A stretch of DNA of 64,000 bases from Astropecten irregularis (Eukaryota; Echinodermata; Asteroidea; Paxillosida; Astropectinidae): NCBI GenBank assembly GCA_963971285.1, contig OZ020259.1, positions 3,348,001 through 3,412,000 of the forward strand, given 5' to 3'. Shown one piece after another: positions 1 through 64,000 of the stretch; position 1 is the first letter of the stretch; each line of letters opens with the position of its first letter. The notes under the pieces were generated by a model, which was not told the origin of the DNA, did not search any database, and saw only the letters and a list, made by a program, of their open reading frames with translations. The position numbers and the translations under genes are program-made.

Positions 1-477
1 GGATTCCATTGTTGGTTGTCTCATCCTTTGTTCCTTAGGCCTTCATGTTAACATGTTCTTAGCATTTTATAATAATAATAATGTATTGTGTACATGCCTA
101 TTGCTGTGTACATGTACAGCCCAAGCAATGCAGTGCAATGCAATGTTTATCTGGGGAGTTTTCAGAAATGTTGATAAAACCCACTGTAGTATAATGTATT
201 ACAGTTGTAGCAATATTAATGCCTAGCCTTTTGTTCAAGGCGCATACATGCATAATGTCTGTCTTGTCATGCTTAAATCATGCACACATACTGACAGCAT
301 GTCAGCTTGCGTCTGAACTGGAGGTTATGCTGGTCTTGTGGTATCCCACAATTCACACTGTTTCCTGTGGGTTTTTTTTCTTCAGTTTTTTGTATCATCT
401 GTCCTTTTTAAATAACTGGTTTTATGGCTTTAGACTGGTAAACACACAATTGACTTTTAGGGACATCGCCAACATAG

Positions 478-552
478 GGCTGGATAGCTCAGTTGGTATA
501 GTTTCGGTACGGTATTCCAAGGGTTGCTGGTTAGAATCCTGCTCCAGTCAGT
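478..552 (+). repeat. tRNA-derived SINE head (degenerate)
   Basis: The copy starts GGCTGGATAGCTCAGTTGG (a D-arm/A-box) and ends with a decayed T-arm/B-box and a TCCAGTC acceptor strand. The same tRNA-like head recurs at 8652, 17762, 25058, 38725, 53850 and 54168. In the best copies the loop would carry a GGT (Thr-like) anticodon, but T33 is missing, so this is a repeat rather than a tRNA gene. Confidence 0.75.
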
Positions 553-904
553 TTTTTATTTGGAAGAGACCATTTTATTCTAATCGTTTTGTTTTCATGA
601 TGCATTGTCTCAAGACCATCCTGTGTGAAAATTTGTGAACACTGGTGTTTGCATTTGAAATGCAGCATTTCAGAAAAACACGTAAAATTGCAGGTTGTTT
701 TTTTATGGGACTTGAGTCAATTCATGTCTGATTTCATTTCTTCAATTGCCATCAGCTAATATTATCTTGTAGCTTAATACCAAGAGCAGTTTTTCTCAAA
801 TTTGAGAGCATTTGAGGCGAAAATATTTCACCAAAATATTTGGTCTATTATGAACTTAACAAACGAGAAGCTTTCTGTCTGAGCTTAATAACTGATTTGT
901 TTTT

Positions 905-1085
905 GCTTACAGTTAGACGGACCTGACGCGTTTGGTCCTTGCAGGATCTTGATCGAAGGCTTCGATAAAGATCCTGCTAGGATCGAAACACGTCAGTCCC
1001 TACTTACTTCAAGCTTTCCATAAATTTGAGGTCATTATTTTGGCTGATGAGCTGTTTGCAGCAGTTTATTACTTGTATTGATTTG
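905..1085 (+). repeat. Penelope-associated terminal repeat fragment
   Basis: The fragment contains a hairpin of GATCCT and AGGATC followed by GAAAC and GTC, then the block GTCATTATTTTGGCTGATGAG and TTATTACTTGTATTG. Related copies lie at 5490-5560, 10685-10810, 12520-12650, 25195-25315, 27355-27470 and 60370-60425. The last adjoins recognisable Penelope-like coding sequence. Confidence 0.6.
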
Positions 1086-1625
1086 TTTTTGGTCAGCTTT
1101 ACCAACCCTGTGCACTAATATTATGTTTAGACACACCCATATTTCTCCCTTCTTTATCAAAAGCTCTCCATAATTTCAGATATAGTGTTTGCTGTAAAAA
1201 GTGAAAGTTAAAGAATTTAATTAAAATTAAGAAAAGGACGGAATTGAATTGTTATTCGAACATCATTTTTACCAATTCACATAATATTATAGAATTCAGA
1301 TAAATTGTTACAATTTGCAAACACAGAGAAATTTTTGTGTGTGACTAATGAAGATCAGACTAATAAAAGTTAAAATTCAAATACTGTAACAGACAAATTG
1401 ATTGGGTGTTCATAATTATTTTCAGTGTGAGGAGAAAGAATTTGCTAATTTTTTTTACTTGTGATTTGCTTATTTCTGTGCTTGCACAGCACAATTTCAG
1501 TGAATCTTTCATGTATGGCTGGGTAAATCCGTGCTCATGAAAAGCCTGTTTTGAAGCCCTGAAGAAGAATATTTCCTCGACTTATCAAGTTTTCTCCATG
1601 GGTAGACCTACATTGACCTAGTAAT

Positions 1626-1805
1626 CAGGGATGAGATTTCTTAGATTTTAATCCGATTTCAGATTTTTTCGTTTTAGATTTCCGATTTTTTTCCCCACAA
1701 GCTGTGTTCAAAAGTATAGGAGATTTTCAGAGTACCGATTGTTTATGCCCCCTGTCAGTACAGTTGTTTACAAATATTTTATCATTGGTCAATGTCACCC
1801 CACCT
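1626..1805 (+). repeat. foldback element copy, CAGGGATGAG family (decayed)
   Basis: It begins CAGGGATGAGATTTC and shares its interior (ATCAAAATCTGATTTCAG-like and TATAGGAGATTTTCAG blocks) with the intact copy at 3112-3286. Its right end is degenerate. Confidence 0.6.
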
Positions 1806-2153
1806 TTATTACAAACGCCATTTTTACTTTCATTTTCCTCGCAGTATTAGGTCAAAGTTCATTTTATGCTTTACAGCTATTGGATTTGGGGTTGCTTTTT
1901 GTTTGCTGCTGTTTTAAATTGTGTTTATATTAAAAGAACAATAACATAAAAACCACTAGATTACCTTATTGTTTAAGTCCAACATGCAAATTTCCATCAG
2001 AAAATTCTTCAAGGAACAATTAATTAGCAGTAATGCAAAACGTAGGCTAGACCATGAGGTCATTTGAATCTTGAAAAGAACTTCCTAATAGTTGAACAGG
2101 TAGCAATAAGCATGAACACATTCATGATGTACACTTATCATTTTATTTCGGAA

Positions 2154-2163
2154 TCTCGCGAGA
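2154..2163. promoter_or_regulatory. TCTCGCGAGA core promoter motif
   Basis: A perfect palindromic TCTCGCGAGA lies in a locally CpG-rich patch about 190 bp upstream of the ATG at 2344. In animals this motif marks TATA-less promoters of broadly expressed genes. The GCGC-rich stretch that follows (2185-2225) fits a promoter. Confidence 0.5.
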
Positions 2164-2343
2164 GATTTCGTGAAATTCCAGCCACGCGCTTGCGCATTCA
2201 AACTCATGACGACACGGCGCAAGGTTACATAAGTTTCAGCGGTGCACAGCGAAACAATTTGTGTGGTATTTTAAATCCACGATCAGCGAAGTAATCTTGA
2301 GCTCGCGAATACTGAAGTCTTCCTGTTTTAATCAATGATAATC

Positions 2344-2431
2344 ATGGAAACAACTGGGAGAATCAAATTGTCCAAAGATTATCGTAATCCGCTCGCCCTT
2401 TGCCATGAAACTAGGATTAAATTTCAAACAG
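2344..2431 (+). CDS. first coding exon of a small unrecognised gene
   Basis: ATG at 2344 opens 29 codons beginning METTGRIKLSKDYRNPL and closes at a strong donor, ACAG followed by GTAAGT, leaving phase 1. A TCTCGCGAGA promoter motif lies just upstream. The peptide is basic, has no signal peptide and is probably cytosolic or nuclear. I do not recognise the family. The phase fits the exon at 2990. Start choice: first ATG after the promoter patch that runs open to a consensus donor. Confidence 0.5.
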
Positions 2432-2989
2432 GTAAGTTCCATTTAATCCCTTCATTTACTAGATAGGCGTACACACTGTAGGCCTACGATACATAGTGCC
2501 TTGTAATAATATTGTCTATCTCTTGTCCACTATCCTTCTGACACAGTTGGCTGCTTAGAAAATTGTAATTAATTCGGTAATTGTGGACAAGTGATTCCTA
2601 AAACTAATAAAGGAAAGGACAAGTGGTTTCTAAAACATGTACTTTTTCACTGAAATATTGGAGAAATTTCTTCTCAATGTATTGTAGGGTTTTAAGGACT
2701 CCGGAACATTTGTTGAAAGTCAAAAATATCGTTTGGGAGCATAGGCCCCCTAGAAGCTATTAAAAAGTTGCTTTCCTTTCCTATAACTTTATAGTTTCAG
2801 AAACCACTTGTCCTTTTCTTTATAGTTTTGGGAACCACTTGTCCACAATTTTCATTAATTTCTGAAGTACTTCATTGAAGTCCCACACTCGCTGTATAAT
2901 TATTTCAGCTGACAATTTCATTTTATTTCTCTTTTTTTTTTCACACTGTACATGCACATGTATGTTTATTCAAATATCTAAATACCGAG

Positions 2990-3120
2990 CCGGTTTGAGA
3001 GTAGGACACCATTATGAAAATCTCTTTGGCCCAAAAGCAGCTCTAGCAAAGCAGCTGCGGTTTGCCGAACTTCTAATTATTGAGTTCCATAGCCCTTGTC
3101 TCCAGTATATTCAGGGATGA
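2990..3120 (+). CDS. second (terminal) exon of the small gene, altered by a transposon
   Basis: The acceptor AG at 2988-2989 is the first AG after a long T tract (2928-2940) and restores the frame from the exon at 2344. It encodes AGLRVGHHYENLFGPK followed by a helical-looking segment (AALAKQLRFAELLIIEF) and ends IQG-stop at 3120, giving 72 residues in all. The stop lies inside a foldback element that begins at 3112. Skipping the element and one copy of its duplicated target gives YIIERIN-stop, with an AATAAA at 3301. The protein-like composition supports a real gene; the family is not recognised. Confidence 0.45.
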
Positions 3121-3286
3121 GATTTCTCAGATCAAAATCTGATTTCAGATTTGTTTTGTTTTGGATTGCAAATTTTGTTCCTCACTGGCTGTGTACAAAA
3201 GTATAGGAGATTTTCAGATTTCAGACTTTTTATGCTCCCTGTCAGCTGTTTTCAGACATTTTGATCATTGGTCAATCTCATCCCTG
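3112..3286. mobile_element. foldback MITE inserted in the terminal exon
   Basis: A 175-bp element runs from CAGGGATGAGATT to AATCTCATCCCTG (inverted ends) and is flanked by the direct repeat TATATT on both sides (3106-3111 and 3287-3292). The CAGGG ends recall hAT-type elements, which usually make 8-bp duplications, so the assignment is tentative. It supplies the stop codon of the small gene. Confidence 0.65.
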
Positions 3287-3300
3287 TATATTATTGAAAG

Positions 3301-3306
3301 AATAAA
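3301..3306 (+). promoter_or_regulatory. candidate poly(A) signal AATAAA
   Basis: AATAAA lies 180 nt past the stop codon at 3120 and just after the foldback element. It is a plausible 3' end for the small plus-strand gene. Confidence 0.35.
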
Positions 3307-3940
3307 CTGAGTACTTAGGAACCAAGGCCTAGAGGTAATTCCCAGCAGGGTGTCAGTGCACAAAACGGTCCCGATATCGACTTGGTATAAACCATGGTAA
3401 ACCTTTTATCTACAAATATGTTAATTAGTCAAATGCATAATGAATATTCAAATAAGGCACTTCTATTGAGAGTTTCCTGAGAACAACAACAACATCACAC
3501 TGTCACATAAAGTAAATTTAGGCCTATAGGTTAAGCTCAATGCAAATCATTTTCAATGAAGCGGAGAAAATAAGCAAACAAAAAATAATCATCGAACAGT
3601 TTTTCAGAATGCTTAGGAATTAACCAAAGAAATTTCAAATTGCTTAGAAATGGACAAATTCCAGGTCGGGAAAGCTGTGAGTTTTTTTTTAGAAGAGTTG
3701 AGCTTGGTTCAAGTATGGTTGGTTGTATTCAAAGCTTTAAGTTTTTTCCCTTCATTTGTTGAACAATTGTGTGTGTTTTTTTTCTTTAAAGAAGATGTTG
3801 GTATACCCTCAATTCATAATTAATCATTAGGCGACAGGGAAGAACTCATTGACAGTTCCCCTGCCGGAAGTGAACTAACATACAGTGCCCTTATAGTCAT
3901 ACCGGTCCACACAGCCATGATTAGCCAAATATTTTATAAT

Positions 3941-4042
3941 TTTAGTGGGGGGCATTTGTGTAACAGTCTTTCAATTTTAGTGGGGCATTTGTGTAACAGT
4001 CTTTCAATTTTAGTTGGGCATTTGTGTAACAGTCTTTCAAAG
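3941..4042. repeat. short tandem repeat, three copies of about 35 bp
   Basis: Three copies of a unit containing GGGCATTTGTGTAACAG and TCTTTCAATTTTAG stand head to tail. Confidence 0.8.
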
Positions 4043-6084
4043 TTTTGAAAGAGAAGGATTATATAAACCGAAATTTATGAACCAAAGTAGTGAAGTTGAT
4101 TAAGCACGTTTTTGTGAAAAAAAGATGATCGCTTGACATTAACCAACAAAAGAGGATACAGTTTAACCTGAATAGGAAACAAAATAAAAAAAATTCTGAA
4201 AATCTACAACCATTCGAAATTGCTGTATATCAAACACAGTAATATAACCAGTCAACACCCAATTCGATTTTACATGTAATATAAAATACATTAATTAGAG
4301 CTTAATTAACGACGTATGTACAGTTATTAAATTTAAAGTATTTATTCAAAGGATCAATCAGAATAGAAGTTTATGAAATATTCACCCGTATAGGCCAACA
4401 ACGGTTTTAATTCTGTGACCCAATGTGTGATAATGTGTCAGATATCCCATAACAAATGTACACATTATGCTGGGGGCACTTACTGATGAAGAGGATACAT
4501 CAAAAATATGGAATTTTTTTTTTACCGGTGAATCTTTTCGCTTTTCACATTGTTTTAAATTTTTGTTTTTCCAGACGAAACAAGCAGGTGCTATTTTTGT
4601 GATTTTCAAATTGGTTTTCTTAAATGCGGCAGATAATTAAAAGGGGAAACATTTCATAAATATTACTTCTTCTGGGATTGATTTCAAAAATTAAGCTTTT
4701 AAATTGAACATAGAAACTGCATTTTTGATCCTGTTTACGAAATTACTAAAGCAAGGCCCATGTCACAAACGTTAATTTACAGGCAATCGGCTCCAGGTAA
4801 CATCTAAAAAAAATTAAAAATAAAATAACGCCATCTTTTGATATCTCATATAATTCCATTGGGGATGGTGGGAAACTGTGAGAAAACTTTCCTTTTACAT
4901 GTGTTCATGTAGATTGTGTACCTCCAAATTGGATGTAAATTTGTAACAAAATAATCACATCGTGTGACATGGCCTTTACATGCTACCGTCAAATCGTTTC
5001 CGTTTTCTTTCTACGTACATTGACACGTTTCTAAATAAACACTTTTGTTGTTGGGAAACTCAGTACTGAGTACATCTTCTCAAATTGAAAAAAATAGCAA
5101 TGTTGAGATATAAATAATTACACACTTTGTTCAACGTTTATACAATCATTGTTTTGCAAACTGACCCGATTTGTTCCATTGCCAATGATTTGGCAAGGGA
5201 AAAAAGTTTAGTCTCCAAAATATTTATCATCTAAAAATACTAAGCACACACTGTTTTTTTTTATGAACATCAAATAAATAGTTAATTAAATCTGAGTATA
5301 GATTATAGATGAAATAAGTATTTGTTTTTTCATTATTACACAATATACATAACAGCTTTTATTTTTATCAAACTGTAAACAATATATTATATATTTCATA
5401 CACTAAACATACAGATTATTTTAGTAATTGCAATCAATCGTGTTTATATACATCACCAAAAACCTTGCATAACTTAATAAGGACTTAATTATAGGTCGTA
5501 AATTTCAGGTCATTATTTTGGCTGATGAACAATTTGCAGTAGGCCTAAGTCCATTACTTGTATACGGAAAATATTAACTTGGCCCATCAGCAAATTGGTG
5601 ATTAAAAAAAAAACCTTTCGTTTAACACAACGAGCGAATGAAAACTCCAAAATTAAAACTAAAAGCGTCGGATATATTAAATATACATTCACGATAGAGA
5701 ATAATACGTTTTAGTGTTGACAAAATTGGTCCTGTGGTCTTTGGAAAAAAACAGCAGTTATTAATAGGGAATTAAAAACGATGCGGTATTCAGGAGGTCG
5801 CCGGTTCGAATCCCGCTCCACTTGTCCAATTTACAATGAAATAAAAACAATAGATGTTTTTCTAATGGGATTCCAACGATTTTTTCCTTAGCCAGTTTGG
5901 AGAAAGTCTCTCTTCCCTAATTCATGATTTTCATGTGGTTTTGACGAAAATCTTCGATTCAATTTTTGAAGGTTTGAGGCAGCTTCTGCATGAAGTCTGT
6001 TTCCCTTCTCTTCATTGATGACAAGTGCGGAGGAAGGCAAGGGGAACAGACTAAAAACTTCACCGATGCAACGTGAGCCTCACC
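4043..6084. other. intergenic, AT-rich, no genes seen
   Basis: No exon-like open frame with good splice sites was found on either strand. A partial SINE tail (GGTCGCCGGTTCGAATCCC) is present near 5780-5825, and a fragment of the CTGATGA-bearing repeat near 5490-5560. Confidence 0.5.
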
Positions 6085-6090
6085 TTTATT
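6085..6090 (-). promoter_or_regulatory. candidate poly(A) signal for gene 1
   Basis: TTTATT on the plus strand reads AATAAA on the minus strand, about 395 nt past the stop codon of gene 1 at 6485. It is the nearest good signal noticed downstream. Confidence 0.35.
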
Positions 6091-6484
6091 TGTAGTCTTG
6101 AGTCTTGCACATCTATAGGCATTTCTTTTGTCATGGGCGGCCAAAATGTAGAATACATGTATTTAAAACCTCTTGACAGACGTTTTGACCAAATTTAACA
6201 TTTCCCCCAATCTTTCTAGCTATCCTATTCTCATTATTGCTTGTTTCGTTTTTAACAGTTTTCAACATTGTTTTGGAATGAATGTTAAAAAAAATGCTGT
6301 ACAAATTATGGAATGTTTGGTTCTTGCTTTCCATTGACGGTTGCCAAAAGTTTCCGCCATTTTGGTCATAATTTATGTCAACAACTCAATTTGTGATGTT
6401 GCAAAAGAAAGGCCTATGGATATGACGCGATGGAACGATAATCAATCCACGTTATATACCGGTCACGCTGGTCACAATAAATGC

Positions 6485-6740
6485 CTACATAGTCAGGGTC
6501 ATCTGGCCGGTGAAGTTACCGAAGCCGTCGGTGTCTGCTACGCCGACAAGGTAACCGATGATACGGGTCAGCAGCGGCGGCTGGGCCTCGGGGCCCGGTG
6601 TTTGTGTGACGGGTACGGTCGTTGTCACCTCGGGCTTGGTCATGGTCTGGTTAACGCCAGTCTCCGGGACATCCTTCTCCGGTACCACCAGGTTTAAAGT
6701 GAAGGTGACCATTGGGCGGCTGACATCCCAACCGGTCGGC
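6485..6740 (-). CDS. gene 1 exon 6: end of SEA domain, Thr/Pro tail, stop
   Basis: The acceptor is a pyrimidine-rich run ending CCACAG; the first G completes a split Glu codon. It encodes PTGWDVSRPMVTFTLNLVV, the last SEA strand, then a linker with TTTVPVTQTPGP and a hydrophobic stretch (RIIGYLVGVADTDG), ending with TAG. The minus-frame reading is protein-like, while the overlapping plus-strand frames are shadows. Confidence 0.7.
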
Positions 6741-9700
6741 CTGTGGAGGAAAAATAGGGTGAAATTATGACAAAGCTTGTCAAACAAAATCAAACTAAAC
6801 TTGAAAACCCTTTCTCTGCCCTTATGTGGGAAAACTTGACCTGGGGCCAATTTCATAGAGCTGCTTAAGCACATAATTTGCTTAAGCATGAAAAGTCTTC
6901 CTTGATTAAACAGTATTTCCAACCAAATGTTCATGTGGTTGTTTACTGCTTTTGATTTGCATTCGGCCATAGTTTGCTGAGCATGACATTCACAAGAAGC
7001 TTTGGCTGGCATACCGATAATATTTTTCAAGGTTTTTGGTGCTTAATGAAATTGGCCCCTGTACTAGATAGGGCTGGGCGATTGACGCTCATATAAAAGC
7101 AAATGCTGATTCTTTGGAATCAACACTGTTATGATTCATCTGCTTTCCAAAATGTGCATCATAAGAGGAGCGACTATAAAATAATTTCATTCAAATTGGT
7201 GTTTACGATTTCTGACTAAGAAGGAATCTGTTTATGTACTTTTTGTTTTCATGCGCCTTTCTAAATATTGTGCTAAATGTCAACTGCTGCAATCAAATCC
7301 ATGTCAACTGCCACATTTGGGAGTATTTATAGATGCTAGTTTCTCAAGATTGCAGTATTTCAGAGGTAAATATTCATGGCGCCGAAAGGTTTCCCTCATT
7401 CGGCAGAAAATAGTTAACTTACTCTATGAAGTCCACGCTTGTATTGGTATACATGGTAGTGAAGTTCCCGTTGGATTGAAAAGTCGCATTCATCTGCAGT
7501 TGGTGAAAACAGAACAATATCGATTTGCAAAAATAAGTACCGGGCAGGAAAATGCTTCAATTGTTCACCGTTGCCATGGAAACCGGGTCAAATCAATAAT
7601 AAATTATCAGATTGTGTCGACTTGCAAACGCACAATGCGGTTAATATCCTGACTCAAAGCGTTTTTCTCCAAAGCCACATCTCTTCAAAACGACAATGCA
7701 GGCATGTTCCTTTCAGCTTTTCTTCTTGTTCTAAATTCAGGGCTGGATTTCACAAAGCACTAAGATGAATCTCAAGATGAGTTGTTCAGTATCGCCATAG
7801 TGATTTGTATTGTGACATCACATGTTGCTTAGCAATTAAGATGAAATCACACCTAAGATCCATCTTATAGTGCTTCATGAAATCGGACCCAGGGCATTAT
7901 TTTTTTTTTTTTATGTTTCCACACCATGGCTATTGAATGTTCTTCAAGGTAAAATAGATGTTCACTATTGACCGCATTACCGGTCAATAGCGTGTACCTA
8001 TTGCATGGGGAAGGACTTACCGCATCGGTGAATTCGTCACTGAGTTTTATGTAGGCAGCAGAGTTGGCTTGGGCGTAGTCACTCACGTACGGGCGGTTGC
8101 TGATGTTGAAAGTTCCATTCAGGCTTACTGCAATATCAAAGAAACAAAAATTAAACACAATACATCACAAAAACTGACAGAAAGACAGACAACCAAATAA
8201 ACAGCGCAACGAACAGACAAACAAGCAGAGAAACATATTAACAAATCATACCTTGTGCGGTTTTAGCAATCTCGTCGTCACCTATGGAGAAAATAAAGTC
8301 AAAGAAAATATGAGAATAAGTAAATACTGTACATCATGCTTGTATAGCACAAGCAATGGGACAGAGAACCAGTTGTGAATAATGTGCTTTCCGTAGAATG
8401 TTGGGTGGGTAACCAGTGTATGATCGTATGCGAACAAAACGTAGACATGTTTTGCCGGCATAGAATATCGACGAAAATGGCACAATGTACGTGTGTTGGA
8501 TTTCACCAAACATTAAGATGAGTTGTCAATATCACCATCGTGATAGTGTACTGTGAAATTCAGTCACACTTTGCTTAGCAATTAAGATGGATTCACAATC
8601 TTAGTGTGAAATCGGTCCCTGGTCTGTAAGAAAGCAATACGCATTATTTCGAATCATTGGAAAGTGAACCGGGGCGTGATTCGAACCAGCGACCACCGGA
8701 ATACTACCGGCGCACTACCAACTGAGCTATCTAGCCCTATGCTGGCGGTGTTCCTATAATTCGCAAATTATCTTTTCGAAGTAGTGACTTACTCTGCATG
8801 ATGATGTAGCCCACCACGACAATCATCCCCACAAGCGACATGGCCATGATGACAAGCATAGCCTTGCACTGCATGGTGCCCACAGCCCGGTTGAACCCCT
8901 GGGGTGCAGGCCTGCGGTACCCGGCCGGTTCCACGTCATTCTGGAACCTGGGCGGCTGGGACGAGCCTCCCTTTCTGGGCGGCGGCTTGGCCGGCTCGGG
9001 GCTCATGCTCCGCAGGCTGGCCTCAGACGGGACGGGCGAGGGAGCCGCCGGGGTATCCTTCTTCACCGGGATGTCTTCCTCCTCTTCGTCATCCTCGTCG
9101 ATCCGCACGCCGCTGTCCGGGGAACCGCTCGCTGGCTTCGGTGTCACGGAGATGACGCGGGGCTCTGGGGTTGCCTGGCCGGTAGGCTTGCCGTCGTCGT
9201 CGGAGTCGCCCGCTGCCAGCTCTGGATGCAGGGAGGGACTGTCGCGACCGTCGTCGTCGTTTTCTTTATCTTGGCCCTCGTTCTCCAGCACGGCCTCCTC
9301 GGTCACGGCTGACGGACAATCGGCAGATGGAGACGGCGAGCTCGGAGCTGAATCACCCGGCGGTGATTCGTCGCCCAAAGAAATGTTGTCTTCATCCGCC
9401 TGCAGAAAAATAAATCGACCAAAGTCAAAACACTTTCGCAGAATACTTAACTTCCGATGACACTGTGAGGCCTTATATCATTTTGTAGCCAGGAAAAATT
9501 CAATAAAATCATCTAGGTAAAATATGCGACACCAGAAATAATTACAACGCATTTGGACTGATAACTTTGATACGTTTGCAAAGCATCGTCAATTTTGTTT
9601 TTCAAATCATCTCCAGAAATATTGCTTGCCAGGCGAAAGCAAATTCTATCGCAATTTTTCTTGCGATGAAAATAAAATGTTCAAGATAGGCCTCTTACAC

Positions 9701-12700
9701 GCTGGCTTTTCTAAGATATTTTGACTGATGATTTAGTGTGTTCCTTACACACCGTGGTAATTAAAAGAGAGAAAAAGTATTAATTTATGAATTATTTCTA
9801 AAAATACTTTTTTGTGATTTCAAATCAAGGTGGTTGTTTAAAAAGGCTATGTCCTCGTCAGTTTGTCTGTTCGTTTGAAAGTATTTTCAAAAACTATATT
9901 TTTTGTTATAATTACACTGCACCAGTCCCCGTCAGAATATTTTTGTCTGTGTGAATTAAATAATTATGCCACACCGGTTATGATTTTGGTTCCCACGCAG
10001 CATAAAATACACGTGTTCTTCAACCTTTTTTTCTCCTTTTAAAAAGAAATTCTTTCGAACCGCCAATTTGAAGAATATTTTGGAAGATAATAATGGATAA
10101 ACAAATACCAGTAAAAACAAGAAAAACGTAACAAAACAGAACATGACAAAAACAAATTGCAAATACAGAAATAGATAACTAGCAATTTACTTAGGAATTT
10201 TTTGGAAATAACGCAGACATATATACGATTATACAAATAATCATTATCCTTAGGATAATATCTATATACCCAACAGAGTGAAAACTTGACTGTCGATTGT
10301 TTTTTTTTTAATAATTTCTATAAAATAAAATCCTCATAATAATGACCTATGATAATTATGGCGCACGACCAAGAATGGCTGTTTAGGACAAGTGTCTTTT
10401 AGCCATCAGCAGCTTGACGAAGGCGATTCAACCTACGCGCGAGCCACCGATGACGTATACCGCGCGAGCAACCTATTTGCAAGGATGAAATTGTGTGTGA
10501 AAAATGAAATAAAATGACATGAACCTTTCTAATATCACACTAGCCTATCGGGATCCTCTCTTTGTGGTTTCACCGCCCTATTGCATGCTTTCTCAGTTTC
10601 CCTGGTCACTCTGTCCCCCTTTGTTCTGATCCTCTCATCCATTTATGTGTATCTTCACTTGCATATATCTTGTCCTCTTGTCATTTAGCCTTTCAGAAAC
10701 ATCCTGCTGGGATCCAAACGACATGCACTCCTAACTCATGCCATAATTATTTCAGGTCATTATTTTGGCTGATGAGCAGTTTGGAACGGTTGATTACTTA
10801 TATTGTTTGAGACATATGCCAAATGAGTAAAACATAATTTACAATGAAATTAAGTTTATTGCTCATCTTTTTGTTTTGTTGTTAATACATTAGTGCATTA
10901 TTAATATAATAATATAGCGAGAGCTGCCTTGTGTATTGTCTTTATATAAACAGAATGCTTGGCCTGTTAAAGAATCGGTCATGCAGGCGTTCCAGATATG
11001 ACATTGCCACTGGAGAAAGAAAAAAAAACCTCTCGCTCAACGAAATAGACAGTTGTGCAACAGGCAAGCCAATCAAATTACCATTGTCATCTACCTTGAA
11101 CGGTTTCCGGCAGCCGAATTCATAACCAACTCGACTTTTAAATGCTGGACCCGAGAGACAATACCCAAAATTATCGACCCCTTTCCAAACAATGGTTCCA
11201 ACCAAGCCAAGCCAGCGCGCGTGTGGCGGTAAATATTGATGCGTTACCGTGGCAACTGAAATGCGCCAGGGCCGTTTTTTTAATACTCGTGTTGAACGCT
11301 CGGATGGGCAGGAACAAAATGCGTTTTAAGAGTCGACCTCGGGTGTTAATGGGGACTGGTATTTGTTTTTATCATTTTGTTTATTTGTGCTTATCGGTTA
11401 TAGAATTGGGGACGACAAAGAAAAGGATCCATAACTAATTATTGTCAACGCTATTTCTTATTTATGTGCTATCTGTTAATACGTGCAATGGTTATGCATG
11501 AGCATTGTGGCACAACAGTAAAAATTAAAGCAACAGCATCAGCAGCAACAGATAATTTTGACAGTGCGAGTTTGTGCATGGGTCGACCGTGATGAGTTCA
11601 CGTATAAAGCTTCGTCCTAGTTCGTCTTCGTTTATTTTTGTTCCACTGATGAATTAGATACATTCTTTGGAATGCCGAGAATATATAATTGCAGCTTATC
11701 AGCCGATTTGTGTAATAGGTGTTTCATTTTGTTTAAAGTGTTTTGTTGTCTTTGTTTTTTCTGTAATGGGGCAACAATTGATTCAGATAATGTTTGTAAA
11801 TAAGATGGTAAATAAATTTTGAAATATTTCAAATAAGACTGCTGAATATCTATGTATACATGTACATGACATGTATTTTTTTTTTTAATAAATAAAATAT
11901 CAAGAAACAAAGTAAAACAAGAAACAAGGACAATAACAGCAAAAACAACAACAACAATGCAAAGTCTAAACAAACAAAACGAGAATAAAATCAAATACAG
12001 AATAGGAATATGTGGAGAGTTTTGAAAAAAAAAGTCTTCGTTTTCTGAATTGGCAGGTTGAATTTGATACCCATCTCGAAATGACCACGCTTCACTGAGA
12101 ACTCATCGTTTGAGCATGCTCATAATGACGTCATAATGCACACACCCATTTCTCATGATTCTGACATGTTACAAATACATGCAATCATGTTTTAAAAATG
12201 TACAAATGGGTACATTTGTGTACTTCTCTCCAAATTGGATGCTCTGTTTCGATTGATGTAATAAAGATACATTTTGGAGAAATTTTAGTGAGCAGTTCTA
12301 AACGTGCATGCGTCCTTTACTTTCTCCCAACTCATTCTTACGCTCTAAAAAACGAACCGCTAAATATAACACTGAATCTTGTACGTGAAGTGCTCGTCAT
12401 TAAGTAGCATTTGATTTTTAGAAATTAGTTTATCCGGTAAATTTTGCAATTGCAGTTGTCCCTGATTTTTCTCTCGTTGTTGACATTTCTTTAACTTTCA
12501 CTTTGATTAAATACAAGTAATAAACTCAATACAAGTAATAAACTGCTGCAAACTGCTCATCAATTTATAAAAATGCTTGGAGTTGGAGCTTGGAGGGCCT
12601 GACGCGTTTCGATCCTATTAGGAGGATCTTTCTCAAAGGCTACTTTGATATTTTATTACAAACAAATCACACACACAAAACAACACAAAACAACTCACAG

Positions 12701-15700
12701 AAAAACAGACAAACACCCCAACAAACAACCCGATTTCGATTTTGAATTTCAATTCAATTCAATTTAATTCAGATATGCCTAAACATTTATTTCCGCCCTT
12801 CTCAGTAGAAGGAAATATAGTACAGCAAATCACATAGTTATTTGAAAAAATAATATTGAAAAAAAAAAAAACAGAATAATATTGGAAAAGCTCCAAAACA
12901 GATTTGGAGTGCTATTCCTCAAGGAATGCAATGAAATTCACTAGGCATCTGAACATCACTGCATTTTATTATTGAGAGAGAGAGAGCGAGGTATGGCGAT
13001 TCCATGTGACTCACTGCGCATGCGTGGCAAATTCACTCTCCCGTGGAGTAGATTGCTTCATATTTATACATTTCATAGCGAACAATTGGTATCCATGGTG
13101 ATCAGAACACCTAAAAAAAAAAACATATATCAACAAGGGCGTTTTTTTGCCAACATCGCAGTTGCCAAAAACGTGCAGCGTGTGTAATATACTTGCGCAT
13201 GGACGAGTGAGCGCGTAATGGAGTCCTATAGAAAATAGACCGGTTGTTTTATATCGATCGTGCCGATTGGTCCAGCACTCGACCAATCAGATTGCTCGGA
13301 TTGTATTGGAATCGAGAATCGCTATATTAACGGCGATTATTTTGACCTTAGCGGGAAGACACGTTCGCTGTTTTGCTAGGCCATGCGGACATAGAATTCC
13401 ACATCTTCATTGTCAAGTAAATTCGGTTTACAAAATCTAAGCCTACTAGAAGGAGAATATCGAATTTTGTTCCACTTTAGTTTTGGTTTTGGTTTATTTT
13501 GGCAAACCAAACAGGCAATACGCGTCAGTTAACTTAATATACAGGAATACATGGAGACACAGCATATAATTTAATGAGGAAGCAATCCAGTAATTAAAGA
13601 GATATTTTGCAGAGCATAACACAATAAAGTCAAAGTCTTAATGTAAATTTTGATCGTCTGAGTGAAAACAAGGTATATAATACAGAGCACAATTTCATCA
13701 GGATTTTTTATTATGAATTAAAGTTATAATACATGATTGGAAAAGGTCACAGAGCAGCATTCACACTTTGTCTAATCCAGCATGTGCATGATAATGATAC
13801 CTGTGGAAGTTTGAGCTCAATCGTACATCTGAGTCACGAACAAATAGCGACAAGCCTACTAAATCATAAACATAAAGAATGGTTTTGATCTTACCCCGAG
13901 ATCTAAACTGTTTTCGGTCATTGTTTGATAAATTTCTGGATAAATACACAATTTCAGGCGGAAATATTTTAACGGTATATGTTTATATCAACACCATCTT
14001 TATACCCTGAAAGTTATGTGTTAATCTGTGAACATTATTTTCAAGTTTGGGTATGTTACTAATCCTGTACTCTACCTTTAAAGAATCAGAATATTTATTG
14101 CGAAATAAATACACGACATTTGAATTAAATTCCTCTTCCTTACATTTCGCTCATAATTGAGAAGTCGAGGGGGGGGGGGGGGGGGGGTTGACCCAATTTG
14201 GATGTAGACAGTCCAAACGGGCAGTAAATTCATATGATAAAGGTTGCAATAGTTGACCCTTAGGGCAGTGGCAGTTTCCACCCTAAATAGGTACATTTAC
14301 CCTCCCCTATATTTCTTCATTGTGTCTTAAAGTCAATGTATACAGCATCTGTAAATATGACAGCTGCAGGCTGCTCATAATTTGTTTTGTCATTCAATAA
14401 AAACAGACCTGTGAAACTGTCAGCTCAATTGATCATTGGAAACTGTTGAAAAAAAAACAACCCCAAAACAATGCAAATGTTACGCCAAATTGTCAGGGAA
14501 TAGCTGTCTCATTTTTGATCTTCTGAAGATCAAAAAGGTTTTGCTGTATGGTTTTACACTTGTCTGGATAAATACAGCATTTCATAGCAATTACCGTTTC
14601 TACCATTACCGTCACTCTTTATAACCTGTAAGTCACGCGTAAATGTGTAAACATTTCTGTTTTGGTTTGTTTCCAATGTTGTTTTGACCTCATAAGAATT
14701 GCTTAAAATTGCATTACATAATGTGAACACAGTCCCTAAACCGTCATTCTTGGGAGGTTCATACTTTATTGCTGCCTAATTTAGCAATGTTGTATTAATT
14801 TCAACTGAAGCATTTTGTGTTTATTGTACGTTAGACCTGGCAATTTACTCAGTCTCTCATTTCATATAATTTATGTTTCCATGTAGCGGTATACCTGCAG
14901 GGATACATGCTTAGATCTATCCAGGGTTCGTCGGGAACTTGTGATTGGACGCAGAGGCGCCGTGTATACTACATGTGTCTACCACACTCAGGTGAGTTGT
15001 GTGCTACACGTTAATTATTTCATATTGTGCGTGTGTGTGGTATCGCATCTCCATTGCCATGGCAACGCTCTCATGCCCCCGGCGACATGAAAGCCTCTCT
15101 GTGTGTTATTTGCCCCTACCACTCATTATTGACGTCAGCATGACGTATGAGTGAAACAAGATAATGTACATTATTATAAAGATATGGTATAGAATTGATA
15201 ATAATCAAAGTATAATATTGTTAATTTTGTTAGGAGAATACTTACTTTAAATATGATAAGAGAACACAATTTTTATTTCTTTTTCCTGCAAATTAATGTG
15301 GCGCTCCGAAATACAAATTGAAAAAAATAATGTTGGGCTGCAAATATGGACCGGTGACGGTCTATAGTTAAGTTTTTGCTCATCAATTGTTGGCGGAAAA
15401 GCAACTTTACAGGAATGCTTATTTCTTGTTGCTTATTCGTTACAAATTATGGCGATTGTGCAAACGCGCGATATATCTGTCTTACGTTTACATACATAAT
15501 TCTGTATGTTTGGATGTTAATAGCTGTGCTGGGGTCAGGACGAAAATAATATGTCTCTGCAGTCCTTAAAGGAATTAGTATCATACTTTGGTAAGAAACC
15601 AAAACAGAAATGTTCACAGATTTACGTATAACTTACAGGGTATGAAGATGGTGCTGGTAGAAACATACCGTTAACATTGTTCCGCCTGAAATGGTGTATT

Positions 15701-18131
15701 TATCCAGAAATTATAAAAAACAACGACCGAAAACGTGGCCGTTTTTCACGATTTTCTCAAAAAGTGGGCACCGTATGGGACGGAAATTTTCACAGATGAC
15801 TGTGACCGTATAATTATTTCTTGATATTTTTGCATATGAATCTGTTCTTCTTTGACAAAACCCAAAATATGATAGGCCTACTACCTTTAAAAGCGCGTAT
15901 TTTAGTGACAACTGCATGTGCCGAATGTGCTGGCCCAGAGCTTTTGCTCTGAATGATAGAGGCAATAAAGGGTAATTGAAGTTAATTAATTGCACAATTA
16001 TTTGTAGGCTCGTGACGTCATGCGAAAAGGGCGCCCTCTGCCGGAGGTCAAATGAAAGTTCAGTTCATCGGCACGTGATGACGTCAATATTGTACGTTAA
16101 AACAAAACAATGCCAAAAACTGGATAATGCGTGGTACATGCGATCCGCCGAACTATTGTTTCTAAATGGGCCAAGCTCAAAATTAATTAATCGATCAATA
16201 AATTTATTTCATTTATTTACCAAGGTAATGGCTCCACACAGTTAAAAAAACAATAGTTTTCCATTGCATTAGAAGCCTGCACTCTTTTTCATGTGTACAG
16301 TGATTAACATAACAAAAAGACATAATGTAGGCCTAATCATAATAAAAAAAAAATAAAAAAAAAAATTTCATGGGGGCTCAAATATGTACATGTACACCGT
16401 GTCTTAAAGTGAATTGCTGGCTACGGTGGGGAATGAGCATTTAACGGAATTGAGGTCGATTTCACCCAGATCATCGTAACTTATTATCAATCGGAGTACG
16501 ATACGATGGTTTTTGATAACTCGAGTTACAATCGATCGTAGAGCTTTATAAAATCGACCCCTAAACCTCGATGTGTAATTTGAAAAGGAATGGCTTTAAT
16601 GTAGATTAAAATGAGAGGGAAAAACCCTTCAGTACTGTTGCTGAAAGTGCTTTTCCGACAGCTCACCAAATTATTGTAAATAGTCAACTTCACTATATTG
16701 GCACTTTAAGTGGAAATAAAAAGTGACTACAAAACTTCATTTATCAAAGCTAAAATGTTGAGAAAAGTCAGAAGTCATAATACACTCAAGACAGATTATA
16801 CTTCTAGCATATTTTGTGATGCGTCATCTTTCTGTCTTTTTAGTACATAGCCATTGGTGGATGGCTTCAAGTCATGGCTGTTATTAATTTCTCTTTTGTA
16901 TTTTTTCATAAACATTTGAAAACCTTATCGGACGAAAAGCTGTAGTACGTCATTATTATTATATATATTGCAACGTGAATCCGGCAGAAACGGAGCTAGT
17001 TTTGAACTTTTTGATATTATAAGCATAATTTCTGACATTCCCTATATAATTGGTCAAATTTGATTTGTTGGCAACCAAACTCAACTGATTCACTTTTATT
17101 TTGGTTTATAAGCAACAGAAAAAAAGAACAAGCAAAAAAGAAAGAAAGGGGAAGGGAAAAATAAAAAAAAAAAAAAATTGGGAAAATGAAAAGGAATAAA
17201 TAAAAAAATAAAACAAACAAATAGAAATATGAATAGAAACAAAGAAATCAAAACTCAAAAAAGAGACCAAAAAACAAAAAAACAATCAAAGACAGATAAC
17301 CAATTAAAATGTCTACCCTTAGATTAGGGTCAATCACAGGGAAAATCTAAGCATGTCTTTTAGTAACAGGGTGCTATCGATGATGTAAACGTGGTGTTAT
17401 CAGGGGTGACAGGCATGAATCTTTCTTAAAAAAAAAAGGTTTCGATGAAGATTCAGTGACCAAATTGGCAGTCGGGTCCTCTTGAATCTTTCATTGGTAC
17501 ATTTCAGGTGTTTCTACCTTTCAGTTTGAGTTTCTAGTTTGCAGCATCGTATACTAGGCCTAAAGCATCGATCGTCATTAATGTGTTGTGTGGAAGACTA
17601 ATGCCAGCGCTCTTAACTTGTTGCGAGCGGCTTATGGTGTTTACGATCAATGAAACAAAAATTTGAATGTAACACAATATTTAAAAACAATTTAATTTAA
17701 CATATTGGATATTTGAAGTTGTGTATGGCACCATTTTGAATATAACACATTTTGGAAATCGACATGAGCGGGATTGAAACCTGTGACCCCCGGAATAGCT
17801 TACGGGTGCTGTACCAACTGAGCCATCCAGCCCTATGTCGGCGGTGTCCCAAATTTTCAATAATCTTTCAGAAGCCATAAAACCACATCCCAAGGATCAT
17901 TGAAGATCATTAGCAATACTGCAACTCTGCATGTAATAACGGTACACGGGAATCACTCAAAGAGAATGCGGCTTTTTTAATCAATATGAAATTATGAAAT
18001 AATCCACAAGGGAATTTTACTGGATTCATCTTGAGACCAAAAATTAATCCAGTGAATTTCCCTGATGTTTCACTTCACAATTTTACAAAATGATTTACAA
18101 TGTATACACTTACCTCCTTACTGCCGTCCAT
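6485..18131 (-). CDS. gene 1: type II single-pass membrane protein with SEA domain (six exons)
   Basis: Gene-level entry. Exons are 18131-18114, 9399-8793, 8281-8252, 8127-8021, 7493-7423 and 6740-6485; phases join without a break to 1089 nt, 362 residues. Residues 1-185 form a cytoplasmic part rich in Pro, Ser, Asp and Glu. Residues 186-207 are one hydrophobic segment (AMLVIMAMSLVGMIVVVGYI). About 217-300 is an SEA domain with several N-glycosylation sequons, followed by a Thr/Pro tail and a stop. SEA domains sit next to the membrane in mucin-like and receptor-like surface proteins. Unlike gene 2 it lacks the G-S-hydrophobic self-cleavage motif, reading SRPMVTF at that place. It is a shorter paralogue of gene 2. 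The 3' end could differ if a donor inside the last exon is used. Confidence 0.75.
7423..7493 (-). CDS. gene 1 exon 5: middle of SEA domain
   Basis: 71 nt between CTGCAG and GTAAGT, entering in phase 0 and leaving two bases. It encodes MNATFQSNGNFTTMYTNTS and then VDFI, with three sequons. It is the only piece found that joins exon 4 (phase 0) to exon 6 (needing two bases), and its length and role match the 68-nt exon of gene 2 at 35733. Confidence 0.7.
7570..7583. promoter_or_regulatory. RFX X-box-like site
   Basis: GTTGCCATGGAAAC is a near-palindromic X-box lying within gene 1, just upstream of exon 5. Four similar sites occur in the next 17 kb. Confidence 0.4.
8021..8127 (-). CDS. gene 1 exon 4: start of SEA domain
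   Basis: 107 nt, acceptor ATTGCAG, donor GTAAGT. It encodes VSLNGTFNISNRPYVSDYAQ then ANSAAYIKLSDEFTDA, a typical SEA opening (Gly-Thr-Phe strand followed by a helix ending in a Phe-Thr motif). It has exactly the length and phases of the gene 2 exon at 36398. Confidence 0.85.
8252..8281 (-). CDS. gene 1 exon 3: 30-nt linker exon
   Basis: Acceptor CTCCATAG, donor GTATGA, phases 1-1. It encodes SDDEIAKTAQ between the membrane segment and the SEA domain. Gene 2 has a 33-nt exon in the same place (36870). Confidence 0.7.
8652..8740 (-). repeat. tRNA-derived SINE head, reverse orientation
   Basis: Reverse complement of the SINE head: GATTCGAACC (B-box side) and CCAACTGAGCTATCTAGCCC (A-box side). 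It lies just inside the intron that follows gene 1 exon 2. Confidence 0.75.
8793..9399 (-). CDS. gene 1 exon 2: cytoplasmic domain and membrane segment
   Basis: 607 nt from the acceptor CTGCAG to the donor GTAAGT. It opens ADEDNISLGDESPPGDS, continues through acidic and Pro/Ser-rich sequence (DEDDEEEEDIPVKK, EPAKPPPRKGG) and ends with the hydrophobic segment AMLVIMAMSLVGMIVVVGYI. There is no signal peptide, and the basic residues before the segment argue for type II topology. The exon is GC-rich against an AT-rich background. Confidence 0.85.
10540..10810 (-). repeat. Penelope-associated repeat fragment
   Basis: The reverse complement matches the block next to the Penelope-like remnant at 60370-60560, including GGCTAAATGACAAGAGGACA and the shared GACAGAG and GGGAACTG words. 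It also carries the TTGGCTGATGAGCAG segment. Confidence 0.6.
11243..11256. promoter_or_regulatory. RFX X-box-like site
   Basis: GTTACCGTGGCAAC fits the two-half-site X-box (GTNRCC, short spacer, RGYAAC) exactly. Confidence 0.45.
12520..12655 (-). repeat. Penelope-associated terminal repeat fragment
   Basis: Carries ACAAGTAATAAACTGCTGC, CTGCTCATCA and GGCCTGACGCGTTTCGATCC in the order seen in the other copies, on the reverse strand relative to 905-1085. Confidence 0.65.
13722..14077. mobile_element. TTAA-flanked foldback MITE
   Basis: Bounded by TTAA at 13718-13721 and 14078-14081. The interior (TTCACACTTTGTCTAATCC, TTGAGCTCAATCGTACATC, AAACTGTTTTCGGTCATTG) matches the copies at 48022 and 49416. 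Confidence 0.65.
14169..14187 (+). repeat. poly-G run
   Basis: An uninterrupted G homopolymer of about 20 bases. Its exact length is uncertain in any assembly. Confidence 0.8.
14901..14991 (+). CDS. candidate orphan exon on the plus strand
   Basis: Acceptor TACCTGCAG and donor CTCAG-GTGAGT bracket 91 nt open in one frame, reading GYMLRSIQGSSGTCDWTQRR and then RVYYMCLPHS. No partner exon was found. It lies antisense within the first intron of gene 1 and could be an exon of an antisense transcript or a chance pairing of sites. Confidence 0.22.
15053..15066. promoter_or_regulatory. RFX X-box palindrome
   Basis: ATTGCCATGGCAAC followed by GCTC. The 16-base core with its right flank is repeated at 19489. 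Confidence 0.5.
15570..15886. mobile_element. TTAA-flanked foldback MITE
   Basis: TTAA at 15566-15569 and 15887-15890. Its ends read AGGAATTAGTATCATACTTTG and ATATGATAGGCCTACTACCT, and its interior matches the family typified by 44160-44507. Confidence 0.75.
16447..16562. repeat. foldback repeat with GGTCGATTTCAC ends
   Basis: Left end GAGGTCGATTTCACCC and right end TAAAATCGACCCC, with ATCATCGTAAC/GTTACAATCGATCG interior arms. It is one of several short foldbacks sharing GTCGATTTCAC ends (7739, 8495, 23209, 35467, 43868). Confidence 0.55.
17680..18050 (-). repeat. composite SINE-bearing repeat, reverse strand
   Basis: Contains the tRNA-like head at 17762-17838 and, beyond it, the reversed CATGGCTTCTGA, GAGTGATTCCC and CCTTGTGG words found in the copies at 24820-25110 and 53812-54260. 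It ends about 60 bp short of gene 1 exon 1. Confidence 0.6.
18114..18131 (-). CDS. gene 1 exon 1: 18-nt coding start
   Basis: The minus strand reads CACACC-ATG with a Kozak-like G at +4, then MDGSKE, then the donor GTAAGTG. Phase 0 joins exon 2 in frame. Gene 2 begins the same way, with an 18-nt coding piece in an ACCATGGACG context, which supports this distant start over the first Met inside exon 2. Confidence 0.65.
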
Positions 18132-18700
18132 GGTGTGACAATGATGTTACTATCCTGAAGTATAAGTATGGTCAATCCTTGGTGTTTATCCACCGCACAA
18201 GAAGAGCTTGCTGAATGAATCTCAAGCAGTTTTCAGTCAATAAAAACGCGATTCAAGAGAACACCAGTTCCTTCACCAACCAATCTCGAAATGTTAACCT
18301 CCTCGTTCCAAAGCAGTTTCAATACAACAGAAACAAAATACCGTCAATGGCGGTTGAAAATTATTCTACGCCGAAAATTTCCACAGGGGCTAGGGGTGAG
18401 CTTCCAATCGTCGAATTGTAGAGGAGCGGTGTACAAACATGCTTCGCTATTGCTGAACGTACGGAGATCGCTCGGAGACCAGGCAGGCACGAACACTTGT
18501 TGCGCACCTTGCGTGATATCAAACGTGGCTTGAACACGCGCTCACTTGGCAGGCCGCACACCCGCACGTACCGCCTCATTGGTCTAATTTGTAATGGTTT
18601 ACCTTTGTTGGGGAGAGTGGGCGTTGCCGCGGTTTTGAAGTCAATCCAATCGGGAGAGTGGGTCGCGGACTAGCCTCGGCTCCAGGCTTGTAATACCGTC
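18132..18700 (-). promoter_or_regulatory. probable 5' UTR and promoter of gene 1
   Basis: Upstream of the ATG the sequence becomes CpG-richer (18380-18700). It holds an inverted CCAAT box (ATTGG at 18578-18582). No TATA box was identified at a fitting place, so the start site is not fixed. Confidence 0.4.
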
Positions 18701-19488
18701 ACAAACGTTGGTAGACGTCGTCCTTAAGCCTTACCGACACTGTTACTTCATTATAATTAGTCAATCGATAGTGCTAGACTCGGCCAACTGTGGCTTGAAA
18801 TAACGCAGGGGTCTATGGGAATCTCGCTGCAGCCGTTTTATTGACTCAGGCGAGAATACAGACATAGTCATATTCATATTCTTAAAGATGGCTTAATTTG
18901 TTACTTCCATTGCTTGAACAGCTTGAGTTGTTTCAGTAGGCCTACACATTTGACTTGCACGTAAATTGCATTCCTTCATTGCTTGAAATGACCTTTAACC
19001 TTAATTTATTTTGGTGAAATACTCATACGAAATAATCTATATTATTTAAACTATCACATAGGCGGATGATAAATTAAACCCCGGCCCAAAATATCATATG
19101 CAGTCAATTTCATTAATTAATATCAGGTTATTTGGAGATGGCATCTATCTTGTATCTGAATAATATTTCGAACGTCAAACAAATTTAGGCCAAAGCTATC
19201 ACTACGTGAGACCAGAAACAAGTTTCAGAGTTATGAAAAAAACAACACTGTGCCTGATGATTATAATTTTTGGGTTAAATTCACAACCAGGGTCATTGGT
19301 GCATGCATGAGGCTGCCTTAATTAACTAGCCAGCGTAATATGTCGGGTTTTTGCTATAAAGGGGAGAATAACACAATACCTAGACCACACTGCCGAATGA
19401 AGGCGGCCATTGTCAACCCGCGCTCATTGGAGTGTTATACACGTCGTGCGGCAAGGTATAGAAACCTGCATGCATGCTGCATCAGTCG

Positions 19489-19502
19489 ATTGCCATGGCA
19501 AC
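19489..19502. promoter_or_regulatory. RFX X-box palindrome
   Basis: CGATTGCCATGGCAACGC, a perfect inverted pair of half sites in a GC-richer stretch, repeated almost exactly at 15053 and 24665. Confidence 0.5.
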
Positions 19503-20040
19503 GCTCTTCCAAGAGCCACGTCGACTTCTCCACCAGCACACGCGGATGCATGAGGGGGGGGGGGTATATATAGAAGGCAGGTAATTAATATAAGCCGCGG
19601 CCAACAGGTTTAACCTTGGCGATCGGGAATTGGTTTTTGTCAAAACAGAATGGCCATGTCGACTCGAAATTGCTTCGCTTTCTGTCAATACATGGTAAAG
19701 AAACTGTAAAGCTTACACATGAAACCACATCATTGGACGGCATAACAACAACCATTAAAAGAAAATCAGTCACGTTTTGATGCTAATGGTTCTTTCAAGA
19801 CAAATTGCAGTTATCTCAATGCATTAGAAATACGCTATTTCATATCGACCCAACTGCTGCTTTTTCAATGCACAGAGATGTTGAAATTATAAATTCAGTT
19901 TCAACTCCAAGGAAAACCAAAGGGTTTTTGGAAAGGGGAGCAGATAGAAAAGGGGCGGAGACACGCCCCCTGCTTTACCGACAAAGCTGTGAAGATGGTC
20001 CCTGTTCATTTGGTTTCCGGGTCAAAAAATGATTTTCAAG

Positions 20041-20255
20041 AGGCCTTTTCACATCGACGGTAAAAGAAACTCTGAACTATTGAGAAATTCTCTCACGGGT
20101 CTGGACCTCGGTCAAAATCTCTCAAGGATTCACCAGGGACGTGGGTCACTCTCAAGCATTGGTTTCCTTTCACACGATGATATTTTTGTAAGATGTTGCA
20201 ACCATGTGAACATTTTTCAATGGTTGACAGTTTTTTAGCGTCGTGTAAAAAGGCC
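20041..20255. repeat. foldback repeat, AGGCCTTTTCAC ends
   Basis: Left end AGGCCTTTTCACATCGACG, right end AGCGTCGTGTAAAAAGGCC. A related copy occupies about 20535-20682 and shares CTTGAGAGATTTTGACC in the opposite orientation. Confidence 0.65.
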
Positions 20256-21156
20256 CAAGGTTGAGGCAATTTGAACACGGCATGTCTGCGCGGTCATGTT
20301 GCTTGGGAGCGAGCGTTGTGAATAATAATTCGTGATCACCAGAAGAAAACAAAAGGAGAGTAAATGAGAATATTACGAGGATGGGAGGCAATGTGAGCTT
20401 GCATCCACTGAGTAGGGACAGGCAGCATGGGCAACGGTACCGTGACAAGGCCATGACCGATGCCTGCGTATAATACTTATTATAATCACCATAATCTTCA
20501 TCAGCATTATCATCGACAGCCATTAAGGACACAAATTAAAGGACACAGATGCTTAAGAGTGACCGACATCCCTGGTGAATCCTTGAGAGATTTTGACCAG
20601 AGGTCCAGACCCATGGTCCAGACCCATGAGAGAATTTCCCAATCGTTGAGAGTTTTTGTTAGCGTCGTGTGAAAAGGCCTTAAAGATGGAGAATAACGAT
20701 TTGTAAAAAATTGAAACAAATACAAATCCTCATTTATAAGACATATAAGAACATTCTCATAATATACAATGGGGCTGTTGTTTTTTCATTATTTAGTAAT
20801 ATTGGAAATAAAATTTGATAGTATTTGTCAATTCTTGGGACTATTTACCCAAACTGGCCGTGTGTGGCGCTATTTAAATTTATGTCAATGTGTGACGTAG
20901 TCGAGGGGATACGGTCCACGAACGAATCCCCTCGGTGCGCGGGAGTTGTATGGGATTTCCAATGTGTTTTGGGTTCATGTGGTTTCTGTATGCTAAAACT
21001 GGCCGAATCACTGCCCGAATGATCATTACTATCCGATATGTAAATGAACCAAAAACGGGCAAAGTCGAGAGAAAATTTATCATTCTTGGCGAATGTGGAA
21101 CGGTAAAAGGTGGCTTAAAATTCACATCAAGAATCTTCAAAAAGTGAGGGTTTATT

Positions 21157-22174
21157 ATATCGTCAACGTTTTCACGAACTGACGAATCAGCCGAAAATCA
21201 CTCAAATTTTCATTTTCCCTTTTTTGGGCTATTTCGGTTTACCTTAACGTCCTTTACGTTTTAGTGAAAGTAGTTTTAGTAAAAACCGTCTAATTTGCTA
21301 ATTATGCTAATTGTAAAAAGTGACGAATGTGCTGGAAATGAACTTTGTGTTTTCACGAACCGGCGAATCTGTACACACAGCTACGCAAACTATGAACTGA
21401 GAAAATCGCGTTTGAAGTTTTAGGTTTTTTAAATCACCATCTCGGCGAATTTTAAGCTTCAAATCCAGACAATTTTAGCAAGTTTGGAAAGGACATGAGT
21501 TACTTGAGATCTTGAACATACTTTAATATGCAGTTGCTTATTAATTAAGACGCTGCTCATTACGAAACAGATTCGTCAGTTCGTGAAAACGCAAAACCAT
21601 GACTGACGCACGGTAGCACGGCGATTCGCCACTGCGCGCGCTCGATTCGTCAGTTCGTGAAAACGCAAAACCATGACTGACACACGGTAGCACGGCGATT
21701 CGTCACTGCGCGCGCTCGATTCGTCAGTTCGTGAAAACGAAAAAGCCTGAATGCCTCGCGCGCAACACAAAATCAGTTCTGTTAGAAGGGCGCATGCGCT
21801 GTATGAGACGAATCAGTGTTGCGCGCGTGCAATTCAGGGTTTTGCGTTTTCACGAACTGACGAATCGAGCGCGCGCAGTGACGAATCCGCCGTGCTACCG
21901 TGTGTCAGTCATGGTTTGCGTTTTCACGAACTGACGAATCTGTTTCGTAATGATTAGCGTCTTAATTAATAAGCAACTGCATATTAAAGTATGTTCAAGA
22001 TCTCAAGTAACTCATGTCCTTTCCAAACTTGCTAAAATTGTTGGGATTTGAAGCTTAAAAGTCGCCGAGATGGTGATTTAAAAAAACGTAAAACTTCAAA
22101 CGCGATTTTCTCAGTTCATAGTTTGCGTGGCTGTGTGCACGGATTCGTCAGTTCGTGAAAACGTCGACGATATG
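21157..22174. mobile_element. 1-kb foldback element with iterated 21-bp motif
   Basis: Two long arms (about 21157-21740 and 21835-22174) are inverted copies, down to details such as TTAATATGCAGTTGCTTATT and AAATCGCGTTTGAAG. The word ATTCGTCAGTTCGTGAAAAC or its complement recurs at both ends and several times inside. No transposase frame is present, so it is non-autonomous. Confidence 0.8.
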
Positions 22175-23208
22175 TTTGCCCTAATTGGAGCTAGGTGAAC
22201 AAAATTTGACCTGAACATCTTATTTTTCGAAATCGTTGGAGCCCAGCTTTAAGGGCCATGTCAGACGAGGTCACTTTAACATGCAACGTGGAGGCAACCA
22301 CTGCGTACAGGAGAAAAATCTTGCTTGCAAAAAAAGTCAAAAAGCCATTTTTCTTCTGGTAGTTTCTCACTATCCCCGATGAAAGTACATGAACATTCAA
22401 ATATTGATATTGTTTCTTCTTAATTGGAGATTGTCTCGAACATGTTGCCTATCAAGTGCCCTTTTGACAGAGGCCTTACAAGTTTAGGTCTCAGAAAATG
22501 ATTCCAAAGTCTCTATGGCGAGCTCAAGTGTACACAAACCTATGTGCAATGCATTCATTTCGAAAAACCATCATAAAATCAATGTGTTGCGATAGGCGGA
22601 CATTTTCATAGAAACTTGTACATTAAAACATACCTTCGTTTATACTCATTATTGTTAGAGCTGAGCCAAGTTTCATAGATTGATAACGCAATGACCAACA
22701 GAAAAAAAGGATTTCATTGTTAACTTTTTTGCTCGTTGAAGTGAAAAATAAATAATGGTGGGTCCACTTTTCTTTTCTTTTCTTTTCTCGTTTTTTAATT
22801 AGGGGTATTAATGTTATAATCAGGAAGAGCAATGCATGCAATAAGATCTTGATTGAAAACAAAAAATGACAGCACAATTTGAGAAAAATACTAGCTGCTT
22901 TGAGACAGTGATGAAACTAATAATACAAAATGAACTCCACTCCAATGCACGATGGCTGATAACAAAATTCTGCTTTTCTTAATATCCTTTTAAAATTTAT
23001 TTACAGCTTGTAATTATCTTAAACAGTCAACTGAGTGTGATAATTTGCTTTTATAAGTCGATTTTACTGTTATTAGTTTTCTTCGTACGTTTGTACAAAA
23101 TACAGTCCTTTCTTAAAAGGTTTCCTTTGGTTTTCAAAATTCAGCAACTGTACATAAATTCTATAGGTATCAAAACAGAGATTCGTATGAAAAGAGTGCT
23201 GGGGTCGA

Positions 23209-23313
23209 TTTCACAAAGGTAGTCCTAAATTAGGACTAGTCCCAAAGTTAGGACGAGTTACGTGTCCTAACTCGAGATAGGACTAGTCTTAGTGCTTTTT
23301 GAAATCGGCCCCT
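23209..23313. repeat. foldback repeat, GGGTCGATTTCACAAAG ends
   Basis: GGGGTCGATTTCACAAAG at the left; CTTTTTGAAATCGGCCCC at the right. Internal arms carry CCTAAATTAGGACTAGTC. Confidence 0.7.
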
Positions 23314-24664
23314 GCTCAATTAAAGTAAAAAAAAGTATCATAATTAATTATCTTTTTATTGCTACTCTGTGTACATGATATTTTCTTTGTTTAATGTGCA
23401 TTGCCCAAATTCAGGCCGATCTGAAACATAAGAACTTTTAATTTTAATTTTACAATTGCATTCTCATCGAAGCAGGAAAATACATATGAAGGTACTACTA
23501 CCTTGAAATTTAAAGATTAATATTCAAAATTCGAAAGCATAATCTGAAAGGACGAACCAGTCTCTTATTAACCAGAATGGTTGGGAGAATGAAGTCCACC
23601 AACGACCGTGGAAGATTCTTTACAACGAATTTTCCTGCTTTAAAAATGTCTTTTCCCCAAACTTTGCAATGCACTTTTATTGTACAGTATATCTTAGTTT
23701 TAAACTTGGCCAATTAAAAGAAAAACAGGAGAAATAAACAACAACAACAATAACATTACATCTAGATTAAATGTACATCATATCGAAGGTTTTTACAATG
23801 GGTACTTCTTTCCAGCGAATTTTCCTGCTTAAAGATTTTTTTCCAAAACTTGGCAATGCACCTTTACTGTATCTTAATTATTGGCCAATTAAAAAAAAGA
23901 TGGAAAATAAACATGAACATGAATGGATTCTTCAATCAATCATGAAACGCTTTTTTCCCTGGTAACAACAAGAATAACAACAACAACAACAGCATCAACA
24001 AAACAGCATTAAATTTGGAAAAAATGCACATCAAATTGAAGGGCTTCCTAGCATTTGTATATAAATTAATGACAATTAATATAATGTAAAATTGAATAGA
24101 ATATCCAAGACACTGTGAAACTACTCATAAAAGTAAAAACTTACTGTCATCGTATAACAACCTATTGCTATCACCAGGTTGGTGGCCAGGCTATAATTAA
24201 ATGATCTTGCCCTTAATTTATAGCATTATCTTAATCTGGCAGCACAAAATAAAGCGAGACAATAAAGGGACACCTTTGCTTGAAAATAATTATTTGTTAA
24301 GATAAAAACCATATTTAAAAGCAAATTAGTCACGTTGGAAAATAATGCATGTACTGCTATCATGATCACTTTTGCCGGATTATCAAACTCATTTCTGCTT
24401 GTGCCCCATAAGCAAGAGTGTTAATTTTACACCTGTCGTGTTAAATATACTATTTAAGAGCTCCTGAAGCATATATTATAACCCTTTGAGTCATGATCAT
24501 CATGTTACACACGCTGTCGCATGGCCTTTTATTCCCAAATTGCCTTCATGGCTATATACATGTAACTGCAAGAAAAACGCTAATACAACACCCCTCCCCG
24601 CCGCTGTGTATTGTAGGAGAACCATGCAGGCCTTCCCCACGGTGGGGTCTAATGCGTGGGGGCG

Positions 24665-24678
24665 ATTACCATGGTAAC
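24665..24678. promoter_or_regulatory. RFX X-box palindrome
   Basis: CGATTACCATGGTAACGC, a perfect palindrome of two half sites. Confidence 0.5.
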
Positions 24679-24820
24679 GCATAAAGAATAAACGTGCGCC
24701 TATTCACTCGCCTATTATTGTATTTAACCAATGGATCGAGTTCAAGGGAACAGTTTAATGGCGCTTATAATAATTTCATGCAAATTTTCATTTCGCTTGT
24801 TTATAAAATTCTCTTATTTG

Positions 24821-25110
24821 ATCGTCAAATAACCACAAGGGAAACAGTCATGCAGTTTCCCTTGTGGTTATTTGATGATTAAATTAATTAAAAAGCCGTA
24901 TCCTCTTTGAGTGATCCCCCCTGTACTGTTCTCATTTGTACCATTTTTGCGAGTATCGATAAAATGATGTCAGGGATATAGCAGTATGAGTGGTTTCATG
25001 GCTTCTGATTGCGAAACGAACAAAGATAATTGACTATTAGGGACACCACCAACGTAGGGCTGGATAGCTCAGTTGGTAGAGCGGGCTCCGGTCAATTTTG
25101 TTTTGTTCAC
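24821..25110 (+). repeat. composite repeat: palindrome plus truncated SINE head
   Basis: Starts with a near-perfect hairpin (arms 24821-24845 and 24855-24879, CCACAAGGGAAAC / GTTTCCCTTGTGG). It continues with AAAAGCCGTATCCTC and GTGGTTTCATGGCTTCTGA and ends in a truncated tRNA-like head at 25058. A sister copy is at 53812-54260. Confidence 0.7.
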
Positions 25111-25194
25111 CTTTCTCTTATTTGGGTTTATTTGTATTGGTACAAACAATGGGTCTTTTATTCAGTGAATATCTTGAATATTCTCATCTTATTT

Positions 25195-25315
25195 TCAATA
25201 CAAATAATAAACTGCTGCAAACTACTCATCAGCCAAAATGATGACATGAAAATTATAAAATTTAGGAGTTAGGAGAGCCGGACGCGTTTCGATTCTAGCA
25301 GAATCTTTATCAAAT
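25195..25315 (-). repeat. Penelope-associated terminal repeat fragment
   Basis: Contains AATAAACTGCTGCAAACTAC, CTCATCAGCC and GGACGCGTTTCGATTC, in the reverse orientation to 905-1085. Confidence 0.65.
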
Positions 25316-25568
25316 TCCCTATGTGGAATAATGTGACATCGCGAACGACCTACAAAGTAATGAAGACATGTATCATTATAGCCTAGCCGGTGATAGATTT
25401 ATAAAATGGCGACGTCATTTATTTTTTTTAAGGCCTTGACTCATTCAATTATCCGAAATTATATTAATTAATCATTATTTATTGTACACTAATTACGGGT
25501 AGGTATTCAAAGGTGAAAAGTTCTATGCGTGGAGTAATCACCCTCAAAATATTAGCAATCCATTTTAA

Positions 25569-26240
25569 AGGTAGTATCATACATTGGTAAGAAGCCTAAA
25601 CAGAAATGTTCACAGATTTACGTATAACTTACAAGGTATGAAGATGGTGCTAGTAGAAACCTACCGTTGAAATATTTCCGCCTGAAATGCTGTATTTATC
25701 CAGATTTGAGTAAAAAAACGACCGAAAATCTTTTTGATCTTTTAAAGGCATTGCATACGTTTGGTAATGACTCTGAAAATTTATGGCAATAAAAACTTAC
25801 TTGGTGAGAAGTACAGCTGCTTTGGATAGTATAATGCATATTGAGAAACGTTCAATTCGAAGTACCGCGGTTATGGAAAAATATGTCACTTTTTATCTCC
25901 AAAAATTATGAATCTGAGAAGCGTTATGGCCGTAACGCTTCTCAGCTATTGACTAACTGTTATATCTGGCGTGAAATAACCGCACTAGTTTTTCGCCAAA
26001 ATCTCACAAACGCTACCACCTTTTGAATTGAAACTTTCACAGGTTAATTTTATGGTATATATATACAATTATATTGGTTTGAAACAAACAATAGGCTCAA
26101 ATTACCAAACGTATGCAATCCCTTTAAAAGATCAAAAATAAAAGAGAAAAGACTTAAAAAAAATACTGTGGCCGTTTTTCACTGTTTTCTCAAAAAGTGG
26201 GCACCGTATGGGACTGAAATTTGCTGCTATACTTTGGTTA
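25569..26240. mobile_element. TTAA foldback MITE split by a second MITE
   Basis: Left TTAA at 25565-25568, followed by the family end and interior (TTCACAGATTTACG, CTGAAATGCTGTATTTATCC). The interior stops at GATCT, is interrupted by the element 25746-26123, and resumes at AAAAGATCAAAAATAAAAG. The right end is decayed near 26240. Confidence 0.7.
25746..26123. mobile_element. nested TTAA foldback MITE, second family
   Basis: TTAA on both sides (25742-25745 and 26124-26127). Inverted ends read AGGCATTGCATACGTTTGG and CCAAACGTATGCAATCCCT. It sits in the central TTAA of the outer element. Confidence 0.8.
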
Positions 26241-27001
26241 TACTTGATATGGGATCATGCAATGACCTGATCGCCAAGGTCCCGGCCTTTTTAAATTCCG
26301 ATACTCTTCAGCTGTTTAGAATTTGGTCTGAGCAAATTTCCATGGTTGTAAAGATGGAAATTGATGCATTCTTATACCTCTTCACTACTCTGGTATTCTT
26401 ATTTTTTTGCTCTTTTTTGTTTTGCTGTCATGGGATAGATAACCGAATCCACGATCAAGAACGAAACATTTGGTTTGGTTCGTTTGGTTAGAACACCACA
26501 TAAAGTCAGTTGGACCAATGTCTGCATCAGTTATTAAGTGTGGGATATAACCCGGGGTCGATTTCATAAATCCTATGATTGATAGTTCAGTTTCGGATGA
26601 GTTTGGTGATATCGACCTCTGGTCTCAAAAGATTATAATGTGGGGAAATGGAATGCAATTTTTACTTTTACCTAAATCAAGTCAAAGTACGAGACAATAA
26701 GGGCACACGGATAGTGGAACGCCGACTTTTAACAACTGTGACGTCATGAGTCTTAGTGTACCAGTGACGATTTACTTGTTTGTGCTATTAAAGTGAAAAC
26801 GTAATACACGGATAGTGACCGCACTACAAGTCAGTCAAAACGGATAGCCACATGAACGGTTACGTGCACCGTCAGATAGATGTGCCTGGCCGAAATATCT
26901 TATTGTGCCATCTCGCGGCACGTCGGCCTAAGCAGTGCCCCATCCAGCAACCTCCCACACCATTAGACTCAGTACGTACATGGGTCCTGCCTGAGAGTTA
27001 T

Positions 27002-27327
27002 TCAGCTTTGCGTACAGAAATTATCGAAGTCCGTCGGAGTTGTTCCCAAGTTGTCGCAGAATCCCGGGAAGTTGCGTCCGATGACGTGAAACAGCGCGGC
27101 GCACTCGGAAAAGACGCGCTCACACAAGTCCCTACAGGGCACCATCTGGGCATACCTGCCGGCTGGCGGATGGGACATGGCGCAGAATATGACACGGGCC
27201 TCGTAGCTGCACGTGGCGAGGGACGCCACAGTCCGCCACTCGGGGAATTTGGGGTCGGAAACGGACTCGTTGTAGGGCAGTGCCTCGCGGCATGTTGACA
27301 CGCTGATGTTGACTATCTCCGGAACAC
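27002..27327 (-). CDS. gene 2 exon 11: second frizzled-like domain and stop
   Basis: Acceptor CTTGCCAG, ends with TGA at 27002. It carries the frizzled hallmarks: a Cys followed by ALPYNESV, then CSYEARVIFC, VPCRDLCERVFSEC, FPGFCDN and a final FDNFC. Eight cysteines are visible, two short of the usual ten, so one disulphide is missing. The protein ends four residues after the last FDNF, a compact C-terminus. Confidence 0.85.
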
Positions 27328-30300
27328 CTGGCAAGAGTATGAAAATGGTACAACACAAGTGATAAACTGCTCCAAACTGCTCATCAGCCCAAAACGACCT
27401 GAAATAATGCTTGGAGTTAGGAGGGCCTAGCGCGTTTTGATCCTAGAAGGATCTTTCTCAAAGATTTTAGCCTTTGATAAGTATGAAACTTATGATGATA
27501 ATTTTAGATGTCAACATCAAAGTAAGCCACAAAGGGAAACTGGACAAAGTAATAATTTGAATCGAAATTTAAAAAATGTACTTAATCAAAAAACTGGCTA
27601 AATCAGGACTTGAGTCCGGAATACAGATTTCAAGGGCGTTCTGCCAACTGATCTGTCCACATGTATGTTGGGCCTATCAGCATCTCAAATGGGAGAGTTT
27701 GCTCTTGAGTCAACAGCGCACGCGCAAACCATGCTTGCGCAACTGTGAGCATGTGCGCGTTGTTTTGCGCGTGCGTGCGCGTGCGCTGTTGACTTGAAGA
27801 CCGGTTCTCCAAAGTCTCCCATTGTCAATTAGAGCTGGCACTTCATTCTGGTGGTCGCAGGTTTGAATCCAGCCCCAGCAAAATACTCACCTTGTACGAT
27901 TGTAGGGGGTGCATTGTCAACGCCTGGAAATAAATACAAAAATAAATAAATAAACATTGTTTGCACAATTATTTTGAAGATGTTGGTGATTTAAACAAAT
28001 TGAAATAATTATGTAAAACAAGTAACGCCGAAAACAGTTGTTGTTTAATACGAGCGATTCCAAAAAGGTGCGCCCCAAGAGTTTGCAATGCATTGGCCTA
28101 TCACAATGCACGGAATGTGTGGACCATATGCGCATGCTGAAAGGGTCAGAGGATTCTGCGCATTGTGCAAAATCTTGGTAAATAAAATCAGTATGCCAGC
28201 CAAAACTCCTTGTGAATGTTATGCTCAGTAAACAGTGGCCGAATACAAGTCAAAAGCAGCAAAAAACCACATAATAACTTGATTGGCAATCCTTTTTTTT
28301 TTATCAAGGCAGACTTTTCAAGCTTAAGCAAATGTTGTGTTTAAGCAACTCTATGACATTGGCGCAGTATAATGCTGTAAAGTTAAGCCATAATTATTAT
28401 ATCCTACTTGTCTCGCAATGCAGTCCGTGATAGCCCATCAGACATCCGCAAGCGTGCGAGACAGTGAAGTCGGCGTAGCCCACGCAGGAACCGCCGTTCA
28501 GGCATGGATTGGGTGAACACGGGTCTGCAGATGACATGGGGAGAAATTAAATGACCGTCAAAATTGCACACAAGCCTACCCTACGCCCCTAAACTTCACC
28601 TGCTTCTCTTTGCAAATATAAAATGTCACTGCCAGTTCATCATTTCGTTTCGATAATCCTTTCCTCATTTAAATGGTTGCTGCTTTGTGTAGCTTTGGTT
28701 TCATTTTGAGTGCCACGCCCTTTCTTTTTCGTCTCTACTAAGACTTCTTTGTTCTCAAGTACACCCACTCATGTGTGAACGTTTGACCTACTTTTGATTG
28801 CCGAAGCCTTGTCTGACTTTGATGCCATGTAGTCTTTAATAACCCCTTCCTTTTACAACTTCCTCCAGTATAGTCTAGGTTCACTTGAACCAACTCACCT
28901 ACTTCTTCCCTTGTACTTTAAAATAATATATTCCCTCACGTTCATCCCCATCTATCATCGTTGGTGGGTACTTTTCTTCTGCAGCCTCTTGCTTCGATTA
29001 TTGTCTTCCCTAAGGCCCTCCTTTCTTTTCCATATTCCACCTTTCCAATCGTCACTTCTAATGGAAGTACGGGCTCCTCGAAACTACATTCTTGGTCAAT
29101 TTTCTTTTCACTTCTTTCTTTATCATTAATACTGTATCTTTCAATGGTCTCGGTGTTGATGACTTAATTTGCTTGATTCAAAGCCTAAACGCTGCGTCTA
29201 CATCTTCTGCCATACGTTTCAGATTATTTGGATTATCAATACTCGGTCATGGATACTCGGTTATCGACATCCGAATTCGGTCACCGATGCAATTTTAGTC
29301 GGTTTTTGTTTTCCTCTTGGGAATTCTCACCTATCTGGCAGTTCGCGCCGCCGATTCCGTGTGGGCATCGGCAGTAGGGAAGACCATTCATCTCAAAGCA
29401 GACTCCCCCGTTGAGACACTCATGGGAGGCGCACAGACCTAGCCTGGAGGCATCTAAGATGGAAAACATAATGGTATGTGCATCACTTTGGAAACAAGTT
29501 TCTGACTAAAGGATAGGGCTTTTAGAGTTTAGTGAAGAGCTCCTATAGCTCCATGCTTATAGTATAGAATTGTTAAATGGGTTAATTTTTAAGCCATGCG
29601 ACCTCGCCACTAGTCAGACGATACAAACAAAATGAAGTATTGAACTAAAACCTCTTAAAGGTAGTATCATACTTTGGTTTTTGTCAAAGAAACTTAGCTT
29701 CGTGGGCAAAAATATCAAGGAAGATACAGTAACAGTCGTCTGTGAAACGTTCAATCCCATACGGTACCAACTTTTTGAGAAAACAGTGAAAAACGGCCAC
29801 AATATTTCTTAAGTCATTTCTCTTTTATTTTTGATTTTTTAAAAGATCAAAAAGATTTTTGGTCGTTGTTTAACTAATTTCTGGATGAATACACCATTTC
29901 AGGCGGACACATTTTACCGGTATGGTTTCTACCACTACCAGCTTCATACCCTGTACGTTAAACGTCAATCTGTGAACAATTCTGTTTTGGTCTCTTACCA
30001 AAGTATGATACTACCTTTAAAGTGAAAGGGAACACTCACTGTGAAATCCATCAGTAAGATTGAGGGTCTGGAAACAAACTGCCTCCGAGTCTGATTCTGG
30101 CAGCATACTGTCGCACAGCGCCCTCAACGGCCGCTCGTCACCAGCATCTCTCAGTAGCCTGTCGAGTTCCAGGCATGACGATCTGCAAGGTAGTGACGAG
30201 CCTATGGCGTTCCCGTCGCAAGAGGGCGCCATCATGCTGCAGAACAGTCTTTGCAGCCTCACACCATGGTCGGAGCCCAAGTCGGTGTCTCTGGTGAGGG

Positions 30301-33300
30301 AGGCATACAGGTGCCAGACCTGGGATGTATTGTTGGCAAGATTGTAGCGGTTCGGCGTCATCGTCGTGTTGAGCGACCAGCCCTCTGCCGTGCATTCTAC
30401 CAGAGGGTTGGGAAAACACCCTTCCGTTATGTTCTGGATAAGCCTTGGGGTCTTTAACGTCGGCTGAGTGGTAGAAACCGTAGTGGTTGAACTGGCAGTC
30501 GACCTGTCCGCCCAAACCCTTGTGGTGGTGTCATTAAAAGGACCAGAAGTAACGGGTTCCCGGGAGGAAAAGGTCTGGTTTGTAAAATGGTGGCTTCTGG
30601 TGGGCTGGCTCGTAAAACGACCTCGCAAAGGCTCGTTTGTGGAATTCTGGCTAGAAAGACTTGTAGAAGGCTGGCTTGCGGAAATTGGATTCGTAAATTG
30701 CCGATTAGTTGAGAGGTGGGATAAGGAAAACTGGCTCGTTGATGGTTGACTAGTAGAAAGTCTCGTGGAATGTTGGCTTGTGGAATACTGGCTGGGAGTA
30801 GGCAGGCTTGAGGAAGGCCTACTGGTGAAAAGACTTTGTAAAGGTTTGCTTGTGGAGGGCTGGGTCGTCGATTGCCGGACTGTGGAAGGCTGGTGATTAA
30901 GAATACTCGTAAAAGGCTGACTTGTGGGGGAAGGGTCTGTGAACTGCTGGCTAGTTGACTGCTGGGTCATTAAAGGCTGGCTCGTGGGAGGCCGAGTCTT
31001 GGGGAGCTGGCTTGTGTATTGCTGGCTGACAGACAACTTGCTTGTAATTGAAAACTGGCTTGTGGCAGGTGCGGTTGTGTGATGCTGGCTTGTAGACAGC
31101 TCGTTAGTAAAGGGTGAACTTGCAAAAGGCCAGCTTATAGCTCGCTGGCTGGTAGAAGATTGACTTGGGGACGGCTGGACGGAAGAAAGAGGGTGTGTGA
31201 ATTGCTGGCTATTTGCGGATTGGTCTTGAGATGGTATCCTTGTAGAAAACTGACTCGTTAGAGGCCGGCTACGTGGAGACATGCTTGAGGAAAGCTGCCG
31301 ACTTGTAATAAGCTTGCTTGCCGGAGACTGGCTTATGGGAGGTTGGCTCGAAGAAATCCGGCTCGTGAAAAATTGTCTCGTGGATCTTTCGCTTGTGGAC
31401 AGAGAGTCCGTAGGTTTCTGTCTTGTTGAGGGCTGGTTCGTCGAAGGCTGGCCTGTGGAAAGAATTTCCGTAGATTGCTGTCTTGTTGAGGGCTGGTTCG
31501 TCGAAGGCTGGCCTGTGGAAAGAATTTCCGTAGATTGCTGTCTTGTTGAGGGTTGGTTCGTCGAAGGCTGGCCTGTGGAAAGAATTTCCGTAGATTGCTG
31601 TCTTGTTGAGGGCTGGTTCGTCGAGGGCTGGCTTGTGGAAAGATTGTCCGTAGATTGTTGTCTTGTTGAGGGCTGGTTTTTCGAAGGCTGGCTTGTGGAC
31701 CAATTGTCCGTAGATTGCTGTCTTGTTGAGGGTTGGTTCGTCGAAGGCTGGCTTGTGGAAAGAATTTCCGTAGATTGCTGTCTTGTTGAGGGCTGGTTCG
31801 TCGAGGGCTGGCTTGTTGAAAGATTGTCCGTAGTTTGCTGTCTTGTTGAGGGCTGGTTCGTCGAGGGATGGCTTGTGGAAAGATTGTCCGTAGATTGTTG
31901 TCTTGTTGAGGGCTGGTTCGTCGAAGGCTGGCTTGTGGACCAATTGACCGTAGAATGCTGTCTTGTTGCGGACTGGTTTGTTGAAGGCTGGCTTGTGGAA
32001 AGAGTGCCCGTATATTGCTGCACTGTTGATGGCTGGTTCGTCGAAGGCTGGCTTGTGAACAGAGTTTCAGTAGATTGCAGTCCTGTTGAGGACAGAGTGT
32101 CCATAGATTGATGTTTTGTTGATAGCTGGTTAGTCGAATGCTGGTTTGTCGAAGACTGGCCTGTTGAAGGTGTGCCCGTATATAGTTGTCCTGTTGAGGG
32201 CTGGTTCGTCGATTGCTGGCTTGTGGGAAGAATGTCCGTAAGTTGCTGTCTTGTTGCGGGCTGGTTTGTTAAAGGCAGGCTTGTGGCATACTGGCTTGTG
32301 GACAGAGTGTCCGTAGATTGTTGTCCTGTTGATGGCAGGTTCGTTGAATGCTGGCTGGTGGAAAGAATTTCCGTAGATTGTTGTCTTGTTGACGGCTGTT
32401 TCGTCGAGGGCTGGCTTGTGGAACAATTGTCCGTAGGTTGCTGTCTTGTTGAGGCCCGGTTTGTGGAAGGCAGCCTTGTGGTAGACTGGATTGTGGAAAG
32501 AATGTCCGTAGATTGCTGCCTTGTTGTGGGCTTGTTTGTTGAAGGCTGCCTTGTGGAAAGAATGTCCGTAGATTGCTGTATTGTTGAGGGCTGGTTTGTT
32601 GAAGGCTGGCTTGTGAACAGAGTTTCAGTAGATTGCAGTCCTGTTGAGGACTGGTTTGTCGTAGGCTGGCTTGTGAACAGAGTTTCAGTTGATTGCAATC
32701 CTGTTGAGGACTGGTTTGGCGTAGGCTGGCTTGTGAACAGAGTTTCAGTAGATTGCAGTCCTGTTGAGGACTGGTTTGTCGTAGGCAGATTTGTAGGAAG
32801 AGTGTTCATAGACTGCTCTCTCGTAGAGAGCTGGGTCGTCGGAGGCTGGCTTGTGATAGCCTGGCTTGTGGACCGACTGTCCATAGATTGATGTCTTGTT
32901 GAGGGCTGGTTTGTAGAAGATTGTCTTGTGGACCGATTGTCCGTCGATTGCGGTTCTGTTGATGAAGATTGCTTCGTAAACGGCAAGCTTGTGACAGGCT
33001 GGCTTGAGGATAAAGTATCCGTAAATTGTTGTTCTGTCATGACCTGGTTCGTCGAGGGCTGGCTTGTGGAAAGAATGTCCGTATGTTGCTGTATTGTTGT
33101 GAGCTGGTTTGTCGAAGACTGGCTCGTGAACAGAGTGTCCGTAGTGTGCAGTCCTTTTGAGGGCTGATTTGCCGAAGTCTGGCTTGTTGAAAGAGTGTAC
33201 GTAGATTGCGGTTCTGTTGTAGGCTGCTTCGTCAGAGGCAGGCTCGTGACAGTCTGGCTTGTGGATAGAGTGTCAGTATATTGTTGTCCTGTCGTGACCT

Positions 33301-36300
33301 GGTTCGTCGAAGAATGGCTTGTGAACAGAGTGTCCGTAATGTGCAGTCCTGTTGAGGGCTGATTTGTCGAAGGCTGGCTTGTTGAAAGAGTGTCCGTAGA
33401 TTGCGGTTCTGTTGTTGAAGGCTCTTTCGTCAAAGGCAGGCTTGTAGATAGAGTGTCTGTATAATATTGTTGTCCTGTCGTGACCTGGTTCGGTGAGGAC
33501 TGGCTTGTGGAAAGAATGTCTGTATTTTGCTGTATTGTTGAGGGCTGTTTTGTCGAAGGTTGGCTTGTGGACAGAGTGTCCGTAGATTGCTGTCTTGTTG
33601 GAGGCTGGTTTGTGGAATGTTCTGTTGAAGGCTGCTTCGTCAAAGGCTGGCTTGTTGAAAGAGTTTCCGTAGTTTGCTGTCTTGTTGAGGGCTTTGTCGA
33701 TGGCAGGGCGGTGAAAGACTGATTTGTGGACAGAGTGTCCGTAGATTTCAGTCCTGTTGTTGGCAGGTTAGTCGAAGGTTGGCTTGTGACAGGCTGGCTT
33801 GTGGACAGAATGTCAGTAGATTGCTGTCTTGTTGAGGGCTGGTTTGTGAAAGGCTGGTTTGTAGAAGGCTGGGTTGTTAACAAACTGTCCGTAGAATGCA
33901 GTTCTGATGAGGGCTGGCTTGTGGTGCCTGTATATTGTTGCAGTGTTGTTGGCTGTTTCGTCGAAGGTTGGCTTGTGGACAGAGTGTCCGTAGATTGCTG
34001 TCTTGTTGGAGGCTGGTTTGTGGAATGTTCTGTTGAAGGCTGCTTCGTCAAAGTTTGGCTTGTTGAAAGAGTTTCCGTAGTTTGCTGTCTTGTTGAGGGC
34101 TGGGTTGTCGAAGGCAGGTCTGTGAAAGACTGATTTGTGGACAGAGTGTCCGTAGATTTCAGTCCTGTTGTTGGCAGGTTCGTCGAAGCCTGGCTTGTAA
34201 CAGGCTGGCTTGTGGACAGAATGTCTGTAGATTGTTGTCTAGTTTGGGGTTGGTTTGTCGAAGTCTGGCTCGTGAAAGACTGGCCTGTGGAAAGAGTGTC
34301 CGTAGATTGCAGTCCTGTTGTTGGCTGGTTCGTCGAAGCCTGGCTTGAGAAAGGCTGGTTTGTGAACACAGTGTTCGTATATTGCTGTTTTGTTGAGGGC
34401 TGCTTTTTCGAAGGTAGGCTCGTAGAAGCGACGGTTGTAGTTCCCTTTGGTGTCGTCGGGATGAATTCAGGAACAAGTTCATTTCCTATAAACACAAACA
34501 AGGACAAGTATTACAATTTGCATGATTTACGGTCCGGACTCGCTTCGAATACGGATTAATACGGACATAGTGGCTGATCTGTATCGCCTGCTTATTTTTT
34601 GTAAAAATGATTGAGCACTTTTTGAGCATTTCAGGTCTGTTCTTGATTGGCGAATGATGCACCGTACATATAAATTAGGAGGTGGTTTAGTATGAGAAGT
34701 TAGGCATCCCGTGTAATGAAGGAATTCCTGAAGAATTGTGTTGGTCCATGGACGGAAAATAGTGAAACATTGTGAGTTTTTACCAATGAAAAGATGTAGC
34801 TCAAGTACAGAAGCGTCCATTGGCGTTGAGTTTATCATCAGTGACTGGAGCGATGTCTTGAGAAAGACCGAGACCTCTTTGAAGTCATCTTCGCCAGGCT
34901 TCGACTGACCCTTTGTCGACTGTGGCCTGCTAGCTGGTTGCAGTTCGACGGCGAATACCACGATAAGGCTCCCATTCCTAATTAAAAAGACAATGAGTTG
35001 ATCGCGTCTTCAAAGTCGTGAACTTTATAATCGGACCAAAGCATTACACTGAGTCCATCACATATCATTGCACGATGGACAATGAATGTCGTCACGTGAC
35101 GTTTCATGACGCCTATATCTGACGTCATATGAAAACATGCTGTGTCCACTGTCCATCAGTGCAATGATGTCATAATGTTAAATCCCATCTGCTTACATCA
35201 TGTCCGATATCTCGTGTCATCACTTAGGCGCCTATCATTGCACGATGGACAATGAATGTCGTCACGTGAGGTCTGATGACGTTATTTGACGTCATGTGAC
35301 GTCATGCAATGTTCACTGTGTCAATTGTCCATCAGTGCAATTATGTCATATTGTATCGGAACTAATTACATCACAATCGCTGATTACTTTGAGACACAGC
35401 AGAAGAGTTGCATAGTGGTGTCACCACAAACCCTCCCTACCATGAGTCAGCCCGACTAAAATCCCTATCTGGGCTCGATTTCACGAAAGGCTAAGACAGA
35501 TCGAAACATGCGTATCAATCTTAATTGCTAAACAACGTGTGATGTCACAATACTTTTACTATAAAAACATGAACAACTCATGTAAAAGATGAATCGTAAA
35601 TCTTTGTGAAATCGACTGCTGATGTATATGTCATATCTCGTGACATCACTTAGGCCTATCATATTTCCATTGCATAGTACAACACGGCATATTAAAATCT
35701 ACATAATAAACTTCATTGTGCAAAGGTATTACCTTATGTCATCAACCGTGGTTGACTTGTATAAAGCAGTGTGCTTGCTTTGAAGAAAAATGCCATCAAC
35801 CTGTATAAAGCAAGCGAATAAACAAGATACACGAAAAAGAAAATATTGTGAGATTAGATTTGGGGTTTCTATTTTATTGCCCACTGAGTTGAACACATTA
35901 AAGGTACTATGTATCATACGTTGGTTACCTGTAGCATTCTGAAATTGAAATCTTCACAGATTTACCTATAAATAACATGGTTTACAGATGGTGATGGTAG
36001 AAACATTCTGTTTAAAACTTTTTTGTCCGAAATGCTGTATTTTTTTTCCAGAAAAGAGTACAACCAAAGACCCAAACAAGATTTTGATCTCGGGGTGAGG
36101 TTAAAATTCCTGTGAATAGATTTCAAAGTAGGCCTACCGTGACTAGCGTTGGTCACCGTTTTCTCAAAAAGTGGGCACCGTATGGCTTGGAATTGTACAG
36201 ATGACTGTTACTCTATCTTTTTTTATATTTAAGTCTATGAATGTGCATTTCTTTGGCCAAAAACAAAACAAAGTATGAACAAAGCTACCTTTAAATCACG

Positions 36301-39300
36301 TCAAATGTTGAGACAAAAATGAAAAGATTCGAGTGTTTAAATGAATGGATCTTAACACGCTACATGGAATGAAGAATGAAAGATCCTCTAAGCTTACGGA
36401 TCTTTTGAAGTCTCTCTCCACTGATAGGAACTCCCTCGACGATCTGTCCTCGTATGAAGTAGAATATTTTAGGCCGAAGATCTTAACCTCGCCCCGTATC
36501 GCCACTTGACAACAAAAGGCAAAACAAAATTACGAACACAAAAATAACGAAGTGATAAAACAAAATTAATCATAAAGTAATAATAAAGTAATCAAACAGT
36601 AATCAAATCCAAAAATAAAAATCCAGAATGACGAACAAGTTTGCATAATCTGGAATAATTTTCACCTCAAAATTAGTTCAGCAAACTTGTTGAGTTTTTG
36701 TAATGAGCTTGTTTTGGTGTTTTTTTGAGTTTTTTTTCCAGACGTTAAGATATTTTTAAGACCAACTTGAAGTTGTATTAACGGTTGGTTGTATAATATG
36801 ATAACGAGAACATTTGCATATCATATAATCTCCAAACCAAAATCGTTTAATATTCATGAGAAAACTTACCTTCCTCCAGAGATTCACTGGGTGTCCCCGT
36901 GCCTTGAAAGAAGAAAATGCCCCGAATTTATGAACGAAGAAAAACAGCAAACAATTTAATATGATAAGAAAGAAAGAAAGAAACAGAAGCAATTTTAGCA
37001 AACATTTTGACTGGATGTTATTTTTAAGCAGCGTGTCTGCCGCCCTCTGTCGGAAAATAGCAACCAGCATCTTTAAACCACTGTTGGTGACTCTTGCGTG
37101 TACAGGCGGTCTATGGATTTCGTGTACGTAATAATTGGCACAATTTGTCACACAATGCATGTTTCATATACCTTTACTGCATACTTCTGAAAAGGTCGCT
37201 GTCCACGAAAGGGTCTATGCTGGCAAGTCACACTTGCCAAATAACACAGAAATATGAAGAAAAAATGTGAATCAGAACACACCTATTATTCTGGATAAGT
37301 CCCCATAAGTAGCAACCAAGGCGACGCCCACGACCACAAGAATCAATGCAGCCGTCGCCGTGCCCATGCCGCATAGGACCACGAACCGGGCCCGCTTAAA
37401 CTTGTGCCTCTCTGGTGGCAGGAACATGCTGCGGATGTCCGCGCTGAACGAGCGCAGCTGCTTGCCGGACCGATCCGCCCTGCCGTCGTTGGCGCGCTCC
37501 GGGTCCGCCGAGCCCGTCTTGTCTCCCAACTGGCCCGGGGACAATGGCTCATTATTCCCGGCCAGGACATGGACCGATGCCGGTCGGTCGCCCCTGTCCC
37601 GTGAAAGACCGCCAGTGTCCACTGACACCGGGATTTGTCCTGCCGTTCTTCCGAGTTCATTGCTTCTCGTTTCACTGGTTGCAGACATTGGCTGACCGAA
37701 GGTCGACAACTGCAAGTATAGCAAGATAAAAGGCCATCACTGGCAAAACCACAACTTGAGGATTTGGGGTTCTACTCCGAAATTTACACCTCATTTTTGT
37801 CTCCTAAAAATTCGATGCCATGGCACTCTGAAGTTTAGATAAAAGCTCAAACGTTTTGCCTTCCTCCTCATCGAAGGCCCTAGTTTTAGACACAAATGGC
37901 CTTCCTCGAAAATGCTTACAAAATTCATTCTGAAACATGTGACGTTTATAATACATGTAGGTATAAAAGACGAAGCCTCGGTCGAGTTTTGGCAAAGGTC
38001 CACGTGTTCGTCTGTAAACAAAGCCCTCTTGGTGTCAACGCCCTCTTGTGCCAATATAATGCCAGTCCAATATCCAACAACATCCCCATGGTACAGCCCT
38101 ACATTGAAAAAAAAAAACTATCGCCAAGCTACCAAATCAATTTCAGGTTTACCTTGCTTTTGGACAGATTCAATGCCGGTCCATGGGCTATGTATTTGCA
38201 TTCTGTAGACGCGGTGGGAGTCGTAGAAGAAGAAATCTGCGGCGAACCAGCGCCGCCCGGTGGACCAGCGACACCCACATTATTCGATTCCTCGTTCGAT
38301 GTGAAAATCCCAGAGTCGATACCGTCATTTGCATTTTCGTCTGTAAAGCTCCTGCTTTTTGGTTGTCTGAATGTTGTCAACTGTAGGGAAAATTTGATAT
38401 TTGTACAATAAATGCATTAGCATAATGGATATTGCTCGAAAATGTCATATTTTATCAAATGAGGGCGCTTGGCTGGCGAGCTGGAAAATGACAAAGTGTG
38501 CGAACAATGAACTCAAAATTATATCTTGTACTTGAATAATTATAAAATTCGAAATGATTTCAATTAAATGAATTACATTGCCGAAAATGAAGGCAATTGT
38601 TTGGTTAAGCTGTAAAGAACGTTTTGGTGGAATAAAGCAGTTCTCTAGATGAAAGTGCAAAATGATACAAAGCCGTAAACAGTGACCTCGTGGGCCCATG
38701 CAAATCAAACACTATTGCGGTCACCACCTCAGTTGGTAGAGCGCCTGCATGGGCGTTGATCCCGGGGGGCTAGGGGGGTTGCAACCCCCCAGGTTTTCAC
38801 TTTTTATATATATAAAAAATGATTTTGTGCACAAACGTATATGGAAGTACGACCCAGCTACACGATCACCCCCCCCCCCCCCCGCCACCAGGTCTGAGGA
38901 CGTGTCTACACTACTGAGTGCCTGTACGGTATTCAGGAGGTCGCCGGTTCGAATCCCGCTCGAGTCAATTTTTCTTTCTTCACTTTTCAATAACACCATG
39001 TGCTTATAAAAAATGTGATCGATGCAGTTTAATATTTCAAGATGAAATCTGAAATTCACAGAAAAAAAAACTTAAACGCACTTGCTGTGTTTGAAATTAA
39101 CCTTAGTCTGATACATCTCACTGCAGCTATTCTGATCACACGAATGAGTGAATTTTGAAGAAACAGAGGATTACGATGTTGGACACGATAACTTTACTTC
39201 ACCAAGTATCCTCGGTACCTTGTGGAGTTTGGCTTGTTGAACACATCCTTCAACAATAATAAATCCTGAATCTATTTTCAACTTTCCGGATCCACGTTGA

Positions 39301-42300
39301 TCTCTCATAAACCCAGATTATGACAAATGCACCAATGGGTCATGTTTACGTTCAAGTAGGTATATAGCGCATTCCTGAACGTGTTACATGATAAACACAG
39401 ACGGTAGTTTCACAGACACAGACAGCATTTCAGCCTGAAATATTTAAACGGTATGTTTCTTACCAGCACTATATTCTGATACCTGAAACCTATACGTAAA
39501 TCTGTGAACATTTTCTGTTTGGGTATGTTAACAATCCTGTACTGTACATTTGGATAAAAGAAGTCGAAGCTGACGCTATAGCTATAAATACCTTCTAAAC
39601 CTACTGGGGCCAATTTCATAGAGCTGCTTAAGCACCAAAATGTGCTTAAGCACAAAAAAACTTAGTAAATAAAATCAGTATGCCAGCCAAAACTCCTTGG
39701 GAATGTTATGCCAGGCTCAGCAAACAATGGCCGGATACAAGTTAAAAGCATTAAACATCACATGAAAATTTGGTTAGTAATCCTGTTTGATCAAGGAAGA
39801 CTTTTCATGCTTATGCGAATTTTGTGCTCAAGCAGCTCTATGAAATTGGCCCCTGGTGACAGTGACAATAAGATTAGCTGCATACTATCGTACAGTATAC
39901 AGTATAATGTACAACACCATCAACGACAACAGTATTATGGATAATGACATCATGTTTCCAGACATTGACCCCGATATAAAAATGAGTTAAGGTCGCCAGC
40001 TTTGAGTGGTTCTCCGGGGAATACGCCCAGCATTCCTATTCCACTTATCCCATTAGGATCTGGCCAGAACTGGGTCATGTTTCAAAATACAGAGACTGAG
40101 AGACTCGATCGAGTACGGCAGCAGCTCCAAATATCCGGCAAAAAACATACCCTTCTACACGCAGCACGGTATTGTGTCATTGCATTTTGAATGTAACAAT
40201 ATTACATACACCCTAGAAATAACTATTTGTGAAATCGTATGCATCAGTAGTGTAGACACGGCCTCAGACCTGGGGGGTTGATCGTGTAGCTGGGTCATAC
40301 TTCCATATACGTTTGTGCACAAAATCATTTTTTATATATATATAAAGTGAAAACCTGGGGGGGGGGGTGCAACCCCCCTAGCCCCCCCCCCCCCTCCCCC
40401 CCCCCAGGGATCTACGCCCATGGTATGCATAATGTATTCCTAGAAACATGTCCTTTCTGCAGTCCAGGAATTGGATTCTGAAAGGGGCAAGGCCACTTTT
40501 CCATAATTGCAAGGGGGCACTTCCATTGGAAAATCATAATGTCTATGGAAACATTTGAAGGGGGCACCAAGGCCAAGAATCAGGGCAACGAAGGCCATGG
40601 CCTCCTTGGCCTCCGTTAAATTCCAGGCTTATCGGGTTGTTTTTAGACACAATTCCACGAATATCTATTTTAAGTGACAGTGACACAGACAATGTCGCCT
40701 CAACCGTCATTGCAAGCAGAGTACGTGACACGACTTGGATCAAGTGTTCACAACTTCACCCCACACCCGTGGACTTGGATTTGGTTTCCGTTCCAATACC
40801 TGGGTCCACGAGATACAACGTCCCTTTAGAAGTGATCAAATGATTGCCGATCACTTCTCCATTTCTTTAATTCTCGATCCTAACTGGCGGTGTTTATCTT
40901 TATATTTCACATAATGCAGAGATAAACTCCACTACTGTGGTTGTATCAGAGGTTTACTGAAATCAAAACTCATATGAAGTTTATACATCTGTGTTGTTAT
41001 AAAACTCAGCCTGGCTATCATTATTTGTGCTAAAAAAAATGTATTTTACACCCATGATTTAGCACCCCACTTTTCGCGACGAAAACCCTTACGTCACATA
41101 ATGAACGCCACGTAGTGTACTGTGGTGAGATCCTTGTTCTATAGGTGATGTCATAAGCATTGTTGCGTGGATGGGTTCCAAGGGGTTTTTTTTTGGGGGG
41201 GGCATACATGTACTGATTTAAAAAAAACATTTTGGTCAAAATTAAGCACTTACATAAACATATATGAATTTCATGAATAATGTATTAAGCAATAATTTTA
41301 AAGCACTTTCACCCCTTTCCCGAATATGATTTCAAAACACCTTTAATTAAAGCCTGGCACCACGCGAAGCCCATGTACGAATTCAGAATTGAGAGTCAGA
41401 AACGGCTTGCTGGCGCTAAATGGGCTATCGCAATTGGAACCCGAAATAGCAGCTTCTGGGCTGTGACTTATGTACGAAGTGGCTATGGCTTATACCATAC
41501 CAAAACCTTTCAATTAGCATGTACATGTATAGTCTGGATCCCAGACCCAAGAATCTCCCGACTTTTGTCTATCAATTCTAAGATTTTTTAAGAAGAGTCG
41601 TCAGGGAATCTTTGGGAAGACAGCCAGACTAGTACATGTAGTCGTTAATACCACGTTTGATATCGTGTAGCACTCGTACCGCACCGTTCCTGTCACGGTG
41701 AGCTTAGTTGTGAAATCGAAAGCCCCCATACACGTGGGACGGCAACAGGCCAAAACAACCACAAAATATAAACATTGAGATATGCATTACCATTGTTCCA
41801 TCAGCATTACCATAATACCAAGACTCGTAAATCATTTCTTATCTCTTTCACCCCGAAACAAGTTTTCCAGCGAGAACACGACAAAATATTGTCTGACATA
41901 TGCCGACCAAAGAAATCACACTGCATAAATCACATTCCACTGAGATAATGGCGACCATTCCTCATCCATACACCAGAGAGAAAGAAATGATTGATGACCA
42001 AGCACCTATAATCCCTGGCCTCTCGAGGCAACAGACCGACCAAAATGGCGAAAATACGCTCGGTCCTCTGGTGTTTTTTTATACGGGGAAACAAAACAAA
42101 AAGACCCGCTGGGTTTTGAATTCTTCAGCCGTTCAGCTGCTTAGGTGGGGCTTAACTTGTGCCCGTACTATTCTAAGGTAAAGGCATGCCATGTAGGTCG
42201 CTATAGGACCTCGTTCCTAAGGCGTTTACGAAACGGAGGCTCAGGCTCCGTATCAGGCGCCGGTTCCATTTCGTGAATCCATTCTGAAATAACGGGTATA

Positions 42301-45300
42301 AAAATAGAGGCTGTTGGCTGCCGCAGCGGTTCTGAAGTAGATTCTCTGGTTTGAAAAGGAAAACAAAACTTCAGCTTCAATGATAAACCACAACCTATTT
42401 TTTCAGAGATGGAGCCTGAGCCTAATCCGCCGTTTCGTAAACGCCCCTAGTCTGAAGGACTGATCCCCCTTCTCTACCTCGGTCAACCTCGACCCCTCTC
42501 CACGGGTTAGTCCCTTCGCACTTGGGACCAGGACTTTCGTTTCGCAAGGATCCGGGTCTCGAGTCTCGCAGTGAACCGCGCCTACCAATTCACGGTTCCC
42601 TCAGCGGATAGAGGGGGTGGGAGCCCTCGATTCCATTCCAGATTTCCCAACAGCTTTGCCCGGGATAAAGGACGCAGCACTCTAAATAAAGTACTAGTCA
42701 TGTTCTTAGGCTCAATTTTGATTGAGAGGCTACGGAAGCCTTAAGGAGACAATGGAAAAATCATGACATCTGAAGTCATAAGGACATTTCCAGACGGAGG
42801 CTCAGGCTCAGGCTTCGTCTCTGTCATCCATAATGCTGAAAATAATAGGTTGTGGGTTTTCATTGAAGCTGAAGCTATGTTTTCCTTTCCAAACCTGAAA
42901 ATCTACTTCCAAACTGCAGCCAAAAGTATTTATTTTAGAATGGATTCACGAAATGGAGCCGGAGTCTGAGCCTGAGCCTCCGTTTCGAAAAGGCCCATAG
43001 ATGTCATGCTGAATTTATGACTTCTGTTTTGTACAGAGTGCAGCTTGGTGATCCCGAACTAAGTTTTTTTTTTATTTTTTTGGATCTGCATTTTTCTTCC
43101 GACACGTGCTCGGCCCAAAAGATGAAGTGTAGGAGGCATACTGAGCCAACATGGCGCGGCAGGATCGTACCCAGGGAATTACATCAAATCAAACCTTTAC
43201 TAACGACGGCCTCTCTTGGATGGATTGCTTTTGTTTTCACAAACTATAAATATGTTGCTATATCCTTCAAGTAATAGTATAGGCGCAGCGCGCGTGACAA
43301 TATTCACTTCCAGTCGATCACAGGTGGTTCTATATTAAGAACGACAGTTCTATCTGCTTTAACTTTGTGATGGGGAATGTATGCAATGTTTGGTAATGGG
43401 AGACTTTTGGAGAGTCGGTCTTGAGTCAACAGGTTTGCACGCGTGCGCTGTTGACTCAAGACCGACTCTCCAAAAGTCTCCCATATACGGGTTTACACTT
43501 CGAAAAGTGCGCATGCGTGATAGTGCCTCGTTTTGAAGTCGCGATCAAAACCGCCGAAGTGTAAACCCGTGTATTGTCTTCGACAATGGTCGGGTTTACA
43601 CTTCGAAATGTGCGCATGCGTGGAAGTGCCTCGTTTTGAAGTTGCGATCAAAATCTAAGATGGCCGCCAAGGTGTAAACCCGTGTATTGGACATTTATCC
43701 CAGAGCCCTAAATGTGTCAAATTCCAGGAATTTTATTGCAGCTATCTTGGAGATCGAGAGAACTAACGAGGTCATTGTTACCTTTTTGTGATAATTTGTT
43801 TTCTTATTGGTGGTGGTTGTTAGATGGATTTCTCTATCCGGGATCACGACCGCGCTAAGCACCTGCAGCCGATTTCACGAAATATTGCGTAACTTACACC
43901 ACGTACAAATGTTGCGTAAGTTTTGTGAAACGGCCATAGCTTGTGCAACCAAGGCAGGAAAATGTTGCGTAAGTTACGCAACAAAATGTTGCGTACGCAA
44001 CATTTGGAGTTTCGTGAAATCGGCTGCTGTGCCGTACCCAGCAGAGAAGAGGGTATACGGCAGGTGGATCCCCTCGCCCACGCTGCAGTATTAAATGCCT
44101 GGCGAATAGTGTACTAGTGCTTGGCAACGAGCTTCGTGTTCTTCGTTCATAACGTTTAAAGGTAGTATCATACTTTGGTTTTTGTCAAAGAAATGCAGAT
44201 TCATAGGCAAAAATATCAAGACAGATACATTAACAGTCATCTGTGAAAATTTCGGTCCCATACGGTGCCCACTTTTTGAGAAAACAGTGTAAAACGGCCA
44301 CAGTATTTCTTAAGTCTTTTCTACTTTATTTTTGATCTTTTAAAAGATTTTCGGTCATTGTTTGACTAATTTCTGGATAAATACACCATTTCAGGCGGAA
44401 ATATTTTAACTTTATGCTTCTACCATCACCATCTTCATACCCTGTAAGTTATACGTAAATCTGTGCAAATTTCTGTTTTGGTTTCTTACCAAAGTATGAT
44501 ACTACCTTTAATATTCAGATTTACTTAGTTGTTCAATGAGTCTACCTTCTGTTCCATTGTCATATTTTATACGATGTGTATTATTATACAATATTGATGT
44601 GTTTCTTTGCAAGCTCAATGGCAGTACAACTCTTTTAATTTGTATATTTGCCTATTTACTCGTTTTTGTTTTGGTTAAACGTACGTGTTCTTTTTGTGAT
44701 CTGCTTTGGAAATAAAGTTTCCCTTCGAAAATTCAAAGTTTTCTTCTTCTTTTATAATGTATCAAGATTTGCTTAGTTGACTAGTCTTATAATTATTTGT
44801 TTTTACTGCTAATGTAGGCCTAATTAATCATTTCTGTATATTTGAACTCTTAAGAATAATGCAATAAAAGTCTTCTTCTTCTTTTTTCATAGTGAAAATT
44901 ATTTTGTCACATTCTTAAATTTTCAGCTGCTTTTCCAACAGCACTAGCTCTCCATTTCATGTTCCACATTATTTGTCTGACAATTAGTTAATACAGGGGC
45001 AATAAAGTCGGCCAGTCTGAGAAATATATATATATTTCTTAAAACCACCCTTGTTGTTCTTTTGACATGCCAGATCGAAGAAAGTTCAAATTTCCCGTAA
45101 CCTTATAGTCGCCGTGTGGGCAAGGATTGCAAGTTCTGGTCCAGTGATTTATGGGCATGTGGCCTCAGCCCCCACGAACAAGACTGGTTATTTATTGTCC
45201 TGCGTGTGATTCGGTGTGCAACTTGAACCCGGGCATGTCCCCCCTTTTAAAGTAATGTTTACTGCTATTAAAATTGGGTCGCCCGCCTACCAATATTTTT

Positions 45301-48300
45301 CTCACACCCCAACCCACCCCCACCATCCGGGCGTCTCAAGTTTACCTTCAGGGGGATCGTCACGTTTGAATTTGATCGTTTTAAAGGACCTGGGTCTTAA
45401 ATCAAAATTAGTATACGGTTGTAGGTACAATTATGATCCTGACACATTGTTGTGTCTTCTGTATGTATTCCAATGGAGGAGCACATGTGTTCTAACATGG
45501 GAATAGTATTTTTGAGCCACGTGGTCTCCCTGGCGGCCAACTATTTTCCGAGTCGACTGAAACGAAATCCCATGGCTTGGAACCTACATCAACAAGAAAC
45601 CCCTGGTTTGGATCCTATGAATTAAAAGCTAGAAGAACTTGGCTTGGAATTTCTTTAAAGAATTATAACAAACCCTTGACTTGGAACTTATATGAATAAG
45701 AAACTCCATGGCTTTTAACCTATAATAAATAAGAAACGTCATGGCTTCGAACCTTTATGAATAAAAATAAACATGTCTTGGAACTTGAATACAATATAAG
45801 GAACTCCATGGCTTTGAACCTGCACTGTATGGTGAATAAGAACCCCATTGGCCTGGAACCTTTAATAAGGATCCCCATGGCTTAGAACCTTTATGAATAA
45901 GGAACCCCATGGCTTGAAACCTATAATGAATAAGAAATCCCATGGTTTGGAACCTATAATGAATAAGAAATCCCATGGTTTGGAACCTATAATGAATTAG
46001 AAACCCCATGGTTTGGAACCTATAATGAATAGGAAACCCCATGGCTTGAAACCTATAATGAATAAGAAATTCCATGGTTTGGAACCTATGATGAATAAGA
46101 AATCCCATGGTTTGGAACCTATAATGAATTAGAAACCCCATGGTTTGGAACCTATAATGAATAGGAAATCCCATCGTTTGGAACCTATTATGAATAGAAA
46201 CCCCATGGCTTGGAACCTATAATGAATAGGAAAACCCCATGTTTGGAACCTATAATGAATTAGAAACCCCATGGTTTGGAACCTATAATGAATAGGAAAT
46301 CCCATGGTTTGGAACCTATAATGAATAAGGAACCCCATGGTTTGGAACCTATAATGAATTAGAAACCCCATGGTTTGGAACCTATAATGAATAGGAAATC
46401 CCATGGTTTGGAACCTATAATGAATAGGAAAACCCCATGGCTTGGGACTTATATGAATATGGAGCCCCATGGTCTGACACCTATAAGGAATACTAAGAAA
46501 ACCCATGGCTTGGAAATGATATGATATAAATAAGGGGTCCATGGCTTGGAACCTATGTGAATATTAACACCACATGGCTTGGAACAGATCAGGAACCACA
46601 TATGGCTAATTGGAATCTATAAGAAACGACTTGGCTTGAAACCTTTATAAATTAAAAATAAAACATGGCTTGGAACTTTAATGAATAAGAAGCCCTTTGG
46701 ATTGGAACTTGTGTGAATGCAATTTTTTGGTCATTGCAGGAATCGCCCATGTGTAAACATGACAGCAAAAAGAAGTACGCCCACCAGCTCCTCCCAAGCT
46801 CCTCCCCCAATAACTATGCCACCAATGCTGCTCACAACGAGGTCAGCAGGAGCTCGTGACGTCACAAAAAGTGGCCTGAAATTCATATACGTTTAAGGTC
46901 GCATAACTGTGATGGTGTGTAATTTTACGGTACGGTACGGTTTATTATTTTACAATAATAGGCACGTTAACAACTATTTACGTTATTTGGAGTTGATGAT
47001 GCTATCAGCCGAAACAAAAGTAGCACATGGTGTACTTTAACCCTTAATTATTGTCGGGTCGGCTTTAAGTCGGTCAGCGCGACTCTAATATCACGTGACA
47101 GCATTAAACAACGCCCTCTTTTTATACAACGCGCTCATCTCCCCGTGTTGAAGTGAGAAAGCCGTTGGTTACAATGTCATTTCTTAAACACTGTTTTTCT
47201 GGCTCTTTAGTCAACTTCAGTGGCATATGCACTGTCCTTGCTCTAGTAGCCAAACTCCCAGGTTTGGAGCGACCCCTCTCACCCCAACCAATTAAATAAA
47301 AAAGACAAAGGATTATTGATGGCGTCGAAATAGCCAGTGAGCTGTTACATGTGCACTACTAACAAAAAAAAGAACACGATTTACAAACGTCCATCCGTCA
47401 TCGTGGTCCCTGTAATTCAGCTGCGATTATCGTCCACTTAACAGCGAACAGCCGTTGGCGATGAGAGATACGCGGACAACATAATTTCACGAATACAGAA
47501 ATATTGCAGCCTTACGAAAGGGTGTTGATCCCTCTTAAGGGTATGATTTAAGCGGTACGTGTTTCAGCCCCATGCGGTGTTTTTTTCTTTCCTTGTTTAT
47601 GGTTCCTTTTTTATTAAACTTAAAGAATTTTATCACATAATAACAAATTGGTCTAACAATTTATTGCGTGTGTGTCACGTGGGTCTTTCATGTGTCACAG
47701 GTCCTTCGTTTTGAAAATAATATTCCATTCCTTTGTCATTTTCCAATAAATCAAAGAAATAAATGAACACAGCAAAAATGAAGATAGCAAAGACATGCAC
47801 GAAGATAACAATAGAGCTGGTGTTTAGCCCAGTCCGTGAACCTGAGACCCATGTCACGTGATGCGATGATAGCCAATCATTTCCAGGCTTATATCTCCAC
47901 GACGAAATAACATTCATCTTTTAATTTCCATCTTTTTGTCTAGGAATGATAAGCCACTTCCCGGAAAAAAAAATAGCCAGTGCTTCCTGAGTTTTTCCCT
48001 TTTTTGCGTGGATGTCTTTAAAGGTATATCTGTAATACATGATTGATAAAGGTCACAGAACAGCACTCACACTTTGGCTGATCAAATATGTGCATGAAAT
48101 AATAAACCTGTGACAATTTGAGCTCAGTAGGACATCCGAGTCATGAGAAAATAGCGAAAACCCGACTAAATTTTTCTTATAAAACATAAAGAATGGTTTT
48201 GATCTTCCCCGAGATCCAAACTGTTTTCGGTCTTTGTTTTACTAATTTCAAGATAAATACACCATTTCTGACGGCAATAATTTAATGGTATGTTTTTACC

Positions 48301-51300
48301 AGCACCGTCTTAATACCCTGAAAGTTATACGTAAATCTGTGAACATTCCTGTTTGGGAATGTTACCAATCCTGTACTGTGCACGTACCTAAGTTGTCCAT
48401 GAAATTTGTGAGGTGTGAAACAGTGTCAAGGGCAGCTAAAAAAATAAACACGCCCCGACGACGGATGTGGCTATTTTTAGTTATACTCCCTCGATTTGTA
48501 TACAAATAGGTTATAATTTTGTTTTATACCAAAGTCTTCACTCACGTACGGTTCTTTTCAGAACCAAACTTCTTCCCCTAAAAGAGTACATGGTGTAACC
48601 GCATAGCTTTCTTTCTCATGTAAATTCCGTCTTGCAACTCTTCGAATCCCACTTTATATGAAAAAAAAAATGAAGTTGATAGAAATATGCAAAGGTTTTA
48701 TATACCGTTACCCAAGAATAGGACATGAATAACAGGCCGGAGACTTACTTAATGATTGTGTCAAACACGCGATCAGTGATCTTGCAGATCCACGTCCAAT
48801 ACAAAATACACTACTAAAACGGGATCCGGATCAGCAGTGTCACTGATCTCGTGCATGAAACAAACATTATCCTTCTTGCTTGTTGTACCCAAAACCACAT
48901 GATCTTTCATTTGAAACGGAGAAACAAAATGGAGATAAAACCACAGCCCAAGCCGATGTTCCTTATTCACGGCCAGTTCTCCTCTGGTTAAGTCCCCCTA
49001 TTTTTAGAAAACGATTCTTATAATACGGGACTTCACTTGCCATTTGATAACTTACTTTCCCCCGTCTGCTGAAACTTGAGACAGTTCGAGAATTACTGAA
49101 GTAATAAATCCGCAAAAAGCTGCAAAAAGACACCTGTTTTCGCGTCAGATGAAGCAGAGAATATGAAAAACGATCGATTTAATAAGCAAATTCGTAACCG
49201 CGAGGGCCAACGAATTTACGCGGCGGAGTGCCATTAATACCGCGACGTGGGGTTGGGATGTTTCACGTGAGTAAAATGTACACAACTTTCTAAGAGGAAC
49301 CAAGGCTTTGCAGTCATCGTGTTTGTTAGTTTGTTTGTCTGTATATGATTGTTTGGTTGGTGTTTTTTTTTTATTTGTAGAATCCTTTCGATTCCACCAA
49401 CACAAATTGTCTTAAAGGGCTTGTACAACGTTGGTAAAGGTGACACCCTTTCTTTGTCTAATCCAGCATGTATATTGAATAATAAGCCTGTGGAAAATTT
49501 GAGCTCAATCGGACATCTGAGACCCGAGGAAATAGCGGGAACCAGACTCAATTTGTCAAATAAAACATAAGAAGGATTTTTGATATTTTGCCGAGATCAA
49601 AACTTTTTTCGGTGTTTGGTTTTTAATCTTTCTAGAAAAATACACCATTTCAGGCGGATGCATTTTAACGATATGTTTCTACCAGCACCGTCTTCATACC
49701 CTGAAAGGTATACGTAAATATGTGAACATTTTCTGTTTTGGTTTGTTACCAATGTTGTAAACGCCCTTTAACCCTGGCACATCTAAACCTAACTACATCA
49801 TAATTATAAACATAAACGTATAGGCGTGGTTCTTTAAAAAACAAAAAACACTTATTTTTTAACATTATTTTCTCCAGTGAGCAGTTGTCCATATCTTTTG
49901 TCCCCTTTAATTCTTGTCTTTACTGAAATCCCTCGAAATTGATAGAGAAAAATTGCCAATGACGATTATAGAAAGCGTCATGATGAAAAGGCTACTCGGC
50001 GAGTCTGATTGCGTCTCGTTTGGAAGGCAGGGGTCTTTGCACTCGCAGTCAAAATTGGATAATGTGCCCAGCACAAACCCCAGGGCTCTCCCGCAGGATC
50101 AGGTTCGCAGTCGAGGCAATAGCTACGTGTTCCAAGGGTTTTCCCAAGACTGGGAAAGACTTGTTGTCTGTCTCTGACGCTATCGTTGAGTGCTGTGTAC
50201 CGTTAGAGTATGCATGATTATATTCAATCTGTAAAGATTTCTTTGCCCGATAAAGTGCTGTGTTTTAAATTTGCTGAATAATTTGTAGTTGTTAAGGGAG
50301 TGTATACAACATTGGTAACAAGCCAAAACAAAACCAAAATGTTCACAGATTTATGTATAACTTATAGGGTATAAAGACGGTAATGGTATTGAAATAAACC
50401 GAGAACATTGTTCTGTCTGAAATGCTTTAGGCCTATATCCAGACAAGTTTAAAACCAAACACCAATGTATAACGTTTTATAATCCTGGCAAGATCAAAAA
50501 TTAACGAGACAGCTATTCCCACAATTCGGCGTAACGATTGCAACGGTTTTTCGTCATTTTTCTTTTACTGTTTTTAATTTCGCAGGTTTGTTTTTAGTCC
50601 ATGACAAATCAAACCATGAGCAGCTTGTATCTGCTCTGTCACCTTTACTAACGTTGTACATTCCCTTTAAAACCCGTCATCGACAAGAGTGAGCCTTCGT
50701 TAAACAGTAAACATACAGGACTATGAACAAATCCACCCACTTATTTTTTACATGTCTCGAGACACCCAACACACCCAACGTTAATATTACTGGAACACAC
50801 TCTCCTAGTCCTAGTCAGGTAGCCTACTGTACAGTGTAGACATTGCTCTTTATAGGCCTATGTTGATGTTGACTAATTAGCAACTTCAATAGCAAGATAA
50901 AGTTTGCCTGCAATCCCAAACGATCTGGGTAATACGTAGGCCTACCCTTATTCACTTAAAATCCAAAATCTGTGGTTGTTTATAACACCAATAAAACCTC
51001 ATCGGTGAGGCTCTGCAACTTTCAACGCACTAGCTGTGCAAGGCAGACAGCTGTACGTTGGAGTTGGAAAGCTACATACGTGGACCTCAGAGAGGCCAAA
51101 GTCCCTCAAAATGGAAGACTTTTATTGGGATATTGAATAACCTAGACCTTGTAACTCCATGCTGCGTCACATTCATAAACATGACACGTACAGATAAGTA
51201 AGTAAAAATGTTCTCTTAATGCAAAAGAGTGAAAAATACCTCTCGTTTAAAATCGTTTGTCCTTCATATGGCTCTTCAAAAAGAGAGGTGTGCATGGTTA

Positions 51301-51502
51301 TTTCACTCTTTTGGGGGTGGTTTTCACTCCTGGGCCAGACTGAAAAATCACTCAAAACGATGCAAACTTGAGTGGAAGACAGAGTGGAAGACAACTCCAA
51401 AAAGAGTATGGCTCTTCAAAGAGTGGTTTTTTACTCTTTTGCATTTAGAGAGTAGTTTGGAAGAGAGAATGGATGTTTACTCACTTGTATTAGATCGTCC
51501 AT
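27002..51502 (-). CDS. gene 2: type II membrane mucin with SEA, two frizzled-like and two EGF domains (eleven exons)
   Basis: Gene-level entry. Exons: 51502-51485, 37709-37283, 36902-36870, 36504-36398, 35800-35733, 34977-34784, 34485-30040, 29453-29331, 28524-28408, 27923-27891, 27327-27002. Phases join without a break to 5892 nt, 1963 residues. Order: cytoplasmic 1-114; membrane segment 115-140; SEA 160-285 with the self-cleavage motif G-SLIV; Thr/Ser/Gln/Pro mucin region to about 1635; frizzled-like 1638-1753; EGF about 1766-1805; EGF 1806-1844; frizzled-like 1856-1960. It is probably a heavily O-glycosylated surface protein; the frizzled domains suggest a protein ligand. No protease, LDL-A or SRCR domain follows, unlike corin. 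An additional or alternative exon lies at 38153-38380. I know no named family with this order. Confidence 0.8.
27355..27475 (-). repeat. Penelope-associated terminal repeat fragment
   Basis: Holds TGATAAACTGCTCCAAACTG, CTCATCAGCCC and GGAGGGCCTAGCGCG, then a GATCCTAGAAGGATC hairpin. It lies only about 25 bp upstream of the last exon of gene 2, inside the intron. Confidence 0.65.
27687..27831. repeat. foldback element, GGGAGA...TCTCCC ends
   Basis: Ends AAATGGGAGAGTTTG and AAAGTCTCCCATT, with inner arms GAGTCAACAGCGCACGCGC and GCGTGCGCTGTTGACTTG. Family members are at 43401-43484 and 53424-53760. Confidence 0.75.
27891..27923 (-). CDS. gene 2 exon 10: 33-nt linker
   Basis: Acceptor TTTCCAG, donor GTGAGT, phases 1-1. 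It encodes SVDNAPPTIVQ between the second EGF and the last frizzled-like domain. Confidence 0.7.
28140..28365. repeat. foldback repeat related to the ATTTCATAGAGC family
   Basis: Shares AAAATCAGTATGCCAGCCAA, CTTGTGAATGTTATGCTCAG and the end TTAAGCAACTCTATGACATT with the copies at 6843-7061 and 39606-39852. Confidence 0.6.
28408..28524 (-). CDS. gene 2 exon 9: EGF-like domain 2
   Basis: 117 nt, phases 1-1 as usual for EGF exons. It reads DPCSPNPCLNGGSCVGY then ADFTVSHACGCLMGYHGLHC, with six cysteines in EGF spacing. There is no clear calcium-binding consensus. Confidence 0.9.
29331..29453 (-). CDS. gene 2 exon 8: EGF-like domain 1
   Basis: 123 nt, phases 1-1. It reads LGLCASHECLNGGVCFEM then NGLPYCRCPHGIGGANCQ, with six cysteines in EGF order. 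Acceptor CATCTTAG, donor GTGAGA. Confidence 0.9.
29659..30016. mobile_element. TTAA foldback MITE beside the mucin exon
   Basis: TTAA at 29655-29658 and 30017-30020. The inverted ends AGGTAGTATCATACTTTGG and CCAAAGTATGATACTACCT are nearly perfect. Its right edge is only about 20 bp from the splice donor of the giant exon. Confidence 0.85.
30040..34485 (-). CDS. gene 2 exon 7: giant mucin exon ending in a frizzled-like domain
   Basis: One 4446-nt exon, acceptor TTTATAG, donor ACA-GTGAGT, phases 1-1. About 1350 residues are Thr, Ser, Gln and Pro repeats with a dominant 20-residue period (variants of STNQPSTRQQSTDNLSTSQP), degenerate toward both ends. The last 116 residues before the donor region hold eight Cys (GCFPNPLVEC, LFCSMMAPSC, LPCRSSC, ALCDSMLP) in a frizzled-like layout. 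Reverse-strand and plus-strand frames here are by-products of the stop-free repeat. Repeat count may vary between alleles. Confidence 0.9.
31400..34300 (-). repeat. coding minisatellite, about 60-bp unit
   Basis: Many near-identical 60-bp units (word GGCTGGTTCGTCGA...GTCTTGTTGAGG on the plus strand). Identity is highest at 31430-31930, suggesting recent unit expansion there, while 32040-34300 is older and more mixed. All units keep the reading frame. Confidence 0.85.
34784..34977 (-). CDS. gene 2 exon 6: SEA cleavage strand and C-terminal half
   Basis: 194 nt, acceptor TTTAATTAG, donor GTAAAA. It begins with the split Arg, then NGSLIVVFAVELQ, a classic SEA strand with the Gly-Ser autocleavage site, and ends VLELHLFIG. 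Confidence 0.85.
35067..35345. repeat. two tandem palindromic elements with CRE and E-box words
   Basis: Two copies, each with CATTGCACGATGGACAATG at one end and CATTGTCCATCAGTGCAAT-like sequence at the other. Between them lie GTCACGTGA and TGACGTCA palindromes. They sit in a gene 2 intron. Confidence 0.75.
35467..35620. repeat. foldback repeat, GATTTCACGAAAG ends
   Basis: Begins GGCTCGATTTCACGAAAGGC and ends TTTGTGAAATCGACTGC. Same family as 7739-7893 and 8495-8621 (internal words CTTAGCAATTAAGAT, GTGATGTCACAAT). Confidence 0.65.
35733..35800 (-). CDS. gene 2 exon 5: middle of SEA domain
   Basis: 68 nt, acceptor TATACAG, donor AAG-GTAATA, phase 0 in and two bases out. It reads VDGIFLQSKHTALYKSTTVD then DI. 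It aligns by position and phase with gene 1 exon 5. Confidence 0.75.
35902..36290. mobile_element. TTAA foldback MITE in a gene 2 intron
   Basis: TTAA at 35898-35901 and 36291-36294, with ends AGGTACTATGTATCATACG and CAAAGTATGAACAAAGCTACCT. Interior blocks TTCACAGATTTACC and AAAGTGGGCACCGTATGG identify the family. Confidence 0.75.
36398..36504 (-). CDS. gene 2 exon 4: start of SEA domain
   Basis: 107 nt, acceptor TTGTCAAG, donor GTAAGC, phases 1 to 0, the same length and phases as gene 1 exon 4. It reads VAIRGEVKIFGLKYSTSYED then RSSREFLSVERDFKRS, an SEA-type strand and helix. Confidence 0.8.
36870..36902 (-). CDS. gene 2 exon 3: 33-nt linker
   Basis: Acceptor CTTTCAAG, donor GTAAGT, phases 1-1, encoding GTGTPSESLEE between the membrane segment and the SEA domain. 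Counterpart of gene 1 exon 3. Confidence 0.7.
37283..37709 (-). CDS. gene 2 exon 2: cytoplasmic part and membrane segment
   Basis: 427 nt, acceptor ACTTGCAG, donor GTGTGT. It begins LSTFGQPMSATSETRS and runs through polar sequence with basic residues before the membrane (PPERHKFKRAR). It ends with a 26-residue hydrophobic segment (VVLCGMGTATAALILVVVGV). Basic residues on the N-terminal side and no signal peptide indicate type II topology. GC-rich relative to surroundings. Confidence 0.8.
38153..38380 (-). CDS. alternative or extra cytoplasmic exon of gene 2
   Basis: 228 nt (76 codons, phase 0-0), acceptor CCCTACAG, donor CAAG-GTAAAC. It begins LTTFRQPKSRSFTDENAND, matching the start of the next exon (LSTFGQP) at both protein and splice-site level, so it is a duplicate of the 5' half of that exon. 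It lacks a membrane segment. It can be included in frame between exons 1 and 2, or be skipped. A collagen-like GPPGGAG stretch is present. Confidence 0.55.
38725..38970 (+). repeat. tRNA-derived SINE head interrupted by a C/G-run element
   Basis: The tRNA-like head begins CTCAGTTGGTAGAGCGCCTG, breaks at 38750, and resumes with GCCTGTACGGTATTCAGGAGG and GGTTCGAATCCCGCTC after 38925. The word GCCTG is present on both sides of the insert, as expected of a target duplication. Confidence 0.75.
38750..38924. mobile_element. insertion with GGGG/CCCC ends inside the SINE
   Basis: About 175 bp containing GGGGGGCTAGGGGGGTTGC, TTTTTATATATATAAAAAATG, ACAAACGTATATGGAAGTAC and a long C run, then GGTCTGAGGACGTGTCTAC. 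The same sequence lies inverted at 40237-40430. Type unknown. Confidence 0.6.
39606..39852. repeat. foldback repeat, GGGGCCAATTTCATAGAGC ends
   Basis: Left end GGGGCCAATTTCATAGAGCT, right end AGCTCTATGAAATTGGCCCC, perfect inverted ends of 20 bases. Sister copies at 6843-7061 and 28140-28365. Confidence 0.8.
40237..40430. mobile_element. inverted mate of the C/G-run element
   Basis: Reverse complement of 38750-38924: GTGTAGACACGGCCTCAGACC, TTCCATATACGTTTGTGCAC and terminal G and C runs. Confidence 0.65.
42220..42450. repeat. foldback repeat, GGCGTTTACGAAACGG ends
   Basis: AGGCGTTTACGAAACGGAGG at left and CCGTTTCGTAAACGCCCCT at right. Interior words AGGCTCAGGCTCC/GGAGCCTGAGCC. A second, more decayed copy occupies about 42785-42995. 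Confidence 0.75.
43401..43484. repeat. 84-bp near-perfect palindrome, GGGAGACTTTTGG family
   Basis: ATGGGAGACTTTTGGAGAGT and ACTCTCCAAAAGTCTCCCAT enclose GGTCTTGAGTCAACAG / CTGTTGACTCAAGACC. Confidence 0.85.
43485..43690. repeat. two tandem foldbacks with NRF1- and YY1-like words
   Basis: Two approximately 95-bp units, each bounded by CGGGTTTACACTTCG-type and GTGTAAACCCGTGTATTG ends and containing GTGCGCATGCGTG. The second also carries AAGATGGCCGCC. Two more units are at 53440-53650. Confidence 0.75.
43868..44032. repeat. foldback repeat, GCCGATTTCACGAAA ends
   Basis: Left end GCCGATTTCACGAAATATTG, right end TTTCGTGAAATCGGCTGC, with inner TTGCGTAAGTT / GTTGCGTAC arms. Confidence 0.7.
44160..44507. 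mobile_element. intact TTAA foldback MITE (type copy)
   Basis: TTAA at 44156-44159 and 44508-44511. Perfect inverted ends AGGTAGTATCATACTTTGGT / ACCAAAGTATGATACTACCT over 20 bases; length 348 bp. TTAA targets are typical of piggyBac-type transposition. No coding capacity. Confidence 0.85.
45560..46720. repeat. 33-bp minisatellite
   Basis: Dozens of units of CCCATGGTTTGGAACCTATA plus ATGAATAGGAAAT, nearly identical at 45930-46430 and drifting toward both sides. Because 33 is a multiple of three, the minus strand shows long repeat frames (MGFLIHYRFQT), which are not taken as genes. Confidence 0.9.
48022..48391. mobile_element. TTAA foldback MITE, decayed right end
   Basis: TTAA at 48018-48021 followed by AGGTATATCTGTAATACATG; interior GGTCACAGAACAGCACTCAC and TTGAGCTCAGTAGGACATCC as in 13722-14077. 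The right end is only partly preserved (CCTGTACTGTGCACGTACCT). Confidence 0.6.
49416..49767. mobile_element. TTAA foldback MITE
   Basis: TTAA at 49412-49415 and 49768-49771. Ends AGGGCTTGTACAACGTTGG and CCAATGTTGTAAACGCCCT. Confidence 0.75.
50296..50666. mobile_element. TTAA foldback MITE
   Basis: TTAA at 50292-50295 and 50667-50670. Ends GGGAGTGTATACAACATTGG and CTAACGTTGTACATTCCCT; interior TTCACAGATTTATG shared with the family. Confidence 0.75.
51210..51450. repeat. foldback repeat at the start of gene 2 intron 1
   Basis: TTAATGCAAAAGAGTGAAAAA at the left pairs with TTTTTACTCTTTTGCATTTA at the right. Inner words GGCTCTTCAAAAAGAG repeat in both halves. Confidence 0.7.
51485..51502 (-). 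CDS. gene 2 exon 1: 18-nt coding start
   Basis: The minus strand reads GGACC-ATGG (good Kozak context), MDDLIQ, then the donor GTGAGT, phase 0. It joins in frame to either LxTFxQP exon. The same 18-nt start layout as gene 1 and a promoter-like patch upstream support it. The distance to the next exon (13 kb) makes it an inference. Confidence 0.6.
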
Positions 51503-51879
51503 GGTCCTCGGAAACTCTCGATGCTGTTCTGTTTTAGGCCAGAATAATCCTTCAGCGGCAGCGTAAACGGGAATGAAAAACAGTATAGCCTACCACATCA
51601 ACATTTCCATTTATCTTCCTAAAAACACGTTTCCCAGGCTGATAGTGTGACCCCAAACTTGATTCTCTCGCCCCCTCCAGGCCCGACGCAGTATCACTTG
51701 AGAAACAAGGAATGAAGTGATCCGTAGAATTACAACTATGCCAAAAGGGTCGTCGACATCGTCCCCAGGCAGATACGTCTAGCTCCTGAAGTGCAAAATG
51801 CACTCGCGATTGCGGAGAGTGCACACGAGGTTGTCCTCAATGTGTGTGTGTGTACCACGGAAGGCAACACGGCGAGCGG

Positions 51880-51925
51880 CCTCTGTCATTGGTTGTAAAA
51901 TGTCTGACGTCATTTCCGGTTGGGC
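51880..51925 (-). promoter_or_regulatory. probable gene 2 promoter elements: CCAAT, CRE, ETS
   Basis: On the minus strand, CCGGAAATGACGTCAG (ETS site joined to a full CRE, TGACGTCA at 51905-51912) is followed by a CCAAT box (ATTGG on plus at 51888-51892). They lie about 400 bp upstream of the gene 2 ATG. Confidence 0.5.
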
Positions 51926-52479
51926 AGCATATTGTGCGAGTGTGTGTATATGAATTGTAGTATAGCAGTCTGTTTTAAAAATCAACAAATGCATTATTTA
52001 ACTCCGACACGAACGGAATAAGCTGATGGTATTTACTTGAGATGATTTTTCAGTTAGGCTTTAGGCGTTAGATGCTTGACAACATTTGGCATCGTTTATG
52101 TCCTGTTGGATGTGTGAGGTAACGACACATTCAAACAGCCATCCTTCAAATCGCTCGACGTGGTTAGACGTGGTTTGCCGTGGTTAGGCGTGGTTAGACG
52201 TTGTTATTCACCGCCGTCATTAATTCTACTTTCATTGCTCCAACATACGTCATTAGAGATCTACTGATCACCTCAGTACCGCGTCACCAACACCCAACAA
52301 GATCTCTTCTGCCCCCAATTTCCCCCTTCATCCCCAGTATAGCCAACCAGCAGTCAGCAAGTCACCCTTAATACCCTTCAAACTTCCATGCACACCCTTC
52401 CAGCACTCGTCAAGTGCCCCTTGATGATCACTTAATCACACCATCATCCTCAACCTCTGACACGCATCATTGCAGGCAC

Positions 52480-53170
52480 AGATCCCTGCCCCTGTCCACT
52501 GCCCCTTCCGCTACCCCTGCCACCTGCAACCTGCCCCTTCCCCTATGCCCTTTCCCCTGCAACCTGCCCCTTCCCCTCTGCCCCTGCCACTTTCCCCCTT
52601 CCACCTGCAACCTGCAACATGCCCCTTCCCCTATGCCCCTGCCCCTTTCCCCCTGCCACCTGCAACCTGCCCCATCCCCTATGCCCCTGCCCCTTTACCC
52701 TTGCCCCTTCCCCCCTGCCCCTGCCCCTGCCACCTGCAACCTGCCCCTTCCCCTATGCCCCTGCCCCTTGCTCCCTGCACCTGCCACCTGCCACCTGCCC
52801 CTTCCCCTATGCCCCTGCCCCTGCCCCTTTCCCCTGCCCCTGCCACCTGCAACCTGCCCCTGCCCCAGGCCTTTCCCCTGCCCCTTTCCCCCTGCCACCT
52901 GCAACCTGCCCCTTCCCCTATGCCCTTTCCCCTGCCCCTGCCACCTGCAACCTGCCCCTTCCCCTATGCCCATGCCCCTTGCCCACTGCCCCTGCCACCT
53001 GCAACCTGCCCCTTCCCCTGTGCCCCTGCCCCTTTCCCCTGCCCCTGCCACCTGCAATCTGCCCCTTCCCCTGTGCCCCTGCCCCTGCCCCTGCCCCCTG
53101 CCCCCTGCCCCTACAACCTGCCCCTTTCCCCCTGCCCCCTGCCACCTGCCCCATTCCCCTGCCCCCTGTT
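52480..53170. repeat. C-rich satellite, CCCCTGCCCCTT type
   Basis: About 690 bp of irregular units built from CCCCTGCCCCTTCCCC, CTATGCCCCTG and CCACCTGCAACCTG. Frames in all directions stay open because of composition. The minus strand is G-rich with many G-runs and could form quadruplexes. Confidence 0.9.
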
Positions 53171-53423
53171 GATGATCAACATTTTTTGTTTGTTATTGTG
53201 TATGTTTGTTGGGGTTTTTATTAGGAATATTTTGTTGAAATATTTTGTTTTCAAGCATGATTTTCAAAACAAAAATCAGATTTTGCTTGGCATGATTCTG
53301 CCAAGACAGTTTCCCCCAGTACTCTGACTCGACAGGGGGTGCGATATAATGGTCCAACAGTCTATAGCACACATTGCCTTACACACACGTGTAGGCTAGG
53401 ATAGCGTTAACAACATGCCCAGA

Positions 53424-53760
53424 GAATGGGAGACTTTGGAGAATACACGGGTTTACACCATGGCAGCCATCTTAGATTTTCATCGCAACTTCAAAACGAG
53501 GCACTTCCACTCATGCGCACTTTCCGAAGTGTAAGCCCGTCCATTGTCGAAGACAATACACGGGTTTACACTTCGGCAGTTTTGATCGCGACTTCGAAAC
53601 GAGGCACTACCACGCATGCGCTTTTTTAGAAGTGTAAACCCGTGTATTGGTCTCCAAGTCAACAGCTCACGCGCACGCAATTGTGAGCATGCGTGCGTTG
53701 TTTTGCATCCGTAAGCGTGCGCTGTTGACTTGTAGACCGATTCTCCAAAGTCTCCCATTT
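53424..53760. mobile_element. foldback with two nested smaller foldbacks
   Basis: Outer ends AATGGGAGACTTTGGAGAA and TTCTCCAAAGTCTCCCATT. Inside lie two CGGGTTTACA-bounded units (53446-53535 and 53557-53650) and arms GTCAACAGCTCACGCGC / GCGTGCGCTGTTGAC. Confidence 0.75.
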
Positions 53761-53811
53761 GTTCTTATTTTGTATTTCTCTTTGCGGCATAAAACAGGTT
53801 TTATTCGTGAA

Positions 53812-54260
53812 ATAACCACAATGGAACCTGACTGGTCACCACCAACGTAGGGCTGGATGGCTCAGTTGGTAGAGCGCCTGTACGGTATTCAGGAGGTTGC
53901 CGGTTTGAATCCCACTCCAGTCAATGTTTCTTTATTCACTTTTCAATGACTTAAAACTCAGTCAGTTTTCCTTGTGGTTATTTCACGAATATATTGATTA
54001 AAAAGCCGTATCCTCTTGGAGTGATCCCCCATGTGCCGTTCCCAGGTTGCAGCATTGTTGCGTGTATCATTGAAACGATTCCTGGGGTGTGGCGGTGTGT
54101 GCGTGGTTTCATGGCTTCTGACTGCCAAACGAACAACGATAGTTGACTATTGGGGTCACCACCAACGTAGGGCTGGATGGCTCAGTTGGTAGAGCGCCTT
54201 TACGGTATTCAGAAGGTCGCCAGTTCGAATCCCACTCCAGTAAATTTTTCTTTGTTTACT
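53812..54260 (+). repeat. composite repeat with two SINE heads
   Basis: tRNA-like heads at 53850-53925 and 54168-54242 each follow CACCACCAACGTA. Between them are TTCCTTGTGGTTATTTCACG, AAAAGCCGTATCCTC and GTGGTTTCATGGCTTCTGA. In the head at 53850 the acceptor arms (GGCTGGA / TCCAGTC) still pair. It is a sister of 24821-25110. Confidence 0.75.
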
Positions 54261-54423
54261 TTTCAATGGCTTTTTATTTTAATTATTATTATCATTATTA
54301 TTACTATTACTATTTTTCTTAGTTTTTTTTTTCAAGATTGATTAATTGATTAAATAATTAATTGATTAAGTAAATTGATTAGCGAATAAAATGAAATGAT
54401 CCCATATACATAATATTTTTTCT

Positions 54424-55101
54424 TTGTTTGTTTGCCATTCAGAAGCCACGAAACAATCAACCGGACAAAAGTACAAAGTACAGACGGAGACTGATGACGT
54501 TATTCCTTTGGCAATGAGACGAGTCACAAGTGCAGACATCAAGTCGGTGGACAATGATGTGAATCAGATGTGTATCCCGACAGAAGGAGGAAGAACCCTC
54601 TATTCACAACTGTTGCTGACCATAATGATGATACTCGAATTCATTGTGAGCTGGTGTAAATCTACAAGGATCAAACACGAGTGCCAAACCAATGAAACTG
54701 TCTCGATGTGGAATAGGAGACTGACATCAACAACATGGATGAAGAAATATCTGCCCAGTGAATTTGCCAAGTTACAGATAGAAGAGCGACGCAGTACTCG
54801 GGAAGTTGCACCGCTGGAAGGACAACGGTGGACGCCCGGTGAGGGATACTGCTGCAGCGTTTTCTCCAGAGGTGAGAAGATATACTGGCCGAATTGGGAG
54901 CTGCTGGAACGACACCAGGGGGTACTGTTCAAGCGCTGGATCCCATCGAAAGGTGAGCCGGATAGATTACAGCTGCTGATCCCCAAAGCACTTCATAAAG
55001 AAGTCCAATATAGGGTTCGGGTTCGCCAAATTTTCACCAAATGGTTAGCACAGACAATTGTCACAAGCTGTCATTATTTTTATCCCCATGGATGTAACTA
55101 A
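54424..55101 (+). pseudogene. Ty3/gypsy-type retrotransposon pol remnant
   Basis: An open stretch whose middle part (about 54790-55010) reads like the segment just before the gypsy integrase zinc finger: IYWPNWELLERHQGVLFKRW then GEPDRLQLLIPKALHKEV. No reverse transcriptase, protease or LTR is nearby. It is a fossil fragment; its upstream part is not recognisable. Confidence 0.55.
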
Positions 55102-55329
55102 AGAAAATCAAACATTCGTTCAGACAAAACTGTGCTTGAAGAAATTTATTTCAAACCATCACCGACAAATCCATGTAACCAATCTTTACCCAAACTTTGC
55201 CAAAAGGCATAAATAATAAAATAAAGTTGAAACAAACTTCCAATTAAATCGGTATTCACGTTTTGGCGTTTCGAAAACCAAACAGCAGATAAATTAATGA
55301 GTATTATTGTATAGTGTCTTGACCAGACA

Positions 55330-56040
55330 AAATGCATAACAAAATAATATTCATGAGTTAAAATAGCGTGATAAATGTGTGTTGGCCTATCAGTAGCATA
55401 AACGTAGTATGGTGTCTGTATGACGTAATTCATTGTATTAATGGGGGTATCCCGGGTATGACGTAACAGTAGAAGTGGGAGTGGCTTAAGACTTGGTTCC
55501 TTGATGAGATAGAGACAATGGAACTGCACAACGAAGAGGGGAAGTCGCGTCTAGATGAGACAGAACAGAATTGAATAGAAGCAAGGCCGAACTTAAAGTT
55601 TGGATTAGGTGTGGGTTGTCTTTGAGTTGTGATTTCTGCATTTCCTTGACGAGACAAGTACAAAAGAATTGAATATAAGCAATAACGATTCAGCGGTTGT
55701 AAACGCATTGAGAAAGGTGCAGTCACACTATTGAACAGGTGTACGGCATCGGAACTCAGTTTTGATTAATATCATAGCTCATTTTGCTTTGATTCAATTC
55801 TTTCGTCGCCGTGAATCTCATCTAGACGCGACTCCTTTTCTTTGTTATGTATTTCCATTTTCTCTGCCTCATCAAGCAGGAACCTACCATTCTAAAACCA
55901 CGGCCACTTCTACTGATACGTCATACCCCCATTCATACAATCACTCACTTCATACACACATCACACTACTCCAATATTCTTCCCATAAATTGTGTTTGTT
56001 ATGTTCATTTAACCGAAGAATGTTATTTGTTATGCTACCT
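55330..56040. repeat. long imperfect palindrome, about 700 bp
   Basis: Left arm 55330-55590 and right arm 55785-56040 are inverted copies: GGGGGTATCCCGGGTATGACG versus CGTCATACCCCC, CGCGTCTAGATGAGA versus TCTCATCTAGACGCG, GCATAACAAAATAAT versus GTTATTTGTTATGC. A non-autonomous DNA element is likely. Confidence 0.7.
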
Positions 56041-56748
56041 GATGAAGACCCTTTACACTACTTAAATGATTCTTTTTACGACTTAATTTTTTCTATAGTG
56101 ATAGTAATGTTGATTGTCATGGTATAGAATCGGCTGATGCAATATTTTTTGCTCAGGATATTGAATGCAGATTTCTGGAATTTGCAAATACAATATTGTT
56201 GCATGCATGTGGTTGGACCTTTTATCCAGAAGTTTGTATAAAGTCTAATAGTAAATAATAAGATAACCATTACCGTACGATCAATAATAATGCTCTTCAA
56301 ATGTGAATAATGTCAAAGGTCAAAAGTCAACTCCAGATGTAGTTGCGCCAATCTTTCTTTCACATCCTGGTCACACAGAGATTATATAACGTGAATAATC
56401 ATCTAGTGCCCAGTATCCTCCTATCGGCCAGGTCACTGCAAGTAATGATAATAATACAGAAATATAGAGAAAAAGGTAAACAATAGACAATTTTTTTTGG
56501 TAATCTCAAACCGACAAGGTGTTGAGGTTTGAAATTCTTGTGGCTAGCTGCGCCGCAATGATTTGGTTTTTCAACAATTTTCAACTGTTTAATTTGATTT
56601 CATTGATAAATAATATTATCTATTTCATTTGATTACGTGGTTTATATCCGGTTTATGTCCGGATCCGACACGTGGCAGTTCATTAACATTTGAATTTTGT
56701 TTGACCATTCACGGTGGATGTTTGTTTAAAATACTGTAGGCCTATACA

Positions 56749-57190
56749 GGGTGTCCCAGAAAAAAACGCAACACTGTGTCGGGACCCATTATGTTAATAT
56801 TAAACTGTTTATCACTTCAGCCCTCACATATGTGATACAACCATGTCTTGGCTATCACCATGTAGAATTCCAGCATATTGGGGCTGAAATTGGCGAAAAT
56901 ATGATCAATTGAAAGAGTACTCCTTAAAACAAATTTGCAAGAATAACACGCATAGTGGTCAATACACACATAATGTGTATGGAAGAAAGATGGAAATCGG
57001 GTTTTGAGGTTGGGTTATTCAGTCTTATTTTTTTTTTTACTCAATTTTAGTCCAATTATGCTCAAATTGTACATGGTTTTAGCCAAGACATGGCTGTATC
57101 ACATATCTGAATCTTGAAGTAATAAACGGTTACGTTTTTATATAATAGTTCTCGACACAAGTGTTGCGGGTTTTTTTTTCGAGCCACCCT
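56749..57190. mobile_element. foldback element, GGGTGTCCCAGAAAAAAACG ends
   Basis: GGGTGTCCCAGAAAAAAACG and GCAACACTGTGTCG at left; ACAAGTGTTGCGGG and TTTTTCGAGCCACCCT at right. Longer inner arms include ACCATGTCTTGGCT / AGCCAAGACATGG and ATGTGATACA / TGTATCACAT. Confidence 0.8.
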
Positions 57191-57562
57191 TTATGGGCTA
57201 TTGCCAAAGTAATCATAACTGCGCCATTCACTTAATCATTGCTATACGTCGCTAATGTTAAGATGGTTAGAGATCCACTGAGCCAAAAATCGGATCTAAA
57301 CTGATCAAATAGTTGTATTAATATTGCAATAGGATAGGCCCACTCGTGTATGTCCGCGTTCAATGGAGAACAAAGTTTGCGGCAATATGCTCGGGGTACC
57401 GTCGGTTTTCCGCCCATCAACTTACCGTAACTCTGCGAACAATTCAACGCCAAACATCCCCTATATTATACATAATAATAAGCCCTTGATTGCTTCCAAA
57501 AATCCCAAACCAGGATGCTCGTTCAAACATTTCACAATATTTCGTTTCGCTATGACTTATCG

Positions 57563-57568
57563 TTTATT
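57563..57568 (-). promoter_or_regulatory. candidate poly(A) signal for gene 3
   Basis: AATAAA on the minus strand, 112 nt past the stop codon at 57680. The region is AT-rich, so this is weak. Confidence 0.3.
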
Positions 57569-57679
57569 CGAAATTATATATACTTCACGTAATCAGGTCT
57601 CTGACACCTTATGTTCCAATCACACTTCGTCAACACAAAAGAAACCTGCACCATTATTTAAAGGTACTTACTGTTAAAT

Positions 57680-57721
57680 TTACATGTCCTCCTCTGAACT
57701 CGATGATTTCCCATTTTTTCC
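57680..57721 (-). CDS. gene 3 terminal exon
   Basis: After the acceptor GCTATTAG, phase 0 reads GKNGKSSSSEEDM and TAA. A good donor (GTAAGT) follows at 57671-57666, so a 50-nt internal version (57721-57672), open in phase 1, is the alternative. Confidence 0.45.
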   Translation of the reverse strand, partial: GKNGKSSSSEEDM

Positions 57722-60700
57722 CTAATAGCGAGAAATGTGAAAAATGAAATCTTTTGTAATGATTCTTTAACTCGTTTAACGAATGAATTTGAAACCAAAC
57801 AGTACGGCTTTAACACAGGGCATGTGCATCCAAATTTTGCCAAAATAATTTGTTATCAATTTCCAGTTCAGAGTCACGGTGATAATTTCTTTTCAATACT
57901 GTCCACACTATACATTTGCCATTTACCTAACCGTTAACACGTCCCTCATTTTAAAATTGGAGAGAGATCCAAGTACAAAATTTGAGCCAAACTTATTAAA
58001 AATGCCTGTATTAACATTGCAAAGTGTTGCTCAACGTATTCGGTGAACGGTCAGCGCATTATGATTTGATTCTCCTCCCATACACTCAACGTATAACTCA
58101 GCGAACAAAAGCCAAACATACTTTAATTTCAACGTATAATTAGCCCTTGATTTCGTCGAAAATCCTGAAGCAGAACAGGTTTTAAATTTGCTCATTCGAA
58201 CATAATATCGACATTTTGTATTATGAAATGTCGTTTCGTTATATCATTCTAAAACTGCATGCATGATGTAATGTCTCTGTATAGAGAAACCTGGATCAAG
58301 CTACTCACCTCTTTCGATTTTTTCCCATCATCCTGTGTTAATAGCGAGAAATGGGAAAAATCAAATCTTTTGTAATGATTCTTTAACTCATTTAACGAAT
58401 GAATTTGAAACCAAACAATCCGGCTCTAACACGGGGCATGTGCATCCAAATTTGGCCAAAAATAATTTGTTATCAATTTCTAGTTCAGAGTCACGGTGAA
58501 TATTTCTTTTCAATACTGTCCACACTATACATTTGCCATTTACCTAACCGTTAACACGTCCCTCATTTTAAAATTGGAGAGAGATCCAAGTACAAAATTT
58601 GAGCCAAACTTATTAAAAATGCCTGTATTAACATTGCAAAGTGTTGCTCAACGTATTCGGTGAACGGTCAGCGCATTATGATTGGATAACTCCGCGAACA
58701 AAAGCCAAACATACTTTAATTTCAACGTATAATTAGCCCTTGATTTCGTCGAAAATCCTGAAGCAGAACAGGTTTTAAATTTGCTCATTCGAACATAATA
58801 TCGACATTTTGTATTATGAAATGTCGTTTCGTTATATCATTTCAAAACTGCATGCATGATGTAATGTCTCTGTATAGAGAAACCTGGATCAAGCTACTCA
58901 CCTCTTTCGGTTTTTTCCCATCCACCTGTGTAAGTAGCGAGAAATGTGAAAAATCAAATCTTTTGTAATGATTCTTTAACTCATTTAATGAATGAATTTG
59001 AAACAATTTAAGTGATTTCCATGTGAATGCATTCCATAATTATATCACTTATTCGGAGAACAAATTTATAATACAAAGTTTGCGGTATCATGCTGGGCGT
59101 TCCGTCGAAAAGACCGTTCTCCGTACACAACATATTGACTACTGAAGATACAGTCCTTTAGTCTAAGAACGCACCCTCTAGCATGTACAAACTCTGACCT
59201 CTATAGAAAATTGGAAAATTTGGGACAAAAAAGTTTGTCGGTAAGTATGTATTGCCCAAGAATTTTCGCATTTCAAAACACGAGTGATTCTGGCAATCTT
59301 GAAATTTGAATGGCAATGGCAAAATGTTTCAGGAACATTATAAACTAGAGAAAGTAGGCAATGCAGGTATAGTAAACAAATAAAAGTATAATTATAGTCA
59401 AAGGGTTTGGACATCAAGTGTCAACAAAAAATCGAGCAGGGTCGAAGTAAACATGTTCATCGTCGTGGCGTTCAAATGGGACATTGGCTTTTGTTGTAAT
59501 TCCTTACCAAAAGATTGTCAATCTCCTGCCCAAAGTCCATTTATTAATCTCGCATTTGCACAATGTATAATGACTAGCTGTTATAATACAAAAATCACAT
59601 CCACTTAACGTAACCCTGCGAACAAAAGCCAAACATACTCTAATTTCCACGTATAATTAGCTTTTGATTTCGTCGAAAATCCTTAAGCATAACAGGTTTT
59701 TAATTTGCTTATTCGAACCTGGATCAAACTACTCACCTTTTTGCAGTCCTTCGGTAGTTTCCCGTCCACCTGTGTTAATAAACCGTGTTTTATTTGTTTT
59801 ACCGTACCTCATAAATAATTATTCACCATTTCGTCTAGATCGGTATCAGTGACTGCAGCAAAAATGTTCGTGTTCGTGAGCCGCCACTCACTTCACGTAC
59901 AAGTAGGCAGAGGCTCACGCACGTGCGCTGGAAACTTTTCCTAGGATGCGCAGTGAGATGTTACATGTGTAACAGTTCCTTCTGAGATTCACCGGCCTAC
60001 TAGCTAGTGATTAGCAAATATATCCACTGGCACGTGATGGTGAATTGACCAATTGATACTCGGCTATAGTTCATGAATATTTATGAGGTATTGTAAAAGC
60101 TCTTATCACACCACAGTTACTACTGGTTACTAGTACTTACCAAGCAATTGCCCTCTTGGAACAACGACTGTGTAAATTGTGAAATGAAAAATACGAAAAA
60201 TCTATAATTACTGTTTGAATGTCGATATTGTTAATCAGAAAACTGACCATTATTACACGTAATCATGACCGATGGCGTTACTAGGGAAGTGGGGGCTAAG
60301 GGGTGCGCATTCCCCAGGCAATCAGACATTGTCTGTTCTGATTATTTTATGATAGGAAACATGCATGCTTTGAGCTAGGAGGGCCTGACGCGTTTCCATT
60401 CTTGCAGGATCTTTCCCAAAGGCTAAATGACAAGAGGACAAGAACATTGTTTTATAGATACATGAATAAATATAAATATATATACACAAAAATGGATGAG
60501 ATGATTGGGAGGAAAAGGGGTATGGAGGCGGGGGTATGTAAGTGTCCTCAGACAGAGAGGGAACTGGGACTAACAACGAAGGACCGTCTCCTCGGGGCCA
60601 TACCAGAAAACCCAATCTTGGCCTACAGACGTCCACGCAACCTCCGGGATTATTTTGATTGTCAGGGCTGAGGTCCCATTCACTAATAATGTTTCTTCCC

Positions 60701-63328
60701 CAATCCAGCACGGTACTTTTAAATGCAATTCGAGATGTGTGGTCATCCCGGACCACATCCAGTAGACTGATTCTTAAACATGCAATGGCTCCATGCACCA
60801 ATAAGACCAAAGGGAATATTACATGGGATAAATCTTATGTTATTTCATCATATCTCTGTTTTGCAGGGTATGCAACAACATTCAGTATGTGGGGAGACCA
60901 AAAACACCCTTAAGAAACGATTCTATGGTCACATGTCCACAGTCAAAACTCAGAAACCCGACACCCAAGTTTTGTGACCCTTGTCTTAGGGAAAGCCATA
61001 GCTGTTTCCAGAAACCGCTGACAAGGTAGTTGTACTGTTGGAGTTATTGGAAATCGAATCCATTTGAAAAATTTAATTTCAAATTGTCTGCTTTGAGGAA
61101 GTTTTTTTATTTAGTTCAACGCCATCGAAACTTAAAATTAAGGGCGCAATATTACCGCTTGCCCGGATTTGCAAGGCCTCCAAAAAATGTATTGAGTTTG
61201 AGACAGAAAGTGGACTCAACAGTTGGTAAACAGTGCAAACAGTCACCATGGGAAATATTGGTTCATCAGATGCAGGGGTTTTCAAGGAAATCAAAATTGA
61301 GTGTCTTTTCCAAATATGGTTCGTCCGAACGATTTTTGGAACATGTTTGATCAGACAAAGTATGAATGCTGTCCTGTGACCTTAACCAATCATGTATTAT
61401 ACCTTTAAGGACGGCCCTGCGTATTGACAAACACGAGGACATATCGTATTTAGGGCCAACATCTTGTATATGTAATATCAACCATAACATGAACTAAGCC
61501 AGTAGTTAAAAACCTGATAACGTTTCATAACTGCACATTGTAATTTCCCTGCTATGTTCGTGTCACATCCCACATTAATTGTCACACTGAAATCCGGATC
61601 AAGGTACTTACGTTCATACGAAAGCAATGGCCGGGCCCGAGGCTTTTTGCGTCCTGTGTAGATAGCGAAAAAAAAAACATTTGAAAATCCAGTAGATTTG
61701 TATTGCGGTTTGCATACGAAGTTATTAATAAGAAGACCAAGCATTCAAGTTAGTACACCTGACAGAGCTTTGAATGAGCATGCCACACGTTACAAAAATA
61801 AAAGAAAAATAATGCCGTTGGTACTTACAATGCAAAGACAATTATCCTGTTTCTTCTGTGTAAACAAGAAAAATGCGAAAATCAAGTATTACTGTCTAAA
61901 TATCGAAGTAATTAATGGCAAAACAACTGACAATATTACACACAATAATAATACGTTTTAACAATCATAAGGACATGTCTTTGTGGGTCAAACATCATGT
62001 ATATAGCGAATACAACCACAACATGAACGTTTTCGAGCAGTTTTGAACAGAATATCGTTTCAAAACTGCAAAATATAGAGTCCCTGTCATTTTCGTATCT
62101 ACACACTATATAACATCGCACTAGAAACCTGTAACAAGGTACTTACTGGTTCGTATATGCAAAACATCGGAAACGTGGACCACTGTGTAAATAGTGCAAA
62201 AACATGTGAAAATCGAGTATTACAATTTGCTTACGAAATTTGCTTTCCAAATAGACAAATGTAGAGAGTGTAGTGTAAATATGGGTCGCATTATTCTTAA
62301 GCTATTAACTTTACAAAAAAAATTGTTTGGAAATAATTTACCTTCATTCAAATTTACCTTCAAAAAAGGGTAAACAAAGGGTACAAAGGTAAATAAGTAT
62401 TGTGACATGCATATGGAATTGGTCTTGAGGGTTGTTCAATTTCCTTTTTTCCTCTCCAATTTGTGCACCCAACAGTATTATTCAAAATCATCTTCAAAAT
62501 GATAATCAAATATCGGAGAACTTTCATTGAATGATGCACTGCAACACAGATAAGCACAATGTCAACCCATGTGAAACTGTACGACACATAATAGCATCCG
62601 TAGGACTTTGTGTACAACTCTTTTGAGCAAACTATCAGACAACGCATTTATGCTACGCATTCTAAACACACGCCCAGTTCATAATTGGAGGGTTCTACAA
62701 ACGGCAGCAAATTTTCACAATCTTACGAAGTCACCTTCATGCCGAAAACAATAATATGCGTTTGAATGATTTGGCCCTAATCACGTGGCCAATGGCGGCC
62801 CTGTCAGAACCCGCGTATTGAACGCGCGTCCAATTTTAAGTTCTACAATGGCCATTGCTTGTTCGGAAAACTTTCTTGCTGCACATGGACGCGCTAAAAC
62901 GTCACATGATGAGGCGACGCACATGGGTAGAATGTAATAGGCAACATCAAATTAGCAGAGTCAAATTGCCAATGTCTTCATAACGTTTCTCAACGTAAAA
63001 TCCCATTCGAACTTGAATACCCACTGGAACTTACATCCTTTTCAATTTTGTGTTACCTCATTCACGTGACTAATGGCAGCCCCACACTGAATGCGCGCCT
63101 GATACGCGTTTCCCATCCAGTGTTGAATTCTTCTGATAAATATTGTCCCCTCCATGCTAACTAACATTCGCATACGCACTGAATTTGCCCGCTTACAACA
63201 TGCATTAGTTGCTAAATTCATCCCTTCGTAAAAACGTTTTGCTCTAAACTCATATCTGCCCTTTGATTTTGCATCACAAAGATCAATGAACTTACTTCGA
63301 TTACACACATATGATCCTGGCCCGATAA
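57680..63328 (-). CDS. gene 3: micro-exon gene (3' part), product unknown
   Basis: Gene-level entry. Nine small exons: 63328-63296, 62182-62147, 61855-61829, 61653-61612, 60167-60141, 59769-59737, 58925-58902, 58332-58309, 57721-57680. The eight internal ones are 33, 36, 27, 42, 27, 33, 24 and 24 nt, all multiples of three. All but the outermost use a TTTACACAG- or TTAACACAG-type acceptor with GTAAGT or GTGAGT donors. Phase 0 is open in all of them, whereas each other phase hits stops in some. The first five blocks each hold Cys flanked by hydrophobic or aromatic residues; the last are Lys/Asp/Gly-rich; the end is acidic. The 5' part, with any signal peptide, lies beyond 64000. The layout recalls schistosome micro-exon genes, but no homology is claimed. 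It could also be non-coding micro-exons. Confidence 0.6.
58309..58332 (-). CDS. gene 3 micro-exon, 24 nt
   Basis: Acceptor TTAACACAG, donor GTGAGT; reads DDGKKSKE. Sister of the exon at 58902. Confidence 0.6.
58902..58925 (-). CDS. gene 3 micro-exon, 24 nt
   Basis: Acceptor CTTACACAG, donor GTGAGT; reads VDGKKPKE. It differs from its sister at 58309 at three or four bases. Confidence 0.6.
59508..59525 (-). CDS. possible 18-nt micro-exon of gene 3
   Basis: Acceptor TTTGGGCAG, donor GTAAGG; reads EIDNLL in phase 0. The acceptor lacks the ACACAG form of its neighbours, so this is weak. Confidence 0.2.
59737..59769 (-). CDS. gene 3 micro-exon, 33 nt
   Basis: Acceptor TTAACACAG, donor GTGAGT; reads VDGKLPKDCKK. 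Its first half matches the 24-nt exons, and the DCKK end is extra. Confidence 0.6.
60141..60167 (-). CDS. gene 3 micro-exon, 27 nt
   Basis: Acceptor TTTACACAG, donor GTAAGT; reads SLFQEGNCL. Confidence 0.6.
60370..60990 (+). pseudogene. Penelope-like retroelement remnant with GIY-YIG end
   Basis: After a terminal-repeat fragment (60370-60425) the plus strand reads PENPILAYRRPRNLRDYF, the conserved segment after the reverse transcriptase. A frame change leads to IVRAEVPF and a Cys-bearing spacer, then VCGETKNTLKKRFYGH, the GIY-YIG nuclease signature. Several stops and frameshifts show it is dead. It sits in a gene 3 intron, antisense to it. Confidence 0.7.
61612..61653 (-). CDS. gene 3 micro-exon, 42 nt
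   Basis: Acceptor TCTACACAG after a T tract, donor GTAAGT; reads DAKSLGPGHCFRMN. The longest of the internal exons. Confidence 0.6.
61829..61855 (-). CDS. gene 3 micro-exon, 27 nt
   Basis: Acceptor TTTACACAG, donor GTAAGT; reads KKQDNCLCI, the only block with two Cys. Confidence 0.6.
62147..62182 (-). CDS. gene 3 micro-exon, 36 nt
   Basis: Acceptor TTTACACAG, donor GTAAGT; reads WSTFPMFCIYEP. Most hydrophobic block. Confidence 0.6.
63296..63328 (-). CDS. gene 3 micro-exon, 33 nt (most upstream in window)
   Basis: Acceptor TTGACACAG, donor GTAAGT; reads LSGQDHMCVIE in phase 0. Phase 2 is also open here (IGPGSYVCNR), so the frame rests on the other exons. Confidence 0.55.
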
Positions 63329-64000
63329 CTGTGTCAAACAAATAATAAAAACATGTGAAAATCGTGTATTACTGTTCGCATGTGACATTGTATCATTAAA
63401 TGACCTATGCTTTATTCCCAGAATTCATTATAATGTTAATTGGTTAATAATTACAGATCTTTTCATTAATGTGATGCAACGGTTTGTCATTTCCCAAGCA
63501 ATGGTAAATAAAAGCACATAAAAATAGAAAGTTGAATATCGGTGTATACTTTGGTTATGAACACAGTGCATGTTAGCTTCATAGTAATGCATGATTGTGT
63601 GTGACAACACGAAATGCCATTAGCAATTCTTCGTCAACAAGAGATCCTGTACTGTTGCAGTCATGCAATCAGCTGCCTTAACACAGGATTCTGAATGATT
63701 AATTAGCATAACGTGTCACCCAATCACTTGTTTGGACCAATGGGGGATCTTCGATGTGACAACATTTTTAACCAATGGGACATCTTCTTAGTTAGAAGGA
63801 TGGCATGATGGATTAAGGAAATGTATTTGTATAGGTCAGTTTTGCAACAGCCTTTATAAAGTTAACGTACAGACTTTTACAAATTGTAAACTTTTGTGGA
63901 CCCACCTGTACCCCATATCCACCTTGAGATAAGTGATTTATGAGGAAGGGATTTGGGCATTGTGCTTTATAGCATCATCAAATTATAATTGGTTTTCTGT
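63329..64000. other. edge region, upstream intron of gene 3
   Basis: No exon with the array's splice signature was found up to the window end. A TTTATAAAG word at about 63853-63861 is TATA-like but has no matching coding start. Confidence 0.4.

Follow-up and report, generated by a model that had tools for sequence, protein, structure and literature searches.

The best-known micro-exon genes are those of schistosomes, which use them to make variable secreted proteins. Near one end of the 64,000-nucleotide stretch of Astropecten irregularis DNA analysed here (the window), the minus strand carries a run of exon-like segments of 24–42 nt, raising the question of whether these are the exons of a gene of similar design, how such a run could have come about, and what kind of product it would encode.

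A chain of symmetric micro-exons on the minus strand

Between positions 63328 and 58309, the minus strand holds eight internal exons, followed by a terminal coding piece with a stop codon. In order of transcription, these exons lie at 63296–63328 (33 nt, LSGQDHMCVIE), 62147–62182 (36 nt, WSTFPMFCIYEP), 61829–61855 (27 nt, KKQDNCLCI), 61612–61653 (42 nt, DAKSLGPGHCFRMN), 60141–60167 (27 nt, SLFQEGNCL), 59737–59769 (33 nt, VDGKLPKDCKK), 58902–58925 (24 nt, VDGKKPKE) and 58309–58332 (24 nt, DDGKKSKE). An earlier note on this DNA had described eight minus-strand internal exons of 24–42 nt, all multiples of three, most of them with (A)CACAG acceptors and GTAAGT or GTGAGT donors, and a phase 0 that stays open through all of them, and each element of that description is borne out: 8/8 lengths are divisible by three, CACAG precedes all eight exons, GTAAGT follows exons 1–5 and GTGAGT exons 6–8, and the joined exons are open throughout in phase 0, with stops in both other frames. 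The intervening introns measure 1113, 291, 175, 1444, 371, 811, 569 and 587 nt. The longest of them, intron 4, holds pieces of dispersed repeats at 61341–61412 (also seen at 13718 and 48014) and 60365–60443 (also at 10668, 12583 and 27407).

Scored with approximate weights, the splice sites of the eight exons are plausible but uneven, with acceptors at 3.0 to 10.8 bits and donors at 5.7 to 12.2 bits; weak acceptors precede exons 1, 5 and 6 (4.5, 3.0 and 3.2 bits, respectively), and the lowest donor of the eight is that of exon 3 (5.7 bits). The combination of sites is nonetheless far from what chance would produce. CACAG–GTRAGT pairs separated by 15 to 60 nt occur eight times on the minus strand from 57.6 to 64 kb, whereas 0.096 are expected from 500 first-order Markov simulations, none of which gave more than 2. 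On the two strands of the remaining window, a single further pair of this kind, 37 nt long, was found. For exons 1–6, with the near-identical copies 7 and 8 left out, the probability that all lengths are multiples of three is 1/729 and that of a stop-free phase 0 is 0.019 (base shuffles of the exons), giving a product of about 2.6e-5. A looser weight-matrix scan of the array region returned 15 candidate pairs, where 4.9 would be expected from 50 shuffles, none of which gave more than 12. Seven of the 15 are known exons, exon 3 being missed because it falls under the donor cut-off. The other eight candidates include a single stop-free segment with a length divisible by three, at 62776–62735 (GQIIQTHIIVFGMK); its acceptor is weak, the profile built from the array units misses it, and it is probably due to chance. 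Searches for RNA families between 57 and 64 kb gave no match up to E=1.

The coding part of a probable terminal exon 9 lies at 57680–57721 on the minus strand (42 nt, GKNGKSSSSEEDM and an in-frame stop) behind a TATTAG acceptor, and an AATAAA at 57563–57568, 112 nt 3' of the stop on the same strand, is a possible polyadenylation signal, albeit a weak one, as this is a common word in AT-rich DNA. Unit 9 has no CACAG, and the 7–9 alignment suggests that this acceptor and the start of the exon were lost, with TATTAG serving instead; from the new acceptor to the donor-like site, unit 9 spans 50 nt, which is not a multiple of three. Given the missing CACAG acceptor, the gene might end at another place. 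On its 5' side, the 64-kb window showed neither a further coding exon upstream nor a signal peptide, and the gene runs off the window at position 64000. The array of nine exon-plus-intron units as a whole occupies 57370–63389 on the minus strand, which marks the limit of visible homology (nhmmer units and repeat families D1–D11), and it may extend past 64000.

In the peptide, a Cys is present in each of exons 1–6 (two in exon 3), followed by one to four residues, a regularity (6/6) with a p-value of 0.00055 in stop-free shuffles. The earlier placement of a Cys between hydrophobic residues in all five upstream exons holds for exons 1, 2 and 3 (3/5); in exons 4 and 5, a hydrophobic residue is found only after the Cys. 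Likewise, the last four blocks had been set apart as a charged group, but exon 6, which was assigned to it, has a Cys too. Exons 7 and 8 have no Cys; at the Cys site they fall 9 nt short of exon 6. The tail of the peptide is Lys-rich and then Ser/Glu-rich, with a Lys-rich motif kept in exons 6–8, and exons 1–5 are too diverged to be recognised as repeats of one motif. When the joined 95-residue peptide was compared with a protein database, which probably holds few spliced eukaryote proteins, no match at E≤1 was found among 44 word-sharing candidates of 0.55–1.75 times the query length, a range that would not take in a far longer full-length relative. The best matches in PDB (intelectin-1, E 0.82) and Pfam (SLR1-BP, E 0.5) were dismissed as noise. 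No described counterpart was recognised in the open-access literature, a weak statement for a search made without a species name.

Paralogy of the units and divergence of their exons

As judged from the sequences that surround them, the exons of the array are paralogues, and their recognition as such is new in the present analysis. Local alignment of the 45 nt before CACAG gives scores of 11–26 for all ten pairs of exons 1–5, and nine of the ten exceed 12.7, the 99.9th percentile of 256 comparisons between exons 1–8 and 32 other acceptor-like sites in the window; the acceptor flank of exon 3 resembles those of exons 1, 2, 4 and 5, and that of exon 5 those of exons 1–3. Some pairs of control sites outside the array score up to 45, and these lie in a mucin-like repeat (31.4–34.3 kb) and in two other repeat pairs. 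Homology extends into the introns. The alignment of introns 2 and 4 covers about 215 nt and has identical bases at 155 of its 205 ungapped positions (76%), and intron 6 is homologous to introns 7 and 8. Among the 36 pairs of stretches after exons that were examined, 2–4 reaches a z of 16.8, and all six pairs within units 6–9 are homologous (z of 18.8 for 6–7, 19.1 for 6–8, 55.7 for 7–8, 7.5 for 6–9, 12.0 for 7–9 and 10.8 for 8–9). Unit 2 bridges both groups (z of 5.2 with unit 9 and 3.4 with unit 7), and for the stretches after exons 1, 3 and 5 the same 36 pairs reveal no clear homologue (highest z 3.2).

Units 7 and 8 are near-identical, at a spacing of 593–617 nt, with 573 of 592 aligned bases in common (about 97%), and units 7–9 are about 93–98% identical over most of their length. 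Furthermore, an nhmmer profile of units 1–8 recovers those eight, by construction, together with unit 9, which had been left out of the profile (E=4e-4), and finds nothing below E=0.35 elsewhere in the 64-kb window. The homology of flanks and introns thus argues for growth of the array by tandem duplication, each time of exon and intron together, most likely in an older round that produced units 1–5 and a younger round that produced units 6–9.

Against this shared background, several exons appear to have changed more than the DNA around them. Copies 2 and 4 have introns with 76% identity and exons that resemble each other no more than shuffles do (z 0.3), whereas all 15 overlapping 36-nt intron blocks give z of 3.8–7.8 and the upstream flank gives z of 4.7–5.2. 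Between copies 7 and 8, differences are found at 3 of the 24 exon sites versus 16 of the 568 sites outside the exon (Fisher p=0.037), and all of the exon differences change the amino acid, replacing V by D (two changes) and P by S (one change). Copies 7 and 9 differ at 4 of 22 exon sites versus 3 of 73 outside (p=0.048, from a gapped alignment), and copies 6 and 7 at 4 of 24 exon sites versus 13 of 135 intron sites (p=0.24), their exons being still alike (z 4.8). Exons 6–8 as a group stay similar to one another (z 2.9–6.9).

Pairwise comparison of exons 1–5 gives exon z of −0.7 to 1.6 versus 1.3 to 6.6 for the 45-nt upstream flanks, which are longer than the exons themselves, and these flanks may be conserved by splicing itself. 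For pairs 1–3, 1–5, 3–4, 3–5 and 4–5, blocks of exon length reveal no similarity of exon or flank beyond the splice sites, and it is with 45-nt blocks that their upstream flanks reach z of 1.3–5.0. As the stretches after exons 1, 3 and 5 are without clear homology, the strong contrast between exon and intron comes from pair 2–4. A general rule by which all exons outpace all introns is not claimed, five pairs being uninformative at exon-length blocks and copies 6 and 7 giving p=0.24. Taken at this value, the comparisons, which are few, partly marginal, and strong in pair 2–4 only, suggest diversifying selection on the exons. Together with the paralogous flanks and the homology of introns, these signs of exon change outpacing introns support the exons as real, and the sequence gives strong support to reading the array as a chain of symmetric micro-exons.

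Other coding and repetitive sequences in the window

Several further coding sequences lie on the minus strand of the window. A Ser/Thr-rich repeat ORF of 1497 aa (34510–30020) ends in a weak Frizzled-type match that falls below the Pfam cut-off, an exon with an EGF-like domain (28546–28400) scores above it, and a second partial Frizzled-type match (27442–27005) is again below the Pfam cut-off, although it has matches among solved Frizzled structures too (best E 1e-5); a protein database comparison of a Frizzled-type exon gave no relative among 8 candidates. Two ORFs, at 37736 and 9477, resemble membrane-anchor exons, as judged by eye. A type II membrane mucin-like gene, composed of a putative anchor, the Ser/Thr repeat, the EGF-like domain and the Frizzled-type sequence, is possible between 27005 and 37736 on this strand. 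An acidic ORF at 8740–9477, also on the minus strand, forms a 246-residue exon with an apparent membrane anchor at its end, and one relative of this exon (P0001, 252 aa, 38% identity) was found among 1449 candidates in the protein database. Viral contigs scanned for an intron word and for the 246-residue exon gave no match.

The window is also rich in dispersed repeats. Two Rfam tRNA matches on the plus strand (53851–53923 and 478–550), uncalled by ARAGORN, lie within dispersed repeats and are probably the heads of tRNA-derived SINEs. A minisatellite at 45564–46718 repeats a 33-bp unit about 25 times and has minus-strand open frames of about 150 codons. Some 680 nt of imperfect CCCTGC-type repeats (52484–53168) contain long open frames, which probably do not represent genes.

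Competing readings of the array and its significance

On balance, the array is probably the 3' part of a gene in which duplicated phase-0 cassette micro-exons are variably included, yielding a family of short proteins. In such a gene, transcribed from the minus strand, the coding sequence would be a run of tiny, frame-neutral exons derived from one ancestral exon that was duplicated in tandem, with its flanking intron, again and again. Each exon starts and ends between codons, so that including or skipping any one of them leaves the frame unaltered, a property already pointed out in the earlier note and confirmed here from the sequence. Exon-like structure, paralogy, symmetry and the open frame can thus be read from the DNA itself, and transcription, alternative inclusion, secretion and selection for diversity are inferred. 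Several of the presumed cassettes have weak acceptors, and variable inclusion would make short related proteins from modules of 8–14 residues, with Cys in modules 1–6 and a tail that is Lys-rich and then Ser/Glu-rich. With less certainty, the protein may be secreted or exposed at the surface, and its peptides may face a changing target (a partner, microbe, parasite or host), because the exons seem to change faster than the introns.

All exons might instead be constitutive and encode the repetitive tail of a protein that is intracellular or part of the matrix, with symmetry kept only because a tolerated duplication needs it. The genes for elastin, titin PEVK and troponin T, which have small symmetric exons in series, some of them alternatively spliced, are the model for this reading, which we regard as possible though rather unlikely. 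Any tolerated duplicated exon is expected to be symmetric, and the Lys-rich motif and mutual similarity of exons 6–8 accord with such a tail. Exons 1–5, however, vary in length (27–42 nt) yet stay multiples of three and, unlike the exons of those genes, are too diverged to form a single repeat, no common motif being visible any longer; several acceptors are also weak by the approximate weights, and weak acceptors are often found in cassette exons. To our knowledge, the composition of the array, with Cys in exons 1–6 and later Lys-rich exons, resembles no repeat-exon gene. An array of duplicated units that are no longer used, decaying and unexpressed, would account for the divergence of exons 1–5 to the level of shuffles and for the state of unit 9, with its missing CACAG acceptor and the 50 nt between its new acceptor and donor-like site, but it is improbable, as the other eight units all retain acceptor, donor, a length divisible by three and an open frame. 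It is hardly credible that these are chance splice-like motifs within a repeat or mobile element: although the window abounds in dispersed repeats and units 7–9 are so nearly identical, the unit profile has no copy outside the array within the 64-kb window (next match E=0.35), and eight sites are present against 0.1 expected, with lengths that are exact multiples of three.

Several known systems of small exons come closest to the array. The proteins of aphid bicycle genes carry a CYC motif, which is absent from the array peptide. Bicycle genes are described as having a rapidly evolving coding sequence and numerous small internal exons, of which nearly all are in phase 2 (PMC9168663). The array likewise has many small internal exons nearly all in a single phase, which apparently change fast, but phase 0 is its only open frame. 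The schistosome micro-exon genes (MEGs) offer a closer parallel of construction. As far as the available passages describe them, Schistosoma mansoni MEGs have exons of up to 81 bp and introns of 0.1–5 kb, and most MEG micro-exons measure 15 bp (PMC10526429); MEG micro-exons are defined in one paper as being under 36 bp and are flanked by two long exons, the 5' one carrying a signal peptide (PMC4671649); and transposable element insertions have been reported in them, with one element-linked exon duplication, in MEG-3 (PMC4350168). In the array, as in these genes, very small exons follow one another, most of them divisible by three in length, between introns of 0.1 to several kb (PMC10526429; PMC4350168; PMC4671649, in the parts available). 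In the in-window part of the gene, most of the coding sequence is in very small, mostly symmetrical exons, as in MEGs (8/8 internal exons). Under the 36-bp limit (PMC4671649, same passages), six of the eight qualify, exons 2 and 4 measuring 36 and 42 nt. Paralogy is seen here across all exon units, whereas the MEG passages at hand mention the one MEG-3 duplication.

True membership in the schistosome MEG superfamily is very improbable all the same. The exons of 24–42 nt and introns of 175–1444 nt fall within the ranges given for S. mansoni, and MEGs have also been described with a more Lys-rich C-terminal part (PMC10526429, available passages). None of the eight exons, however, has the length of 15 bp that is commonest among MEG micro-exons in those passages, searches of the protein database (within its length range), PDB and Pfam gave no sequence similarity, and the Frizzled-type, EGF and mucin-like exons nearby, though suggestive of an animal, do not point to flatworms. 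The array matches the published ranges for schistosome MEGs in its exon–intron design, and it is not classified here as a member.

If the array does belong to a gene with duplicated, variably included cassette micro-exons, its significance would lie in how it was built and in what it could make. A bolder version, which we advance as a tentative and rather doubtful proposal, is a locus of peptide diversity that stands apart from the known micro-exon families. Its Cys-bearing modules would have multiplied as exon-plus-intron units, diversifying selection would replace their coding parts faster than the intron around them, and eight or more cassettes would be spliced combinatorially into secreted variants; were it true, eight optional exons of one gene would allow up to 256 products. 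The recognisably homologous introns show how a micro-exon chain can grow, by duplication of exon plus intron, and the array allows a test of whether selection changes the peptides rather than the surrounding DNA. In plants, annotation is reported to overlook microexons of up to 15 nt with ease (PMC8831610). Since very small exons are so easily overlooked, similar genes may be present unseen elsewhere.
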